Program-made: the position numbers and the translations under genes
In this document: positions 1-64,000 of the stretch, in pieces
Layout: every line of letters begins with the position of its first letter
How positions within the stretch are numbered: position 1 is the stretch's first letter
Notes under the pieces: model-generated
Seen by the model: only the letters and a program-made list of their open reading frames with translations
What the model was told of the DNA's origin: nothing
Database searches by the model: none
DNA from: Fodinicurvata sp. EGI_FJ10296
GTDB lineage: Bacteria > Pseudomonadota > Alphaproteobacteria > DSM-16000 > Inquilinaceae
Assembly: GCF_040712075.1 (NCBI RefSeq)
Contig: NZ_JBFCVL010000001.1
Span: forward strand, 131,501-195,500
Direction of reading: 5' to 3'
DNA length: 64,000 nucleotides

Positions 1-32
1 AGGCCGGCAGGCAAGCGTATCCCGGCCGCAGG

Positions 33-1082
33 TTACGGCAGCGGCATCCAGTCGGGAATGGCGACATCGGCATGTTCGAACTGCGGCATGCCGGCCGACA
101 GTTCTTCCATGTTGGAAATGTCGTTCTCCAGCAGCATTTCCTGCGTGATCAGGGTCGGCGGCACGATCACCTGCTCGCCCGGATCCTCGCCGGCCATCTG
201 CATGGCGAGCGCTCGGACCGACACCTCGCCCACCACGGCGGGGTTGGTGGCCGCTGTTGCCACCCACGGGCTCGACGGTTCGGTCATGGCCGCGATGTCG
301 GCGGTCGAGATGTCGGCGGAATAGATCCGGATGAAATCGGCCATCCCGGCTTCGTCGACGGCGATCTTCACGCCCTTGGCGAACTCGTCATAGGGGGCGA
401 AGACAACTTCGATATTCGGATTGGCCCTGAGCACGGCGGCGGCCTGATCGGCCACCGAATTGGCAATCGGATTGTCGAGCGTGCCCCAGCGCGCCACTTC
501 CTCGATGCCGGGATAGGTCTCCCTGAACTCCTCCCAGACTTCGTCGCGACGGTCCAGCGGCGCGATGCCGGCGACATAGACATAGCCGGCGGCGAAGCTG
601 TCGCCGTTGTCGGCGATCGCCTGTTCCAGCGCCAGCCGCGCCAGATCCCTGTCGGACTGCTCGATCTGCGGGATCGACGGGTTCCCCATGTTGACGTCGA
701 AGGCAACGATGGGGATTCCGGCATCCACCGCCGCCTGGCCCAGATCGGCCAGGCTTTCGGTCAGGCCGTGCTGAACGATGATGCCGTCGACGCCAAGGCT
801 GATCGCCTGATCGAGCATGTCGGCCTGTGCCGCCGCATCCTGTCGGGAATCGAACACCCGCAGCGTCACACCCAGGGCTTCGGCCTGACGTTCCACCCCG
901 GCCAGATAGGCCTGAAAGAAATCGCCCGTCGACAGATAGCGCACCAGCGCGATTTCGACTTCACCCTGGCTGCCGTCAAATGGCGCCGGCATGTCCTGGG
1001 CGACAGCCGACGTCGCGCCGAGACCCAATGCCGTTCCGCTCAATACCGCCACAGTGACGGCCCTAACCGTACAAAAACGCAT
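33..1082 (-). CDS. Sugar ABC transporter substrate-binding protein (ribose/autoinducer-2 type)
   Basis: A 349-residue periplasmic binding protein of the Peripla_BP_4 (ribose-binding) family. Residues 1-28 form a signal peptide with a likely cut after AVA, before QDMPAP. The body has the family's alternating alpha/beta pattern, including a segment around LGVDGIIVQHG and a C-terminal QMAGEDPGEQVIVPP stretch. It is the last gene of a leftward operon behind its ATPase and permease, divergent from mtnK-mtnA. That context makes 5-methylthioribose the best-guess ligand, but this is inference; the family also binds ribose, xylose and AI-2. The start is the only methionine that gives a clean signal peptide. 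Confidence 0.93.
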   Translation of the reverse strand: MRFCTVRAVTVAVLSGTALGLGATSAVAQDMPAPFDGSQGEVEIALVRYLSTGDFFQAYLAGVERQAEALGVTLRVFDSRQDAAAQADMLDQAISLGVDGIIVQHGLTESLADLGQAAVDAGIPIVAFDVNMGNPSIPQIEQSDRDLARLALEQAIADNGDSFAAGYVYVAGIAPLDRRDEVWEEFRETYPGIEEVARWGTLDNPIANSVADQAAAVLRANPNIEVVFAPYDEFAKGVKIAVDEAGMADFIRIYSADISTADIAAMTEPSSPWVATAATNPAVVGEVSVRALAMQMAGEDPGEQVIVPPTLITQEMLLENDISNMEELSAGMPQFEHADVAIPDWMPLP

Positions 1083-1132
1083 GATGGTCGCTCCCTTCTT
1101 TTGTTGTCCATTATTTGATTTGAGATCGTGTG

Positions 1133-2212
1133 CTATCGCCGGCCGGCCCGCAACCCGAATGTGAATACCAGCGCCAGCACCAGAACCACGCCCTTGATGA
1201 AGTCTTGCGTGTAGTAGGGCGCGTTCAGCATCGTCAGCCCGTTCAGCAGGGTGCCGACGAACAAGGCGCCAATGACCGTGCCGAAGGCGTTGGGCCGACG
1301 CAGCCCCAGCACCGCAAAGCCGATCAGGGCAGCGGCGACGGCATCGAGCAGCAGGGAATTGCCAGACGAGACGTCCCCCCGGCCGACCCGGGCGGCCAGC
1401 AGGATGCCGCCGATCGCAGCATACACGCCGGAGATCATGTAGGCAGCGATCTTGTAGCGCTCGACATTCGCGCCGGCCAGTCTGGCAGCCTTTTCATTGC
1501 CGCCGATCGCGTACATGACGCGGCCCCACCGGGTCTTCTCCAGAAAAAACCAGAGCGCCACACCAAGCACGGCCATGAACACGACAGGCAGCGGGATAAC
1601 GTCGAACAGCCGCATGCGGCCCAAGGCCAGGAACGCCTCGGCAAAGCGGCCCTCGGCAGTAACACCGTCCGACAGCGTCATGCCGGTGGCGATCGACCTG
1701 CCGCCGGTGGGGATCAACTGCAGACCGATCAGCAGGAACATCATTCCCAGTGTCGCCAGAAGGTCGGGAATGCGCGCCTTCACGATCAGGACGCCATTCA
1801 GAAACCCGACCAGAGCGCCCAGAAACAGGCAGAAGACCACGGCAAGGGCGGTCGATCCCTCCCAGATGACCATCACATAGGATGACGCCATCAACGCCAT
1901 CGCCGCCACCGCGCCGATCGACAAATCGAAGCCGCCGACGACCAGGGTCGCGGTGACGCCGAGCGCCAGCAGCGCAACGATCGAAACGGACTGCAGAATG
2001 ATGAAGACGTTGCGGGTTGAGATGAAAAACGGTTCCAGAATGGCGAACAGGACGATCATTCCCGCCAGCATCGCCAGCAGCCCGTAGCGGATCGCCATTT
2101 CGACGGCGACCTCGTTGCGTCGCCGGCCGGTCTGACCTTTCGGCACCTGCCCGCCTTGACGGGCGCCGCTTTCCGTTTCCTGCCGGGCGGTCATATCGGT
2201 CTTCACTCCCAT
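1133..2212 (-). CDS. Sugar ABC transporter permease (RbsC type)
   Basis: A 359-residue inner-membrane permease of the BPD_transp_2 (RbsC/XylH) family. A hydrophilic N terminus of about 37 residues precedes a series of hydrophobic helices. The family signature region around GFDLSIGAVAAM and the later LAARVGRGDVSSGNSLLLDAV loop, which contacts the ATPase, are both visible. It lies between the ATPase gene (45-nt gap) and the binding-protein gene (50-nt gap), so the three are one operon. Substrate is inferred as methylthioribose from the adjacent mtnKA genes. The start at 2212 has alternatives a few codons downstream, within the polar N terminus. Confidence 0.93.
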   Translation of the reverse strand: MGVKTDMTARQETESGARQGGQVPKGQTGRRRNEVAVEMAIRYGLLAMLAGMIVLFAILEPFFISTRNVFIILQSVSIVALLALGVTATLVVGGFDLSIGAVAAMALMASSYVMVIWEGSTALAVVFCLFLGALVGFLNGVLIVKARIPDLLATLGMMFLLIGLQLIPTGGRSIATGMTLSDGVTAEGRFAEAFLALGRMRLFDVIPLPVVFMAVLGVALWFFLEKTRWGRVMYAIGGNEKAARLAGANVERYKIAAYMISGVYAAIGGILLAARVGRGDVSSGNSLLLDAVAAALIGFAVLGLRRPNAFGTVIGALFVGTLLNGLTMLNAPYYTQDFIKGVVLVLALVFTFGLRAGRR

Positions 2213-2257
2213 GTATTCATTAGCGGTTGATCGAGATGACGAAGGAGGCCGAGGCGT

Positions 2258-3796
2258 TCAGGTTGCGGCAGCTCGCCGGCGGGCACCGACGATATCGGCG
2301 ACCATCGTTTCGCGGTCGACCCGATCAACACGATAGTCTGCAACGATGCCGAAATCACGCATGACCACAATCCGGTCGGCCACTTCCAGCGCTTCGTCGA
2401 GGTCCGTGCACAGCACCAGGGTCGCCCGGTCGCCGGCGGTTTCCCGAAGGCCGCGCGCGATATCGCGCCGGGCCGCGATATCGACCCCCTGGAACGGTTC
2501 GTCGAGAATGATCAACCGGCAGGGCTGCGACAGCCACCGCCCCACGACGACCTTTTGCTGGTTGCCGCCAGACAGGGACAGAATGGGCGCGTCCGGGCCG
2601 CTGCACTTGATGCCGATCCCGTCGATCTGGGCCAGCGCAGCCTCGCGCTCGCGCCGGGGCATGACGACGCCGGCGCGGCTATACCGATCGAGAAACGGGA
2701 ACGTGATGTTGCGTTCGACCGTCGCATCCGGGAACAGCGAGTTGTTCGCCCTGTCTTCGGGTATCATGAAGACGCCGCCCGCGATCGCGTCCCACGGCGA
2801 CGCGGGCGCCCAGTTGCGGCCGTCGATTTCGATCCGTCCGGCCGCAGGTCGTCGCAGGCCGAAGATGGTTTCCGCCAGTTCCGTCTTTCCCGCACCGATC
2901 AGCCCGGTCAGGCAGACGACCTCGTTCTCGGCCAGCGCAAGGTCGAAGGAAGGGGCGGTTGCGGTCAGTCTCACACCGGACATTTCAACCAGGTGGCGGC
3001 CCGCCGGGCGGACTGCATGCTCGATATCCTCCATTGCCACGCCCAGCATCGCCGTCAGGGCAGCGTCGGTATCCAGCGGCTTCGTCTCGAACAGCCCCAC
3101 CGATCGTCCATCGCGCAGGACCAGGATTCGATCGGCCAGGCGGCGGATGTCGGCCATCCGGTGGGAAATATAGATGATCGCCACGCCCTGATCGCGCAGG
3201 GTTTCCACGATATCGAAAAGCCGGCCGGCCTCGCTGTCCGATAGCGACGATGTCGGCTCGTCAAGGATCAGCAATCGCGGATTGCGGCCGATCGCCCGCG
3301 CGATCGCGATCAACTGCCGGTCGGCCTGACCGAGTGCGCTGGCCGGCGCATCCAGCGGCAGATCAAGGCCGAGCGTTTCCTGCAGTCGCCGGGCGCCGTC
3401 GCGCAGCATCCGCCGGCTGGCCAGAACCCGGGACCCCCCATTTCCGCCAGCCGGTGCGCAAAGTGCGTCGAGCATCAGGTTCTCCGCGACGGTCATTTCC
3501 GGAACGACGCCGTCATTGATGCCCTGGTGCACGGTCTGAATTCCCTGGCGGCGGGCGTCGGCGGGCGACTGGAACAACACCGTCTCGCCGCCAATGGCGA
3601 CCTCGCCGCTGTCGGGATGCTCAGCACCGGAGAGAATTCGCACGAGCGTGGATTTGCCGGCTCCATTGGCACCGAGCAGGACGACCACCTCGCCGCCGCG
3701 AACATCGAGGTCGACATCCATCAGCGCATGGTTTTCGCCATATCGTTTGGAAATGCCCCGCAACGTTACCGCGGCCCTACCAGCATTGAGCGCCAT
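2258..3796 (-). CDS. Sugar ABC transporter ATP-binding protein (RbsA/MglA type, two ATPase domains)
   Basis: A tandem-domain ATPase of 512 residues that energises the importer. The first nucleotide-binding domain has Walker A GANGAGKST near residue 42 and Walker B LLILDEPTSS. The second has the altered Walker A GLIGAGKTE usual in this family, the signature LSGGNQQKVVVGRW and Walker B LIILDEPFQG. I start at 3796 (MALNAGRAAVTLRG) because the residues reading back to 3844 look unlike a protein start and lie in the divergent promoter. It is the first gene of the leftward transporter operon, so its expression should respond to the operator-like repeats at 3899-3947. Confidence 0.94.
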   Translation of the reverse strand: MALNAGRAAVTLRGISKRYGENHALMDVDLDVRGGEVVVLLGANGAGKSTLVRILSGAEHPDSGEVAIGGETVLFQSPADARRQGIQTVHQGINDGVVPEMTVAENLMLDALCAPAGGNGGSRVLASRRMLRDGARRLQETLGLDLPLDAPASALGQADRQLIAIARAIGRNPRLLILDEPTSSLSDSEAGRLFDIVETLRDQGVAIIYISHRMADIRRLADRILVLRDGRSVGLFETKPLDTDAALTAMLGVAMEDIEHAVRPAGRHLVEMSGVRLTATAPSFDLALAENEVVCLTGLIGAGKTELAETIFGLRRPAAGRIEIDGRNWAPASPWDAIAGGVFMIPEDRANNSLFPDATVERNITFPFLDRYSRAGVVMPRREREAALAQIDGIGIKCSGPDAPILSLSGGNQQKVVVGRWLSQPCRLIILDEPFQGVDIAARRDIARGLRETAGDRATLVLCTDLDEALEVADRIVVMRDFGIVADYRVDRVDRETMVADIVGARRRAAAT

Positions 3797-3898
3797 GACC
3801 CGTTCCCACCCCCGATTTTCGTCTCTGTTGGCGAAACGCTGCACCAGTGCCGCACAGATGTCAATTTAACCTGTCATTTGTCATTCGGTGGCGGCAAC

Positions 3899-3910
3899 GG
3901 TATGCATACC
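3899..3910. promoter_or_regulatory. Perfect 12-bp palindrome in the divergent mtn/ABC promoter region
   Basis: GGTATGCATACC reads the same on both strands. It lies in the 192-bp gap between the divergent transporter operon and mtnK. The half-site GGTATGC recurs at 7508-7514, immediately upstream of the SorC-family regulator gene. It is a candidate operator for that regulator, by position only. Confidence 0.4.
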
Positions 3911-3928
3911 GCGGGTCATGGCGGTCGC

Positions 3929-3947
3929 CAAGATGGAAAACATCTTG
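3929..3947. promoter_or_regulatory. Inverted repeat, candidate operator upstream of mtnK
   Basis: CAAGATG-GAAAA-CATCTTG is a perfect 7-bp inverted repeat with a 5-bp spacer, ending 41 bp before the mtnK start. It sits between two divergent gene sets that share a function, so one bound protein could control both. The SorC-family regulator at 6451-7506 is the natural candidate. Confidence 0.45.
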
Positions 3948-3988
3948 TAAACAGGGTGCGAAAGAATACCGATCGGGGAGAGAGCGCA

Positions 3989-5332
3989 ATGCCAGATACC
4001 ACGTCAGACAACCGGACGACCGGCCCCGCAGCGATTGCCGGCGGCACGGGGCGCTTTACCGGCGGCCCTGATTATCGCCCGCTGAACGAACAGAGTGTGC
4101 CCGCGTTCGTGGCCGCGATCGAAAGCTGTGTTGCCACGCTGGGCGGCCAACAGGCCGATTGGACGGTGCGCGAGGTCGGCGACGGTAATCTGAACCTTGT
4201 CTTCATCGTCGAGGGGCCATCCGGCGGCCTGGTGGTCAAACAGGCCCTGCCCTATGTGCGTCTGGTCGGCGATAGCTGGCCGCTGCCGCTCGACCGGTCA
4301 TATTTCGAATATCAGGCGATGAGCGTGCAGTCCCGCCACGCACCTTCCCTGCTGCCGCGTCTGCACCATTTCGACCCGGGCCAGGCCGCCATCGTCATGG
4401 AATTGCTCAGCCCCCACATCATATTGCGCAAGGGACTGGTGGCCGGCAAGACGTACCCCCGGCTGGCAAGCGCGATCGGCACCTTTCTGGCGGAAACGCT
4501 GTTCAACACCTCGGATCTTGCCATGCCGGCCGCGGCGAAAAAGGGCCTCCTTGCGGATTTCGCGCACAATACCGAATTGTGCAAGATAACCGAGGATCTG
4601 GTTTTCACCGATCCCTACCGCTTTGCCGATCTGAACCGTTGGACGACGCCGCAACTGGACGAAACCGCCGCCGCCTTTCGCGCCGACAGCGCGGCGAAGA
4701 TCGCGGCGCAGGAAATGAAATGGAAGTTCCTGACCGCCGGTGAGGCGCTTATCCACGGCGACCTGCACACGGGGTCGATCATGGTGACCGAGGACGACAC
4801 GCGGGTGATCGATCCGGAATTCGCCTTTATCGGGCCGATGGGCTTTGATATCGGTGCGGTGATCGGCAATCTGTTCCTGGCCTATGCCGCGCAGGCCGGG
4901 CACGAAACAAGGGTGGGCGAGCGCGATGCCTATCGGGCGTGGCTGCGCCAGACCGTCGGCGCCGTGTGGCGCGAATTCTCCAATCGGTTCCAGGCGCTCT
5001 GGTCTGAAAAGGCCGCTGGCGACGCCTATGTAGCCGAACTGTTCGACGATGCCGGCGGCCGAGCGGCGCTCAGGGCGCGCCAGTCGCGGTTCATGGCCGA
5101 TCTGCTGGCCGACAGTCTCGGCTTCGGCGGCGCCAAGATGATCCGCCGGATTCTGGGATTGGCTCATGTCGAGGATATCGAGAGCATCGGGAACCCCGAC
5201 CGCCGCGCGGCGGTGGAAAAACGCGCGCTGGCCTTCGGCCGGCTGATCATGGTGGAGCGTCGCGCCTTCGGCGACATCGATGCGGTTTGCGACGCGGCGG
5301 CCGACTTGCTCGACGGAAAGGAAACGTCATGA
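3989..5332 (+). CDS. mtnK: S-methyl-5-thioribose kinase
   Basis: Phosphorylates 5-methylthioribose at O1 using ATP, in the cytoplasm, as the entry step of methylthioribose salvage. The 447-residue protein has the aminoglycoside-phosphotransferase-like kinase fold: a substrate-side N-terminal lobe with [15 protein letters not shown], the catalytic loop [14 protein letters not shown], and the metal-binding [18 protein letters not shown] start at 3989, preceded by GGGGAGAG, because residues encoded upstream of it do not resemble the family. Its stop overlaps the mtnA start (ATGA), so the two are translationally coupled. Confidence 0.96.
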
Positions 5333-6432
5333 AGATAAACGGAACGCCCTATCGGTCCATCTGGCTCGACGACGACGGCTGGCAGGTCAAGGTGATTGAC
5401 CAGACCGTGCTGCCTCACCGGCTGGACATTGCCAGCCTGAAAACGCTGGAAGACGCCGCGGCAGCGATCAAGACCATGGTCGTGCGCGGCGCGCCGCTTA
5501 TCGGGGCGACGGCTGCCTATGGCATGGCGCTGGCGCTGCGCCGGGATCCGTCCGATGCGGCGCTGGGTCAAGCTTACGACACGCTCTACGCCACCCGGCC
5601 GACGGCGGTCAATCTGCGCTGGGCGCTGGACGATATCCGCCAGACGGTCGCGCCGCTGCCCACGGCCGAACGTGCCGAGCGGGCCTATCGCAGGGCCGAC
5701 GCCATCGCCGACGAAGACGTCGCCGTCTGCTCGTCGATCGGCGATCACGGTCTCGACCTGATCCGCCAGGCCGCCAAAGCCAATCCCGGCCGAACGATCA
5801 ACATCCTGACCCACTGCAACGCCGGCTGGCTGGCGACGGTCGACTGGGGCACCGCCCTGGCACCGATCTACAAGGCCCATGACGCCGGCATTCCGGTTCA
5901 TGTCTGGGTGGACGAGACCCGTCCGCGCAACCAGGGTGCCGCACTGACGGCTTTTGAACTGGGCAGCCACGGCGTGCCGCACACGGTCATCGTCGACAAC
6001 GCGGGCGGCCATCTGATGCAGCACGGCAAGGTCGATCTGTGCATCACCGGCACCGACCGGACAACGGCGCGCGGCGATGTCTGCAACAAGATCGGCACCT
6101 ATCTGAAGGCGCTGGCGGCGAAGGCCAACAATGTGCCCTTTTACGTGGCGCTGCCGCACACCACGATCGACTGGACGATCGAAGACGGCGTTCGCGACAT
6201 CCCGATCGAACTGCGGGACGCCCGTGAGGTCACCCACATGACCGGTCGGCTGCCGGACGGCTCCGTGGCGACGGTCGAGATCACCGCCCCCGGCAGCGGC
6301 GCCCGCAACGATGCCTTCGACGTGACGCCAGCGGAACTGGTGACGGGGCTGATCACCGATCGCGGCGTTTGCCCGGCAACGTCGGAAGGGCTGCACAGCC
6401 TGTTCCCCGAGATAAGGGCGAGCGCGGAATAG
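5329..6432 (+). CDS. mtnA: S-methyl-5-thioribose-1-phosphate isomerase
   Basis: Converts methylthioribose-1-phosphate to methylthioribulose-1-phosphate. The 367-residue product is full length for the family and carries the eIF2B-like isomerase signatures: [15 protein letters not shown] near the N terminus, the catalytic cysteine in [12 protein letters not shown], and the acid in [16 protein letters not shown]. The start overlaps the mtnK stop by ATGA. No mtnB, mtnC, mtnD or MTRu-1-P isomerase or aldolase is present in this window, so the later steps must be encoded elsewhere. Confidence 0.97.
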
Positions 6433-6450
6433 GCTACGGCGCCCCGTCGT

Positions 6451-7506
6451 CTAGCTGGGCCCGTCGTCAAGCAGGGCAAGGGCCGTCGCTTCGTCGGTCG
6501 CCAGATGCGTTACATACCCGCCGGCAAGCGCCCCTTGCAGGCAGTCGATTTTCTCCGGCCCGGCCGCCACGGCAAGGCGGACCGGGACGCGGGCGATCTG
6601 GTCGAGCGTCATGCCAATCAGGCAGTCATCGATCGGGCCGATCACAGGCTTGCCCTGCCGATCGAAAAACCGGCCGGCAATCACGCCGACCGCACCGCGC
6701 TCGATATATGCATGACTGTCGACCGCAGTAACGAGGCCCGCGCCGAAGACGAGGGAATTGGTCTTCACGGTACAGATGCCGAAAAGCGCCAGTGACAATG
6801 TCTCCAGCAAATCGAACTGGGTGCGGATGATCGGTTCATTGGCCAGGGCGGCGGCCAATCCGGCGTCGGAAAGCCGCGCCGGCGCGTGAAATGCGGCCAT
6901 GCGCGCGCCGAGCCGGGAGGCGATTTCCGAGGTGCATTGCTCGGCGGAGAACCCGTCCTCGGAACTCATCGAGCCGACGATCTGGGCGACTGTCAAGTCC
7001 GCCACCCGCCGCTGCGGCAAGGTCTGCGCCAGGGCCATCACGGTGCGCCCCCAGGCCACGCCGATCCGGCTCCCAGCGCCCTCTGTCGGGTCAGCTCCGG
7101 GGCCAGTTCCGGGGCCCGCAAGCAGGTCGAGCAGCATATCCGTTCCCGCCCGGCCGGCGCGGACCAGCGGCTCGGCCCGGCCGCCGTCATCAGGGGCGAC
7201 CATGGCCCGCTGCAGACCATAAGTGGCCGACAGCCGGGCGGCGAGGGCTTCGCCCGCCACCATGTCGGGATCGAGGCTGACATGGACCAGCCCGGATTCC
7301 CGCGCAGCCTGAAGATGGTTGACGATCGTGGCCCGGGAAACCCCCATCAGGCGCGCGATTTCCGATTGGGTAAGGCCGTCGTGGTGGTACAGCCAGGCCG
7401 CTCGCACGACGGGCCGTGACGCTGGTTCTTCGATCCGCGGATAGTCCTGAGACACATACGCCCGCAGACCGGTCCGTTCCTCACGCGCGCCCATCGGCTC
7501 TTTCAT
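6451..7506 (-). CDS. SorC/DeoR-family sugar-binding transcriptional regulator
   Basis: A 351-residue regulator. An N-terminal helix-turn-helix (HDGLTQSEIARLMGVSRATI, about residues 42-61) precedes a C-terminal sugar-phosphate-binding domain with the NAGB/RpiA-like fold (GVAWGRTVMALAQ; ...IGRF and AGRFFD segments). The family senses phosphorylated sugars. It converges on mtnA with an 18-bp gap, so it most likely controls the mtn genes and the ABC importer, with MTR-1-P or a product as ligand. That ligand is inference. GGTATGC half-sites at its own 5' side and in the mtnK promoter support autoregulation. Confidence 0.9.
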   Translation of the reverse strand: MKEPMGAREERTGLRAYVSQDYPRIEEPASRPVVRAAWLYHHDGLTQSEIARLMGVSRATIVNHLQAARESGLVHVSLDPDMVAGEALAARLSATYGLQRAMVAPDDGGRAEPLVRAGRAGTDMLLDLLAGPGTGPGADPTEGAGSRIGVAWGRTVMALAQTLPQRRVADLTVAQIVGSMSSEDGFSAEQCTSEIASRLGARMAAFHAPARLSDAGLAAALANEPIIRTQFDLLETLSLALFGICTVKTNSLVFGAGLVTAVDSHAYIERGAVGVIAGRFFDRQGKPVIGPIDDCLIGMTLDQIARVPVRLAVAAGPEKIDCLQGALAGGYVTHLATDEATALALLDDGPS

Positions 7507-7631
7507 AGGTATGCTTCCTGTCCGTCTGCCGCCGTTACCGTCGCGTGCCCCGTTTACCGGCTCTTAAGCCAAAATGCCTAGAGTCCGGCCTCATGGACAG
7601 CGATCACCAACGAAACATGAGATCGGAATCG

Positions 7632-8294
7632 ATGATACGCCGGATCGGTCGCATCGGCAAAGCGGGACTCCTGGCATTGGCGCTATCCTGGCCGACCCTG
7701 TACGCATCGCCCGTCGTTGCGATCGGCCAGGCGCATCCACAGGCGTGGTCGATGGACCTGTCGCCTGAGGGCACGGTCGAGGGTTTCCGCAAATGGTCAA
7801 ACGTGCTGGATCGTCACCCTGACGATATGGATTTGCTGGACGGCCCTTGCGACGCGTCGAGCTTCAACGCCTGCCATTTGCGGACGTGGCTCGATTTTCT
7901 GGAGTCGATCCGCCACCTGAACAAACGCGATCAGCTTGACAGGGTGAACCGGCACTTCAACGCATCGCCCTACATTACCGATATGATCAACTGGAACATG
8001 CCGGATTACTGGGCCCGCCCGATCCAGTTCATGGAGATGAGCGGCGACTGCGAAGACTACGCAATAATCAAATACTATTCACTCATCCATCTCGGATTTT
8101 CCGCAGATGACCTCCGCATCGTCGTCCTCCACGACAACAACCTCAACGTCGGCCATGCGGTGCTGACAGTGTCGATCGAGGGCGACATCCTCGCACTCGA
8201 CAACCAGATAGATCAACTCGCGCCGGTCGAACTGCTCGGCCACTATACGCCGATCTTTTCCGTCAACGAGTCGCACTGGTGGCGTCACGGTTAG
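7632..8294 (+). CDS. LapG-like periplasmic cysteine protease (BTLCP family)
   Basis: A bacterial transglutaminase-like cysteine proteinase, the family of LapG, which cuts large surface adhesins in the periplasm. From the methionine at 7632 the product has 220 residues with an N-terminal signal or anchor (MIRRIGRIGKAGLLALALSW). The signature GDCEDYAIIKY gives catalytic Cys140 followed by the acidic pair E141-D142 that binds calcium in LapG. His175 in NVGHAVLTV and Asp190 in ILALDNQ complete the triad. Upstream in-frame starts at 7593 and 7617 are possible; none has a strong Shine-Dalgarno. It is the last high-GC gene before the low-GC island. The adhesin operon on the island's far side holds a plausible substrate. 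Confidence 0.92.
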   Translation: MIRRIGRIGKAGLLALALSWPTLYASPVVAIGQAHPQAWSMDLSPEGTVEGFRKWSNVLDRHPDDMDLLDGPCDASSFNACHLRTWLDFLESIRHLNKRDQLDRVNRHFNASPYITDMINWNMPDYWARPIQFMEMSGDCEDYAIIKYYSLIHLGFSADDLRIVVLHDNNLNVGHAVLTVSIEGDILALDNQIDQLAPVELLGHYTPIFSVNESHWWRHG

Positions 8295-8746
8295 CGAACT
8301 CCGGCATACGGTCACCAGCACCCGCCCCTACCACTGCCCATCCCAATGATCGGTAGGCTGCCGGGAACGGATAGAGAGATCCAACAGGCCCTTTCCGCTT
8401 TGGCCGCGGGCGTCTGAAGCGTGCATTCCTCAATAACATTCCCCAACCGAGACGAAGCCGCATATCACGGCGCCATTTTCATCAAAACCCGATCGACGTT
8501 TTTTACAAACACCGACCGTTTCGAGTGTGGCCGTCATCTCTATCTTTCCTTCCTCATCGCCGATCGCTGACACAGCATAATTACCCCAATAAATATTCCC
8601 ACACCTTCTATACCGGAACACATTTTTTCCGCCTCAATAGTATCGTCTTCATTAGATTTCTAACTATTTTACAACACGTTTTTTTGTTGACATATCGCCT
8701 CCATATGGTCCAGTTGGCATGCGTCCAACCCTAGGGCAATATTGTC
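8295..8746. other. Intergenic region with composition shift; left edge of the low-GC island
   Basis: About 450 bp with no recognisable gene on either strand. The first 250 bp match the high-GC surroundings. From about 8540 the sequence becomes AT-rich, with runs of A/T near 8576-8690, and stays lower in GC to about 17.8 kb. A TTGACA hexamer at 8687-8692 could be part of a promoter for the rightward genes, but no clear -10 box follows at the right spacing. No tRNA, integrase or direct repeat marks the edge. Confidence 0.5.
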
Positions 8747-9712
8747 GTGACAAACACCATTAGAAACCGAATGTTTTCTTCAGCTTTTGCAGCCTCTTCA
8801 CCATTCGGCGTCATGTTCCATCATTTTTTCGACGACCGTCGCCATCCCCGGATTGAGGGTGCTCTATCAGTCGATGAATTCGATCAAATTTTATCGAATC
8901 CCGGGCCCTTCACATTCCTGCCTGCTGCGGACTGGCTCGCCAGACTCGAACGCGGAACCCTCCGCAGCAACGAAATCTGCATAACGTTCGACGACGCATT
9001 GTTAAGTCAATACGAGTTGGCGGAACCAGTTCTTCGGCACCATGATCTGACAGCCTTCTGGTTTGTTTATTCAAGCGTATTTAACGGTGACGTGCCAATG
9101 CTGGAGGTTTACCGTTATTTCCGAAACGTACAGTATAACAATACATCTTTATTCTACAGCGACTATTTTTCTGCAGCTACAGCCCTCTTCGATCTGGATA
9201 TTGAAAGTATACGTGAGCTCGAAAGCGCTCAACATTACCTAATCGATTTCTCGATTTACAATAAATCGGATCGTCTATTCAGATTCGTACGGGATCGCGC
9301 TTTGGAGCCTGATCAGAACGATCTGATCATGCAAAGGCTCATGGCCGCACATGAGTTCGACCCAGCGTCCGTGGCTCAAGATCTGTGGCTCACAAATGAT
9401 CATATCCGTCAACTATCAAATAACGGGCACATCGTTGGGCTTCATTCGTACAGCCATCCAACAAATTTATCCAGTTATAGTGAAGAACAACAGCGTGACG
9501 AGTATATTCAGAATGCGGAACATCTGACGAAAGTTACGGGTAATGTTCCGAACATAATGGCTCATCCAAGCAATTCATATAGCGAAGTTACCATACAAAT
9601 ACTAAAAGACCTCAACATAAAGTATGGGTTCCGTTCTAACGACAATGTCAAGCGCCCGTATAATTTTGAATTGCCGAGGGTTGATCACAAGCTGTTTTTT
9701 ACCCCGTCGTAG
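8747..9712 (+). CDS. Polysaccharide deacetylase (NodB-homology) family protein
   Basis: Metal-dependent N- or O-deacetylase of the CE4/NodB fold, 321 residues from a GTG start (an ATG at 8771 is an alternative). Motif 1, CITFDDALLSQY, supplies the catalytic and metal-binding aspartates. Motif 2, HSYSHPTNLS, supplies the two metal-binding histidines. No convincing signal peptide is seen, which suggests action on a cytoplasmic nucleotide- or lipid-linked sugar rather than finished cell-wall polymer. It opens a run of tightly spaced rightward genes (ACP, formyltransferase, methyltransferase, acetyltransferase, adenylation enzyme) and could expose an amine for them to acylate. Clearly lower GC than flanking genes. 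Confidence 0.82.
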   Translation: MTNTIRNRMFSSAFAASSPFGVMFHHFFDDRRHPRIEGALSVDEFDQILSNPGPFTFLPAADWLARLERGTLRSNEICITFDDALLSQYELAEPVLRHHDLTAFWFVYSSVFNGDVPMLEVYRYFRNVQYNNTSLFYSDYFSAATALFDLDIESIRELESAQHYLIDFSIYNKSDRLFRFVRDRALEPDQNDLIMQRLMAAHEFDPASVAQDLWLTNDHIRQLSNNGHIVGLHSYSHPTNLSSYSEEQQRDEYIQNAEHLTKVTGNVPNIMAHPSNSYSEVTIQILKDLNIKYGFRSNDNVKRPYNFELPRVDHKLFFTPS

Positions 9713-9726
9713 GGAAGACCGAAGCG

Positions 9727-10002
9727 ATGACAGAAATGAACATACAAATCAGCGGACTGAGACGTTTTTGCCTGGGATTTTTTGCCGAGGCAGACGTTGA
9801 CCATGACGGCTCTCTCGAACAGATCGCAAACGATCAGGATCTGATTGAAACTGGTGTTGTCGATAGTCATACGTTCATAGATCTGTGTCTGGCCATAGAA
9901 GCTGAGTATGGGCGGACCATAGATCTAGCAATTATCGACGCCTCCAGCCTCAGTAGCATCAATGGAATATACAATTATATAGCAAATGCCGATGGTCAGT
10001 AA
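9727..10002 (+). CDS. Acyl/peptidyl carrier protein
   Basis: A 91-residue carrier protein. The motif TGVVDSHTFIDLCLAIE matches the helix-II start of carrier proteins, with Ser47 as the likely 4'-phosphopantetheine attachment site. The surrounding acidic, four-helix pattern fits. It lies between the deacetylase and a formyltransferase, overlapping the latter, and is in the same run as an adenylation enzyme, so it probably carries an activated amino or hydroxy acid for transfer to another molecule. Assignment rests on motif and context; overall similarity to well-known carriers is modest. Confidence 0.78.
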   Translation: MTEMNIQISGLRRFCLGFFAEADVDHDGSLEQIANDQDLIETGVVDSHTFIDLCLAIEAEYGRTIDLAIIDASSLSSINGIYNYIANADGQ

Positions 10003-10840
10003 ACAAAGAGTTGCGTTTGTTGGCGATGGGGCGCTTATATCGCGACTGTTCGCCGACAAACAAATCTCCTCTAATATACTTCCTGTGGCTATATATGCAC
10101 GAGACGTACATGGGAATAAATTTCCCGACGCAAGAATTCGGCCAGCGGAAGATCTGAATACCATCGAGGAAAAGCGGGTTCTTGAATCGATGGAACCCGA
10201 TTTTTTGTTTAGCATTGGTAATTTTGACGTCATAGTATCACGGCCAATATTACGTGCATTAAATGGAAATGCGATTAATTTACACTATGGGTTGCTTCCC
10301 TACTATGGCGGACGTCACGGCTATCAGTGGGCGATTAGAAATGGTGAAGCGCAGTCGGGTGTAACGCTCCACTCCATGACGCACCCATTCGATAGCGGGC
10401 GAATAATTTCCACTTCTGTCTTTGATATCTCCGAGGTCGACACCGGTTTATCGGTATACAAGAAGTGTGTTACCGCAGGAAGGAAGATTGCCGAGCAGTT
10501 TCTCCTCGATCCGAATCCTTCCAAATGCTCGTTGGGAAATGCCCAAACTTCAGGCCTAAGAAAGATATACTACTCATCGGACATAGGCACCGGGGAGATC
10601 GATTTCGACCTGTCCGCCCGAGAAATTCGAAACTTCGTCAGGGCTGCCGATTTTCGGCCCTTCCAGTCGCCCAGCTATGTGCCCTGGTACCGAGACCGGG
10701 ATGGACGCGAGTACCAGGTCTACTCGTGTCGCGTTTGCCAGCCAGAGGAACTGCCAGGAGCAGACGATGGTCGGGCTAAGTGGAGAAAGTGCCGGGACGG
10801 GTACGTAATTTTTGACCACGTTCGCGAAAAGAACTGGTGA
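9986..10840 (+). CDS. Formyltransferase-family protein (Fmt-like)
   Basis: A 284-residue N-10-formyltetrahydrofolate-dependent formyltransferase fold. The catalytic Asn-His-Asp set is present as Asn98 and His100 in INLHYGLLPYYGG and Asp136 in THPFDSGRII. It is not the housekeeping methionyl-tRNA enzyme: it sits in an accessory glycan-type cluster, is lower in GC and diverges in the C-terminal part (FVRAADFRPFQSPSYV is the recognisable remnant). Sugar-amine formyltransferases such as those making N-formylated amino sugars are the closest functional precedent. It overlaps the carrier-protein gene by 17 nt. An alternative ATG lies two codons downstream. Confidence 0.85.
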   Translation: MPMVSKQRVAFVGDGALISRLFADKQISSNILPVAIYARDVHGNKFPDARIRPAEDLNTIEEKRVLESMEPDFLFSIGNFDVIVSRPILRALNGNAINLHYGLLPYYGGRHGYQWAIRNGEAQSGVTLHSMTHPFDSGRIISTSVFDISEVDTGLSVYKKCVTAGRKIAEQFLLDPNPSKCSLGNAQTSGLRKIYYSSDIGTGEIDFDLSAREIRNFVRAADFRPFQSPSYVPWYRDRDGREYQVYSCRVCQPEELPGADDGRAKWRKCRDGYVIFDHVREKNW

Positions 10841-11829
10841 TTTTTCGAGTTGGTTCGAGAGGAGATTGTGGTCACATGCACTTCGACGGTCCCTGGAGCT
10901 CATATGCCAGCCTGACGCGGATCATTGGGTCGGTAGTCGATGTTTGGCCGCAACACCAATCCAAATTGGCACGGGATTTTTCGCTTTATGGAGATCGCGA
11001 CCGCGCGATGCTGGACTCCATAGCTGCCGATATTCTTTCCGCCCTCGGTGGCGATGTTCGAGAAGCGGCTGGCGACTATCGTTGGACTTGCTCCCGAATG
11101 CTGGACGCTGAAATGCGCTTTCGCCGGGACGGATCCTCCGCAAACGCCAGCGTCGACGATCTTCTCAGCGGCATCTATGGAAGCAAGGATGACACAAAAC
11201 GGTATATGAACGGCCTGCTGTTATCACAGATCCTGTGGCCACAGCACGCGGGTCCGCTTCTCTATTTCCGCAGCGAATACCTGGCATCGGTTTTGCCCGG
11301 CGCGGTTCACCTTGAAATAGGCCCGGGGCACGGCCTTTGGATGGCCGGTATCTTGCAGAGGGATTCGTCTGCGCAACTTGTAGGGTGGGACATAACAAGA
11401 GAGTGCCTTTCGTTCACGGAATCGACCTTCCAGCGCCTTTGTCCTGATCTGAAGCCCCGCCTCGAGATCCGTGACATTTGTGACAACACCTGGCACCGCC
11501 CATCGACAGAATCTGAGGGGCTCTTTGATTCAGTGATAGCAAGCCAGTTGTTTGAGGTTGTAAGCGAGCCGAAGGTGGCCGCCCTGAACATCCACAGGTC
11601 ACTTGCGCCATCTGGGCGCACTTTCATCTGCTCACCCATCAATGTTGCGGCACCCGACCACCTCAGGAGGTGGATGCACGAGGACGACCTTCTGGCAGTT
11701 CTGCGTTCGGCCGGTCTGCACCCCACCAAGCTGCTCCGCTTCGGCAATCAGCCTGGTGCCCAGAAAATTGGCGCGGGATATTCTCTTGTTGTCGAAGCGG
11801 CCAGATCCAACGTGGGCGAAACTCGATGA
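10837..11829 (+). CDS. Class I SAM-dependent methyltransferase
   Basis: Up to 330 residues. The SAM-binding motif I is LEIGPGHGLWMAG around residue 155, followed by the acidic motif II region QLVGWDITREC and a later loop FDSVIASQLFEVV. About 150 residues precede the methyltransferase core and resemble no domain I recognise. The GTG start at 10837 overlaps the formyltransferase stop (GTGA); an ATG at 10876 is an alternative. Target unknown; the cluster suggests a sugar or carrier-bound acyl group. Confidence 0.82.
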   Translation: MIFRVGSRGDCGHMHFDGPWSSYASLTRIIGSVVDVWPQHQSKLARDFSLYGDRDRAMLDSIAADILSALGGDVREAAGDYRWTCSRMLDAEMRFRRDGSSANASVDDLLSGIYGSKDDTKRYMNGLLLSQILWPQHAGPLLYFRSEYLASVLPGAVHLEIGPGHGLWMAGILQRDSSAQLVGWDITRECLSFTESTFQRLCPDLKPRLEIRDICDNTWHRPSTESEGLFDSVIASQLFEVVSEPKVAALNIHRSLAPSGRTFICSPINVAAPDHLRRWMHEDDLLAVLRSAGLHPTKLLRFGNQPGAQKIGAGYSLVVEAARSNVGETR

Positions 11830-12926
11830 CCTATGAGATCAGGTTCCCGACGTATGATGAGACGCCGGCTATCGTCCAGTTCATCGCCTCCACCTGGGGG
11901 CCACAGCACATATTGGCAAGAGACGCGGAACTGCTGCGATGGCAGTTATCCTGGGAGTTCTGTCCGAACGAGCGCGGCAGCGGACTCTCTGCGCTCACCG
12001 TCTGGAACGCGGGCGAAATAGTAGGAATGCAGGGCCTGATTCATGCGCCCTTTCGGATTGGAGCCGAACGTCTTACGTCGGTATGGCTCTGCAACTTGAT
12101 GGTCGCCGAACACCATCGACCGTGCGGCGTGGGCGCCAGGCTGATGACAGGCGTACACAACCTTCCTGTTGATGTAATTGCCACGTCTGGTATCAACCCC
12201 GAAATACTCCCTCTATATCGCAAAATGCGGTATCATGTAATCGATTCACTAGACCGTTACATTCACGTCATCGACGCCGCTCGGTTCAATGAACTAGCCA
12301 AATGCCAAAGCCCAAAGCATAAATCTGCTCGCCCCATGACCGTTGCAGCGCACAATCTCAGGTTGCAACAAGACGATGACTTCGATGATTTCTGGCCACA
12401 ATTTTCAGATCAAAGCCTCAGCGCTGGTTATGTCGGGATTGACAGGACCAGGGAATATATGCGCTGGCGATACGTTCAGCATCCCCGATTCGACTACAAA
12501 ATTTTCACTGTCCGTAATAGTGACGGCTGTATACGCGGTATTATCGTATACCGCATAGAGAAGATTTCCGGCTTTGACGGGAGCGTGATGCGTGTACTTG
12601 AGGTCGACGCCATTGACCGAGATTTGATACCAATTCTACTCGACGAAACGGTTCGAATTGGGATATATAGCGGCGTCATTTTCGCCGACTATTATTCATC
12701 TACGGATATTATAGCCGACTCTGCACGGCAATCAAGCTGGACTCGGTCAGTTGATTTTTCCAAGGCTGTCCCCTCGTACTTTCAGCCGCTCGATTATCGC
12801 CCTCAACAGGTGTCTATCGCTGCCCGAGCCCTGAGAGCGGGATTCCTGCCAGATGACTGGAACGGGCGACTGAACGTATTGAAATCCGACGGCGATCAGG
12901 ACCGGCCGAACCTTGCAGTGGAGTAG
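11826..12926 (+). CDS. GNAT-family acyltransferase
   Basis: A 366-residue protein starting at an ATGA overlap with the methyltransferase stop. The N-terminal half is a GNAT domain: ALTVWNAGEIVGMQGLIHAPF, then VWLCNLMVAEHHRPCGVGARLM, which includes the acyl-CoA/pantetheine-binding loop, and a catalytic-region segment ATSGINPEILPLYRKMRYHV. The C-terminal half is unassigned. Next to a carrier protein and an adenylation enzyme, it could move an acyl or aminoacyl group from the carrier's pantetheine arm to an amino sugar. That donor choice is inference; acetyl-CoA is equally possible from sequence alone. Confidence 0.82.
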   Translation: MTYEIRFPTYDETPAIVQFIASTWGPQHILARDAELLRWQLSWEFCPNERGSGLSALTVWNAGEIVGMQGLIHAPFRIGAERLTSVWLCNLMVAEHHRPCGVGARLMTGVHNLPVDVIATSGINPEILPLYRKMRYHVIDSLDRYIHVIDAARFNELAKCQSPKHKSARPMTVAAHNLRLQQDDDFDDFWPQFSDQSLSAGYVGIDRTREYMRWRYVQHPRFDYKIFTVRNSDGCIRGIIVYRIEKISGFDGSVMRVLEVDAIDRDLIPILLDETVRIGIYSGVIFADYYSSTDIIADSARQSSWTRSVDFSKAVPSYFQPLDYRPQQVSIAARALRAGFLPDDWNGRLNVLKSDGDQDRPNLAVE

Positions 12927-12929
12927 AGA

Positions 12930-14510
12930 ATGACGACCGGCCTTCGTAGTAGATTAAAAAGCATTTTCGACCAATCGACCGACAGACCGCTTGTCGTATA
13001 CAGGAACAAAACGGTTACATATGGCGCTGCACTAACTCAGATTTCGGCTCTTCATAAGCAGTTCTCGGACATCGTCGAGCTAGGTGGACGAATTGGTGTA
13101 ATGTCTGAACGGGGCCCATCAGCATATGTCGGCACCTTGGCGGCCTTTATGACCGGGCGGACATATGTAACGCTGTCACCGAAAATGCCGGCTCATAGAC
13201 TACGACAGATTGCACAGTCGGCCGACCTTTGTGCCGTCCTGCTGTCCACTTCGCAAATCCCTCTATTCCAGCGGGTTTTTTCGGGATCCGAGCATCCCGT
13301 TACAGGAATAATTATCGACGAATGTCCTGATCCAGGTTCCAATCCCGACATGGGAACAAACCGACTGGTGGTAGCAGGAGAGCCCGCCGATCCTGCCAGC
13401 CTTTGGGTCGACGGATGCGAAGATCCCGACGTCGCGTATTTGTTATTCACATCGGGCTCCACGGGCAATCCCAAGGGAGTGCCCGTTTCCACCAAAAGCC
13501 TCTGCTCCTATATCGATAGCGTTACGGATTTCTACGGCTTTTCTTCTGACGATCGTCATAGCCAGACATTCGACCTCAGCTTTGACCTTGCCATGCACGA
13601 TCTTCTGGTAGCGACGAGTACAGGCGGAGCGCTTGTGCCATTCCTCGACGCAGACCTGTTGAGTGCCAGCCATCATGCAGAGACTCATGATGTGACATGC
13701 TGGTTTTCCGTTCCTTCGCAAGCAGCGCTTATGTCCAAGGCCCGGACCCTTACGCCCGGATCCATGAAGTCGGTTCGCCTTTCGCTCTTTTGCGGTGAGC
13801 CGCTTTCTTGCGACCTCGCGAAGAAATGGCAAGCCGCTGCTCCAAACAGTATCATCGAGAATCTCTATGGACCGACCGAGGCGACTATCGCAATGTCTCG
13901 GTATCGATTTCACCCTCAACAGGACAACGACGAAGCAAGACGTGGATTGGTGCCTATCGGATCTCCGTTTCCAGGCATGAAGGTCAGGTTCGACACAGCG
14001 CCAAGTCCGGCTCCGGATGATATCAAGATAGCCGGCGAACTGATGCTAGCGGGCAGACAATTGGCGACCGGCTACTGGAAGTCGGACAGCCAGACCGCGA
14101 GATCCTTCGTAACGCTCGATGGGGAGCCAGAGACGGTCTGGTACAGAACTGGCGACATTGTCGAACAATCGCCTTCAGGTTGCCTGCATTTCGTCGGTCG
14201 GACGGATCAACAGATAAAAATTGCGGGCCACCGACTTGAGATCGGGGAGGTGGAGACCGAGTTGCGGCGCGTTTCCGGTTCACCGGCATCTGCCGTTGTT
14301 CCCTGGCCCGTTGAAGGAACGAGCATAAAGGGACTTGTAGGTTTTGTCGAAGGCGCATCAATCGGCGGTAGCCAAATACGTAAATTGCTGAGAGAGCGTC
14401 TTCCCGAATACATGATTCCAAAGAAGATTTACACTTTTGACGAACTCCCACGGAGCACAAGTGGAAAGATCGACCGGCGTCGGCTAACAGAAGACCTTGA
14501 AAAGAAATGA
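12930..14510 (+). CDS. AMP-forming adenylation enzyme (amino-acid adenylation / DltA-like)
   Basis: A 526-residue ANL-superfamily enzyme that activates a carboxylic acid as its adenylate and would load it onto the nearby carrier protein. Core motifs are intact: A3 LLFTSGSTGNPKGVP at about 171-185, A5 NLYGPTEAT, A7 WYRTGDIV, A8 GRTDQQIKIAGHRLEIGEVE and A10 PRSTSGKIDRR with the C-terminal catalytic lysine. It is a stand-alone domain of the same size as DltA (D-alanine ligase) rather than part of a multimodular NRPS. Three base pairs separate it from the GNAT gene. The substrate cannot be read with confidence from the sequence. Confidence 0.88.
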   Translation: MTTGLRSRLKSIFDQSTDRPLVVYRNKTVTYGAALTQISALHKQFSDIVELGGRIGVMSERGPSAYVGTLAAFMTGRTYVTLSPKMPAHRLRQIAQSADLCAVLLSTSQIPLFQRVFSGSEHPVTGIIIDECPDPGSNPDMGTNRLVVAGEPADPASLWVDGCEDPDVAYLLFTSGSTGNPKGVPVSTKSLCSYIDSVTDFYGFSSDDRHSQTFDLSFDLAMHDLLVATSTGGALVPFLDADLLSASHHAETHDVTCWFSVPSQAALMSKARTLTPGSMKSVRLSLFCGEPLSCDLAKKWQAAAPNSIIENLYGPTEATIAMSRYRFHPQQDNDEARRGLVPIGSPFPGMKVRFDTAPSPAPDDIKIAGELMLAGRQLATGYWKSDSQTARSFVTLDGEPETVWYRTGDIVEQSPSGCLHFVGRTDQQIKIAGHRLEIGEVETELRRVSGSPASAVVPWPVEGTSIKGLVGFVEGASIGGSQIRKLLRERLPEYMIPKKIYTFDELPRSTSGKIDRRRLTEDLEKK

Positions 14511-15121
14511 GTTTCGGCCACCGCAGATGGCTTTTGCATTTCGGCCTATTTGCACCGCAGAAGCTGGGGTATGCAGAACAAGCGGCACGTTGCATCGACG
14601 CTATCAGCCATGCGTATGCCGACTGCCAGTTGAGTGGCCGATCCTTGATTGTACAATGTGAACAGAGACGGGAATATGTGTACCGACCGCAGGGGATCTT
14701 TTCGCGAACCTTCCTCGGAAAAAGGCGCGAGCACGGGTCGCGTTGGATCGAGCAGGCCAAGAGATCCTCGTCCTCCCATGCCAATGGAGTCGCGTCGGCC
14801 GAAGGCACTGTTCACGCTCGACCCTCCATCGCGGAGGAATAGCTGGAGTCTGGTTCCCGCCTCCCACGTAGCTCGGATCACGGCCTTCGGCCGCAGCATG
14901 ACCGAACAGAAGACTCTGCAACCAGCGACGGAAAGCTCGGACCAAATCGCATGCGCAGTTGGCGCATCCCTCCTCGATGTCAACCGTTACGGCGATTCCC
15001 GACAATTTCCATCTATGTGATCGATATTCAGGATCCCATGAGAAAATCCGAGTCACCGGGCTCATTCTTCGGCTCGTAGTGTGTTGTCTACCCTGACTAT
15101 CAGAAAATACGGGGCGCCCCA
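14511..15121. other. 610-bp gap without a recognisable gene, inside the island
   Basis: Short open frames exist on both strands, including one immediately after the adenylation gene at 14507-14842 and a leftward frame at 14604-15122. None shows a domain, a good ribosome-binding site or a credible composition. The stretch is higher in GC than the genes on either side of it. It could be decayed coding sequence or a spacer carrying the promoter of the next gene. I see no terminal repeats of a mobile element. Confidence 0.45.
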
Positions 15122-17770
15122 TTGGTACGTTTATCGGTTCTTTTTATTGCTCGTCCCGCGAAAAAGGTCACGATCTGGCTTAGAAAGCGCGTGATTCACT
15201 TCATACTGTGGTCACTCGAATTTCTGTTCTATCTTCCCATCACCGCAGTTTCCGCGATGTTGCCCAGAGTTCTTTTGCATGGGGGAAAAAGGAAAGCAGT
15301 AAGACAACGCCTAAAGAATTTATGCTGTTCTTATCGCCATATGGGGGCCGATCTACCAGACCTGACGTCCCGAACTCTCCTTTATGGTGTTGCCGCAGAC
15401 CGGCACGTGACCACAAACGCAGAAATTCGCCACATTATGGAGGAAATGGCTAATCTGACGACATCGCAATACCGTGAAATAATCGCGATTATTCACCTTT
15501 ACACAGATCTATTTCCTTCTGACGATGAACGCGCCGAGATCCGGAAGATTTTTCTTAAACCATCTCAAGAAGATACGACGTTCGACAGCGCGCACCTGAT
15601 TTTCGGTGCACACAATGACTACATATTTGCGACCGACATACCCATTGACATGGTCGATTTCGTGGTCGATCACTGCGTAAAAGATCCTGCCGCGATCGAT
15701 CGGCTAATAAATCTAGTAATTTTTCCCAATCAATCGAAACTCCCGTCAAGACACGCGAATATACTGTCGATGGTTCGCTACCTCGTCAACGGAACACCGT
15801 TCCGGATGCAGCCTGACGCCAGTTATTCATCCGATGCCAAGACTTTTCTATCGGTGTTGTCAGACCTATCCTCCGTCTATTCAAGGCAGACACCTGTCAA
15901 TTTCGCGAGGATCGACAGCATCGATGAATTGTTGCGGTTAGCGGACGAGAGTACTTTGATTCTCGTCGATAGCACTGCGGGCCACGAGAACGTCGACAGT
16001 CTCATGAATAGTAATTGCCACGTAATCTGCGGCGGGCTTCCCAAAGGCTATAGCCATTCTCCGACTTCATGGGACCGGCTGACCAGCCAGCACTGGTACA
16101 CAGTCGAGGGACATCAGCAGTTCGAAAAACTTCTGGCAACAGCCTCGAATCTGCTTGGTGACTTTGAATCCTTGGCATCCGACAAACCTCTTCAATCGGC
16201 GACAGCTCTTTCAATTACCGACCGGCAATTGCCCAATATCTTCATGTGCGAAAAGGCGCTTCATGCTCTAGGCACCAGAAAATACTCCCGTATTATCATC
16301 ATGTCGCGAGAGCACACCGTACCAACGACCCTTGGCAATCTCGGCCTTGATCAGACGCCCATTTTCTGGCTGCCTACGGGGAAGGCCAGCGGAATTCCGT
16401 CCAATGCCAATGTGCCCAGACGTGTATGGGATCTAACGGCACGTCTTGTCGGATCGGCCGAATCCGCCCGACTGGCTACTGCCGAACTGGCCAGATCGCA
16501 CCCACCGGACGAACCATATCAGGTTCTGTTTTGTACGTGGACGAACCCCAAACATGCGGCCGCTGCGCTTAACACAGCTCGGGAACAAATCGGTCGTGGC
16601 AATTTGATCGTTGTCTCGTCGAACATCACGGATGAGCATCGCAGTGGGTTGCGTGAATACGGGCACGACGGGACAACCAGTAAGGTTCGTGAGCCCATAT
16701 TTCTTCCTTTGGTTCGGTATGGGCGAAGGATGGACATCGGACATTTTGGTGATGATGGGTCGAGAATGACGTCGGCCGCATTCCATGAAAATTACGCTTC
16801 CGACCCGCTTTTCTTTCGTGGTGCGGTGGCTCTGGACCTGTGTACCGCCGGCCTCGCGCAATCGTTTGTCGAGCTTCATCCGATCAGCGCTCAACTTCAA
16901 GAATTATTCAGCCCTGAATTCGGAATGAAATTCCGCCATGTCATCAATCTTATCGGACGAATGCCGACAGGTGTTTTGGCAAACGCAATTTTCCGGATAC
17001 GTGACGTCGCAACATGCGACGCCTATTTGTTTACGGTAGCTAATTCAGCGAAACAGGTTCCGAGTTCGGCTGATTTACTGGCCGTCGTTGACACGGTACA
17101 GAAAGGGTATGTGTCAAACGCTTGGCAGATGGATCCGACTCGAGTCGCGGCCATTGGCTACCTCTGGTCAGAGCCGGAAGAGGTCCCCGACGTAACAAAT
17201 GGCAACTCTTCAGCCCACACTTCAATTCCGCACCGCATTCTGGTTGGAACTCAGTCCGGGTTCGATGAGGGGAATCGGCGCCTCGTTAAATGTGTCGCTC
17301 TGGCGGTAAAAGATCGGAGCGATGTCAACATTGTCGTTCGGCTACACCCGGCAGAGCCTCGTCGCAATTTCGCGGTGTATCGAGATATCGCCAGAGACCA
17401 CGGAGGCTGCATTGATGTCGAGGAATCTCGATTGTCTCTTGAAAGCGAAATAGATATGTCTTTCGCTGTTGTAACTCAGACAAGCAACATCGGTATTGAA
17501 GCGGCTTCCAGGGGACGCGTTGTCATAAAATATCTTGTAAGCTCCGGCTCTCTCGACAGCACAATAATCGGGACCCCGTATTCGCACAACATAACCGTTG
17601 AAGATAACGAGATTACTGAAATGCAGACGGCGCTGTTTGACCGTAAGGTGCGGGAGGCTACGCTTTCCAGAGCCAGGGACTATCTTCAAACGAACTCCGG
17701 GCTGAATGGAGGAAATTCGGCTCGCAAACTCGTGGATTTCGTCGAAAATTATGCATGTACGCGGGCCTAG
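15122..17770 (+). CDS. Large GT-B-like protein, probable surface-polysaccharide glycosyl- or phosphotransferase
   Basis: An 882-residue protein I cannot assign to a named family. The N terminus is hydrophobic and basic (FILWSLEFLFYLPITAV, residues 27-43), consistent with membrane attachment. The last 200 residues look like the nucleotide-sugar half of a GT-B enzyme: HRILVGTQSGFDEGNRRLVK, then NIVVRLHPAEPRRNF, then VVTQTSNIGIEAASRGRVVI. This is the arrangement of capsule, CDP-glycerol-type and epimerase-like transferases. The middle may hold a second related domain. The start is uncertain: TTG at 15122 needs no upstream ATG, and the first in-frame ATG is at 15257. It closes the low-GC island. 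Confidence 0.6.
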   Translation: MVRLSVLFIARPAKKVTIWLRKRVIHFILWSLEFLFYLPITAVSAMLPRVLLHGGKRKAVRQRLKNLCCSYRHMGADLPDLTSRTLLYGVAADRHVTTNAEIRHIMEEMANLTTSQYREIIAIIHLYTDLFPSDDERAEIRKIFLKPSQEDTTFDSAHLIFGAHNDYIFATDIPIDMVDFVVDHCVKDPAAIDRLINLVIFPNQSKLPSRHANILSMVRYLVNGTPFRMQPDASYSSDAKTFLSVLSDLSSVYSRQTPVNFARIDSIDELLRLADESTLILVDSTAGHENVDSLMNSNCHVICGGLPKGYSHSPTSWDRLTSQHWYTVEGHQQFEKLLATASNLLGDFESLASDKPLQSATALSITDRQLPNIFMCEKALHALGTRKYSRIIIMSREHTVPTTLGNLGLDQTPIFWLPTGKASGIPSNANVPRRVWDLTARLVGSAESARLATAELARSHPPDEPYQVLFCTWTNPKHAAAALNTAREQIGRGNLIVVSSNITDEHRSGLREYGHDGTTSKVREPIFLPLVRYGRRMDIGHFGDDGSRMTSAAFHENYASDPLFFRGAVALDLCTAGLAQSFVELHPISAQLQELFSPEFGMKFRHVINLIGRMPTGVLANAIFRIRDVATCDAYLFTVANSAKQVPSSADLLAVVDTVQKGYVSNAWQMDPTRVAAIGYLWSEPEEVPDVTNGNSSAHTSIPHRILVGTQSGFDEGNRRLVKCVALAVKDRSDVNIVVRLHPAEPRRNFAVYRDIARDHGGCIDVEESRLSLESEIDMSFAVVTQTSNIGIEAASRGRVVIKYLVSSGSLDSTIIGTPYSHNITVEDNEITEMQTALFDRKVREATLSRARDYLQTNSGLNGGNSARKLVDFVENYACTRA

Positions 17771-17812
17771 GCAATTGATCACCGCTGGAGACACCGCCTT
17801 CGCGATCATGCG

Positions 17813-18367
17813 TCACGGTTCCAACGAATCCACCAGATTCAGAGCAGCGGCAAAGCCGTCCAGCGAAAGCGGAATGCCGATTTCGGTCATGTCGGCGCTG
17901 CGGACGACGATCTGCACCTCATCCTGCGCTGCAAATGTCGACATCAGGTCGTCATCGACCCTCAGCTCGATCTGGCAGCCTCGTTCAGTGCAGATCTGAT
18001 AGTCCGCTGTTCGCCCTCCATCTGCGCCACCGTCGATGCGCACGCCAGACGGCAGATGAACGCCAAGCGGGAAGACCAGCACCGCCAGGGGGTCGAGGCC
18101 GTCACCGGCCCAGCCGGCCGCAGCATGCATAAGTACGGCCGACGATCCGATCGGGCTGACATTCTGGATGATCTCGCACTGACCGAGATCTGCTTCGGGA
18201 TCGCTTCCCTCGCACCGGACACCCCAGTCGCCGCGCGATTCCATGACGTTGCCGGGAAGCCAGGCCCCAAAGCGAATCGGGCGCTCGTTCTGCTGCGATT
18301 GCGCGGCGCCGGTCCAGCTGAACAGTGCCAATGTGATCCCGAGAGCCGCGGCCGATGCTGCGTTCAT
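17813..18367 (-). CDS. Invasion-associated locus B (IalB) family protein
   Basis: A 184-residue exported protein starting at MNAASAAALG, with a signal peptide ending near GAAQSQQ. It shows the IalB layout: a W-containing segment (FGAWLPGNVMESRGDWGVRC), paired cysteines (RC...GQCEI and CTERGCQI) and a C-terminal FPLSLDGF-like strand (IGIPLSLDGFAAAL). The function of the family is poorly known; Bartonella IalB is linked to erythrocyte invasion, but most alphaproteobacterial members are in free-living species. It is last in a leftward run behind sapC-like and the two-partner adhesin genes, and borders the island. Confidence 0.85.
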   Translation of the reverse strand: MNAASAAALGITLALFSWTGAAQSQQNERPIRFGAWLPGNVMESRGDWGVRCEGSDPEADLGQCEIIQNVSPIGSSAVLMHAAAGWAGDGLDPLAVLVFPLGVHLPSGVRIDGGADGGRTADYQICTERGCQIELRVDDDLMSTFAAQDEVQIVVRSADMTEIGIPLSLDGFAAALNLVDSLEP

Positions 18368-18386
18368 GTTTGCGGTTCCTTGAGCC

Positions 18387-19139
18387 TCAAGTCGAAAGGC
18401 GGCGAATCCGCGACCAGGCGGCGACGGAAACCAGATGCGCGAACAGCGGTTCGAGCCAATTGTTGGCATGCATTGCCGCTATGGCATCGCTGCCGAGCGC
18501 CCTGAATTTTTCCTCATCGACAACCCGAAATCCGGACAGGCTTTTCGACTCTCCACCATCCCAGCGCGCGGTTGCTGTCCGTTCGACAAGCAGCCCGAGC
18601 TCATCCAGGTGCTCGATGAACGCCTGTGTCGCCCGGGCCGCCCGGTCATAGGCCGCGCAGAACGATTTGGCGGAGTCAGTCAGCGCGGACGGTTGGCCGT
18701 CAGTGAACAGCGGATCGGCACTGGCCCCTGCCTCGGCCGATGGCCGAACCCGGCGGCATCCGACGTCGATGCACAGTTTGCGGTCCTCGCCGCTTTGCGC
18801 GACGATGAATGGATACCGGCGAACATAAGCGGGAATATAGTCGGCTTCCAGCCACTGGCCATCGTCACCGACAAAGGCATTCCGGTCAGGCAGCATGCCG
18901 ATAACGGCCATGGCCAGACCGGCATTCTCGGGGCCGAAAACGATCGGATACCATGGGGCCGCCAGACGGAACTCGTTGGCGTTGAGGGGGACCGCATTGG
19001 TGTAGCGGCTGAAGGCGAAGTCCTGTTGCCGGTCGAGACTGAGAGCACCATGAGCCCGCAGCGTCATCACCTGCGGCTGCTCATACAGGAGCGGCATTCG
19101 GCCCGCGCCCGTCTGTTTTGTATTCGTATCCGCTGACAT
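18387..19139 (-). CDS. SapC family protein
   Basis: A 250-residue member of the SapC family. Features seen are an NANEFRLAAPWYPIVFG segment, the stretch WLEADYIPAYVRRYPF, and a C-terminal FRVVDEEKFRAL followed by a helical tail. SapC was named for a Campylobacter surface-layer locus, but its biochemical role is unclear. No signal peptide is evident. The start at 19139 excludes an upstream extension with no family resemblance. It is 19 bp upstream of the IalB-like gene and 93 bp downstream of the adhesin gene, so it probably belongs to the same transcript. Confidence 0.85.
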   Translation of the reverse strand: MSADTNTKQTGAGRMPLLYEQPQVMTLRAHGALSLDRQQDFAFSRYTNAVPLNANEFRLAAPWYPIVFGPENAGLAMAVIGMLPDRNAFVGDDGQWLEADYIPAYVRRYPFIVAQSGEDRKLCIDVGCRRVRPSAEAGASADPLFTDGQPSALTDSAKSFCAAYDRAARATQAFIEHLDELGLLVERTATARWDGGESKSLSGFRVVDEEKFRALGSDAIAAMHANNWLEPLFAHLVSVAAWSRIRRLST

Positions 19140-19193
19140 GGCACTACGTCTCCGATCGAAGATGGCAAATGGCGGCACTCCGGGGGTGGTCCT

Positions 19194-19214
19194 GGGGGGA
19201 TGGCGCATCCCCCC
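19194..19214. other. Strong hairpin between adhesin and sapC-like genes
   Basis: GGGGGGATG-GCG-CATCCCCCC is a perfect 9-bp stem with a 3-nt loop, lying just past the adhesin stop codon. An outer imperfect stem (GGCGGCAC with GTGCCGTCGCC) extends it. No T-run follows on the leftward strand, so it is not a classical terminator. It could limit readthrough or protect the long adhesin mRNA's 3' end. Confidence 0.5.
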
Positions 19215-19232
19215 AAGGTGCCGTCGCCAGGT

Positions 19233-22200
19233 TTACAATACCTGTTCGGCTTCCTCTTCTTCGTCGTCCGCTCCGGCCATGATCCGGTCGACGCCATCGC
19301 CGGTCAGGTCCAGGACGACGATGTTGCCGCCTTGCAGCAGGGACGCGATGTTGTCCGAGGTCCGGGCGACGATGATGCGCGACACGCCATCCATGGCCCC
19401 CGGACCGGCCGCCGTCGAGATCATGCCAAAGAGCTGATCTTCCGGCAGGGCGAGGAGCTGCGAGGCCTGGCCGTCGCCGGCAACGACGACGAGCACCGAT
19501 CCGATGCCTTGAGGCTGGAAGCCTTCGACACCGACATCCGACTGTCCGGCGCCACCGGAGACGAAGGTATTGCCGTTGAAGCTGACCACGCCCGGTCCGG
19601 TCGGCGTCAGGCTGCCGGCATTGCCGGTCAGGGCGGCGCTGGCGGACGTGATCGTGACGTTCCCGCCAACGTTCACCGATCCGTTTACGTCCGGCGCATT
19701 AAAGGTGGCGGACCCGCCGGAATAGCTGCCGGAAACCGACTGACCGCCGGTCGCCTGAATGCTGCCGCTGCCGGCGTTGGCGTTGGCGTTGACCGACTGA
19801 CCGGCGGAAAGGATCACGTTGCCGCCACCGGTCGAAATGTTCCCGGAGACGTCCTGACCGGAAACAGTCGCGCTGCCGCCGTTGGTCGCGACATCCACGT
19901 TGGTGTTGCCGCCTGAACCGGCCGAGACGTTGCCGCTCGTCGAAGTGAGGCCGCCCGACAGGTTGCCACCGCTTCGGGCGTTGACGGAGCCCAGCGCATT
20001 GATCGTATTGAAGCTGAGCGAAATGTCCTCCGCAGCATCCAGATCCGACGCTGTTACATAAGCGGTGGTATCGGCGGCCTGGGTGATCCGGTTGACGTTG
20101 TTGATCGTCAGATTGCCGATGCGGCTGTTCACGCCTCCGATATTCGCATTGAGCCGCGCCGTTGTCGTATCGGACGAACCGGTCAATGTCAGGTTCCGGC
20201 CCTCCCCGGTCACGACGCCGTTCAGGTTGATGTCGCCGTTCGGTGTCCGCAGCGTCGTCGCACCGGTCAGCGAGGTCGGACCGCCGAGCGTGATGTTGCC
20301 GGCCGCCGCGGTAACGGCTCCGCGAATGCCCATGGGCGCGCTGGACGTCAGGCTGTTGACGGTCGCATTGTTGAAGACCATCGAACGGTTGGCGTTGACG
20401 GACACCGCTTCGTTATAGGTGCCGTTGCGGACATTGATCGTCGAGCCGTTCTGGCTCCCCGAGATCGCCGTGTTGATCGACATCGCCCCGCTGCCGCCCC
20501 CGGCCAGCCCAGCCGTGCCAACGAAATACTGATTGGTGTCGGCCGTACCGTTCCAGCCACGAACGACGCTTGAGGCCCGTTCCCCGGGGTTCAGGTTGAC
20601 GGCGAATGCGACCGCATCCTGCACACCATTGCGATAGAAGGTGAACTCGTCGCCGTTGTCGCGGTGATCGGGGTTCTGAACGGTGTGAGTTGCAAAGGTG
20701 AGGTTGAGGTCGCCGATCTCCTGCAGCGGCAATGTCTGACCCGCGGTTTCGTAAGTCTGGGTAAAGACGCCCAGCGCCTCGTTGAAAGTGTTGCTGTCGT
20801 CAATCGTGATATTCGTCAGTTGCTGGTCGAAGAACCGATTGGTCTGATATAGCGCCACGCTTCCCCAGTTGTTTCCGCGTGTTGTCGTGTCCCGAAGGGT
20901 CACGTCGGCGCTGTCGGTGATCTGAATTCCGGCGCCCGAGGTGTTCTGACCATCGGCGACGACGGAGTCGATCGTCGCGCCAACCACACCATTGAGGTCG
21001 ATGGGAGACCGGCTGAAGCCTTCGATCGTCACGTTGGACAGGGTGAAATCCCGGACCCGGGCGGTCGCCCCGCCGGAAGGCTGAACCTTGACCCCGTAGT
21101 TGCCGCCCGCATTGGTGGCCGTCTGACCCAGCAGGGTGAATCCGTCGAGGGTGACATCATCGGCCCGCACGGCGATGCCGTAACCCGTCGTGGCGCGGGA
21201 ATCGATGATCGTCTGTCCCTGTCCGGCTCCGAGGATGGAAACGCCGTCGTTGATGGACAGGGTTTCCGCAAACGGGCCCGCACTGACGATGACATCATCG
21301 CCGTCGGCGGCATCGCCCAGCGCGGAACCGATGGCGCTGTGGATCGCCGACCCGCCATCGACATAAACGCTGCGATCGAAGTCGTTCGAGGCAACGAGAT
21401 CGCCGAGATAATCCGCCGACGCGTCGAGGGTCGTTCTCAGATGAGTGTCATTGTCCTCGAATGTGACGTCGCTGAATTCAAGCTCGCCGTTGTCCTCATA
21501 GCCGGTAACGCCGAACTGGTTGACGCCGGTTGCCATGTCGGTGATGGAGCCGCCCGTCATTTCGAAGCCGTCGACGCCAATGGCCTCGATGCCGGTTTCG
21601 CTGCCGTTGCCGTTCAGCGAGACGCTGTTCAGCGTGACGCCATTGACATCGAAAAGGCCGATACCGTGGCTGCCATTGGCGTTGATCTCCAGGTTCGACA
21701 AGGCAAGATCGGTGGTGTTGTAGCCGGAATCGGTTTCCGATTCGGCCAGGAGACCGATCGATCCGTTGGCGGCATTGATCGTGAGATCGGAAATACCGAC
21801 GCCATCGAGAACTTTTCCGTCCGCCGTTTGCCCGCGCAGCCGGATACCGCCGTCGATGATCGTCTCGCCGACCCCGGCACCCGTCAGGGTCACGCTCTCG
21901 TTGATCGACAGTGATTCTTCGTAACTGCCGGCGCCGGCAAGGACGCTATCGCCGGCCGATGCTCTCGCCAGGCCAGCAGCGATCGAGTGATCGACGTAGT
22001 TCCCGCCGACGACGACCGACGACCGGTCGAAAGTGTTGTTGTTGAAGATGTCCGCCACCGAATTGCCTTCGGTGTAGACATGGCTGGCCGCGCCGCCCAG
22101 CCCATCGCTTTCAAACGTATTGCCGGAAATTACGGTGTTGGGTCCGCGTGCACGCAAGCTGGCCCCATACCGCGTCGTCGTTCCGGCGAAAGTGTTGCCG

Positions 22201-25200
22201 GTGATCGTGGCATCGGCCGCATCGATGGTAACCAGCGTGTTGCCCTGTTCGTCGCCGTCTGCGTTGATGCCGCCGGCCGTGCCAGTGATCTCATTGTCGG
22301 CGAACAGGATGTCGGACGTATTGCCGCCGCCACTGCCACCGCCCATGACGACGAGCTGCCTTGGAACCGACTCTACGACGAACTGATCTTCAAAGCCGTC
22401 GCCAGCCGGCGTATCTCCGGAAAAGGTCGTACCGGCAAACTCGTTGCCAACAATCTCAAAATCGCTGATCGTAGCGCTGTACTCACTCATCAATCCGGCA
22501 TCGCCATTGGCAACGATCCGGTTTCCTTCCACGCGCGCGCCCGAGTGGCCGCCCTGGAAGTACACTGCCGCTTTCTCAAGACCCGGTGTTCCCTCGATTC
22601 CCGTGATCTCGAACCCGCGGCCCTCGGCGCCAATCCGCACGCCGGTGGTGTTATTCGTCACCTGTATTGCCCCGAGGGAACTGCCCGTCTGGCCAGCGAT
22701 CGACGTCTGATCCGCCCCGTCGATCGACAGCAGGTCTATGTTCCGGTCGATCCGGACATTCTGGTTATACTCGCCCGCCGCTACATTCACGGTGTCGCCC
22801 CCATTCGCCGCCTGAATCGCGGCGTTGATCGACATCGCCGTCGCGGCGTCCCCGGTCGTGCCGACATAGAACTGATCGTCGGTCGCCGAACCGGTCCAGC
22901 CCTGGATCACGCTGATGCCGGCTTTGCTGCGGTCGATAGCCTGCTGGTTCAGGCCGGCTGCGAAGGCGATGCTGTCCTGAAGGCCGGAGCGATAGAAGGC
23001 GAAGTCATCGCCATTTTCACGATGATTGGCATTGCGCGCAACATAGTCAGCAAAGGTCAGGTCGAGATCGCCCAGTTCCAAGCCAATATCGGAATAGCTT
23101 TGCGTGTATACGCCAATATTTTCGCCGAAAGTATTCGTTCCATCGATACTGATGCCGGTCGTTTGCTGATCGAAGAACCGATTGGCCTGATAGATCCCGA
23201 CGCTGCCCCAGGCATTGTTCATGGTTTCGCTGTTGGTGATCGTGACGTCGGCACTGTCGGAAATCTGAATGCCGGCCCCGCGCTCGCCCAATCCATCGAC
23301 GATGACCCGATCCAGGGTCGCGCCCACGACGCCGTTCATGTCGACACCGGCCCGGCTGAAGCCATCGATGCGGAGGTCGGACAGCGTCACATCCCGGACG
23401 CGGGCGGTTTCGTCGCTGGTGTCAAGCGGCTGTATCTTGATGCCGTAGTTGCTGTTCGAATTCGTGTCCGTCTGACCGGTGAGCGTGAAGCCACTCAACG
23501 TGACGTCGTCGCCCTCGACCGTCAGGCCATAGGACGTGGTTCCTGTTGTGTCGATTTCGGTCTCGGCGGTGCCCGAACCGGCAATGCTGACCGACTTGTC
23601 GATCGTCAGGACCTCTTCGTAGCGACCTGCCCCAACATCGAGGGTCGTGCCGTCTTCAGCGGCATCGAGCGCCGGGCTGATGTCGCTGTAGATCCGGGCC
23701 GTGAACGGAGACGCATCGTCAGATTCACCCAGTTGCACGTCGCCATTGGCGTCGCGAATGACCACGCTGCGGTTCAGGTTGTTATTCGCAATAAAGTCAT
23801 TGATCCAGGCCGTGTCAGGCAGCAACGAGCTATCGTCATCGAGTGCCGAGAATATGCTGACCGAACCATCCCAGGGCGTGTCATTCACGGCATTGATGTC
23901 GTTGCCGCTCACGGTCGGCAGCCCTGACGACGCGTTGCGCCAAGCAGATCCAACCCCCTCACTCTGGTTCCCGGAGACCGAAATTGCCGATGTGCCGGGG
24001 TAGTGCGCGTTGATTTCGTTACCGATTATCCGGATGCCGTCTTCGCCGGCCTCCGCAATGCCGGCACCATTGTTGACGGAAATGCCACCGGCCAGAATGT
24101 TGCCTTCGATCAGGCCGGAGCGCGCCTCCGCCTCGTTGAAATAGACCGCCCCGGCTCCGACAACGGTGCGGCCATCACCGAAATCACGAAGCCGTATCTC
24201 ACTGTCCAGAAGGCTGAAATTGTTGCCGTAAACTTCAACAGCCTTGTTGACGACGGTCAGGTCTTCACCCGCTCCGAAATAATCCGCGTAGTCCGAACCG
24301 CGAGCTTCGAGTATCAATCCCTGAATCGACACATCATCAGCGCGGATCTCGAAATTGGCGCCATAGCTCGACTGATGCTGCCCGACGATCACTGCTTCGG
24401 CGTCGGTCGCGCTCGTGATTGGATTGCCGTCGCCGTCAACGCCGATGATCGAAACGGAATTGTCGATATACATGCTGTACCATCGACCACCGTTCGCCTG
24501 AACGCCCTCTTCATAGGTGCCCGGAGCAACGAAGACCGTGCCCCCTGCATCGACGGCATCGACGGCATTCTGAACCGAGGCATGGTCGCTGGTTACATGA
24601 ACCTCGTCACTCGGATTGAAGCCGAAATTCTCCAACTCGTACCGGGTATTGAGTGACAGGCGCTGGCCATGCAGCCCGTCCGCACGGGCATTGTCGATGA
24701 CGATACCGGCCGCCTGCCCACCGCTGCGAAAGCGGCTGTCGAGCGACAGGTCGGCGACGCGCAGAAAGCCGCTCTCCGTGATTTCAAGCCGGCCGGCTTC
24801 GACGTCGTTGCCCAGGACCAGATTGACCGTGGTATCGGCATCGGATTCGCCGCGCGGGGCGCCGACCTCGGCACTCACCACCATGTCGCGGGCTTCGACG
24901 TCGATGGTGCCGCCATCGGCCATGACGTCACCGCCGACATTGACGGTGCCGTTCTCGCCGCCATTCAGGACGATGCGGCCGTCGGACTGTTCAACGCTGT
25001 TCGCGCGCACGACGCCGTCCATATTGACCACGCTGTCGACGACACCGCTGGCTGCGGCGGCCGACATCCGGATCACGCCGCCATCGGCGTTCAGCGTGCC
25101 ATCATTGGTGGCGCTGACTGCCTGGTCGGCGACCGCGATTTCGATCAGACCGTCACCATACAGATCGACCGTCGCCTGCTCGGCGCCCGCCAATGTGATG

Positions 25201-25829
25201 ACGCCCATGCGCGCGTTGATGGTGCCGGAATTGCGGACATGGGGCGCAACAAAGGCCGCGATACCGCCATCGGCGACCGTGATCTCGCCCTCATTGACGA
25301 CTGAGCCGTCGGTGGCGCCGAAGATCTCGATCTCGCCCGCCCCGCCGAGGAAGGCATCGGCATCGATCGTTCCGGTGCTGGCGACAAGCCCGCCGACATC
25401 GACCCGGGCACTGTCACCGAACATCACCCCGTTCGGGTTCATCAGCCAGACATTGCCGTTGGCCTGAAGATCGCCGAGGATCGAGGAGACATCGTCGCCC
25501 GTGACCCGGTTGACGGTGATCGAGTCATTGCCGGCCAGCTGGTCGAAAATGACCGAGGCGTCGCCGCCGATGGAGAATTCCCGCCAGTCGATGACGCCGC
25601 GGCTGAGCGCCTGCTGGATCGTCATTGTCTGTCCGTTGACCGAGATGTTCACGTCGCCGCCGACGATCTGGTCGAGGTTCGGCAGCGTCTCCGGCGAAAT
25701 GGCACCGGCGCCGCTGGATGCGGATATCAGACCGACAGCCGCAAGAAGCCCCGGCACGTATCCCCCGGACAGGGCGGTCCGGGACAAGAAATGACGGCCG
25801 ATGTCGTTGCGGTTGAAAGTGGCTTTCAT
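19233..25829 (-). CDS. Two-partner secretion adhesin (filamentous haemagglutinin-type TpsA) with right-handed beta-helix repeats
   Basis: A 2198-residue exoprotein secreted by the partner pore encoded just upstream. After the signal region (HFLSRTALSGGYVPGLLAAVGL) comes the TPS secretion domain with its conserved WLMNPNGVMFGDSARVDVGG. The rest is mostly beta-helix: six units of the type AIxxAxxGDTVxVxxGxY occur, and a block of about 230 residues appears twice (near 23550-22830 and 21195-20510). The C terminus is acidic (GADDEEEEAEQ) without a visible cysteine pair. A TAAG tetrapeptide, matching the LapG consensus, is at about residues 2139-2142 (19404-19415). I start at 25829 because AAGGGA lies 8 nt upstream; 25859 is an alternative. 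Confidence 0.93.
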   Translation of the reverse strand: MKATFNRNDIGRHFLSRTALSGGYVPGLLAAVGLISASSGAGAISPETLPNLDQIVGGDVNISVNGQTMTIQQALSRGVIDWREFSIGGDASVIFDQLAGNDSITVNRVTGDDVSSILGDLQANGNVWLMNPNGVMFGDSARVDVGGLVASTGTIDADAFLGGAGEIEIFGATDGSVVNEGEITVADGGIAAFVAPHVRNSGTINARMGVITLAGAEQATVDLYGDGLIEIAVADQAVSATNDGTLNADGGVIRMSAAAASGVVDSVVNMDGVVRANSVEQSDGRIVLNGGENGTVNVGGDVMADGGTIDVEARDMVVSAEVGAPRGESDADTTVNLVLGNDVEAGRLEITESGFLRVADLSLDSRFRSGGQAAGIVIDNARADGLHGQRLSLNTRYELENFGFNPSDEVHVTSDHASVQNAVDAVDAGGTVFVAPGTYEEGVQANGGRWYSMYIDNSVSIIGVDGDGNPITSATDAEAVIVGQHQSSYGANFEIRADDVSIQGLILEARGSDYADYFGAGEDLTVVNKAVEVYGNNFSLLDSEIRLRDFGDGRTVVGAGAVYFNEAEARSGLIEGNILAGGISVNNGAGIAEAGEDGIRIIGNEINAHYPGTSAISVSGNQSEGVGSAWRNASSGLPTVSGNDINAVNDTPWDGSVSIFSALDDDSSLLPDTAWINDFIANNNLNRSVVIRDANGDVQLGESDDASPFTARIYSDISPALDAAEDGTTLDVGAGRYEEVLTIDKSVSIAGSGTAETEIDTTGTTSYGLTVEGDDVTLSGFTLTGQTDTNSNSNYGIKIQPLDTSDETARVRDVTLSDLRIDGFSRAGVDMNGVVGATLDRVIVDGLGERGAGIQISDSADVTITNSETMNNAWGSVGIYQANRFFDQQTTGISIDGTNTFGENIGVYTQSYSDIGLELGDLDLTFADYVARNANHRENGDDFAFYRSGLQDSIAFAAGLNQQAIDRSKAGISVIQGWTGSATDDQFYVGTTGDAATAMSINAAIQAANGGDTVNVAAGEYNQNVRIDRNIDLLSIDGADQTSIAGQTGSSLGAIQVTNNTTGVRIGAEGRGFEITGIEGTPGLEKAAVYFQGGHSGARVEGNRIVANGDAGLMSEYSATISDFEIVGNEFAGTTFSGDTPAGDGFEDQFVVESVPRQLVVMGGGSGGGNTSDILFADNEITGTAGGINADGDEQGNTLVTIDAADATITGNTFAGTTTRYGASLRARGPNTVISGNTFESDGLGGAASHVYTEGNSVADIFNNNTFDRSSVVVGGNYVDHSIAAGLARASAGDSVLAGAGSYEESLSINESVTLTGAGVGETIIDGGIRLRGQTADGKVLDGVGISDLTINAANGSIGLLAESETDSGYNTTDLALSNLEINANGSHGIGLFDVNGVTLNSVSLNGNGSETGIEAIGVDGFEMTGGSITDMATGVNQFGVTGYEDNGELEFSDVTFEDNDTHLRTTLDASADYLGDLVASNDFDRSVYVDGGSAIHSAIGSALGDAADGDDVIVSAGPFAETLSINDGVSILGAGQGQTIIDSRATTGYGIAVRADDVTLDGFTLLGQTATNAGGNYGVKVQPSGGATARVRDFTLSNVTIEGFSRSPIDLNGVVGATIDSVVADGQNTSGAGIQITDSADVTLRDTTTRGNNWGSVALYQTNRFFDQQLTNITIDDSNTFNEALGVFTQTYETAGQTLPLQEIGDLNLTFATHTVQNPDHRDNGDEFTFYRNGVQDAVAFAVNLNPGERASSVVRGWNGTADTNQYFVGTAGLAGGGSGAMSINTAISGSQNGSTINVRNGTYNEAVSVNANRSMVFNNATVNSLTSSAPMGIRGAVTAAAGNITLGGPTSLTGATTLRTPNGDINLNGVVTGEGRNLTLTGSSDTTTARLNANIGGVNSRIGNLTINNVNRITQAADTTAYVTASDLDAAEDISLSFNTINALGSVNARSGGNLSGGLTSTSGNVSAGSGGNTNVDVATNGGSATVSGQDVSGNISTGGGNVILSAGQSVNANANAGSGSIQATGGQSVSGSYSGGSATFNAPDVNGSVNVGGNVTITSASAALTGNAGSLTPTGPGVVSFNGNTFVSGGAGQSDVGVEGFQPQGIGSVLVVVAGDGQASQLLALPEDQLFGMISTAAGPGAMDGVSRIIVARTSDNIASLLQGGNIVVLDLTGDGVDRIMAGADDEEEEAEQVL

Positions 25830-25900
25830 GATTCTTATCCCTTGATCTCGAGTATTCATTGAAGAATTTGTCTGGACGGCGGCCGTCAAAACGGTCTGGA

Positions 25901-27595
25901 TCAGAACGTTGCAGCCAGCGAGAAGAAGAAGCGCGTGTCACGGTTGCCTTCGGCCGCAACATCGCGTGTCAGCGGCTGAGCGACTTCCAGCGATCCGCTC
26001 AGGGTGTCGAACAGGCCGAACCGGATGCCACCGCCTGCAGATGCCGCGCTTTCGCTTTCCGCGCCGCGCTTTTCGGCCATACCGATGTCGTAAAAGGCAT
26101 AGAACTGAAGACTGTCCAGCTGGTCGATGGACGAGACATCGGCGGCGTAGCGGGCTTCCAGGCTGCCGGCGATGCCGCCGTCACCGGTGACTTCCGACCC
26201 GTCGTAAGCGCGACCGAAACGAGCGCCGCCCACGGCGAACTCCTCGGATGCCAGCAACACATCGCTGGCGATCTGGGCGCGCACCGCCCCATACAGGCTG
26301 AAGCCGCTACCCAGGCTCTGCAGCCGGCTGGCGTCCAGTGTCAGCTTGGTGAAGTCGCCCCGGCCCCCGGTTCTGGACACGCCGGTATCGGAAATCGTGG
26401 CGTCGAAGATATCGACACCCTGGCTGACTTCGGCGCCGAACGAAGTGATGCCGCGATAGCTGTCGAGGACATCGCCGTCGATGCCAACCCTGACGACCCG
26501 AAGCCGGTCCTCGTAGTCAAGCAGCCTGAATTGCGGATCGAACGCGTTTTCGGCGTCGGTATAGTCGAAGCGGGCACCGATGGTCAGATTGGTGTCGCGC
26601 GAGCGGATAAGCGGATAATCGGCCCCGATCGTCCAGGACGTCGTCCGGCCGTCGATACCGAATTGCCGCAAGGACGAGCCCGGCTGGGTCTGGCTATGGC
26701 TTACCGACCCGTGCAGCACCAAACCGTCGTATCCGATTGGCACCTCTGCCGAACCGCTGATATAGCGCAGTTCGCTGGTGTCTTCCGGTGTCGTCGCGGC
26801 AACGATGCTGACGGTTTCGTTGTTGCCGGTCGGGTTGTTCAGTGTCGCGCCGATCGTTGTTCGGACAGGACCGATATAGCGTGTGCCACGATTGTCGGCG
26901 GCGACGAATCCTTCGACCCGTTGCTCGTCCACGACCAGCGTCAGGTCTGCTGCACCCGGCTCGACCGGCGAGGCCGACAGCACCGATCGGACACTGACGC
27001 CGGGCAGATCGTTGGCGAGGAGAAGATAGCGCTCCAGATCGCGCTGCCTCAACGGACGCGACGCGGAAATCGAAGCGCCGTACTGCTCGATCCGTGCATG
27101 ACCTGCGGTCGGCTCGCCTTCCGGGTCGGTCACGGCTACCTGGTCAACATAGCCTTCAACGACTCGAAGGGTAACGACACCGTCCTCGATTTCCTGTGCC
27201 GGAACAATGGCCTGCGCCAGAATATAGCCGGCATCGCGATAGGCGAGCGTCACCTGATGCGCAAACCCGTAGACATCCGCCAGCGAAACCTCGGAACCGA
27301 CCTGCCCGGAGAAGATTGGCGCCAGCGCGTCATCGTCGATGGCGTTGTTGCCCTGCAGTTCGATGCCGCCCAGGACAAAAACGACGTCTTCCGCCCCTTC
27401 GGGCGCCGCCGGATCACGCGGGTCGGTCGCCGGGATTGACGGCTCGTCGACCGCAGGCGCCGGCATCGGCACGTCAATCGTGCCGGGGTCAACGCTTGGG
27501 GGGATCTGGGGATCCTGCGCGGATGCCGGGCCGTACAAGGGCATCATCATCGTGCAACCGAGTCCGATTGCCGCAACTGCAGCCAATCTTGCCAT
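25901..27595 (-). CDS. Two-partner secretion outer-membrane transporter (TpsB, ShlB/FhaC family)
   Basis: A 564-residue outer-membrane protein that exports the adhesin. A signal peptide (MARLAAVAAIGLGCTMMM, ending near ASAQD) is followed by a proline-rich linker. A POTRA domain begins at FVLGGIELQGNNAIDDDAL and includes VTLRVVEGYVDQVAV. A second POTRA-type segment precedes the 16-strand barrel. The barrel-lid region has GGARFGRAYDGSEVTGDGG, a variant of the family's VRGY/F loop, and the protein ends in an outer-membrane-type terminal phenylalanine (FFFSLAATF). It is first in the operon, 71 bp before the adhesin. The start at 27595 has AAGGAATTAGG upstream, resembling the adhesin's own leader. 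Confidence 0.93.
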   Translation of the reverse strand: MARLAAVAAIGLGCTMMMPLYGPASAQDPQIPPSVDPGTIDVPMPAPAVDEPSIPATDPRDPAAPEGAEDVVFVLGGIELQGNNAIDDDALAPIFSGQVGSEVSLADVYGFAHQVTLAYRDAGYILAQAIVPAQEIEDGVVTLRVVEGYVDQVAVTDPEGEPTAGHARIEQYGASISASRPLRQRDLERYLLLANDLPGVSVRSVLSASPVEPGAADLTLVVDEQRVEGFVAADNRGTRYIGPVRTTIGATLNNPTGNNETVSIVAATTPEDTSELRYISGSAEVPIGYDGLVLHGSVSHSQTQPGSSLRQFGIDGRTTSWTIGADYPLIRSRDTNLTIGARFDYTDAENAFDPQFRLLDYEDRLRVVRVGIDGDVLDSYRGITSFGAEVSQGVDIFDATISDTGVSRTGGRGDFTKLTLDASRLQSLGSGFSLYGAVRAQIASDVLLASEEFAVGGARFGRAYDGSEVTGDGGIAGSLEARYAADVSSIDQLDSLQFYAFYDIGMAEKRGAESESAASAGGGIRFGLFDTLSGSLEVAQPLTRDVAAEGNRDTRFFFSLAATF

Positions 27596-27946
27596 CGTCC
27601 TAATTCCTTGGTCTCGTTCCAAATCTGCAGGTTGCGCCGCAACACGACCGCCTCATTGCGAACACGATACGATGCTTTTCGTTTGAATGTAAATTGTTTT
27701 TTAACTAATGTTTCCACACATTGCGTTGGAAACCCGCGACCTCGCCGCTCATGCTCAGCCGGACGAAATCCCGAAATGAATTGCTGCTCCTGATCGCAAA
27801 TATCAGCAATAGCTCTGGACCAAGTCAGCCTTCTTTTGCGATACTCTGAGGCCGAATGAGAAAAAGCTACTTCAATTATTATGGATGGTTAATATCTATT
27901 ATATATTATAGAGATTAATTCCTTTAAATTTGGCACATGAGCGGAA
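27596..27946. promoter_or_regulatory. Divergent intergenic region between tpsBA and the HD-GYP-like gene
   Basis: About 350 bp without a gene. It must hold the promoter of the leftward adhesin operon and that of the rightward membrane-sensor gene. The right half is very AT-rich (27850-27930, including TATTATATATTATAG), unlike the rest of the window, and could contain the rightward -10 region. I see no clear long palindrome. No assignment of -35 boxes is safe. Confidence 0.5.
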
Positions 27947-29824
27947 ATGACCACTGACACAAATAGAATAGCCAAATCTCGCGTTGTGGTGACGGCATCT
28001 TTCTGCATATTTGTTGTTCTTGCCGCATTGTACGCATTTTATGAAGTTCAGCATCGCTTCGATACTCAGCTCGACATTCGTCTCAATACCGGCCTATCAA
28101 ATCTCGCGGCCGCAAATCAGTCGGCCGCCGACTCCCTGAATAATGTTGCGAATGACGCAGAGTCGCTGCTTGGGGAAATATCCCGCAATTCGACTATCAG
28201 CAACTTGCTGATGGCAATGGAAAACGGCGGCCAGCCGGTCGACGCGGCAGAGATTGGCAGCGGATTCGCGCGGAATTTTCTGACGGCCGAGGCAACCCGG
28301 TCCGGCCTTTTCGCCTCTGGCGTGCCGGCGACCATCCGGTCGGATTTGCAGGGCACGCCTGTCGCTGGCGGCATCTTGCTGGTCGACGACGAAGGACGCC
28401 CCCTGGTTTCATCCATCGGCGCGCCATCAATGACTGGACAACTGCCGCCCATGGGGGACGCGCCGCAGCTTCTAACATTGGCCGGCACACAATATGTCGC
28501 GTTTTCCTCTCGCGTTCCGCCGGACAATGACGCCGTTGTCAATGCCGCCGTGGTCGGTCTGACGCCGCTCGATCGGGTGACGGCGCGTGTCGCGCCGGCC
28601 CTGTCGACGACCGCTGCAACCGGCATCTCCAATATCGTGGCGCGGCTCGATGACGCGGCCGTGGTCCTTCTCGCCGGCAATGGTGGACCGGACCGGCGCC
28701 TGTCTGTCGATTTCAATTCGAATCGTACAATACTTCAGGCGGCCCAGGCGCCCGGTACCGTGCAACGGGGACTGTCCGCGACCGGGATCCGGACGGCCGG
28801 ACTCGCTGAACTGACCGCGATTCCGACGATCGCTGTCGTATCCGAACTCGACATCGCTGCGATCGAACAATCCGTTCAGCAGGCGCGGTACGCGTCGCTG
28901 GCGGCTGTCATACTGGCAGCCTTGTTCCTGATCGCGACAATACTCTATGTCGGACGACTGGCTACCGCCAGCCACTCGGCAGCAGGGCGGGCTGAAGACG
29001 CAGCAGAGCTTTCGGAAAAGAAGTACGAGAATCTGTTATTGAAATCGGTTCTCGACGCCATTGGCGACGAGATCGTCGTGCGCGACAAGAACAACGCCGT
29101 CGTATTCCGTAACAAGCCGGGTGCGGTCGGTTCAAATGGCCAGAGCGAAAACAAGCTGACCTACACGCGGCCATTTCTCTCAGAGATCGAAGGGAACCGC
29201 GGCTCCATTACCGTCGTTCAATCGCCCACGGCCCATAGCGCGTCACAACTGGCCGATACGGCGGCGGTCGAAAGCGCGCTCAATGCGATCGTCAGCGAGC
29301 TCGACAAACGCGACCGATATTCCGCCGATCACTCGCTGCGCGTCGCTGAAACCGCTGCCGCCGTGGCGCGGCGAATGGGTATCGACGCTGTCACGATGCG
29401 CCGGATCGGATTGGCCGGGCGACTTCTCAATATCGGCAAGTTGCGGGTATCCCGCGACCTGCTCGCCGATGACAAGCCTTTCGACGCCGAAACCAAGGAA
29501 ACGGTTCGCCGCGAAATTGCCTCTGTCGCCGATATCCTGCGGTCCAATGGCGGCGACGATCCATTCATCGACATGCTTGAGCAGGCTTTCGAACGGCTCG
29601 ACGGATCGGGCTTTCCCAAAGGCCTGAGTGGCGGGGCCATCGGTACTCCAGCCCGGATCCTTGCCGTTGCCAACACCTGGGTCGCCCTCACCAGCCCCCG
29701 GCCGCATCGATTGTCCATTTCCCGGGCCGATGCCCTCGCCATCCTGCGACGCGACACGCCGCACGGACTGGACCCGGTCGTGGTCGACGCACTTGAAGCA
29801 GAATGCGGCGTCGCCGGCGAATAG
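27947..29824 (+). CDS. Membrane sensor protein with a degenerate HD-GYP domain
   Basis: A 625-residue protein. TM1 (about 13-33) and TM2 (about 315-337) bracket a periplasmic sensor domain of about 280 residues. A short PAS-like stretch around 360-430 precedes a C-terminal HD-GYP-type domain (about 445-620). Canonical HD-GYP proteins degrade cyclic-di-GMP. Here the first His is kept (H462), but the HD pair is L494-N495 in LLNIGK, the HH of HHExxDGxGYP is A547-F548, and the final metal-binding Asp is N576 in LAVANTWVA. DGSGFPKGLSG is retained. It is therefore probably not a phosphodiesterase and may be a ligand-binding receptor. It is divergent from the adhesin operon. Confidence 0.85.
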   Translation: MTTDTNRIAKSRVVVTASFCIFVVLAALYAFYEVQHRFDTQLDIRLNTGLSNLAAANQSAADSLNNVANDAESLLGEISRNSTISNLLMAMENGGQPVDAAEIGSGFARNFLTAEATRSGLFASGVPATIRSDLQGTPVAGGILLVDDEGRPLVSSIGAPSMTGQLPPMGDAPQLLTLAGTQYVAFSSRVPPDNDAVVNAAVVGLTPLDRVTARVAPALSTTAATGISNIVARLDDAAVVLLAGNGGPDRRLSVDFNSNRTILQAAQAPGTVQRGLSATGIRTAGLAELTAIPTIAVVSELDIAAIEQSVQQARYASLAAVILAALFLIATILYVGRLATASHSAAGRAEDAAELSEKKYENLLLKSVLDAIGDEIVVRDKNNAVVFRNKPGAVGSNGQSENKLTYTRPFLSEIEGNRGSITVVQSPTAHSASQLADTAAVESALNAIVSELDKRDRYSADHSLRVAETAAAVARRMGIDAVTMRRIGLAGRLLNIGKLRVSRDLLADDKPFDAETKETVRREIASVADILRSNGGDDPFIDMLEQAFERLDGSGFPKGLSGGAIGTPARILAVANTWVALTSPRPHRLSISRADALAILRRDTPHGLDPVVVDALEAECGVAGE

Positions 29825-30046
29825 CCTGGCCGCCGAGGCTCCAGGGGCATCTGTTTTCCCGCCGTGCGGCCACCGCCACAAGACTCGACAACCGGCCCGG
29901 CGGGTCGTTAAGCTTGTGCTAAGGTTTTCGTGGAAGTCTGTAGTAGTAAGGTCGCTTTCTTCCAAAGGTGGAAATACAACTTTTACGCGCATTTCTATCG
30001 ATAGACAACAACACTTCTAAGCACACCGAAATATGGGTTCGCCGAC

Positions 30047-30505
30047 ATGCGACACAGCACACCCAAATACGCCGAACCACTGGCCGAGGATCAGACTCCC
30101 CGGCGGCGGACGGTGTCAATCCGTGGTCAGCGCACGGATATCCGGGTCGAGCCCATGGTTTGGTCCTGTCTGATCGAAATTGCGTCCGGCACAGACACAA
30201 CTGTAGAGGATCTATGCGGCCGCATCGACGAGTTGCGCGGCTCCGAAGGACTGGCTGGCGCCATCCGGCTCTTCGTTCTGCATTACTACCGCCTTTCCGC
30301 CTTTGCCGGGACGGCCGACGCGGATGACGACGAAATCTTCGACGACGGCCTGCCCCCAACCTACGACCTGCCGCCTTTTGCCCCCCTTGATGCCGATGGC
30401 GGTTTCCAGGTGAGAGGCCCCGGCTTCGCGGAGCCGCGCGAACCCACGCGCCTGGACCGGCGGCGCACGGTCGACCGGGCTCTGGAAATTCTGTTTCGGA
30501 CCTAG
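30047..30505 (+). CDS. Ribbon-helix-helix domain protein (RHH_4-like)
   Basis: A 152-residue protein. The N-terminal half (RTVSIRGQRTDIRVEPMVWS, then CLIEIASGTDTTVEDLCGRID and GAIRLFVLHYY) fits the RHH_4 DNA-binding fold common in alphaproteobacteria. The C-terminal half is acidic and proline-rich with no known domain. It follows the HD-GYP-like gene with a 220-bp gap that shows nothing distinctive, and precedes an insertion sequence. Probably a small transcription factor; the target is unknown. Confidence 0.75.
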   Translation: MRHSTPKYAEPLAEDQTPRRRTVSIRGQRTDIRVEPMVWSCLIEIASGTDTTVEDLCGRIDELRGSEGLAGAIRLFVLHYYRLSAFAGTADADDDEIFDDGLPPTYDLPPFAPLDADGGFQVRGPGFAEPREPTRLDRRRTVDRALEILFRT

Positions 30506-30521
30506 CGCCGCCCTTGAACGA

Positions 30522-30541
30522 GAGTCCTGGACTCAGGACTC
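30522..30541. other. Perfect hairpin at the left edge of the insertion sequence
   Basis: GAGTCCTG-GACT-CAGGACTC is an 8-bp perfect stem with a 4-nt loop. It overlaps the likely left terminus of the IS5-type element, just beyond the transposase stop codon. It could be part of the element's end or a terminator for the upstream gene. Confidence 0.5.
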
Positions 30542-31339
30542 ATTGATTGAACCAGAAGATGACGGTTGCGGCGATGCAGATGGCAGACATGAAGGTGTGG
30601 GCGCATCGGTCGTAGCGGGTGTGGATGCGCCGCCAGTCTCTGAGTTTGCCGAACATGTTCTCGATCCTGTGGCGCTGGCGGTAGAGCACAGTGTCATGGG
30701 GGAACGGCACTTTGCGGTTGGCCTTCGACGGGATGCAGGCGGTGATACCACGCTCGGCCAATGCGGTGAGGAACCAGTCGGCATCGTAGCCCCGATCGGC
30801 AAGCAGCGCCTTGGCTTTGGGTAAGGCGTTTATCATCAGCGCCGCACCCTTGTAGTCGCTCACGTGCCCTTCGCTGAGTAGCATGACCAGAGGCCGACCC
30901 TGGCCATCGCAGACGGCATGGAGTTTTGAGTCCAGGCCGCCCTTGGTGCGTCCGATACCTCGCGGAACAGCCCCTTTTTGAGCAGGCTGGCAGCAGTGCG
31001 ATGTGCCTTCAGATGGGTGGCATCGATCATCAACTGATCGGGCTTGCCGCTCTTGGCTGCCAGCGCCGCAAAGATCTTGTTGAACATTCCCAAGCGGCTC
31101 CCGCGAATGAAGCGGTTGTAGATCGTCTTGGGCGGCCCATACTCCGCGGGCGTATCGCGCCACCGCAGCGGGTTCCGGATCACGAAGATGATCCCGCTGA
31201 TGACCCGGCGATCATCGACGCGCGGCACACCATTCGACAACGGAAAATACGGCTCGATCCGGCACATCTGCGCCTCCGACAACCAGATCAGATCACTCAT
31301 GGCAATGCCTCGTCGCGCCGCCATTGAATCAAGCGATTC
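30537..31339 (-). mobile_element. IS5-family insertion sequence (IS427-group-like)
   Basis: An element of about 800 bp carrying a two-frame transposase. Its ends show imperfect inverted repeats: GACTCATTGATTGAACC at the left and, read inward from the right, GAATCGCTTGATTCAATGG. Boundaries are accurate to perhaps 20 bp. No target-site duplication is obvious. It lies between the ribbon-helix-helix gene and a GFA-family gene and interrupts no recognisable gene. Confidence 0.85.
30540..31300 (-). CDS. IS5-family transposase, two frames joined by a -1 shift
   Basis: The first frame starts at 31300 (MSDLIWLSEAQMCRIEPYFP) and contains the first catalytic Asp in LMIDATHLKAHRTA. It would stop near 30860. 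The second frame continues with RTKGGLDSKLHAV, the second Asp in LLADRGYDADWF and the Glu in RQRHRIENMFGKLRDWRR, ending at 30540. The frames meet at AAAAAGGGG on the coding strand (30970-30978 in window coordinates), where a -1 slip gives a normal full-length transposase. Such a slippery run is used by several IS5 relatives, so this is more likely programmed frameshifting than decay, though an inactivating indel cannot be excluded. Confidence 0.85.
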
Positions 31340-31370
31340 GATCTACGGCAACCGCCTAGTTGTATTGAAC

Positions 31371-31778
31371 CTAACCTGGAAGACCATCTACTTTCGGGAT
31401 GCTTTCCAAACGCGCGTCCCATTCCGCTCGGCTTGCAAAGCAGATATGCGCACTTGGTCGGATGTCGATCGCGCTATCAATACTCCCAGCAGGTACAACC
31501 ACCAAAGCACCCTCCAATTGAACACTCGGAAGAGCAGACCCGCATTTAATGCAAAAGCTTTTTTCGTGTCGGGTCTCCGGAACCCGGTAGGTCTGGATGC
31601 TTTCATGACCAGAAACCCAATTTACCGTCGCTGTCGATGAAAACAAATTGGCCGCATATGCAGACCCCGTTCCCTTTCGACAGCGCTTGCAGTGACAAAG
31701 AAAGAAGCTCTCATAATCACCTGAAATTTGAAATTTAACGGTGCCACACAAACAGGAGCCAGCAGTGGTCGGGGTCAT
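31371..31778 (-). CDS. GFA-family (CENP-V/GFA zinc-binding) protein
   Basis: A 135-residue zinc protein of the glutathione-dependent formaldehyde-activating family. Zinc ligands are CLCGTVKF, CHCKRCRKGTG and CIKCGS. Few members have been tested and activity on S-hydroxymethylglutathione is doubtful for most. The start at 31778 places the first zinc motif at the normal position; the open frame extends upstream without resemblance. It is lower in GC than neighbours and lies directly beside the insertion sequence, so it may be acquired. A second GFA paralogue is at 61068-61460. Confidence 0.85.
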   Translation of the reverse strand: MTPTTAGSCLCGTVKFQISGDYESFFLCHCKRCRKGTGSAYAANLFSSTATVNWVSGHESIQTYRVPETRHEKSFCIKCGSALPSVQLEGALVVVPAGSIDSAIDIRPSAHICFASRAEWDARLESIPKVDGLPG

Positions 31779-31852
31779 GATGATATACTCATATTCGTTT
31801 GACGCGGAATCGCAGTATTGGTTGCCGTCTGCCAGATTAATGGGTTCTGAGC

Positions 31853-32329
31853 CTAGAAGATCCCTGCTTCGAGACCGGCGGCCATCATCTGCCCCAGTTC
31901 TTCGCACTGGTCGGCAAAGGCATCCTGGTATTCCCCCTGACAGATCAGCGGCGGCTGCACGGCCCGCCAGCGCAAGCCCGTCGCGATGCTTTCGATCGCA
32001 CGACGTGTGCCAGTGCCGTCCAGCCCGGCCCGGATATAGACGGCATAGGGCAGGCCCTGGGTATCGTCGATCACGGCATAATAAGTGCGGTCGAAGAAGT
32101 CCTTGAGAGCGCCGCTCATATAGCCGAGATTCTCCGTCGTGCCGAGGATCACCGCATCGGCGGCGCGGACATCGGCCGCCCCGGCATCGAACGGTGACAG
32201 CACGGTCACATCGACACCCGCGATATCCGGATGCCGGGCGCCGCGCTCCACCGCGTCGCGCAGAGCCTGAGTGTTGACCGACGGCACATGGCCGACGATC
32301 AATAGCTGTCTTGCCGCCATGGCATGCAT
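31853..32329 (-). CDS. Flavodoxin-like NAD(P)H-dependent oxidoreductase
   Basis: A 158-residue protein (155 if the second methionine at 32320 is used). The N-terminal LLIVGHVPSVNTQALRDAV and the loop VILGTTENLGYMSGALKDFFDRTYY match the phosphate- and isoalloxazine-binding loops of the flavodoxin/NADPH-dependent FMN reductase fold. It is divergent from the LysR-family gene, with only 38 bp between starts, so it is a possible target of that regulator. The substrate is unknown. Confidence 0.82.
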   Translation of the reverse strand: MHAMAARQLLIVGHVPSVNTQALRDAVERGARHPDIAGVDVTVLSPFDAGAADVRAADAVILGTTENLGYMSGALKDFFDRTYYAVIDDTQGLPYAVYIRAGLDGTGTRRAIESIATGLRWRAVQPPLICQGEYQDAFADQCEELGQMMAAGLEAGIF

Positions 32330-32367
32330 CCCGTCATCCTGCCACCCCGCAAAGCGAGGCCGAGCCC

Positions 32368-33276
32368 GTGAACCAGCGACAGATCAACGCCTTTCGCCTC
32401 GTCATGCGATACGGGTCGATCACGGCCGCCGCTCATGCGATGAATGTGTCGCAGCCTGCGGTCAGCCGGTCGATCGCCGATCTCGAACGCAGCGTCGGCT
32501 TTCCCCTGCTGCTGCGTCAAGGTGGCAAGGCCGAGCCGACCACCGAGGCGCGCGAATTCATTCAGGAGGTCGAGCGCATGTTCTACGGCCTCGACCGGCT
32601 GGCCCAGGCCGCACGCGAGATCAAGGATCTGCGCCGGGCGACCCTGCGCATCGCCTCGATGCCCATGGTGAGCTTCGAGATCGTCCCGGCCGCCCTCAAG
32701 GCGTTTCTTGCCGACCATCACGGCATCAAGGTTACTCATGATGTTCATACCTCTGCCCGGATCGTCGATATGGTATCGTCCCACCAGTTCGATCTGGGGA
32801 TCGCGCAGACCCATGTCGAGCGCCGGGACATCGAGGTGCTGGCCTCGTACCGGACATTCTGCGTCTGTGCCATGGCGCCCGACCATCCGCTTGCCGGACG
32901 CGAGAGCATTGGCCAGCGCGACCTGAAGGACGAACCGCTGGTCGCTCTCGCTCACCACACGCTGACCGCGAACCATCTGACCCACAGTTTCGCCGAGGCC
33001 AACGTCAACCCGACGATTGCGGTGGAAAGCCAGCCGTCGTATTCGGCCTGCGCAATCGCCGCCGTCGGTGTCGGGGTGGCGATCGTCGACCCGATGACGC
33101 CCAGAGTCTTCGGCGACCGGCTGCGGATCGTCCGATTCGAACCGCGAATCCCCTTCGATTTCCACATCGTTGCAGCGGTCGACATGCCTCTTTCACGGGC
33201 CGCTCAGTCTTTTCATCATCAATTAACACAGAATCTTGCGGGATTGGAGGCCGCGCATCGACTGGAGATTACGTGA
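32368..33276 (+). CDS. LysR-family transcriptional regulator
   Basis: A 302-residue regulator with a winged helix-turn-helix at residues 4-60 (FRLVMRYGSITAAAHAMNVS; QPAVSRSIADLERSVGFPLL) and a periplasmic-binding-protein-like effector domain (VALAHHTLTANHL, VGVGVAIVDPMT). I choose the GTG at 32368, after GAGGCCGAGCCC, because it puts the HTH at the usual distance from the start; the open frame from 32311 has no family resemblance. It is divergent from the flavodoxin-like gene and directly upstream of the TRAP/catabolic cluster, which it probably regulates. Confidence 0.9.
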   Translation: MNQRQINAFRLVMRYGSITAAAHAMNVSQPAVSRSIADLERSVGFPLLLRQGGKAEPTTEAREFIQEVERMFYGLDRLAQAAREIKDLRRATLRIASMPMVSFEIVPAALKAFLADHHGIKVTHDVHTSARIVDMVSSHQFDLGIAQTHVERRDIEVLASYRTFCVCAMAPDHPLAGRESIGQRDLKDEPLVALAHHTLTANHLTHSFAEANVNPTIAVESQPSYSACAIAAVGVGVAIVDPMTPRVFGDRLRIVRFEPRIPFDFHIVAAVDMPLSRAAQSFHHQLTQNLAGLEAAHRLEIT

Positions 33277-33392
33277 ATTTGCCGGAGACATAACCGTTGC
33301 GTATGACCCCCATTGATTTTTGTATTTGATTTTATGCCCCCGTGAGGAGTCATGCTTGGATTATAAACCTTCACCAGAACGGGGATAACGAT

Positions 33393-34385
33393 ATGCAGAA
33401 CAGGATCATCCTGGCCGCCACGGCAGCAAGCGCGATCGCGCTGGCCGGCAGCGCGGCGCAGTCGGCGGATTTTACCTTGCGCATTCACACGCTGGTTCAG
33501 TCGCCGCACCCCTATAACGACATGGCCGTCTTCATGGAGGAGCGCCTTGAGGCCGAAAGCGACGGCCGCATCGATGTGCGCGTTTTTGATTCCGGACAAC
33601 TGGGTCAGGATCCGGCCGTCATCGGCGAGATGGGCCTCGGCTCGGTCGACCTGATGATCAGCACCACCAGCAACGCCGCCGAGCAGATTCCGGAATTCGC
33701 CATCTTCACGATGCCGTATCTGTTCTCCAGCATGGACGACGTCCTGGAAACGGTTGGGCCCGGGACCGAAATTCACGAGCATTTCCAGCAGGTCTACGAC
33801 GAACGCGGTGTGGGCATGCGGCTGTTGGCGCTGGGCGCGTCGGGAACCCGCAATCTGTCGACGGCCGAGGTGCCGGTGGAAAGCATCGAGGATCTGCAGG
33901 GCCTGCAGATGCGCACGCCACCCTCGCCGATGGATTCCGAAACCTGGTCGGCGCTCGGCATGCTGCCGGTGTCCGTTGACTGGGGCGAGCTCTACGCCGC
34001 CATGCAGACCGGCGTCGCCGAGGCGATGGAAAGCTCGCTGCCCGGCTATACCGGCTCCAAGCTGTACGAGGTCGCGCCCAACCTGGCCCTGACCGCGCAT
34101 ACGATCCAGGTTAACCATACCTCGATGTCGACCGCCACCTGGGAGAGCCTGCCGGAAGACCTGCAGGAACTGGTGCAGGAGGTCGCGATCGCCGCCAACG
34201 AGCACGGCGTGGAGATGGCCAAGCAATATGACGATGAGCTGGTCGAAACGCTGCAGGAAGAGCACGGCGTCAACGTCACCCGCCCGGACACGCAGGCCTT
34301 CCGCGACGCGCTGGCCCCGATCCAGCAACAGTTGGCCGAAGACCTCGACCTGGTCGAGGAATACGAGCTGGTGACCCGCGAGTAA
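33393..34385 (+). CDS. TRAP transporter substrate-binding protein (DctP family)
   Basis: A 330-residue periplasmic binding protein with signal peptide MQNRIILAATAASAIALAGS. Family features are VFDSGQLGQDPAVIGEMGLGSVD, the AEQIPEFAIFTMPYLF segment, and LQGLQMRTPPSP, which includes the conserved arginine that binds substrate carboxylates in TRAP receptors. It starts the importer operon; the upstream 116 bp hold no gene. The carboxylate ligand is not identifiable by sequence. The neighbouring aldolase and amino-acid dehydrogenase point to an organic or amino acid. Confidence 0.94.
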   Translation: MQNRIILAATAASAIALAGSAAQSADFTLRIHTLVQSPHPYNDMAVFMEERLEAESDGRIDVRVFDSGQLGQDPAVIGEMGLGSVDLMISTTSNAAEQIPEFAIFTMPYLFSSMDDVLETVGPGTEIHEHFQQVYDERGVGMRLLALGASGTRNLSTAEVPVESIEDLQGLQMRTPPSPMDSETWSALGMLPVSVDWGELYAAMQTGVAEAMESSLPGYTGSKLYEVAPNLALTAHTIQVNHTSMSTATWESLPEDLQELVQEVAIAANEHGVEMAKQYDDELVETLQEEHGVNVTRPDTQAFRDALAPIQQQLAEDLDLVEEYELVTRE

Positions 34386-34459
34386 CCAACCATCCACCGG
34401 CGCCACCGGGCTTCGATCCGGCTGCGCCGGTGGCCCTCTCTCTCGCGCAGGATCCCTCA

Positions 34460-34930
34460 ATGGTCGAACGCGTGACTAACGCCACCGTGCGCTGGATCGA
34501 ACTTGTCCTGGGGATGGGTTTTCTGGCCCTGATCATGACGGTCGGGCTGCAGGTCGCGGCGCGCAACGTCTTCAGGATTCCGCTGATCTGGACGCTGGAT
34601 CTGGCGCAGTTGCTGTTTTCATGGCTGATCTTCATCGGCGCCGCCATGGCGTTCCGGCGCGGCGTCCACTACACCGTGGACATCGTGCCCGAAGGCTGGG
34701 CAACCCTCAGCGCCGTGCTGCGTGTGATCGGCATCCTCGCCAGCGCCGTGGTGATCTATGTGCTGATCCGCTATGGCTTCGTCCTGGTCGGCATCCGGCA
34801 GACGGGCCTGATCCAGTCGCTCGGCATTTCGCGGGCGTGGATGTTCCTGCCCCTGCCGATCTGCGGTCTGCTCATGCTGGTTTTCCTGATCGAAAGCACG
34901 ATCCGCCTTATCCGAAAAGGCCCGCAATGA
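34460..34930 (+). CDS. TRAP transporter small permease (DctQ family)
   Basis: A 156-residue membrane protein with four predicted helices, including LVLGMGFLALIMTVGLQVAA and FSWLIFIGAAMAFRRGVHY. The latter is the family signature region. I start at 34460 (MVERVTNATV), which gives a normal short N terminus; the reading frame extends further upstream without resemblance. The stop overlaps the large-permease start (ATGA). Confidence 0.92.
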   Translation: MVERVTNATVRWIELVLGMGFLALIMTVGLQVAARNVFRIPLIWTLDLAQLLFSWLIFIGAAMAFRRGVHYTVDIVPEGWATLSAVLRVIGILASAVVIYVLIRYGFVLVGIRQTGLIQSLGISRAWMFLPLPICGLLMLVFLIESTIRLIRKGPQ

Positions 34931-36216
34931 GCCCACTGGTCGTCCTTATCGGCAGCTTCTTCCTTCTGATCGCCCTCAGGGTCAATATCGGCTTTTCGCT
35001 GATCGTGTCCTCGGTGATCGTGATCGTCATGGAGGATCTGCAGTTCACCTCCGTCGTCAATCAGATGTATGCGGGCATCAACAGCTTCACGCTGCTGGCG
35101 GTGCCGTTTTTCATGCTGCTGGGCCGGATCCTGAACGCCGGGTCGATCACCGAGCGGCTGCTGCGGGTTGCCGATGCGACCGTCGGGCATATCCGCGGCG
35201 GGCTGGGGCATGTGAACGTGTTCGTATCCATGGTGTTCGCCAGCCTGTCCGGATCGGCGGCCGCCGACACCGCCAGCGTCGGCTCGATCCTGATACCGGC
35301 GATGAAGCGGGCCGGCTACGATCCGGCGTTCGCGGTCGCGCTGACCGCCGCATCGTCGACCCTGGGCGTGATCATCCCGCCGTCGATCATCCTTATCGTC
35401 TACGGCGCCTTCGGCAATGTGTCGATCGGGGCGCTGTTCATCGCGGGCATTGTGCCGGGCGTGCTGATCGGCATCTTCATGATGGTCTATACCTATATCC
35501 TGGCGCTGAAATACGACTGGCCGGCCAACCCGTTCCCCGGCGTGCGTGCGGCGGGCGGGCACCTCAAACGGGGGGCGGCACCACTGATGATTCCGGTCAT
35601 CGTGCTTGGCGGCATCGTCGGCGGCTACTTCACCCCGACCGAAGCCGCGATCATCGCCGTCGGCTGGGCCATGCTGCTGACCTTTGTCGTCTACCGCGAC
35701 ATTCCGATCAGCCGGCTGCCACGCATACTGGCGGAATCGGTGATCGATTTCTCCGTGCCGTTGTTCACGGTCGCCAGCGCCGGCATCTTCGGCTGGCTGA
35801 TCGCCTATCTCGGCGCGGCGGAACTCGTGGTCAACTTCATCACCAGCCAGACCCAGAACCCCTATGGCATCATGCTGATGCTGATCGGATTCCTGGTGAT
35901 CGTGGGCACCGTCTTGAACCCGCTGTCGGCGATCATCATTTTTCTCCCCATTATACAGGGGCTGGGAACCACCGCCGGCTACGACCCCGTCTTTCTCGGG
36001 GTGTTGGCAACGATCGTGCTGTCAGTCGGCCTTATAACGCCGCCCTACGGCATCTGCCTGCTGATCGCCTCACAGATCGGCGAGGTGCGGCTCGGCCGGG
36101 CCATGATTGCCGTTGCCCCGATTTGCGGCCTGGCGCTGCTGGTCGCCTGTCTGTCATTGGTGTTTCCGTGGATCATCACGGGCCTGCCGCGCTTGCTGAC
36201 ACCGCAGTTTTTCTGA
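34927..36216 (+). CDS. TRAP transporter large permease (DctM family)
   Basis: A 429-residue inner-membrane protein of 12-13 helices that uses the sodium or proton gradient to import the substrate delivered by the binding protein. Signatures are FMLLGRILNAGSITERLL, MVFASLSGSAAADTASVGSI and ASSTLGVIIPPSI, plus a C-terminal half with TPTEAAIIAVGWAM. The start at 34927 overlaps the small-permease stop; the open frame reads much further upstream in another gene's shadow and is not used. Confidence 0.95.
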   Translation: MSPLVVLIGSFFLLIALRVNIGFSLIVSSVIVIVMEDLQFTSVVNQMYAGINSFTLLAVPFFMLLGRILNAGSITERLLRVADATVGHIRGGLGHVNVFVSMVFASLSGSAAADTASVGSILIPAMKRAGYDPAFAVALTAASSTLGVIIPPSIILIVYGAFGNVSIGALFIAGIVPGVLIGIFMMVYTYILALKYDWPANPFPGVRAAGGHLKRGAAPLMIPVIVLGGIVGGYFTPTEAAIIAVGWAMLLTFVVYRDIPISRLPRILAESVIDFSVPLFTVASAGIFGWLIAYLGAAELVVNFITSQTQNPYGIMLMLIGFLVIVGTVLNPLSAIIIFLPIIQGLGTTAGYDPVFLGVLATIVLSVGLITPPYGICLLIASQIGEVRLGRAMIAVAPICGLALLVACLSLVFPWIITGLPRLLTPQFF

Positions 36217-36252
36217 GTAGTCTGTCACTCATTTTTGAAAAGGGGAAAACCA

Positions 36253-37194
36253 GTGGCCCACATCAAGCCGAAAGGCTCCTTCGTCGCGCTCGTGACGCCG
36301 ATGAACACCGATGGCTCGATCGATTTCGAGGGTTTCCGCACGCTTCTGAACTGGCACGAGGAAAACGGCACCGAAGCCGTGCTCATCATGGGCTCGACCG
36401 GCGAGGTGTCGATGCTGTCGCCGGAGGAACGCCGCCAGATCATCACCGAAACGGCGAAGATGAAGTCTGGCCGCATGCTGTTCTATTACGGCTGCACCGG
36501 GAACAATACCGAGACGACCATCGACTATGTCCGCTATGCCAAAGCCGAGGGCGGCGACGGTGCGATCATCGCCGCACCGGCCTATATCTGCGCCGACAAC
36601 GACGCCATCACGGATTACGCATGGGAAGTCTGCGACGCCGTCGATTTTCCGATCGGGTTCTACAACAACCCGCCACGGGTGAAGACCGACCTGCACTGGA
36701 ACGACATCCTGAAGCTGGCCAGACATCCGAACATGGTCGTGCTGAAGGAATCGACGACCCGCGTCGGACAGGTCGCACAGGTTTGCGCGGCAAAGCCCGA
36801 CATGGCGATCATGTGCTGCTGCTCGCCCAATCTGGGGCTGGTGATCCCGACCATGGCGCTGGGCGGCGACGGCACCGCCAACATGACCGGCAACATCATC
36901 CCGCGCGAAATGGCCGTGATCTCGAAGAAGTGGGAAACCGGCGAAGACGCATTCGCCTGCCGCGAGGCGTGGCTGACCAACCTGCCGATGCTGCATTTCG
37001 CCTATTCCGCCATCAACCCGGTGGCGGTCAAGACGCTGATGCGCGCCATCGGCCTGCCCGCCGGCCCCTTGCGCAAGCCGTTGAAGCCGATCGACGGTCC
37101 GGCGCTGCAGGCCGGTCTGGATGCGGTGACACGTCTTGGTCTGGACCAGCGCTATGGCTTCAAGATCAACCCGTCGGCGATCGCCGCCGAGTAG
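36253..37194 (+). CDS. Dihydrodipicolinate synthase / N-acetylneuraminate lyase family protein
   Basis: A class I aldolase-fold enzyme of 313 residues from a GTG start preceded by AAAAGGGGA. Catalytic residues are present: the pyruvate-binding GSTGE at 47-51, Tyr137 in FYNNPPR and the Schiff-base Lys165 in VVLKEST. The family includes lyases, deaminases and dehydratases acting on keto acids, and members near amino-acid dehydrogenases often act in hydroxyproline or sugar-acid breakdown. Its place behind a TRAP importer suggests catabolism, not lysine synthesis. No hydroxyproline epimerase is nearby. Confidence 0.9.
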   Translation: MAHIKPKGSFVALVTPMNTDGSIDFEGFRTLLNWHEENGTEAVLIMGSTGEVSMLSPEERRQIITETAKMKSGRMLFYYGCTGNNTETTIDYVRYAKAEGGDGAIIAAPAYICADNDAITDYAWEVCDAVDFPIGFYNNPPRVKTDLHWNDILKLARHPNMVVLKESTTRVGQVAQVCAAKPDMAIMCCCSPNLGLVIPTMALGGDGTANMTGNIIPREMAVISKKWETGEDAFACREAWLTNLPMLHFAYSAINPVAVKTLMRAIGLPAGPLRKPLKPIDGPALQAGLDAVTRLGLDQRYGFKINPSAIAAE

Positions 37195-37198
37195 CGCC

Positions 37199-39508
37199 AT
37201 GACCGTTCGCACAACGACCAGCCTGTGCCACTGGGGCGCGTTCGACGCCACCGTCGATGACGGGCGGCTGACCGCCGCGCGCCCCTGGTCGGAGCCAAAC
37301 GCCGGGGCCGAGACCAGCCGGGCCGAGGCCAGCGGGGGCGCGGATCCCGACATGATCGGCGCCTGGCCGGATATGGTCTATTCGCCGCAGCGGATCGACC
37401 GCCCCCATGCCCGGCGGTCGTTCCTGAAGCACCGCCACAAGGCCGGCGGCGACGGGCGCGGCCGGACCGACGCCGACAACGAGATGGTGCCGATCAGTTG
37501 GGAGACGGCGCTGTCGATCGTCGCCGACGAGCTGACGCGCGTCTACGACGACCATGGCCCGGCATCGGTTTTCGGCGGGTCGTATGGCTGGTCGAGCGCC
37601 GGGCGTTTCCACCATGCCCGCACGCAGATCCGCCGCTTTCTGGCCGCCGCCGGCGGGTATACTGACCAGATCGGCAATTACAGCTGGGGGGCGGCTCACG
37701 CCATTCTGCCGCATGTGCTGGGCAGCGCCGACGCGGTGGCCGTGGCCGGCGCCGCGACCAGTTGGGAGTCGATCACACGGGAAACCGACACCGTTGTCGC
37801 GTTCGGCGGCCTGAACCCCAAGAACTGGCGCGTGACGTCTGGCGGCGCGGGCAATCACCAGATGCCGCGCTATCTGGACCAGGCGCGCGCCGCCGGTGTG
37901 GAATTCGTCATCCTGTCGCCGTTTGCCCAGGATGTGCCCGACGGCATCGACGCCCAGTGGATCGCCCCGCGCCCGAACAGCGACACCGCGATCATGCTGG
38001 CGCTGGCCCGACAGGCGGTCGTCGACGGCCGCGCCGACCGGTCATTCCTTGCGCGCCATGTCGAGGGGCACGAGCGATTCATCGCCTATCTTGCCGGTGA
38101 CACCGACGGCGTGGAGAAGTCGCTGGAGTGGGCGGCCGGGATCAGCGACCTGCCGGTCGCAACGCTGCAACAGCTTTGGCACAAGATCCGGCGTGGCCGT
38201 GTCATGCTGACTGCCTCGTGGTCGCTGCAACGCGCCGATCACGGCGAACAGCCTTATTGGGCTCTGATCGCGCTGGCCGCGATGCTGGGCCAGATCGGTC
38301 AGCCCGGCGGCGGTTTCTCCTTCGGCTATGGCTCGGTCAATGGTGTCGGGGCGTCGGCGCGCCGGGGTTATATCCCGTCCATGCGTGACCTGCCCAATCC
38401 GGCGAAAAGCGGCATTCCGGCGGCTGCCTTTACCGATGCCTTTCTAAATCCCGGCCGGGAAACCGCGTTCAACGGCCGGGCGCTGGTCTATCCGGATATC
38501 CGTCTGGTCTATTGGGCTGGCGGCAACCCGTTCCACCATGGCCAGGATCTGTTCCGCGTCGAACAGGCCTGGCGCCGGCCGGAAACGGTCATCGTGCACG
38601 AACCCTGGTGGACGGCGACGGCGCGCCGCGCCGACATCGTGCTGCCGGCCACGACCAGCGCCGAACGCAACGATATCGGCGGTTCGTCCCGCGACCCGTT
38701 CGTCTTCTTCATGCCGAAACTGATCGAGCCGGTCGGCGCGGCGCGCGACGATTTCGACATACTGCGCGATCTGGCCGGACACCTTGGGTGCCGGTCGACC
38801 TTCGACGAGGGCCGCGACGAGGACGCATGGCTGCGCCATCTGTGGTCGCGGACGCAGGACCAGGGGGCTCGCGACGGCGTGTCCGTGCCGGATTTCGAGA
38901 CATTTCGCGACGCCGGCTATTGGCGCGTTCCCGCACAGGACCGGCCGGACGTGCTGCTGTCGGAGTTCCGCGCCGACCCCGATGCCCATGCGCTGGCCAC
39001 GCCGTCCGGCCGGATCGAGCTGTACTCGACCCGTATCGAGGGCTTCGGCTATGACGATTGCCCGCCCCACCCGGCCTGGATGGCGCCGGGCGAGTGGCTG
39101 GGCACGGCGGACGCTGACGAACTGCACCTGATCACCAACCAGCCGGCCAAACAACTGCACAGCCAGCTTTACCAGGCGCGCAAGTCCGACGCCCCGGCAA
39201 AGGTCGACATCAACGCCGCCGATGCCGAAGCGCGCGGGATCGGCGACGGCGACACCGTTCGGCTGTGGAATGCGCGCGGGGCCTGCCTCGCGACCGCACG
39301 GGTGGGCGATCAGCTGCGCCGCGGCGTGGTCGTGATGCCGACCGGCGCCTGGTTCGATCCCGACCCGGACGAACACGGGCTGGAGCGCAACGGGAACCCC
39401 AATGCCCTGACCGCGGACCGGACGACCTCCAGCCTCGGGCGGGCCTGCACCGCGCTGAGCGCTCTGGTCCGGGTGGCCCCATACTCGAACAATCACAACA
39501 AGGGATAA
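37199..39508 (+). CDS. Molybdopterin-dependent oxidoreductase (BisC/TorZ-like, cytoplasmic)
   Basis: A 769-residue Mo-bis(MGD) enzyme of the DMSO-reductase family. There is no Tat signal and no N-terminal Cys cluster motif, so it lacks the 4Fe-4S centre and works in the cytoplasm, as BisC does. Ser162 in NYSWGAAHAI is the predicted molybdenum ligand. Further cofactor-binding segments are VYWAGGNPFHHGQDL, the RADIVLPATTSAERND segment and a C-terminal cap domain with HLITNQPAKQLHSQLY. Related enzymes reduce S- or N-oxides (biotin or methionine sulfoxide, TMAO). It starts 4 bp after the aldolase gene. Confidence 0.92.
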   Translation: MTVRTTTSLCHWGAFDATVDDGRLTAARPWSEPNAGAETSRAEASGGADPDMIGAWPDMVYSPQRIDRPHARRSFLKHRHKAGGDGRGRTDADNEMVPISWETALSIVADELTRVYDDHGPASVFGGSYGWSSAGRFHHARTQIRRFLAAAGGYTDQIGNYSWGAAHAILPHVLGSADAVAVAGAATSWESITRETDTVVAFGGLNPKNWRVTSGGAGNHQMPRYLDQARAAGVEFVILSPFAQDVPDGIDAQWIAPRPNSDTAIMLALARQAVVDGRADRSFLARHVEGHERFIAYLAGDTDGVEKSLEWAAGISDLPVATLQQLWHKIRRGRVMLTASWSLQRADHGEQPYWALIALAAMLGQIGQPGGGFSFGYGSVNGVGASARRGYIPSMRDLPNPAKSGIPAAAFTDAFLNPGRETAFNGRALVYPDIRLVYWAGGNPFHHGQDLFRVEQAWRRPETVIVHEPWWTATARRADIVLPATTSAERNDIGGSSRDPFVFFMPKLIEPVGAARDDFDILRDLAGHLGCRSTFDEGRDEDAWLRHLWSRTQDQGARDGVSVPDFETFRDAGYWRVPAQDRPDVLLSEFRADPDAHALATPSGRIELYSTRIEGFGYDDCPPHPAWMAPGEWLGTADADELHLITNQPAKQLHSQLYQARKSDAPAKVDINAADAEARGIGDGDTVRLWNARGACLATARVGDQLRRGVVVMPTGAWFDPDPDEHGLERNGNPNALTADRTTSSLGRACTALSALVRVAPYSNNHNKG

Positions 39509-39516
39509 CGGCAGTC

Positions 39517-40296
39517 ATGGAACTGGGACTCAAGGGGCGCAAGGCGCTATTGACCGGCGCCAGCAAAGGCATGGGCAAGGCCTGCGCGCTGGCCCTGTCG
39601 CGTGAAGGCGTCGACGTGACGATTGTCGCCCGCACGGCGGCAACACTCGAAGCCACCGCCGACGACATCCGCAGCCAGACCGGCGGCCGCGTCACCCCCG
39701 TTCCGGCCGACATAACGACAGCGGCGGGGCGGGCCGCCGCGCTGGCCGCCTGTCCGGCGCCGGATATCCTGCTGAACAACGCCGCCGGCAAGCCGCCCGG
39801 CGATTTCCACGACTGGACCCGCGACGACTGGATCGCGGCGCTGGACCTGATGATGCTGGCCCCGATCGAGATGATCAAGGCCACCGTCGACGGCATGCAG
39901 GAACGCCGCTTCGGCCGGATCGTCAATATCGCCTCGCGCAGCGTCAAGATCGCCCAGCCGGAACTGGGGCTGTCGAACGGCGCGCGCTCGGGTCTGGTCG
40001 GCTTCGTCGCCGGGATCGCGCGGAAGACGGTCGCCCATAACGTGACCATCAACACGCTGCTGCCGGGGATTTTCGACACCGATGCCCAGCGCGAGCACCT
40101 CCAGGGCATGCTGGCCAGCACCGGCAAGACCTTCGATCAGCTCTGGCAGGAACGCGAGCAGTCGAACCCGGCAAAGCGCTATGGCCAGCCAGAAGAAATC
40201 GCCGCCTATTTCGCCTTTCTCTGCAGCGCCCATGCCGGGTATATCACCGCCCAGAACCTGCTGATCGACGGCGGCAGCTATCCCGGCACCTATTGA
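39517..40296 (+). CDS. SDR-family oxidoreductase with an altered active site
   Basis: A 259-residue Rossmann-fold short-chain dehydrogenase. The NAD(P)-binding TGASKGMGKACALAL (13-27) and the LLNNAAGKPPG segment are normal. The catalytic YxxxK is replaced: the aligned segment is GLSNGARSGLVG, giving Ser and Arg in place of Tyr and Lys. The surrounding IVNIASRSVKI strand is retained. A FabG-like subgroup shares this SNGAR form, so the loss is probably old and functional activity is uncertain. It lies between the molybdoenzyme and DadA-like genes in one operon. Confidence 0.88.
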   Translation: MELGLKGRKALLTGASKGMGKACALALSREGVDVTIVARTAATLEATADDIRSQTGGRVTPVPADITTAAGRAAALAACPAPDILLNNAAGKPPGDFHDWTRDDWIAALDLMMLAPIEMIKATVDGMQERRFGRIVNIASRSVKIAQPELGLSNGARSGLVGFVAGIARKTVAHNVTINTLLPGIFDTDAQREHLQGMLASTGKTFDQLWQEREQSNPAKRYGQPEEIAAYFAFLCSAHAGYITAQNLLIDGGSYPGTY

Positions 40297-40327
40297 TCTT
40301 CTCGCAAATCCGCAACGGTAGCGCTCC

Positions 40328-41569
40328 ATGCATGTGATCGTGATCGGCGCCGGCGTCGTCGGCGTAACGACGGCGTGGTATCTCGCCGACAATGGCCACG
40401 AGGTGACCGTCATCGACCGGGCGTCGGGTCCGGCGATGGAAACCAGCTTCGCCAATGCCGGCGGCGTCTGCCCCGGCTTCGCCGGTCCATGGGCGGCGCC
40501 CGGCATGCCGCTGAAGGCGCTGAAATGGATGTCCCAGGCCAGCGCGCCACTCAAGATCCGGCCCAGGGCCGACTTCCGGCAATGGCAGTGGCTGGCCCGG
40601 TTCACGGCCAACTGCACCGATGCCCGCTACGTGCGCAACAAGGCCCGCATGCAGCGCATGGCGCATTACAGCAAGGCATGTCTGGTGGCGTTGCGCCAGA
40701 AGACCGGGATCGCCTACGACCACGCGTCCGAAGGCGTGCTGCAGGTGTTCCGCACCGACGACGAAATGGAGGCCGGGGCGCGCAATGCCCAGGTGCTGGC
40801 CGAGCTTGAAATTCCGCACCAGGTATTGGGGCCGTCAGACCTCAGCGCCGTCGAACCGGCGCTGGCCAAAAGCGCCACGACGTTTACCGGCGGCCTGCAT
40901 CTGACCGACGACGAGACCGGCGACTGCCACCTGTTCTGCCAAAAGCTGGCCGCGCTGCTCGCCGAACGTGGCGTCGAGTTCAAGTTCGACACAGACGTGC
41001 GCACGCTGACGCGCGACGGCGGCCGCATCACCGGCGTCGTCGCCGACAGCGGCACCATCGCGGCCGACGCCTGTGTCGTGGCAACCGGGGCGTTCGCGGG
41101 GGAAATCCTGCGGCCGCTGGGCATCGCGACCACCGTCTATCCGGTCAAGGGCTATTCGCTGACCTGCGACTTGTCCGGAACCGAAGACGAGCAGGCGGCA
41201 TGCGCGCCGCGCTCGTCAATCATGGACGAACACTCAAAGGTCATGGTCACGCGCCTGGGCAGCCGCCTGCGCGCCGCCGGCGTCGCAGAACTGGCCGGGT
41301 TCGACCGCCGTCTGCCCAAAACGGCGACACAAGGCCTGCTCGACACCGTCAGGACGCTGTTTCCGGACGCCGCCGACTATGCCCGCCCGAACTTCTGGTG
41401 CGGCTTCCGGCCCATGACACCCGATGGCCCGGCCCGCATCGGCGCGACCCGGTTCGACAACCTGTTCCTCAACACCGGCCACGGCTCCAACGGCTGGACC
41501 CAGGCCTGCGGCACCTCGAAGGTCGTCGCCGATATCGTTTCGGGTCGACAGCCAGAGATCGAGGTCTAG
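40328..41569 (+). CDS. D-amino-acid dehydrogenase-like FAD oxidoreductase (DadA family)
   Basis: A 413-residue flavoprotein of the DAO superfamily that would oxidise an amino or imino acid and pass electrons to the quinone pool at the membrane. The FAD-binding motif VIGAGVVGVTTAWYLADNG is at residues 5-23. The family's substrate-domain segment PGFAGPWAAPGMPLKALKWM and the C-terminal FAD loop NLFLNTGHGSNGWTQACG are clear. It is the last gene of the TRAP cluster. The substrate need not be alanine. Confidence 0.92.
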   Translation: MHVIVIGAGVVGVTTAWYLADNGHEVTVIDRASGPAMETSFANAGGVCPGFAGPWAAPGMPLKALKWMSQASAPLKIRPRADFRQWQWLARFTANCTDARYVRNKARMQRMAHYSKACLVALRQKTGIAYDHASEGVLQVFRTDDEMEAGARNAQVLAELEIPHQVLGPSDLSAVEPALAKSATTFTGGLHLTDDETGDCHLFCQKLAALLAERGVEFKFDTDVRTLTRDGGRITGVVADSGTIAADACVVATGAFAGEILRPLGIATTVYPVKGYSLTCDLSGTEDEQAACAPRSSIMDEHSKVMVTRLGSRLRAAGVAELAGFDRRLPKTATQGLLDTVRTLFPDAADYARPNFWCGFRPMTPDGPARIGATRFDNLFLNTGHGSNGWTQACGTSKVVADIVSGRQPEIEV

Positions 41570-41582
41570 GTTTCCCACTCAG

Positions 41583-41606
41583 ACACAATACCGTCATCGA
41601 TTGTGT
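41583..41606. terminator. Possible terminator hairpin after the DadA-like gene
   Basis: ACACAAT and ATTGTGT are inverted repeats separated by 10 bp, 14 bp past the DadA-like stop codon. The stem is AT-rich and not followed by a long T-run, so termination is only a possibility. Confidence 0.3.
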
Positions 41607-41776
41607 TCCGGCATGTCACTTGCATCGCGGGCGCGTCTCGCCGATGGTCGCGGCGGGCGATTTCAGTCCGGAGCATGTTCCGCGCCGTTCACTCCGGCAA
41701 GCGAACTGAATCAAGTAACGTCCGAAATCGCTCAGCTCTTGTCGGGCCGGGCACTTCCGGATGAAGTGAGGTGAGA

Positions 41777-43042
41777 ATGACAATGACCGCAGCCACACGG
41801 CTGACGGCCGCCGGTTTCGTTGCCACTGCTGTGACCTTCGGTCCCGCACGGATGGGGTTTGGCCTGTTCCTGCCGGCTTTCCGCGAAGATTTCGCGCTTA
41901 CGACATCGACCGCCGGCATGATCGCGAGCGGGGGCTTTCTGGCGTTTCTCGTCGGGCTTCTGGCATCCGCCTGGATGGCGCGCCAATACAGCGCGCGGGT
42001 GCCGGTCATTGCCGGCGCCGTGCTCGCCTCGGTGGGCTTCACCGCGGTCGCGGCGGCCGGAGGTCCGATCCTTCTGGCCGTGGGGATCGCCCTTGCCGGC
42101 AGCAGCGCCGGGCTCTGCTGGGCCCCCTTCAACGACGCGGCCGAACGCGTTATGTCCGACAAGGAGCGGCCCAATGCGTTATCGGTGATCTCGACCGGCA
42201 CCACATTCGGGGTCGTCGCCGCAGCGGTGCTGGCGCAGGCCGTGATCATGGGGGCGCTGGACTGGCGCGGGGCGTGGGTTGGATTTGCCCTCAGCGGTCT
42301 CGTCCTGGCCGGGCTGGCGCGGGCAGGGCTGCCGTCGAAACGGGGCACGTCGCCGGCCGGCAAGGCCGTCGACGTAATCCTGAAAGTCGGCCGGACGGCC
42401 GTGATCACCGTGGAACCCAGCCCCAAGCCCGCCGCGGCCGAGACCAGCCTCGTGCGGCGCGGCGTGATGCCGCTCTATGCCTCGGCGCTGTGCTTCGGGA
42501 TGACGAACGCGATCTTTCTGTCGTTTGCGGCCGACCGGGTGGTGGTGGCGGGCGGATTGGCCGGAATGCCAAACGAGGCCGCCTCGGTCGTCATCTTTCT
42601 CGGCTATGGAATTTTCGGCGTTCTCGGGCTTGCGACGGGGCGGATCGAGGCCCGGATCGGGCTCGCCGCGCTGTTCTTCATGATCTTCGGGGCGGGGGCA
42701 CTGTCGCTTGTACTGATCGGCCTGACCCCGACATCCTGGGTCGGGGTGATCGCGGCCTCCGGGCTGCACGGCATGGCGATCATGATGGCGAGTGCGGTAT
42801 TTTCGTTCTGGAGCGTTCGGCTGTTCCCGGGGCGCAGCACACTTGGCTTTACGGCGGCCCTGCTGAGCATGGCGTCGGGCAGCGTGTTGGGGCCGGCGCT
42901 GGCAGGGCTGCTGGCCGCAGCACAGGGACCCGAGGTCATGTTCCTTGTCGCCGCCACCCCGTCACTCGCCGCGACGCTGTGGTTCGGGGCCAAACTGATG
43001 CGCGCGCGGCCACGCTTGCCGCCATTGCCGGACCAGGGATAG
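41777..43042 (+). CDS. MFS transporter (YbfB/YjiJ-like)
   Basis: A 421-residue major-facilitator protein with 12 predicted helices, arranged as two halves of six around a cytoplasmic loop at about residues 190-225. The N-terminal half has FGLFLPAFREDFALTTSTAG, and the family's helix-4/5 region reads LCWAPFNDAAERV. Start choice lies among GTG 41771, ATG 41777 and ATG 41783; GAGGTGAG precedes the second. It stands alone, 200 bp after the DadA-like gene, and could export or import a product of that cluster, but nothing fixes its substrate. Confidence 0.88.
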   Translation: MTMTAATRLTAAGFVATAVTFGPARMGFGLFLPAFREDFALTTSTAGMIASGGFLAFLVGLLASAWMARQYSARVPVIAGAVLASVGFTAVAAAGGPILLAVGIALAGSSAGLCWAPFNDAAERVMSDKERPNALSVISTGTTFGVVAAAVLAQAVIMGALDWRGAWVGFALSGLVLAGLARAGLPSKRGTSPAGKAVDVILKVGRTAVITVEPSPKPAAAETSLVRRGVMPLYASALCFGMTNAIFLSFAADRVVVAGGLAGMPNEAASVVIFLGYGIFGVLGLATGRIEARIGLAALFFMIFGAGALSLVLIGLTPTSWVGVIAASGLHGMAIMMASAVFSFWSVRLFPGRSTLGFTAALLSMASGSVLGPALAGLLAAAQGPEVMFLVAATPSLAATLWFGAKLMRARPRLPPLPDQG

Positions 43043-43266
43043 CAGGTCCGCGCCTATCCGTTTCATCGACCAACCGCGTTACAGCAAAAACCCCTCTTCC
43101 CCGGGGCCTCGCAGCGGCGTCCGGGGACCACACTTTCCACGCACTCCCGGCCCGCGATCACCCGCCAACCCCTATCAAAGAAAGGTCACCGGCAATGTAG
43201 ACTTTGCGGACATGAATGGCGCGGCTGCGTCACCAAAGGTTTCATCCGGCGTCCCGGTTGTGAAGC

Positions 43267-43560
43267 CTAAGCAGGGATATATTTTTTTACGTCAACGTCC
43301 TTTTCCCGCTCACGCATGTGAAATGCATCATAACGCGCCTGCATGCGGAGGAGCGTATCCATCTTTACGCCAAACGCCTTTTCAACGCGCAACGCCATTT
43401 CTGGAGAAAGCGAGGCTTTCTCGTTCAAGAGGCTGGAAAGTGCGGGCCGCCCAACACCAAGTGCTTCCGCGGCGGCGGTCACGGATAGATCGTCTGGCAA
43501 TACCGAGCGCCGTATAAATCCGCCCGGATGGGGGGGCTTCATGCCTATTTTAATAGCCAT
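43267..43560 (-). CDS. higA: HigA-family antitoxin
   Basis: A 97-residue XRE-type helix-turn-helix antitoxin. The family hallmark PPHPGGFIRR is at the N terminus and the HTH (LSVTAAAEALGVGRPALSSLLN) follows. It neutralises HigB and represses its own operon. It is the second gene of the pair, 23 bp after higB, the gene order typical of higBA. Its operator is most likely the 26-bp palindrome at 43892-43917. Confidence 0.93.
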   Translation of the reverse strand: MAIKIGMKPPHPGGFIRRSVLPDDLSVTAAAEALGVGRPALSSLLNEKASLSPEMALRVEKAFGVKMDTLLRMQARYDAFHMREREKDVDVKKYIPA

Positions 43561-43583
43561 AGCTCATACTCCGGACCGTGCCG

Positions 43584-43874
43584 TCAGTGGTAATCTTCGT
43601 AATCCACGTCATAAAGGTCGTTTTCATCCGCATCGTACCTGAACGTGATCCGCCAGTTGGGCGTGACGGCCAGGCTGTAGGTTCCTGCGCGGTCGCCGCC
43701 TAGAAGATGCGGCTTGTATTTCTGAAGATCGAAAACTTCTTCGATATCTTCCATATCGATCAGGAAGGCCATGATATCGGCGATCTTCGCCAGATAGTCC
43801 TGCGGAAGCCCCTTTGGGTTATTGGATTCGGCAAAGCGGCGCAGGCCCTTATGGCGAATATTCCTGATCTCCAT
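43584..43874 (-). CDS. higB: HigB-family toxin (RelE/ParE fold mRNA interferase)
   Basis: A 96-residue toxin of the HigB/RelE-ParE superfamily that cuts mRNA at the ribosome. It starts IRNIRHKGLRRFAE-like (MEIRNIRHKGLRRF). The core HLLGGDRAGTYSLAVTPNWR holds the basic residues used by the family, followed by ITFRYDADENDLYDVDYEDYH, the usual end. First gene of the higBA operon, with the operator-like palindrome 17 bp upstream of its start. Confidence 0.93.
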   Translation of the reverse strand: MEIRNIRHKGLRRFAESNNPKGLPQDYLAKIADIMAFLIDMEDIEEVFDLQKYKPHLLGGDRAGTYSLAVTPNWRITFRYDADENDLYDVDYEDYH

Positions 43875-43877
43875 ATC

Positions 43878-44210
43878 TCAATCTAGCGTACTGTATCGTG
43901 TTGCGCAACACGATACACAACTCGTGTCGGCGACCCATAGTCTGCGCAGCCCAGTTGCCACCCCCCGGCTTTGAGACGTGGGCGCCTGCTCGGCCTCCTC
44001 GGCTGTTGCATAAGGTGCAACAACTGCCTCGGCCGAGAGTTCTGCATCCTCAAAGATGGCCTTGATATGCCGCGAAATCACCGACTTGTCGCGACCGAAG
44101 AGGTCGGCGATCTGGCTCAGTGACAGCCAGACGGTGCCGTCTACGGCGCGTAGCCGGATTTCGGCCGCGCCGTCCTCGGTGCTGCAAAGGATGAATTCGC
44201 CTTCAGACAT
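43878..44210 (-). pseudogene. Truncated RhuM/Fic-like virulence protein fragment
   Basis: The first 65 or so residues match the N terminus of RhuM-family proteins: GEFILCSTEDGAAEIRLRA, then GTVWLSLSQIADLFGRDKSVISRHI, a DNA-binding-like domain. After about residue 70 (AEEAEQ) the sequence no longer resembles the family and runs out through the higBA operator palindrome, ending at 43878. Full-length relatives exceed 300 residues. I read it as a remnant cut when higBA or a larger segment arrived. Confidence 0.75.
43892..43917. promoter_or_regulatory. 26-bp perfect palindrome, candidate HigA operator
   Basis: The half-sites TGTATCGTGTTGC and GCAACACGATACA are exact reverse complements with no spacer. 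The palindrome ends 17 bp upstream of the higB start on the leftward strand, the expected place for the autoregulatory operator of a higBA operon. It lies within the 3' part of the broken rhuM frame. Confidence 0.75.
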
Positions 44211-44239
44211 CGACGCTCAGTTCCTTCAAATATCCAGCC

Positions 44240-44336
44240 ATTCGCCCCCCGAGGGGCAACGGCCGCCACCCCGCCGCGCATGCTATCGAACGGCAACGAA
44301 AGCGACAACAGGTTGTTTGATGCGGAATATTAATCA
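44240..44336. repeat. Dispersed repeat, copy 1
   Basis: About 95 bp that align with 55363-55470. Shared blocks include AGGGGCAACGGCCG, GCATGCTATCGAA and GACAA-AG-TTGTTT. It lies at the outer edge of the rhuM/higBA block, in a 197-bp gap before the pyrimidine-transporter operon. The function is unknown. Confidence 0.7.
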
Positions 44337-44407
44337 CCTTTTGGTAATCGTGACATGAGCCGGGCGCGGAGCCGGAAAAACGGAGCCGTTATTCTTTCAA
44401 CGACCAA

Positions 44408-45184
44408 TCACCCGCTCGGCTCCGTAAAGCGCCGCGTTAGCGCCGTGGCGGCGCGGTCGATTGCCAGATACAAGAGCACCGTGAACGCCGCGAGCGCGAA
44501 CAGGGCGGCGAACATCAGATCGGTTTGTGCCCGGCCGTTGGCGAGCAGCATCAGATAGCCCAGCCCCTTTGACGCTCCGACCCATTCGCCGATCACCGCG
44601 CCGAAGGGCGCATAGACAGCCGCCAATCTCAGGCCCGAGGCCAGCGATGGCAGGGCATGCGGGGCGCGCAGAAGAAACAGCGTGCGATGATGCGGCGCGC
44701 CCATCACCTGCGCCAGATCGAGCCACGCCCGGGGCGTGCGCATCAGCCCGTCAAAGAACGACGAGGCCACCGGGAAATAGATGATCAGCATCACCATGAC
44801 GATCTTCGAGCCCATGCCATAGCCGAGCCAGAGCGTCAGGATCGGCGCCAGCGCGAAGATCGGGATCGCCTGCGCAAAGACCAGGATCGGCCGCATGACG
44901 AGGCGGGCCATGGGCGACATCGCCAGTTGCAGCGCCGTCACCACGCCCAGCGCCGTGCCGAGCACGAGGCCCGTCAGGATCTGGCCATAGGTCACCCAGG
45001 CGTTCTCGATAATGATGTCGCTGGAATTCACCAGCGCCTGCCAGACCCGTGTCGGCCCGGGCAGGATGAAATGCGGCACCCCCGTCGCCCAGACGAGTGT
45101 CTGCCAAAGCCCGACGGCGACGGCGAAGACGGCCATGCCGCGCAGCAGCGACGCCAGCGGGCGGACCGTTGCGGCACCGGTCAT
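44408..45184 (-). CDS. thiX: ABC transporter permease, pyrimidine (HMP) uptake
   Basis: A 258-residue BPD_transp_1 permease of the NitT/TauT type. The ATPase-contacting EAA-like loop is seen around MGAPHHRTLFLLRAPHALPSLASGLRLA. It is the third gene of a leftward operon behind a TPP riboswitch; the start overlaps the ATPase stop by 4 bp. The riboswitch makes a thiamine precursor, such as hydroxymethylpyrimidine or its salvageable analogue, the probable substrate. Confidence 0.85.
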   Translation of the reverse strand: MTGAATVRPLASLLRGMAVFAVAVGLWQTLVWATGVPHFILPGPTRVWQALVNSSDIIIENAWVTYGQILTGLVLGTALGVVTALQLAMSPMARLVMRPILVFAQAIPIFALAPILTLWLGYGMGSKIVMVMLIIYFPVASSFFDGLMRTPRAWLDLAQVMGAPHHRTLFLLRAPHALPSLASGLRLAAVYAPFGAVIGEWVGASKGLGYLMLLANGRAQTDLMFAALFALAAFTVLLYLAIDRAATALTRRFTEPSG

Positions 45185-45951
45185 CGGGCGTCATCTCCCC
45201 CCGGATCGTACCCGACCGGATCGCGCGCCCGCAGCCGGGCGAACAGGGCCGCCTGCGCCTGCAGGAAGTCCGGGTCTTCGAGATCGCGCACCGGCGCGGT
45301 GTCGGGCAGCGCCAACGCCTCCAGCCCCGTCGCGCTCATCAACCACGCGGCGTGCGACAGCCGCGCCGCCTCCGCCGGTTCGTGGGTCACGAGCAGCACC
45401 GTGCGCCCGGCCAGCAGGGACCCGGCAAGCTCCTGCATTTCGGCGCGCATCCGGGCATCCAGCGCGGAAAAGGGCTCATCGAGCAGAATGATCGGGCGAT
45501 CCTCCATCAGCGTGCGCGCCAGCGCCGCGCGCTGACGCTGTCCGCCGGAGAGCGTATGGGGGCGTTTGCGGGCATGGTCGGCAAGCCCGGTCTGTTCAAG
45601 CAGCGCGAACGCGCGGTCGCGATCGCTCCGCTCCCCACGCAGTGTGGCGCCAAGGGTGACGTTGCCCAGAATGTCGAGCCACGGCGCCAGCAGATCGCTT
45701 TGCGCCATCAACGCCACCCGCCCGGCAATCGGCAGGCCGTCGCTGGCGGTGACGCGGCCGTCAAATCGCACCCCCGTTTCCAGCCCGGCCATCACGCGCA
45801 GCAGCGTCGATTTCCCGACCCCGGACGCGCCCAGCAGGCTCGTCCAGCGCCCCGGCGGCAGGTCGAGGGTCAGGGCGGAAAACAACCGCCCCTCGCCGAC
45901 GAAACCCGCCCCGGTCAGCGTAAGTCCCGGGGCGGACGTTTCTGGAATCAT
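45181..45951 (-). CDS. thiZ: ABC transporter ATP-binding protein, pyrimidine (HMP) uptake
   Basis: A 256-residue ATPase with Walker A LLGASGVGKSTLL, signature LSGGQRQRAALAR, Walker B PIILLDEPFSALD and the switch histidine in LLVTHEPAEA. It overlaps both its neighbours by 4 bp, so the three genes are translationally coupled. It belongs to the nitrate/sulfonate/ThiZ class of importer ATPases. Confidence 0.87.
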   Translation of the reverse strand: MIPETSAPGLTLTGAGFVGEGRLFSALTLDLPPGRWTSLLGASGVGKSTLLRVMAGLETGVRFDGRVTASDGLPIAGRVALMAQSDLLAPWLDILGNVTLGATLRGERSDRDRAFALLEQTGLADHARKRPHTLSGGQRQRAALARTLMEDRPIILLDEPFSALDARMRAEMQELAGSLLAGRTVLLVTHEPAEAARLSHAAWLMSATGLEALALPDTAPVRDLEDPDFLQAQAALFARLRARDPVGYDPGGDDAR

Positions 45952-46910
45952 GGTCGCGTCACGTCGATCGCCATCTGATCGACGGAATGCTGTTCGGGGA
46001 TCATTCCGGCCTCGAACAGAAACGCCTCGAACCCGGCGTATCGGCCGTAATCCAGCGCTGCCGGACGGCTGGCGAAGCGCGGATAGGTGTCGCCCCAGGC
46101 GCGGGAATTGAGCTCGTTGTCCAGCTCCGACGAGGTCGCCGCGAAGATGTCCCAGGCCTCCTCCGGGTTGTTGAGAATGTAATGCGTCGCCCGCTCCGTC
46201 GCGGTCAGGAAACGCTGAATCGCGTCGGGGTCCATCGTGTCGGGATTGGCCACATAGATCAGCTCGTCATAGGCGGGAATGCCTTCTTCCTCGGGGTAGA
46301 AGCAGCGCCCCTCCACGCCCTCGATATCGAGCTGGTTCAGTTCGAAATTGCGAAAGGCGCCGATCACGCCATCGACCTGACCGCTCATCAGCGCCGGGGA
46401 GATCGACCAGCCGATGTTGATCTGCTCGACATCGTCGCCGCCCAGGCCGTGATGGGCGAGCATGGCGTCGAGCATGACCTCCTGCACGCCGGCCACGGCA
46501 AAGCCGACCTTGCCGCCGGCGAGATCGGCAACACTCTCTACGGGGCCGTCGGCAAGGACCAGCAGGCAGGTCAGCGGTGTGGAAACGAGCGTGCCGACCC
46601 GCACCAGCGGCAGGTCCTGATGCAGGTTGAGATGAAGCTGGGGCTGATAGGAGACGGCGATATCCGCCCGCCCGGCAGCGACCATGCGCGGCGGGTCGGT
46701 CGGATCGGCCGGCGCGGTCACCTCGACCTCCAGCCCGGCATCCGCGAAATAGCCGAGTTCTTGTGCCAGGATGACTGGACCGTGATCGGGGTTCACGAAC
46801 CAGTCCAGAACCAGATCGAGCTGGTCCTGAGCGGTGGCGGGCGTGGCGAGCGCCAGCGCGCCGACGAAGCCCAAAGCCGGCGCGAGCGTTTTAGCCGTAA
46901 TCGCATTCAT
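45948..46910 (-). CDS. thiY: ABC transporter substrate-binding protein, pyrimidine (HMP) uptake (NMT1/ThiY family)
   Basis: A 320-residue periplasmic protein of the NMT1/THI5-like family, which binds thiamine pyrimidine precursors. The signal peptide (MNAITAKTLAPALGFVGALA, cut near ATAQ) supports the start at 46910. Family features: LVLDWFVNPDHGPVILAQELGYF, an ADIAVSYQPQLHL pocket segment, and INIGWSISPALMSGQVDGVIGAF. It is first in the operon; the TPP riboswitch lies about 205 bp upstream. Confidence 0.9.
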   Translation of the reverse strand: MNAITAKTLAPALGFVGALALATPATAQDQLDLVLDWFVNPDHGPVILAQELGYFADAGLEVEVTAPADPTDPPRMVAAGRADIAVSYQPQLHLNLHQDLPLVRVGTLVSTPLTCLLVLADGPVESVADLAGGKVGFAVAGVQEVMLDAMLAHHGLGGDDVEQINIGWSISPALMSGQVDGVIGAFRNFELNQLDIEGVEGRCFYPEEEGIPAYDELIYVANPDTMDPDAIQRFLTATERATHYILNNPEEAWDIFAATSSELDNELNSRAWGDTYPRFASRPAALDYGRYAGFEAFLFEAGMIPEQHSVDQMAIDVTRP

Positions 46911-47116
46911 GAGTGTGGTCCATCCGTCGCAAAATGTGAGTGCGATCCGGACCGTGTGAGCGGAACCCCTGTTCGCGCCGGTGGCAGGCATCACGCGCGG
47001 CGCCTTCAAGAACTCTGTCTTGCATGCGGCAAACGTCACCCGTCTCTCCTTTGCGTTCCTGGGGTCCGCGCGAAGAGACAGGTGGTCAGATGACGAAGAT
47101 GTCGTCGAAATACCCG

Positions 47117-47193
47117 TTCCCTACGCCGGTATTGCCCGGATCAGGTTCGATGGGTTGGCGGATCACGCCTCTCAGCCCTTGTGGGCACCCCAA
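47117..47193 (-). promoter_or_regulatory. TPP riboswitch (THI element)
   Basis: On the leftward strand the sequence carries the conserved THI-box parts in order: GGGGTGCC (47191-47184), GGCTGAGA, ACCC, GAACCTGATCCGGG and TACCGGCGTAGGGAA. Thiamine pyrophosphate binding should switch off the thiYZX operon downstream. This is direct support for the thiamine-precursor assignment of the importer. Confidence 0.95.
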
Positions 47194-47274
47194 CGGTGAT
47201 GACGATGGTAATTAATTCAGGCGTCGTTCGCAAGGCGGGCTTTGCAGGTCCGGCAAGACCGGGGCCCACAACAT

Positions 47275-47450
47275 TAACGTTCTCACGGAAATTGTTGACC
47301 CCGGATGGCGCTTCGCGCCTCCGGGGAATAGAAAGGAGAACGGCGGCAAGAAGAATCCCACTGTCCCGGACGCGATGCGGCACGAAGTGACGCGTCGCAG
47401 AGCCGGGACCCACACCATCAACGTTCTCGCGGAGCGTGTCGCCCCCGAAA
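47275..47450. repeat. Palindrome-rich intergenic repeat, copy near 47.3 kb
   Basis: Contains a GACCCCGGATGGCGCTTCGC hairpin-forming unit (about 47297-47326) and a second unit with CCCGGACGCGATGC, followed by CCCACACCATCAACG and CTCGCGGAGCGTGT. The same parts recur in 61590-61950. The stretch lies between the TPP riboswitch and the converging peptide-importer operon and holds no credible gene. Confidence 0.7.
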
Positions 47451-47457
47451 AGCGCGT

Positions 47458-48489
47458 TCACTCCGGCAGGTGGCAGGCGACGCGGCGACCGTCGGCGCGG
47501 GGGGTGAGAAGCGGGCGTTCGGCGGCGCAGATGCCGCCATCGATGATCTTCGGGCAGCGCGGGTGAAAGGGGCAGCCGCTGGGCACGTTGGTGGCGCTGG
47601 GAATGTCGCCCTGAATCGCCTCCAGTTTCAGCCCGCCCGCCTCGACGCGCGGCACGCCCGCCAGCAGCGCGCCGGTATAGGGATGCATGGGTTCGGAGAA
47701 GATGCGCGCGGTCTCGCCGGTTTCCACGATCCGGCCCAGATACATCACCGCCACCTGCTCGCACAGATACCGCACCACCGACAGATCGTGCGAGATGAAG
47801 ACATAGGTCAGCCCCAGATCGCGGCGCAATTGCTGCAGGAATTCCAGGATCTGCGCCTGAACGGAGACATCCAGCGCCGATGTCGGTTCGTCCAGGATGA
47901 TCAGCCGGGGGTCGAGGGCGACCGCCCGCGCAATGCAGACACGCTGCTTCTGGCCGCCCGACAGTTCATGCGGATAGCGGTACATGAAAATGCGCGGCAG
48001 TCCGACGATGTCCAGCAGCCGCTGGACGCGCGCGATCAGCTTCTGCCCGCGCGTACCGTCCTGCACGATGATCGGTTCGGCAATCGCATCGAAGATCGTG
48101 TGCCGGCTGTTGAGCGACGAATGCGGGTTCTGAAACACGATCTGGATTTCCCGGCGCAGGCGGCGCATTTCCTCGCCCTTCAGCGTCGTGATGTCCCGGC
48201 CGTCATAGCGGATCGACCCCGCCGTCGGCTCGATCAGGCGCAGCAACAGCCGGGCCACCGTCGATTTGCCCGAGCCGGATTCGCCCACTACGCCCATGGC
48301 CGTGCCTTTGGCGATGTCGAAGTCGACATCATCGACCGCCCGCACGATCTGCGGCGTTTGCCACGGCTTGTTGCGAAACGGAAAGTGCTTGGACAGCCCC
48401 CGAACCTGAACGAAGGCGCCGGTATCGCCGGCGTGATCGGGCTCGTGCGGATCGGGCCGGGTCGGGTCAAGCGGGGCAGTGTCAGGCAT
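47458..48489 (-). CDS. Peptide-type ABC transporter ATP-binding protein (DppF/OppF family)
   Basis: A 343-residue ATPase. Walker [15 protein letters not shown], signature [14 protein letters not shown], Walker [15 protein letters not shown], and the C-terminal oligopeptide/dipeptide extension with a cysteine-containing tail ([21 protein letters not shown]). Last gene of the importer operon, overlapping the preceding ATPase gene by 8 bp. The ABC subclass imports peptides, nickel or other small molecules; the substrate here is open. Confidence 0.93.
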
Positions 48490-49465
48490 GATGGCAGGCC
48501 ACTTCGTGATCGTCGGCCAATCGGCGCAGTTCGGGTTTCTCCCGGCGGCACAGGTCGGTCGCGCGCTCGCAGCGCGGGTTGAACCGGCACCCCGTGGGCG
48601 GGTCGAGCAGGTCGGGGATCGACCCGGGTATGCTTTTCAGCGTCACCTCGGCCTTGTCCATGCTGGGCAGCGCGGCCAGAAGCCCCTGGGTATAGGGATG
48701 ACGCGGTGCGGTCAGCAACTCGGCGGTCGGCGCTTCCTCGACCATATTCCCGGAGTACATCACCCCGATGCGGCGGCACACGGCGGCCACCGCGCCGAAG
48801 TCGTGGCTGATCATGATCACCGACAGCCCAAGCCGATCGACCAGATCGGCGATCAGCGACAGGATCTGCGCCTGAATGGTCACGTCCAGCGCCGTCGTCG
48901 GCTCGTCGGCGATCAGAAGCTGCGGCTCGCCGGACAGGGCCATGGCGATCAGCACCCGCTGGCGCATGCCGCCGGAGAGCTGATGGGGATAATTACGCAG
49001 CAGCCGTTCCGCATCGGGCAAGCGCACCTTGGTCAACAGTTCGACCGACCGCTCGCGGATTTCTACCCTGGAGGGCTTGGCGCGCCCCATCGCCGCCGCA
49101 TCGGCCCGGATCACGTCGGCCATCTGCTGGCCGACGCTGAGAACCGGGTTCAGAAAGGTCATGGGGTCCTGGAAGATCATGGCGATGCGCGCACCGCGCA
49201 GCCGCCGCCACCGTCGTTCCGACATCCCCAGCAATTCCTGCCCGTCGAAGCGGATGCTGCCCCCGGCGATCCGGGCGGGCGGGCTGGGCAACAGGCCTAG
49301 AAGACTTTTCGCCAGCACCGATTTGCCGCAACCGGTCTCGCCGACAATGCCCAGCGTTTCGCCCTGCCTGACGGTAAGGTCGATACCGTCCAGCACGCGG
49401 ATGCGGCCGTCGAAGGTGTCGAAGTCGAGCTTGTAGTCCTCCACGGTCAGTAGCGGATCGCTCAT
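48482..49465 (-). CDS. Peptide-type ABC transporter ATP-binding protein (DppD/OppD family)
   Basis: A 327-residue ATPase with Walker [15 protein letters not shown], signature [15 protein letters not shown], Walker [15 protein letters not shown] and a cysteine-containing C-terminal extension ([19 protein letters not shown]). I start at 49465 ([15 protein letters not shown]), overlapping the preceding permease stop by 4 bp; the longer open frame upstream is that permease's shadow. Confidence 0.93.
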
Positions 49466-50382
49466 CGGCCGCGGCTCCTTGGATCGAGAATGTCGCGCAG
49501 CCCGTCGCCGAACAGGTTGAAGCCGAGAACGGTGAGATAGATTGCCAGCCCCGGAAACAGCGAATACCACCACCAATCGGGCATATAGGTGCGCGCGATC
49601 GAGATCATCGCGCCCCATTCCGGCGCCGGCGGGCTGGCGCCCAGCCCGATGAAGCCCAGACCGGCGGCTGCCAGAATGGCCATGCCCATATCCATGCTGG
49701 CCTTGACGATGATCGGCGACGCGCAATTCGGCAGGATGTGGTGGAACAGGATGCGCGGCGTGCGCGCGCCGGCCGCGCGGGCCGATTCCACGAACAGCTC
49801 TTCCTTCAGCGACAGCGTCTTGCTTTCCACCAGCCGGACATAGCCGGGCCACCAGACCAGCGCCAGCGCGATGACGCAGTTCGTGATCCCCGGCCCCAGG
49901 GACGCGACGATCGCCAGCGCCAGCACCAGCGCGGGCACGCCCAGAAAGATGTCGGTGATGCGCATGATGATTTCACGCGTCCAGCCGCCGACATATCCGG
50001 CGATGATGCCCAGCGGCACACCGATGCCCGCACCGATGGCCGTGATCAGAACCCCGATCCACAGCGAGGTACTGGCCCCGATGATAACCCGGCTCAGGAT
50101 GTCGTTGCCCATTTCGTCGGTGCCGAAGGGGTGGCCCCATGATGGCGCCAGCAGGCGTTGGGACATGTTGACCGCCCCGGCGGCGTCTTCGGGATAGGGG
50201 GCGATCCACTGGCCGAACGCGGCCAGGATCAGGAACAGCACGACCAGCCCCAGCCCCAGCATCGACGAGAAGCTGCGCGAGAATAGATAGGCATACAGCC
50301 GCCACTGCCGGATGGTGCTGGCGTTGCGTTCGCGCCAGGTCAGCTGGGGGATGTCATCGGCTTCTCGTTCGCCAACACTCAT
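49462..50382 (-). CDS. Peptide-type ABC transporter permease (DppC/OppC family)
   Basis: A 306-residue permease with an N-terminal OppC extension (RLYAYLFSRSFSSMLGLGLVVLF) and the BPD_transp_1 core. HPFGTDEMGNDILSRVIIGA is the family signature, and ESARAAGARTPRILFHHILP is the ATPase-contacting loop. It shares one base pair with the preceding permease gene. Confidence 0.93.
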   Translation of the reverse strand: MSVGEREADDIPQLTWRERNASTIRQWRLYAYLFSRSFSSMLGLGLVVLFLILAAFGQWIAPYPEDAAGAVNMSQRLLAPSWGHPFGTDEMGNDILSRVIIGASTSLWIGVLITAIGAGIGVPLGIIAGYVGGWTREIIMRITDIFLGVPALVLALAIVASLGPGITNCVIALALVWWPGYVRLVESKTLSLKEELFVESARAAGARTPRILFHHILPNCASPIIVKASMDMGMAILAAAGLGFIGLGASPPAPEWGAMISIARTYMPDWWWYSLFPGLAIYLTVLGFNLFGDGLRDILDPRSRGR

Positions 50383-51392
50383 TATCCCGACTCCCTGAGC
50401 CGCGGGTCGAGCCAGATATAGGCAAGATCAACCATGAAATTGATGATCATGAAGATGAAACCGATCAGGAGCGTGGCGCCGATCACCGGCTTGAAGTCGG
50501 AATAAAGCGCCGACTCCACGGCATAGAGGCCGATGCCCGGCCAGTCGAAAACCGTTTCGACGAGAATGGTCGATCCCAGCATCCAGCCGAAACGCAGACC
50601 GACGATCGACACCGTCGGCAGCATGGCGTTCTTCAACGCATAGACGGTGACGATTCGCCAGGCCGACAGCCCGTTGGCTTTGGCCGCGAGGACGAAATCC
50701 GACTGCAGCGCCTCGATCATTTCGGCGCGGTTGACGCGCAGGATCGACGCCAGGCACGGGAACGACAGCACCACCGCCGGCATGATAATATAGGAGAGCG
50801 CCTGGGTGAAAACGTCGAACCGGCCCTGAAGAAGGCTGTCGATCAGCAGAAAATGGGTGATCGGGTCGGGCGGAAGCGTGACAAGGTTCAGCCGTCCGGA
50901 GATCGGCAGCCACCCCATCTGCACGGCGAACAGCAATTGCAGCAGAATGCCGAACCAGAAGGCCGGCAGCGCCACCCCTGAAATCGACCCGATGCGCACA
51001 ACATGGTCGAACCAGCTGTCGCGCACCACCGCCGACATGATGCCGAAGCCGACACCGAACAGGATACCAAGCCCCATGGCCACGACGACCAGTTCCAGCG
51101 TGGCCGGGAAATAGCGCAGCAATTCGTCGACCACAGGCCGGGTCGAGACGATCGACCGGCCCAGATCGCCCTGAACCAGCCCGGTCATATAGACCACGTA
51201 CTGCTCGATCAACGGCCGATCCAGCCCGTTTTGCTGGCGGACCGTTTCGACCATGGACTCGGTCGCATTGGGTCCAGCGATCAATCGGGCCGGATCGCCG
51301 GGCGCAATGTTGGTAATGGCAAAAGTGATCGTCGCCAGCCCCAGCAGCATGATGACAAGCAGCAGGAGGCGACGGGCAACGTAAATCAGCAT
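50382..51392 (-). CDS. Peptide-type ABC transporter permease (DppB/OppB family)
   Basis: A 336-residue permease. It opens with MLIYVARRLLLLVIMLLGLA as usual for DppB, has the GDLGRSIVSTRPVVDEL segment, and the ATPase-contacting loop LAAKANGLSAWRIVTVYALK. It lies 88 bp downstream of the binding-protein gene and starts the membrane part of the importer. Confidence 0.93.
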   Translation of the reverse strand: MLIYVARRLLLLVIMLLGLATITFAITNIAPGDPARLIAGPNATESMVETVRQQNGLDRPLIEQYVVYMTGLVQGDLGRSIVSTRPVVDELLRYFPATLELVVVAMGLGILFGVGFGIMSAVVRDSWFDHVVRIGSISGVALPAFWFGILLQLLFAVQMGWLPISGRLNLVTLPPDPITHFLLIDSLLQGRFDVFTQALSYIIMPAVVLSFPCLASILRVNRAEMIEALQSDFVLAAKANGLSAWRIVTVYALKNAMLPTVSIVGLRFGWMLGSTILVETVFDWPGIGLYAVESALYSDFKPVIGATLLIGFIFMIINFMVDLAYIWLDPRLRESG

Positions 51393-51480
51393 GCTGTCCC
51401 GTTCGCGGGCCGGAGGACGGTAAGGCGCCGCCCGCGCCGGATCGCGGGCGGCGGCCGGGGCCGTTTGCTAAAAGGGCCGA

Positions 51481-53070
51481 TTACTCGACATCGACCCAAA
51501 GCGGATAGAGATCAACTTCGCCGGTGAACCGGACGGGGCTGAACTGAAAGCCTTCCAACCAGTCCCGATGCGCCCAACGGCGGTTCTGAAGCATGCCGAA
51601 AATTTCCGGCGTGCCTTCCACGATCATCTCCTGGATCTCGGCATAGAGCGGTTCGCGCTCGTCCCAGTCGCTGAGCGAGCGGGCTTCCGAAATCGTGTCC
51701 CAGAGTTCCTGGTTTTCGTAGAAATGCATCGCGAAATACTGACCCCAGGAATTCTGGTGGTACTGATAGGCCACCGCATCCGGGTCGGTCGAAACCGGCG
51801 TGACAAAGACGCTGGTCATGTCCGGCGCGCTTTCCGGACTGGAACCGGCCGCGACCATGTTCGGCCACTGCTCTGGCACGATGTTCACATCGATGTTCAA
51901 CTCGGCCAGATTGCTGAGCAGCACCAGCCCGATCCGCCGCGCTTCTTCCAGACCGGCGACGTGATAGTAGTCCAGCTCGATGCCGCCGTCGGGATACTCG
52001 GACTGCGCCAGATATTCGCGCGCCAGATCCATATCCTGTCGCGGGATGCCCTCGACGTCGATATGGCCCTGGATCGCTTGCGGGAACGGGCTGGTCTGCA
52101 GTACGGCATCGCCGTTGTAGATGTCGATCAGCGCATCGTAATCCATCGCATGGGCGATCGCCTTGCGCAGATTGATATCCGCCGTCGGGCCCTGCTGGGT
52201 GTTGAACTTGATGCCGAAGGTCGTCATCCCCGCATGGTTCTGGATGACGATGCCGGGCTCGTCCTCGATCTGGCCGTAATCGTCCGAACTCAGACCCTCG
52301 GCGATGTCGATCTCGCCGCGCTGAAGGGCGGCGCGCTGGGCGGCGGGCTCGCGGATGATGCGATAGATGATCCCGGCCGGGCGGTTTTCTTCACCCTGCG
52401 GCCAGCCGCGCCAGTAATCCTCGTTCGCGACCAGTTCATACAGCACGTTCTGCTGCCACCGGCCCATGGTAAAGGGACCGCTGCCGGCGGCGTTCTCGGT
52501 CATCCATTCCGTGCCGTAGTCGCCGTCGACCTCGTTTTCCATCACCTCGGCGGGGTTGACGATGTACCACCACGGCAGGAAGGACAGGAACGGGGCATAG
52601 GGGCGGCTGAGATTGAAACGGATGGTATAGTCATCGACCACTTCGATGCCGTCCGGCTCCAGAAAATCGGCCAGCATCCAGGCCACGCCCTGGTTCAGCT
52701 CAAGGCCGCGCACGAAGGAATACCGCACGGCTTCGGCATCGACCGGGTCGCCGTTATGGAAGGTCGCGTCTTCGACCAGATTGAAGGTCCAGACCGACGC
52801 GTCTTCGTTGACGTCCCAGGATTCCGCCAGCCAGGGCTCGATTTCCGGCGGGTCGCCGACATACTTGAACAGCGCGTCATAGATCGACTGCTGCATCATG
52901 CGGGTCGACCAGTCGTAACGGACATGGGGGTCGAGCACCGGCACCTGCTGACGGCCGCCAAAAACGATGACGATGCCGTCATCGGTACGCTCGAAGGCCT
53001 GGGCCGTATCGGTCAGCGCCGTGGCCGACAAGGCGGCGGCGGCCACCGCTCCAAGGATCAATTTTCTCAT
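51481..53070 (-). CDS. Peptide-type ABC transporter substrate-binding protein (SBP family 5)
   Basis: A 529-residue periplasmic binding protein of the DppA/OppA class. The start at 53070 gives signal peptide MRKLILGAVAAAALSATALT, cut near AQAFE. Class features include VWTFNLVEDATFHNGDPVDAEAV, GSGPFTMGRWQ and the central NLRKAIAHAMDYDALI. The ligand is unknown. It lies 46 bp after the aroM-like gene on the same strand, so the operon reads aroM-like, binding protein, two permeases, two ATPases. Confidence 0.93.
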   Translation of the reverse strand: MRKLILGAVAAAALSATALTDTAQAFERTDDGIVIVFGGRQQVPVLDPHVRYDWSTRMMQQSIYDALFKYVGDPPEIEPWLAESWDVNEDASVWTFNLVEDATFHNGDPVDAEAVRYSFVRGLELNQGVAWMLADFLEPDGIEVVDDYTIRFNLSRPYAPFLSFLPWWYIVNPAEVMENEVDGDYGTEWMTENAAGSGPFTMGRWQQNVLYELVANEDYWRGWPQGEENRPAGIIYRIIREPAAQRAALQRGEIDIAEGLSSDDYGQIEDEPGIVIQNHAGMTTFGIKFNTQQGPTADINLRKAIAHAMDYDALIDIYNGDAVLQTSPFPQAIQGHIDVEGIPRQDMDLAREYLAQSEYPDGGIELDYYHVAGLEEARRIGLVLLSNLAELNIDVNIVPEQWPNMVAAGSSPESAPDMTSVFVTPVSTDPDAVAYQYHQNSWGQYFAMHFYENQELWDTISEARSLSDWDEREPLYAEIQEMIVEGTPEIFGMLQNRRWAHRDWLEGFQFSPVRFTGEVDLYPLWVDVE

Positions 53071-53116
53071 TGATTGGGTTTCCTTCTCTCCACTGTTCGG
53101 TAATAAATTGATTTTG

Positions 53117-53779
53117 TTAGAGTATTTGGCGGATACCCCCCGCAACGATGCGCCGGGACAACAAGACCGGGGCCTTGACCCGGTCGGCGACACGCCGGCG
53201 CATGGCCTCGTCATAGCCCATGCAATGCATTACGATCAGATCGGCCTCGGCCAGATCGTCGGCGGCCGCCTCGAACCGATCCTCGCCATAAGGGCTGGCA
53301 TGGGTGCCCGTGACGCGGCGTCCGGGCGTTTCGCCCAGAGAAATATGCGCGATCTGGCGTTCAAGCGGCACGATGACGCCCAGATGACGCACGCCGGAGG
53401 CCAGCGCCTCGGCCAACCCATCAACGACCGCCTGGGCTTCGATCAACAGCGTATGGGACAACGGCGGCACGCGCGTACCGGTGCACAACACCACGACGGC
53501 ATCCAGCGACGGATCGTCCATCTCGCGCAGCAGACGATCGAGGCGCGCTTCGGTCCGGGCCTTGTCGATGACCACTTCGCGCCCATCGGCAAGGCGCGTC
53601 GCCAGACTTGCCGCCCCGTCGGCCGGGGCCAGATCGGCAATGGCGGCATCGTCCAGCCCATCAAGCGCGCCGCGCTCGACCACCTCGATCGGCGGCAGAT
53701 CGGCACAAATCTCCGGCACCATATCGGTTCGGGGCGACTGGCCGATGGTGACGAAAGCGATACGGCGCCGACGGGTCAT
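53117..53779 (-). CDS. AroM family protein (Asp/Glu-racemase-like fold), both putative active-site cysteines present
   Basis: A 220-residue AroM-family protein. The fold is that of the Asp/Glu/hydantoin racemase superfamily, whose enzymes use two cysteines on opposite sides of the substrate. Cys99 in VVLCTGTRVPP and Cys186 in IVMHCMGYDE are at the fitting places. The N-terminal segment IAFVTIGQSPRTDMVPEI is the family hallmark. AroM itself has no proven function. I start at 53779 (MTRRRRIAFVT). It is first in the peptide-type importer operon and paralogous to the N-terminal domain of the regulator at 56404-57339. With a hydantoinase cluster close by, a racemase-like role is plausible, unproven. 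Confidence 0.85.
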   Translation of the reverse strand: MTRRRRIAFVTIGQSPRTDMVPEICADLPPIEVVERGALDGLDDAAIADLAPADGAASLATRLADGREVVIDKARTEARLDRLLREMDDPSLDAVVVLCTGTRVPPLSHTLLIEAQAVVDGLAEALASGVRHLGVIVPLERQIAHISLGETPGRRVTGTHASPYGEDRFEAAADDLAEADLIVMHCMGYDEAMRRRVADRVKAPVLLSRRIVAGGIRQIL

Positions 53780-53855
53780 GCGCGCTCTCCATCCTGATGG
53801 GTGCCAACGCGGTCTTGCGGTGCATCCAAGGATAGACGCCACGCCGACACCCCGC

Positions 53856-53877
53856 CCATAAGGGTATGCCCTTACAG
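53856..53877. promoter_or_regulatory. Dyad motif upstream of the aroM-importer operon
   Basis: The core TAAGGGTATGCCCTTA is an inverted repeat (TAAGGG...CCCTTA with a TATG centre), 76 bp upstream of the aroM-like start. A 22-bp window matches the motif at 57495-57516 in 19 positions. Size and symmetry suit a dimeric LuxR-type DNA-binding domain. Confidence 0.65.
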
Positions 53878-53947
53878 CGCCGGTGAGGACTCTTGAATGC
53901 GAAATGACGCCACGGCCAGATTCGCCATCAAGGACGAACTTGATGTT

Positions 53948-53974
53948 TCATGATCTGTCATGATTGTTCATGAT
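53948..53974. promoter_or_regulatory. Three phased TCATGAT repeats, candidate antitoxin operator
   Basis: TCATGAT occurs at 53948, 53958 and 53968, exactly 10 bp apart, so the copies lie on one face of the helix. Each contains the palindrome TCATGA. The array ends 28 bp before the antitoxin start, with GGAGGATAAC between. This is the arrangement expected for cooperative binding of ribbon-helix-helix dimers. Confidence 0.7.
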
Positions 53975-54002
53975 GGTATCGATGCGATACGGAGGATAAC
54001 CG

Positions 54003-54233
54003 ATGACCGACAGCGCCCGTGAAAAGTTCGCGACCCAAGTGGACGCCGAGATGCTCGCCACCGTTCGGAGCCTCGCCAAGACCGAGGGGCGACAACTTCA
54101 GTCGCTTGTTGAAGAAGCGCTCGCTGATCTGATCGAAAAACGCAAGCACACTCAGCCGCGCGCCCATGTCATGGCGGCCTATCAGGCCAGTCACGGCAAA
54201 TATGCTGACCTCTACAAGAAACTGGCTGAATGA
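54003..54233 (+). CDS. Ribbon-helix-helix antitoxin partner of Doc
   Basis: A 76-residue antitoxin. Residues 8-45 (FATQVDAEMLATVRSLAKTE; GRQLQSLVEEALADLIEKR) form a ribbon-helix-helix DNA-binding domain in place of the Phd fold usually paired with Doc. The C-terminal tail MAAYQASHGKYADLYKKLAE is the probable toxin-binding part. A strong Shine-Dalgarno (CGGAGGA) precedes it, and its stop overlaps the toxin start (ATGA). Confidence 0.85.
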   Translation: MTDSAREKFATQVDAEMLATVRSLAKTEGRQLQSLVEEALADLIEKRKHTQPRAHVMAAYQASHGKYADLYKKLAE

Positions 54234-54610
54234 CGGAGTACCTGACCGTCATCGAAGTCCTCATGATCCATTCCGACCAGATCGAACGTTATGGCGGAGT
54301 CGATGGCGTGCGCGATCCGGGTCTTGTCGAAGCGGCGGTGTTTCGCCCGCAGACGGGATACTACGAAGACCTGATCGCGGAGGCGGCCGCGCTCTGGGAG
54401 AGCCTGGCCATGAACCATCCCTTCATTGACGGCAACAAGCGTGTCGCCTTCGCGGCGACCTACACGTTTCTGACCATCAACGGTCTGGAAATCAAAGAAG
54501 AGCCCGACGCGATCTATCGCTTTATCATCGAGAGCCTGGAAATGGGTGAATTCCGACATGAACGGCTTGCCGCTTGGCTGCGCGCGAACACCGGACAAAT
54601 AGGAAAGTGA
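54230..54610 (+). CDS. doc: Death-on-curing (Doc/Fic-fold) toxin
   Basis: A 126-residue toxin. The Fic-type active-site motif is HPFIDGNKRVAFAATYTFL, with the catalytic His at the start. Doc kinases phosphorylate elongation factor Tu and stop translation. N-terminal residues IEVLMIHSDQIERYGGVDGVRDPGLVEAA match the family. Translationally coupled to the antitoxin. All motif residues are present, so the toxin should be active. Confidence 0.93.
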   Translation: MTEYLTVIEVLMIHSDQIERYGGVDGVRDPGLVEAAVFRPQTGYYEDLIAEAAALWESLAMNHPFIDGNKRVAFAATYTFLTINGLEIKEEPDAIYRFIIESLEMGEFRHERLAAWLRANTGQIGK

Positions 54611-54666
54611 TCCGCCTTGCCGGGTTTGTGTGATCTGAAGAATGCCGCGAAGATGCTCACCGCTCG

Positions 54667-55158
54667 CTAAAGAAAGACCACCGGCACACCATAAGCCCGG
54701 GCCACCCGCACAGCCTGCCCCGTCCCGCCCGAGGCGCGGCCATCGGCCGTCCAGCAGATCAGGAATTCCGACGGGGTTTCGAGGTCAGCGCCCAGAACGA
54801 TGCACACATTGCGGGCGTGGATGGCGCGCGATGCGGCGTTGCAGTTCCGCCAGCCCGGATGATGGCGAGCCGCAACTTCCATGGCGCGGTGCATGTCGGG
54901 CGGCACGACGCCGCAAGTACTGCCGTTGAACCCGGCCCAAGGCAGGAAGATTTCTTTCGCCGCACCGGCTCCCGATTCAAAGGCCCGGTCGGCGCCGTTC
55001 GCGCCACCGGAGCGCAGGACAAAGCCCTGTTCGCGCAAATTCTCCGCAATCCGGCGCATATGGTCCTGCACCGCCGCAGGCGTCTTGCGCGCCCCGACGC
55101 CTGAATAAAAACGCTGCATAGAGACCACCCCGAAAGGGGCGGTCCGCGCGTTTTTCAT
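54667..55158 (-). CDS. SLOG/DprA-like Rossmann-fold protein
   Basis: A 163-residue protein (150 if the start is at 55119, MQRFYSGVGARKT). The pattern YSGVGARKTP followed by LRSGGANGADRAFESGA and EIFLPWAGFNG is the nucleotide-binding SLOG fold, related to DprA and to phage-encoded homologues. The C-terminal ADGRASGGTGQAVRVARAYG fits as well. Members sense or bind nucleotides; no catalytic role can be stated. It follows the Doc module and precedes a repeat, in an accessory block. Confidence 0.75.
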   Translation of the reverse strand: MKNARTAPFGVVSMQRFYSGVGARKTPAAVQDHMRRIAENLREQGFVLRSGGANGADRAFESGAGAAKEIFLPWAGFNGSTCGVVPPDMHRAMEVAARHHPGWRNCNAASRAIHARNVCIVLGADLETPSEFLICWTADGRASGGTGQAVRVARAYGVPVVFL

Positions 55159-55551
55159 TGCGCGGACCGCCCGATGCCACAGTCGGGGAGGTCGAATAGC
55201 CGGTTACGAACGGCTCCGCTGGCCTTTGGCGACCGCAAGGTCGCTTGGACATACGCCAACGGCTCCCCGACCGCGAACACAGGAAATCATTACCATGATC
55301 CGGTGATCAACGGTCAGGGGTCCGGCATCGATTTTCGGCGATGCCATCCGTCGCAACGGGAGATTCGACCCTCCCAGGGGCAACGGCCGTCGCCCCCACC
55401 ATGCATGCTATCGAAAGGCGGCGACAACGACAATAGATTGTTTTTATCAGTCAAGTTATCGCTTATTGGTATTGGTTATCGAGGCCGGAGTAGATCGTTC
55501 TTCTTACCTGTCCCGGGCTTGATCCCGCACAACCGCCCCATTCCTACCCCC
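55159..55551. other. Intergenic region holding dispersed repeat copy 2
   Basis: Roughly 390 bp without a credible gene. The repeat at 55363-55470 is the main recognisable feature. The rest is not obviously structured apart from a CGGTCAGGGGTCCGGCATCG stretch and AT-rich sequence from 55440 to 55510. Confidence 0.5.
55363..55470. repeat. Dispersed repeat, copy 2
   Basis: Aligns with 44240-44336 on the same strand. Identical blocks include AGGGGCAACGGCCG and GCATGCTATCGAA; later parts share spaced positions (TTGTTT, TTGGTA). Both copies lie beside toxin-antitoxin or accessory genes. Confidence 0.7.
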
Positions 55552-56028
55552 TTAAGCGGATCGGCTTTTCAGGGTCACCCATGCCGCAAACGCCCTGCGG
55601 TCTTTGATTGGAACAGCGCGAAAGGCCCTTATCGCCACATCAGCCGCGTCAATCCAGGTGATGACATCGGTTCGGGCGAATGTTGCAGCCGGATCGTAAT
55701 CCGCACGATGCCGCTCCAACTGAAGATCAACAAAGCAGTTCCCGAAGTCTTGAATATCGTTTGGGAATTTCCTCATGATGCGGCGGTCTTTACACTGCTT
55801 TGTCGCAAACCCGTGATCGATCGCGCGATAGGCTTGTTGCCAGGCGGAATTGCTTCTGTCAGCGCTGGCTGTTCCAATAAGACAGTCAGCGCCATTCCTG
55901 CACATCTGATGAAAAACAGCGTAATAAGCAGTGCTTAATGCACGCTTGAGATCGGATTGTTTGGGCCGTCGTGACCGGGAGGACCGAGCGAGAATGCGGG
56001 CCGAGCCAATCAGGTCAAGCAGTTTCAC
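55552..56028 (-). CDS. HEPN-domain-like protein
   Basis: A 158-residue protein. The segment SDLKRALSTAYYAVFHQMCR matches the first long helix of HEPN domains (the RAxxxAYYAxFH pattern). The remainder is helical (AAWVTLKSRSA end) but not otherwise assignable. HEPN proteins are often RNases paired with nucleotidyltransferase-fold antitoxins. A canonical RX4-6H ribonuclease motif is not visible; the nearest is RAIDH with three intervening residues. It overlaps the upstream small gene by 14 bp, so the two are probably a functional pair. Confidence 0.65.
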   Translation of the reverse strand: MKLLDLIGSARILARSSRSRRPKQSDLKRALSTAYYAVFHQMCRNGADCLIGTASADRSNSAWQQAYRAIDHGFATKQCKDRRIMRKFPNDIQDFGNCFVDLQLERHRADYDPAATFARTDVITWIDAADVAIRAFRAVPIKDRRAFAAWVTLKSRSA

Positions 56029-56305
56029 CAGTTTGCTCCGCTAGCGTCTTGAAGGAGAACACCGGAAAGCGGTCTTCGTTTAGGTCCTGCAGAGCCTCAC
56101 CGACATGGCGGCCAAGACTCTTGACCTTCTGGGGGTTTAGCGGCCCGTTTCGCGGATCGAAGACGAATTCGACACGAAGAAACGGATCGCCATTGTGGTC
56201 ATACTCACCCCTGACGAATACATCGAGATGAAAAACATCGCTTAATTCGCTCTGCACAACCCGCCTGATTTCGTCGATCACCGGCTTTTCGACATTGTTC
56301 ACCAT
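56015..56305 (-). CDS. Small protein paired with the HEPN-like gene
   Basis: A 96-residue protein from MVNNVEKPVIDE (an upstream in-frame start at 56338 adds 11 residues). No family is recognisable. The central part FHLDVFVRGEYDHNGDPFLRVEFVFD has an alternating strand pattern ending in an acidic residue, loosely like a minimal nucleotidyltransferase core, but lacks the GS...DxD motif. Position upstream of and overlapping the HEPN-like gene suggests an antitoxin-like partner; this is inference. Confidence 0.55.
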   Translation of the reverse strand: MVNNVEKPVIDEIRRVVQSELSDVFHLDVFVRGEYDHNGDPFLRVEFVFDPRNGPLNPQKVKSLGRHVGEALQDLNEDRFPVFSFKTLAEQTGETA

Positions 56306-56403
56306 CACGTATCCCCGAAAGCCTGCCCAGTGAGCCAAGCGCCGATCGCTCTCCCCTGAGGCTGAAATATACCCGCTCGCTTGCTGAGAAACAAGGATCG
56401 CCC

Positions 56404-57339
56404 CTACAACTCAGGATGCTCCGACGAGAGCAGCAGCCGGATCAGCGCGGTGGAGCTGACGACCTCCATCTTGGACAGCACCTTGGCGCGGTGGATTTCC
56501 ACCGTGCGCGGGCTGATGCTCAGTTGCAGGCCGATGGATTTGTTCGGCAGGCCTTCGGCGATCAGCGACATCACCTGGCGTTCGCGCGGGGTCAGGCGCT
56601 GCAGCCGGTCGGCCAGGATGTCGGCGCCGCCCAGGGGCCGGGCGACGGCGCCGCCGGTCAGTTCCGGCGCCAGCAGCAGGCGCACCGCCCCGGCGATGAC
56701 GCGGCGGGCCAGAACCACCGGTTTTCCGGACGCTTTGCTGACAACCGCGCGGTCATGCTCGTCAAAGGTGACGGCGTTCAACACGATGATATCGCATCCC
56801 GACAGATCTTCGGCGGCCCGCGCCAGGGCATCCGCGTCGCCGGCCGCAGCCGAGGTCAGGCGGAACTCGACGCCCTCGACGCCGTCAAGCGTCGTCACCG
56901 GCACCTGCCGGGCGATCGGCTGGATGACGCCGACGGTCTGTCCGGCGCTGACCAGTGCGTTGACCGCGCTTTCCAGCGCGCGCTGGCCGTTGACGGTCGG
57001 CGACCGGCTTTCGAAATTGCGCACCAGTCCGGTCGACAGCAATACCACCAGGTCGAAATGCTTCTCGTCGAGCCCGGCCATGAGTTTCGCCAGTCTTTCG
57101 CCGATGCGCGACTTCGAAATGACGACCTGCCGCCCGGATCGAAGCAGTGTGGAGAATCCCGGATCGCCCGGTTCGGGGGCGAGACCGGCGATTGCCTGCT
57201 CGTCCAACCCGTCGAGCGCGCCGAACTGATGCACGTCGTATGGTTCCGGCAAATGGGCCAGAACGTCCGGAACCAGATCGTTTCGAGGCGTCTGCCCACC
57301 CGTAACGATGGCGACCCGGATGCGCTTCTCGAATGTCAT
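56404..57339 (-). CDS. AroM-LuxR fusion transcriptional regulator
   Basis: A 311-residue two-domain protein. Residues 1-225 form an AroM-family domain (RVAIVTGGQTPRNDLVPDV; FGALDGLDEQAIAGL) clearly homologous to the protein at 53117-53779. Residues 248-305 form a LuxR/FixJ-type helix-turn-helix (LTPRERQVMSLIAEGLPNKS; SISPRTVEIHRAKVLSKM). Both racemase-type cysteines are gone: Ser102 in LLSTGLV and Ala189 in VLNAVTFDE. The enzyme fold therefore probably serves as a ligand sensor. I start at 57339 (MTFEKRIRVA). It is divergent from the DUF917-hydantoinase operon and near a dyad shared with the aroM operon. Confidence 0.88.
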   Translation of the reverse strand: MTFEKRIRVAIVTGGQTPRNDLVPDVLAHLPEPYDVHQFGALDGLDEQAIAGLAPEPGDPGFSTLLRSGRQVVISKSRIGERLAKLMAGLDEKHFDLVVLLSTGLVRNFESRSPTVNGQRALESAVNALVSAGQTVGVIQPIARQVPVTTLDGVEGVEFRLTSAAAGDADALARAAEDLSGCDIIVLNAVTFDEHDRAVVSKASGKPVVLARRVIAGAVRLLLAPELTGGAVARPLGGADILADRLQRLTPRERQVMSLIAEGLPNKSIGLQLSISPRTVEIHRAKVLSKMEVVSSTALIRLLLSSEHPEL

Positions 57340-57494
57340 CGCTTGATCCGACCGTGAAAATGCGGCGAAGCCGGCCCGGATCGATACCCTGCGAGCCGGT
57401 CCCGCTTCACCATGGTCACAGTAGTGCGATGCCGCATCGCGCCACAATAGCCGGTTTCGGGGCGGGATTTGGGACCCGCTTCGGTCCGTGGCCG

Positions 57495-57516
57495 CCATAG
57501 GGGCATGCCCTTATAG
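57495..57516. promoter_or_regulatory. Dyad motif upstream of the DUF917-hydantoinase operon
   Basis: The core TAGGGGCATGCCCTTA matches TAAGGGTATGCCCTTA at 53856-53877, and the flanking CCA and AG are shared. It lies 54 bp before the DUF917 start and 155 bp before the divergent AroM-LuxR start. The AroM-LuxR protein is the obvious candidate to bind it. Confidence 0.65.
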
Positions 57517-57570
57517 GCGCGCCGGTGCGGCTTATCCTAGCCTTCCACGGCTCCAAGCAAGGCGGGTGAT

Positions 57571-58647
57571 ATGCGTGAGTTTGCCGTAGACGAGATCGAA
57601 CCCCTGGCGATCGGCGCCTGGATTCTGGGCACCGGCGGCGGTGGCAGCCCCTATCTTCATCAGCTCAACGTCAAGAAGCTGTACGATCAGGGCCATCGCA
57701 TCCAGTTGATGGACTCCTCGGAACTGGCCGATGACGACATGGTCGCGGTGGTTTCCAAGATGGGCGCGCCGCTGGTCGGGCTGGAACGCCTGGTCGACCC
57801 GGCGATGATGGCGCGTGCGGTGCGGATGATGGAAGCCTATCTCGGCATTCGTTTTCGCGCCGTCATGAGTGTCGAGATCGGCGGCGGCAACGCACTTTCG
57901 CCCTTTCTGGCCGCGGCGATTGCCGACATCCCGGTGGTCGACGCCGATGCCATGGGCCGGGCCTATCCCGAAGCGCAGATGACCAGCTTTGCCATCGGCG
58001 ATTTGCCGATGTTTCCACTGACCCTGGCCGATGTGCGCGACAATGACGTGATTGTCGCCCGCGCCGCGTCGTGGAAATGGATGGAGCGTATTTCGCGCAA
58101 GGTCTGCACCGAGGTCGGGTCGACCGCCGCGACCTGCAAGGCCCCGCGCACGGGCCGCGAAGTCAAGGATTGGGGCATTCAGAATACCGTCACCAAGGCG
58201 ATCGCCATCGGGCGCACGATCATGGAAGCCCGGCGCGTCCATGACGATCCGGTGGCCGCGCTGGTCCGCGACCATGCGGGCAAGACGGTGTTCGTCGGCA
58301 AGATCGCCGATGTCTCGCGCGAGACAACCGGCGGGTTTCTGCGTGGCACGGCCGTAGTCGAAGGGCTGGACGGCGATCGCGGGCACCGAATGGAACTGGC
58401 CTTCCAGAACGAATTCGCGGTCGGCTGGATCGACGGCGAACCGGCGATCATGACCCCGGACCTGATCTGCGTGCTCGACAGCGTGACCGGCGACGCGATC
58501 GGCACCGAAACCCTGCGCTATGGCCAGCGGGTCAGCGTCGTGGCCCTGCCCGCGCCGGAAATCCTGTTGTCGCCCAAGGGGTTGACCCATGTCGGCCCGC
58601 GCGCGTTCGGCTATGACCTCGACTTCAAATCGGTGTTTGCAGCATGA
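57571..58647 (+). CDS. DUF917 family protein (hydantoinase-associated)
   Basis: A 358-residue cytoplasmic protein of the DUF917 family, which typically sits beside hydantoinase/oxoprolinase genes and is presumed to act with them. Seen are the N-terminal IGAWILGTGGGGSPYLHQL, SVEIGGGNALSPFLAAAI, ADIPVVDADAMGRAYPEAQM and a C-terminal VLDSVTGDAIGTETLRYGQ. No direct activity has been established to my knowledge. Its stop overlaps the hydantoinase start (ATGA), so the two products are made together. Confidence 0.92.
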   Translation: MREFAVDEIEPLAIGAWILGTGGGGSPYLHQLNVKKLYDQGHRIQLMDSSELADDDMVAVVSKMGAPLVGLERLVDPAMMARAVRMMEAYLGIRFRAVMSVEIGGGNALSPFLAAAIADIPVVDADAMGRAYPEAQMTSFAIGDLPMFPLTLADVRDNDVIVARAASWKWMERISRKVCTEVGSTAATCKAPRTGREVKDWGIQNTVTKAIAIGRTIMEARRVHDDPVAALVRDHAGKTVFVGKIADVSRETTGGFLRGTAVVEGLDGDRGHRMELAFQNEFAVGWIDGEPAIMTPDLICVLDSVTGDAIGTETLRYGQRVSVVALPAPEILLSPKGLTHVGPRAFGYDLDFKSVFAA

Positions 58648-60197
58648 AGAGAATCGGAATCGATGTCGGCGGCACCAACACGGATGCCGTCCTGATCAGT
58701 GCGGACACCATCGTCGCCGGGGTCAAGGCCACAACAACGGAAGATGTCCTGACAGGCGTCTCGAACAGCCTGGCTGCGCTGAAGGACAAAGTGGGCGGTG
58801 AGGCGCTGACGCAGGCCGACGCGGTCATGATCGGCACCACGCATTTCACCAATGCGGTGATCGAGCGCAAGCATCTCAACCGTGTCGCGGCCATCCGCAT
58901 CGCCCTGCCGGCGGCCGCCAGCCTGGAACCGGCAGTCGACTGGCCCGCCGATCTCCGCGCCTCGGTCGATCCGGCGATTTTCATGGTCGAAGGCGGTCAC
59001 GAATATGACGGCCGGCCGCTGGTGCCGCTGGACGAGGACGCGCTGCGCCAGGCGGCGCGCGACATCGCGCGGATGGGCATCCGGTCGGTGGCGATCACGG
59101 CCCTGTTCTCGCCCCTGACCAGCGCCTGCGAAACCCGCGCGGCGGAAATTCTGGCGGAAGAATGCCCCGACGCCGCGATCACCCTGTCGCACACGCTGGG
59201 CCGGATCGGCCTGCTGGAGCGCGAGAACGTCGCCATCATGAACGCGGCGCTGAAGGATCTGGGCGCGCGTACCGTGTCGGCCTTTCGCGATGCCCTGGCC
59301 CAGGCCGGACTGCATGCGCCGTTCTATCTGACCCAGAACGACGGCACCGTCATGCTGGCCGAGGTCGCGGCAGCAAACCCGGTTTACAGTTTTGCTTCCG
59401 GCCCGACGAACTCCATGCGCGGCTCTTCCGCCCTGTCCGGCCTGACCGACGCCATGGTCGTGGATGTCGGCGGCACTACCAGCGACGTCGGTGTGCTGAT
59501 CAACGGTTTCCCGCGCGAAGCCAATGGCGTGGTCGAGATCGGCGGCGTGCGCACGCTGTTCCGGATGCCCGATCTGCTGCCCTTCGGCCTGGGCGGCGGC
59601 ACGATCGTCGACCCCGACACCGGCCGCATCGGCCCGCAGTCGGTGGGGTATCGCCTGACCGAACAGGCCCTCGTCTTCGGCGGCGATATCCTGACGGCAA
59701 CGGACATCGCGGTGGCCGCCGGGCGCATCGAACTGGGCGACCCCGACCGGGTGCGCCATCTGGACCGCCGGTTTGTCGACGATATCATGAGCCGCATTCG
59801 GGCGATGTTCGAAGAACGGGTCGACCGGATGAAGACATCGGCCGACGACGCCGTTCTGATCGCGTCCGGCGGCGGGGCATTCCTGGTTCCCGATGAGCTC
59901 GACGGCATAAGCGAGATCGTGCGCCTGGAACATGCCGGCGTGGCCAATGCGGTCGGCGCGGCGATGGCCCAGGTCTCCGGCGAAGTGGATCAGGTGTTTT
60001 CCGGCGTCTCGCGGGCCGAGGCACTGGCGCAGGCGAAAGCCGGCGCCGAAGCCCGGGCGGTCGAAGGCGGCGCCGATCCGACCACGCTGAAGACCGTCGA
60101 TGTCGAGGATATTCCGCTGTCCTATCTGCCGGGCGAAGCCCGCCGCGTGCACACGCGCGTCGTTGGCGATATCGCGGCCATCACCGCGGCGCGTTAG
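58644..60197 (+). CDS. Hydantoinase/oxoprolinase family protein (HyuA-like)
   Basis: A 517-residue member of the ATP-dependent hydantoinase/5-oxoprolinase family, with an actin-like ATPase fold. IGIDVGGTNTDAVLI at residues 4-18 and VVDVGGTTSDVGVL around 272-285 are the two phosphate-binding loops. VIGTTHFTNAVIERKHLNRV matches the family. The subunit would open a five-membered lactam or hydantoin ring using ATP. No separate HyuB subunit is present; DUF917 takes that place in the operon. Confidence 0.92.
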   Translation: MKRIGIDVGGTNTDAVLISADTIVAGVKATTTEDVLTGVSNSLAALKDKVGGEALTQADAVMIGTTHFTNAVIERKHLNRVAAIRIALPAAASLEPAVDWPADLRASVDPAIFMVEGGHEYDGRPLVPLDEDALRQAARDIARMGIRSVAITALFSPLTSACETRAAEILAEECPDAAITLSHTLGRIGLLERENVAIMNAALKDLGARTVSAFRDALAQAGLHAPFYLTQNDGTVMLAEVAAANPVYSFASGPTNSMRGSSALSGLTDAMVVDVGGTTSDVGVLINGFPREANGVVEIGGVRTLFRMPDLLPFGLGGGTIVDPDTGRIGPQSVGYRLTEQALVFGGDILTATDIAVAAGRIELGDPDRVRHLDRRFVDDIMSRIRAMFEERVDRMKTSADDAVLIASGGGAFLVPDELDGISEIVRLEHAGVANAVGAAMAQVSGEVDQVFSGVSRAEALAQAKAGAEARAVEGGADPTTLKTVDVEDIPLSYLPGEARRVHTRVVGDIAAITAAR

Positions 60198-60345
60198 GCC
60201 GTCCAGCCGCCAACCCGGACAAGCGGCCTGTCGATTTCCGTAAAGCCCGCACACGCGAATGCTCTATGCTCGGAACCGAACAGGGTCGGCCATCGCAGGC
60301 GAGCAAGGGGCGCGCCACGGAAACAGCCGACAGGAGGACACGTTC

Positions 60346-61020
60346 ATGAGTGACGGCTTGCAGGCCATCGCGCCGGGCGAAACGCTGCGCGCGGCGATCA
60401 ATCTGGGCAACCGGGCTCTGGCGCGGGAAGAAAATGGCGAACTTGGCGGCGTCACGCCGGCCCTTGCCAAGCGGCTGGCGGCGGAGATCGGCAAGCCGGT
60501 GGAGTTCGTGGTCTATGACGGTGCCGGCAAGACATTCAAGGACGCCGGCAAGGATCGCTGGGATGTCGGCTTCCTGGCAATCGACCCGGAGCGCGCGAAG
60601 ACGGTTTCGTTCACCCGACCCTATAAAGAGATCATCGCGACCTATGCGGTGCGCGACGACAGCCCCATCCAGTCGATCGAGGAGGCGGACAGGCCCGGCA
60701 TCAAGATCGTGGTCGGTACCGGCTCGGCCTATGACCTCTACCTGACCAAGGCGCTGGAACATGCCGAGCTTATCCGCATCGCGGATCCCGGCGAGTCCTT
60801 CGCACGGTTCCGGCAGGGCGACGGCGACCTCGTCGGCGGCGTGCTGCAAAGCCTGCAAAAAGCCTTCCCGGAAGGATCGGGGGTCCGGATTCTGCCCGGC
60901 CGGATTACCACGGTGCGCCAGGCGATGATGCTGCCCTATCACGACGCCGATCGGATCGCGGCCCTCGACGCCTTTGTCGAATGCGCGATCGCGGACGGGT
61001 TCGTCGCGGCAAACGACTAA
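60346..61020 (+). CDS. Family-3 solute-binding-type protein without a signal peptide
   Basis: A 224-residue protein with the amino-acid-binding SBP_bac_3 fold: LGGVTPALAKRLAAEIGKPV, WDVGFLAIDPERAKTVSFTR and IKIVVGTGSAYDLYLTKAL. The start at 60346 has a clear Shine-Dalgarno (CAGGAGGA). Neither this start nor the upstream in-frame extension to 60259 encodes a signal peptide, and no permease or ATPase follows. It may therefore be cytoplasmic and act as a ligand-binding or enzyme-like protein with the hydantoinase pair, or it may be an orphan. Confidence 0.8.
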   Translation: MSDGLQAIAPGETLRAAINLGNRALAREENGELGGVTPALAKRLAAEIGKPVEFVVYDGAGKTFKDAGKDRWDVGFLAIDPERAKTVSFTRPYKEIIATYAVRDDSPIQSIEEADRPGIKIVVGTGSAYDLYLTKALEHAELIRIADPGESFARFRQGDGDLVGGVLQSLQKAFPEGSGVRILPGRITTVRQAMMLPYHDADRIAALDAFVECAIADGFVAAND

Positions 61021-61067
61021 CGCGCGGCGACAGGAGCGTGGCGGTAGGGGCGAGCCGCCTGCCCGCG

Positions 61068-61460
61068 TTATTCCTCGGTGCGGCTCGCCCGCTCACGATC
61101 GCGCCAATATCGCGTCATGTGCGGAAATGGCGGCAACCAGGACTCGCGGCGGATGGTCCAGAGTTCATAGGTCGGCCTTAGCTGATCGGGGGCGTCCAGC
61201 GAGCCCAGGTTAACCTCGATTTCGTCGTCGGTGCGCGAGAAGACGGAACTGCCGCACCTGGGACAGAAATGCCGGCCGGCATAGTCGCGCGTTTCGCCCT
61301 CGATCGTCACGGCGTCCTGAGGGAATATCGCAGAGGCGTGGAACAGGGCCCCATGATGCTTGCGACAGTCGTTGCAATGACAAAGGCCGACCCGATAGGG
61401 GCGTCCCGTCGCCACAAACCGGACATTGCCGCACACGCAACCCCCCGTAAATCGCTCCAT
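61068..61460 (-). CDS. GFA-family (CENP-V/GFA zinc-binding) protein
   Basis: A 130-residue zinc protein with ligands in CVCGNVRF, CHCNDCRKHHG and FCPRCGS. It is a second family member, distinct from the one at 31371-31778. The start at 61460 (MERFTGG) gives the normal short N terminus. It stands alone, convergent with the solute-binding-type gene. The biochemical role is unknown. Confidence 0.88.
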   Translation of the reverse strand: MERFTGGCVCGNVRFVATGRPYRVGLCHCNDCRKHHGALFHASAIFPQDAVTIEGETRDYAGRHFCPRCGSSVFSRTDDEIEVNLGSLDAPDQLRPTYELWTIRRESWLPPFPHMTRYWRDRERASRTEE

Positions 61461-61643
61461 GCTGCGTACCCCTGGTAATCCTGCGGTCAATACATCCCAC
61501 TTCCCTCGGAAGACGTAAAGTCGCTACGCGTACCGCACCGCCGGGAATGACGTGGAGACGTAGCGCCGCAAAGAATCCCCCCGCCCCGGACGCGATGCAA
61601 CATGAAATGTTGTTTCGCTGATCCGGGGCCCACACTATCGGCG

Positions 61644-61733
61644 CTCTCGCGGAGCGTGTGGACCCCGGATGTCGCTTCGCTCCTCCGGGGAGGAGACAGG
61701 GGCGGATGCTGTGTTAATGAACACAGTTGCCGG
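61644..61733. repeat. Intergenic direct repeat, copy A
   Basis: Begins CTCTCGCGGAGCGTGTGGAC and ends TTAATGAACACAGTTGCCGG. It contains the hairpin ACCCCGGATGTCGC...CTCCGGGG and the inverted pair CTGTGTTAATGAACACAG. Nearly identical to 61861-61949. Confidence 0.85.
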
Positions 61734-61860
61734 GGCGGGAAAAGGTGATCCAGGGCGCTTTCCACCTTCACCAATTCCCGTGCGCAGCGCGGCGCGAAGT
61801 GACGCGCTGCAGACCCGGGATCGGGTGCCATGGCTCTCGGCGGTCGAAGCGCGGGCCGGG

Positions 61861-61949
61861 CTCTCGCGGAACGTGTGGACCCCGGACGGTGCTTCGCACC
61901 TCCGGGGAGGAGACAGGGGCGGATGCTGTGTTAATAAACACAGTTGCCG
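61861..61949. repeat. Intergenic direct repeat, copy B
   Basis: Begins CTCTCGCGGAACGTGTGGAC and ends TTAATAAACACAGTTGCCG. The differences from copy A are concentrated in the hairpin loop, where GTGCTTCGCAC replaces GTCGCTTCGCTC. A more diverged relative lies at 47275-47450. Confidence 0.85.
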
Positions 61950-62249
61950 CGGGTAGGAAGGAACACGAGGTGACGGCGGGAAACAGCCCCTCCACTGCGA
62001 TTGAATGTCATCGCAAGACCTTTTTCGATTCGGCGAACCCGACCCAGCTATGCGCAAACTGCATGTTGCGCTGCGACAAGCTATCGGTTTAGACAGTCCT
62101 CATTGAATCTGGACCCGGTGAAACTCCGGGTGGCTCTGCCGGCCGCCAATCCGCCGGACTCCCAATCTCGTGGACATCCGATCCGCCCGCCCGCTGCGGC
62201 ACTGCCTGGGTGCGGCGCAAAGGATCGGCTTCGTCCATTCGGAACCAGC

Positions 62250-63737
62250 ATGCCCTCACTGACTGCCTATCGCGACCAATGGTTCGGCAATATTCGCGGC
62301 GATCTGCTCGCCGGACTCGTCGTTGCCCTTGCCCTCATTCCCGAGGCAATTGCCTTTTCGATCATCGCCGGCGTCGATCCCAAGGTCGGCCTTTACGCGT
62401 CGTTCTCGATTTCGGTGCTGATTGCCTTCGTCGGCGGCCGCCCGGGCATGATTTCCGCCGCGACGGCCGCCACTGCCGTCCTGATGGTGACGCTCGTCCG
62501 CGATCACGGGCTGGAATATCTGCTGGCCGCGACGGTACTGGCGGGCCTGCTGCAGATGGCGGCCGGTGCCCTGAAGCTTGGCTATGTCATGCGTTTCGTC
62601 TCGCGGTCGGTCATGACCGGCTTCGTGAACGCGCTGGCGATCCTGATCTTCATCGCGCAGATCCCCGAACTGGTCGGCGTCCCCTGGCTGACCTATGTCA
62701 TGGTCGCGGCCGGTCTCGGCATCATCTATCTGTTGCCCTATGTGACCCGCGTGGTCCCCGCACCGCTGGTCTGCATCGTCGTGCTGACTGGTGCGGCGAT
62801 GCTGTTCGGTTTCGACAATTTGCGAACCGTGGGCGACATGGGCGAACTGCCGTCGACTCTGCCGGTGTTCCTGATACCGCAGATTCCGCTGACCTTCGAA
62901 ACGCTGATGATCATACTGCCCTATTCCGCCGCCGTCGCGGTGGTGGGGCTGCTGGAATCGCTGATGACGGCACAGATCGTCGACGACCTGACCGACACGC
63001 CGTCGAACCGCAATCAGGAATGCGTCGGTCAGGGCATCGCCAACACCGCGACCGGCTTTATCGGCGGCATGGCCGGCTGCGCCATGATCGGCCAGTCGAT
63101 CATCAACGTGAAATCGGGTGGTCGTGGCCGGCTGTCGTCCTTTGCCGCCGGCGTCTACCTGCTGTTCATGATCCTGGTTCTGGGCGATCTGGTCACGCAG
63201 ATCCCGATGGCGGCGCTGGTCGCGATCATGATCATGGTGTCGATCGGCACCTTTTCATGGTCATCGATCAAGAACCTCAAGGATCATCCGCGGTCCTCGT
63301 CGATCGTGATGCTGGCCACCGTCGTCACGGTGGTGGTCACCCACAACCTGGCGATCGGTGTTCTGACCGGGGTGCTGCTGTCGGGACTGTTCTTCGCCTG
63401 GAAGATCGCGCAGCTTTTCCGCATTTCCTCGACCCTGAGTGCTGACGGTCGGCACCGGACCTATACCATCGAGGGCCAGCTGTTCTTCGCCTCGGCTGAA
63501 GATTTCATGGCCGGTTTCGATTTCAGGGAATCGCTTGAGAACGTCACCATCGACCTCAGCCGGGCGCATATCTGGGACATTTCCAGTGTCGCTGCCCTGG
63601 ATATGGCGATCCTGAAATTCAGACGCGATGGGGCCGAGGTCGATATCGTCGGGCTCAACAAGGCCAGCGAGACAATCGTCGACCGGCTTGCTATACACGA
63701 TCAACCCGGCGCGCTGGAAAAGCTGACGGGCCATTGA
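62250..63737 (+). CDS. SulP-family anion transporter with C-terminal STAS domain
   Basis: A 495-residue inner-membrane transporter for sulfate, bicarbonate or another anion. The start at 62250 ([20 protein letters not shown]) is standard for the family. Signatures seen are [20 protein letters not shown], a [11 protein letters not shown] motif and [20 protein letters not shown] short STAS domain follows ([36 protein letters not shown]). A universal stress protein gene follows 76 bp downstream, a common pairing. Confidence 0.94.
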
Positions 63738-63813
63738 TGCATAACACGGGCGCGGGCCGGGAGTTTTCCCGCCCGCCGCATCGCCGCCGCGCTGCGATGC
63801 CGGGAGGACACGA

Positions 63814-64000
63814 ATGACCGACAAGATTATCGCCCTGGTGGACGGCTCCATCTATTCAAAGAGCGTTTGCGAAAACGCCGCCTGGATCGCCGGGCGCACT
63901 GACGCGGCGATCGAGCTGTTTCATGTTCTTGGCCGCCGCGAAGCCGCTGGCGCATCCGACCTTTCCGGGTCGATCGCGTTGGGCGCGCGCACGGCGCTGC
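63814..64000 (+). CDS. Universal stress protein (UspA family), 5' part
   Basis: The gene starts at 63814 after CGGGAGGA and runs off the window end with 62 codons visible. MTDKIIALVDGSIYSKSVCE matches the N-terminal strand and helix of the Usp fold (the VDGS turn). The rest cannot be judged. It is on the same strand as the SulP transporter and probably co-transcribed. Confidence 0.85.
   Translation, partial: MTDKIIALVDGSIYSKSVCENAAWIAGRTDAAIELFHVLGRREAAGASDLSGSIALGARTAL

Follow-up and report, generated by a model that had tools for sequence, protein, structure and literature searches.

Enzyme-derived sensors are a known principle in bacterial transcription. In the ROK-family repressors (NagC, Mlc), an enzyme-fold sensor that has lost catalysis is joined to a helix-turn-helix (HTH) and controls the pathway for the ancestral substrate class. 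LuxR-type regulators, for their part, are mostly activators. AroM has carried its name since 1986. The members of this family, like the DUF917 proteins, are experimentally uncharacterized, and both have been reported, together with hydantoin racemases, to be enriched in cyclodipeptide-oxidase clusters (PMC11055893).

Here we describe a protein that joins an AroM domain to a LuxR/FixJ-type HTH and that is encoded within a stretch of 64,000 nucleotides from the alphaproteobacterium Fodinicurvata sp. EGI_FJ10296 (hereafter, the window). The component parts are known families. A sequence-only reading of the window knew of no described regulator class with this architecture. In agreement with this, we found no description of an AroM-LuxR or AroM-HTH regulator in the open-access literature, and no name in the annotated records that we examined recognizes one. 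Because the fusion recurs among Alphaproteobacteria in the company of one small catabolic operon whose promoter bears a matching DNA site, it very probably represents an undescribed kind of metabolite-sensing gene switch.

The Fusion Protein and Its Predicted Fold

The fusion gene occupies positions 56404–57339 on the minus strand (ATG at 57339, stop codon at 56404–56406) and encodes 311 amino acids, as supported by its translation, Pfam matches, and 33 further fusions. Residues 9–220 (56680–57315, minus strand) form the AroM domain, of the Asp/Glu/hydantoin-racemase fold (PF07302, E = 1.3e-47; 162.6 bits against a cut-off of 23.8, covering profile positions 1–216 of 219), and residues 248–302 (56434–56598, minus strand) form the LuxR/GerE HTH (PF00196, E = 4.3e-19; 68.3 bits against a curated cut-off of 23.5). 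The score against the NCBIfam AroM-type equivalog NF007788 (PRK10481) is 145.3 bits, under its curated cut-off of 198. The HTH is nearest to that of FixJ (NF006900 FixJ, 8e-21; FixJ 1x3u, E = 3.6e-16). In Pfam searches the fusion matches neither a receiver domain, residues 9–220 being AroM, nor the autoinducer-binding domain of quorum-sensing LuxR proteins. It is 39% identical over 221 amino acids to the stand-alone AroM encoded 2.6 kb away on the same strand (53779–53117). The sequence-only reading was therefore right about the coordinates of the gene, its AroM and GerE domains within one open reading frame, and its paralogy to the neighboring AroM.

The racemase-like fold proposed in that reading also finds support. 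A profile built from stand-alone AroMs has hydantoin racemase 2eq5 among its matches (E = 1.3e-4), and the two AroM cysteine columns align with cysteines of that protein. AlphaFold (AF2) models of the fusion (pLDDT 89.5, pTM 0.75) and of the stand-alone AroM (pLDDT 93.9, pTM 0.89) both match structures of the Asp/Glu-racemase superfamily, which suggests a shared fold at the level of prediction. Foldseek matches of the fusion model include hydantoin racemase 2eq5 (2.9e-6), arylmalonate decarboxylase, maleate isomerase, and glutamate racemase; over the two models, the matches comprise hydantoin, allantoin, and glutamate racemases, arylmalonate decarboxylase, and maleate isomerase.

Distribution and Origin

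The loci that we read contain 34 distinct fusions, the window's included, from at least five alphaproteobacterial families. Because a search of genome contigs with the protein query (P0002) gave only LuxR-domain matches (37–44% over about 50 residues), we used whole-genome PF07302 searches instead. By this approach, 14 of the 385 genomes examined in the class have AroM and 8 of those 14 have fusions (nine proteins); searches in the families of three fusion-bearing genomes added further fusions. A tblastn search added plasmid-borne relatives that match over their full length, one in Neorhizobium sp. NCHU2750 (50% identity) and others in Ketogulonicigenium vulgare and Shinella sp. HZN7. Their records list them as "hypothetical protein" or "AroM family protein." Neither a phylum-wide sample nor a gammaproteobacterial class sample yielded a fusion beyond the Alphaproteobacteria; AroM itself occurs in 1 of the 369 genomes of the latter sample, and plasmids of Klebsiella and Paenibacillus carry stand-alone AroM only. 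No AroM turned up in 16 close relatives of the window genome that were searched at the family and order levels. The cluster is thus patchy in its distribution, and it has possibly moved horizontally.

In a tree of AroM domains built with both cysteine columns masked, all fusions form a single clade (ultrafast bootstrap 99, SH-aLRT 89, 100% of 200 bootstrap trees). As drawn with a midpoint root, the tree nests this clade among stand-alone alphaproteobacterial AroMs, the window's own included, and the direction of change from stand-alone AroM to fusion accordingly rests on midpoint rooting.

Loss of the Cysteine Pair and Retention of the Site

The sequence-only reading had placed Ser102 and Ala189 of the fusion at the positions of Cys99 and Cys186 in AroM and had argued that the binding site was kept while catalysis was lost. 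The multiple alignment confirms both replacements (codons 57034–57036 and 56773–56775, respectively, minus strand) and extends the argument to the whole fusion clade. Both AroM cysteines are missing in 34/34 fusions, the two positions being occupied by Ser/Ser in 19, Met/Ser in 13, and Ser/Ala in 2. Among 18 non-redundant fusions, either cysteine is kept in 0/18, and ten other residues (G13, Q14, P16, R17, G37, D40, T100, G101, P138, and Q142 in AroM numbering) are kept at 89–100%; the conserved AroM motifs GQxPR, G-x-L-D, TG, and P-x3-Q are likewise retained at 89–100%. The alignment therefore supports the view that the AroM domain of the fusions has lost the catalytic cysteine pair and has retained what is predicted to be a conserved small-molecule site. 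The change from cysteine to serine in many fusions is by itself no proof that all activity is gone.

Both cysteines are found in 56 of 63 stand-alone AroMs and the second in all 63; the seven exceptions are all enterobacterial. The assignment of these cysteines to AroM stands for most other members of the family and fails for the AroM of Escherichia coli K-12 and its enterobacterial relatives, which have serine at the first position, so that the pair is typical of most AroMs and not of the founding member. E. coli-type AroMs (K-12 aroM, L125:2429-3106; L048–L051 and L053–L055) have lost the first cysteine together with the residues of GQxPR, LD, TG, and P-x3-Q. The enterobacterial exceptions also lack Q14, R17, D40, G101, and Q142, and the fusions are their mirror image in that they keep those five. 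The founding member is hence a poor guide to the chemistry of the family. A megablast of enterobacterial AroM against E. coli gave no match, and the K-12 gene was then read by accession. One candidate fusion with both cysteines (L116_13484) was rejected because it is a stand-alone AroM whose start had been called too far upstream.

Gene Neighborhood

The fusion gene is divergent from a gene for a DUF917/S-Me-THD-like protein (57571–58647, plus strand; PF06032, 4e-53, and PF20906, 2.6e-66), which is followed by one for a HyuA-type hydantoinase/oxoprolinase of 517 amino acids (58644–60197, plus strand; PF05378, 3.1e-39, and PF01968, 2.2e-27). This order is found in the window, in the three plasmids named above, and in nearly all genome loci examined, and the synteny marks both genes as likely targets. 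The window DUF917 protein scores 110 bits against NCBI thiohydantoin desulfurase models, far below their cut-offs of 450 bits.

An AroM gene and a peptide-type ABC importer are often found on the other side of the fusion. The stand-alone AroM of the window, with Cys99 and Cys186 (53117–53779, minus strand, ATG at 53779; PF07302, 3.4e-59), is followed by a peptide/nickel-type ABC importer comprising SBP5, two permeases, and two ATPases (47458–53070, minus strand; Pfam matches of SBP5 and the first permease), and we regard the two as a likely target operon. The importer has the same place downstream of AroM in three other loci (L087, L094, and L097), and in the Neorhizobium locus (L087) the order HyuA-DUF917/fusion-AroM-SBP5-permeases-ATPase is intact. 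Three genomes (G182, G278, and G398) have the fusion and no stand-alone AroM; thus, the constant partner of the fusion is DUF917-HyuA rather than AroM.

Several peculiarities of these clusters deserve mention. In the window, a ribbon-helix-helix/Fic-Doc pair resembling a toxin-antitoxin system (54003–54610) lies, with further genes, between the fusion and AroM, which are contiguous in the Neorhizobium locus. Downstream of HyuA, at 60349–61020, is a family 3 solute-binding-protein domain whose N-terminus, MSDGLQAIAPGETL, has no obvious signal peptide, and the product is possibly a cytoplasmic binding protein. Tandem DUF917 duplicates precede HyuA in one genome family (L095, L096, L105, L106, L108–L110, and L116–L119). 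Four genomes of one family (G354, G403, G407, and G416; loci L097 and L112–L114) carry two AroM-LuxR paralogs per cluster, of which one faces DUF917-HyuA and the other faces AroM-ABC beside DUF1177.

Predicted Operators

Pattern searches of the window and the genome identified a predicted operator, ATAGGGGCATGCCCTTAT, at 57497–57514 between the fusion and DUF917 genes, with its center 166 bp from the ATG of the fusion and 65 bp from that of DUF917; a site is present in 32/34 homologous regions. A second predicted operator, ATAAGGGTATGCCCTTAC, precedes the AroM-ABC operon at 53858–53875, the distance to the AroM ATG being about 87 bp; the Neorhizobium locus (L087) has the same paired arrangement. 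In shuffled versions of the window, matches with no more than 3 mismatches number 0.07 on average. Within the 4.83-Mb genome, ATAGGGGCATGCCCTTAT and ATAAGGGTATGCCCTTAC are the sole two sites with under 3 mismatches, and the remaining matches to the palindrome, with 3 mismatches, are at control level.

The 18-bp palindrome is of the FixJ type. In its generic form it occurs once in 32/34 fusion intergenic regions, whereas the background density is 0.069 per kb. In a thinned set, the generic pattern has a site in 22/24 regions compared with 0.32 on average in dinucleotide shuffles. These counts are partly circular, as the pattern was itself derived from the sites, and many loci are close relatives; for both reasons the numbers overstate the significance. 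We also used the consensus of one family alone, over 14 positions, as the query in promoters of other families. The best match of this held-out consensus has 3–4 mismatches of 14 in 8/8 promoters of another family, a level equaled, for each, by about 6% of shuffled regions, and 2 mismatches of 14 in Shinella. The window group and two other groups (f128 and f148) were not individually significant in this test, and the site form of the window group has changed.

Site forms differ by lineage: those of most lineages are similar to ATACGTN6ACGTAT, those of Neorhizobium and Ketogulonicigenium are of the ATAAGGG and ATAGGGG types, and mixed forms with two different half-sites, such as GTAAGGGCTTTTACGTAT, occur where the fusion faces AroM. 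In genomes without a stand-alone AroM, a second site lies upstream of the ABC operon (L092, L093, and L099). No palindrome was found in two loci (L102 and L103) that contain DUF917-HyuA, AroM, and the ABC operon and no fusion. In Shinella (L089:11748 and 12758), a second predicted operator precedes a gene for an OPT/YSL-type transporter that adjoins the fusion. The Sinorhizobium meliloti FixJ box, TAAGTAATTTCCCTTA, as quoted in PMC4999443 (citing Kurashima-Ito 2005), fits the same pattern, which is expected given that the HTH of the fusion is of the FixJ type.

Promoter scans found no sigma-70-like promoter at either predicted operator in the window. The distance between site and DUF917 ranges by lineage from 62 to 190 bp, and in some lineages 7 to 45 bp separate the site from the start of the fusion itself. 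The distances in the window (65 bp to the DUF917 ATG and about 87 bp to the AroM ATG) are compatible with activation, and sites 7 to 45 bp from the fusion's own start are compatible with autorepression. With no promoter placed and with site positions that vary between lineages, these distances are no guide to the sign of regulation.

Proposed Mode of Action and Alternatives

The fusion itself, its origin in one clade, the loss of the cysteines, the retained site residues, the synteny, and the conserved palindromes, all of them features of the sequences, lead us to propose with good confidence that it is a one-component, pathway-specific regulator in which a de-catalyzed AroM sensor and a FixJ-type HTH control the import and breakdown of a cyclic compound. 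The regulatory role suggested in the sequence-only reading gains new support from the conserved divergent synteny and the conserved operator-like palindrome, and it is the sensor function that we infer. The sensor domain would have descended from a stand-alone AroM, keeping its conserved site and losing both catalytic cysteines, and the FixJ-type LuxR HTH would serve as output. The protein would most likely bind, as a dimer, to the 18-bp palindrome, whose inverted half-sites read TAnGnn, both between the fusion and DUF917 genes and ahead of the AroM-ABC importer operon. Its ligand may be a cyclic, hydantoin- or cyclized-peptide-like compound or a pathway intermediate on which AroM itself would act. 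Occupation of the dead site by this ligand would most likely switch on the genes for import and breakdown; we infer activation rather than repression. On this view, the regulator would respond to a substrate or intermediate from the DUF917-HyuA pathway, and its control would extend to its own gene as well as to that pathway and the importer.

The ownership of the palindromes is open to another explanation, namely that the host has a FixJ-like two-component response regulator to which they belong, the fusion being an adventitious neighbor or a competitor for the same sites. The FixJ box quoted above does match the pattern, and full-length FixJ-like response regulators are encoded in most genomes tested, although those of the window genome score 217 and 211 bits, below the curated cut-off of 255 bits. 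A host regulator of this kind, however, does not readily explain why the only two close sites in the window genome both flank the presumed target operons of the fusion, why the two related loci without a fusion (L102 and L103) have no site, or why site forms vary by lineage (ATAAGGG, ATACGTG, mixed) while the promoters stay the same. These findings weaken the case for a FixJ-like response regulator as the owner of the sites, and we consider it improbable.

The nature of the AroM domain in our proposed regulator can likewise be questioned. If the domain were still an enzyme with cysteine-independent chemistry, the protein would be a bifunctional trigger enzyme and not a pure sensor. Most conserved residues other than the cysteines are retained, and serine is present at one or both of the two cysteine positions in 34/34 fusions; yet both cysteines are gone in every one of the 34, and replacements as non-uniform as Ser/Ser, Met/Ser, and Ser/Ala suit a lost catalytic need better than an exchange of one residue for another. 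We give this explanation very little weight. The domain might also serve for dimerization or protein docking alone and report on the state of the pathway enzymes rather than on a small molecule, which would be in keeping with the frequent proximity of AroM and the fusion and with the lack of experimental characterization of AroM proteins (PMC11055893). This too seems unlikely, as fusions exist in genomes without a stand-alone AroM (G182, G278, and G398) and the most conserved loop residues of the family (GQxPR, LD, TG, and P-x3-Q) are kept, for which a pure scaffold would have no need.

We therefore favor a de-catalyzed sensor and, going further and with less assurance, the hypothesis that the fusions are a new class of one-component regulators in which an AroM/hydantoin-racemase sensor without catalysis, acting through its own FixJ-like operator, controls the uptake and opening of cyclic amides and senses the substrate of the AroM reaction. 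If this is true, knowing what the regulator binds would show what the uncharacterized AroM family does. AroM has gone without an assigned function since it was named, and a regulator that has the AroM site and probably no turnover offers a handle on the AroM ligand through binding assays alone. The fusions would also add an example of an enzyme recruited as a transcription factor's sensor, one whose single origin can be traced and whose living, cysteine-containing relatives are adjacent for comparison. Finally, their recognition sets right records in which a regulator is listed as "AroM family protein."

Comparison with Known Systems

The ROK-family repressors resemble the fusion, as we read it, in their layout of a dead-enzyme sensor and an HTH, but the enzyme fold and the HTH are different ones and there is no sequence relation. 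With the Asp/Glu/hydantoin racemase superfamily (2eq5, glutamate racemase, arylmalonate decarboxylase, and maleate isomerase) the fusion shares its predicted fold and, through the AroM profile, sequence similarity in which both cysteine positions are aligned; unlike these enzymes, it lacks the catalytic cysteine pair and has a DNA-binding output. The AroM family (PF07302, including E. coli AroM and the product of 53117–53779 in the window) has in common with it the N-terminal 220 residues, the fold, and GQxPR with other conserved residues, whereas the fusion adds an HTH and has neither cysteine. With the LuxR/FixJ-type regulators (GerE, PF00196) it shares the C-terminal HTH, which is nearest to that of FixJ, and its predicted operator resembles in form the FixJ box quoted above for S. 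meliloti; in contrast to them, it has neither a receiver nor an autoinducer-binding domain, and an AroM domain would serve as the sensor instead.
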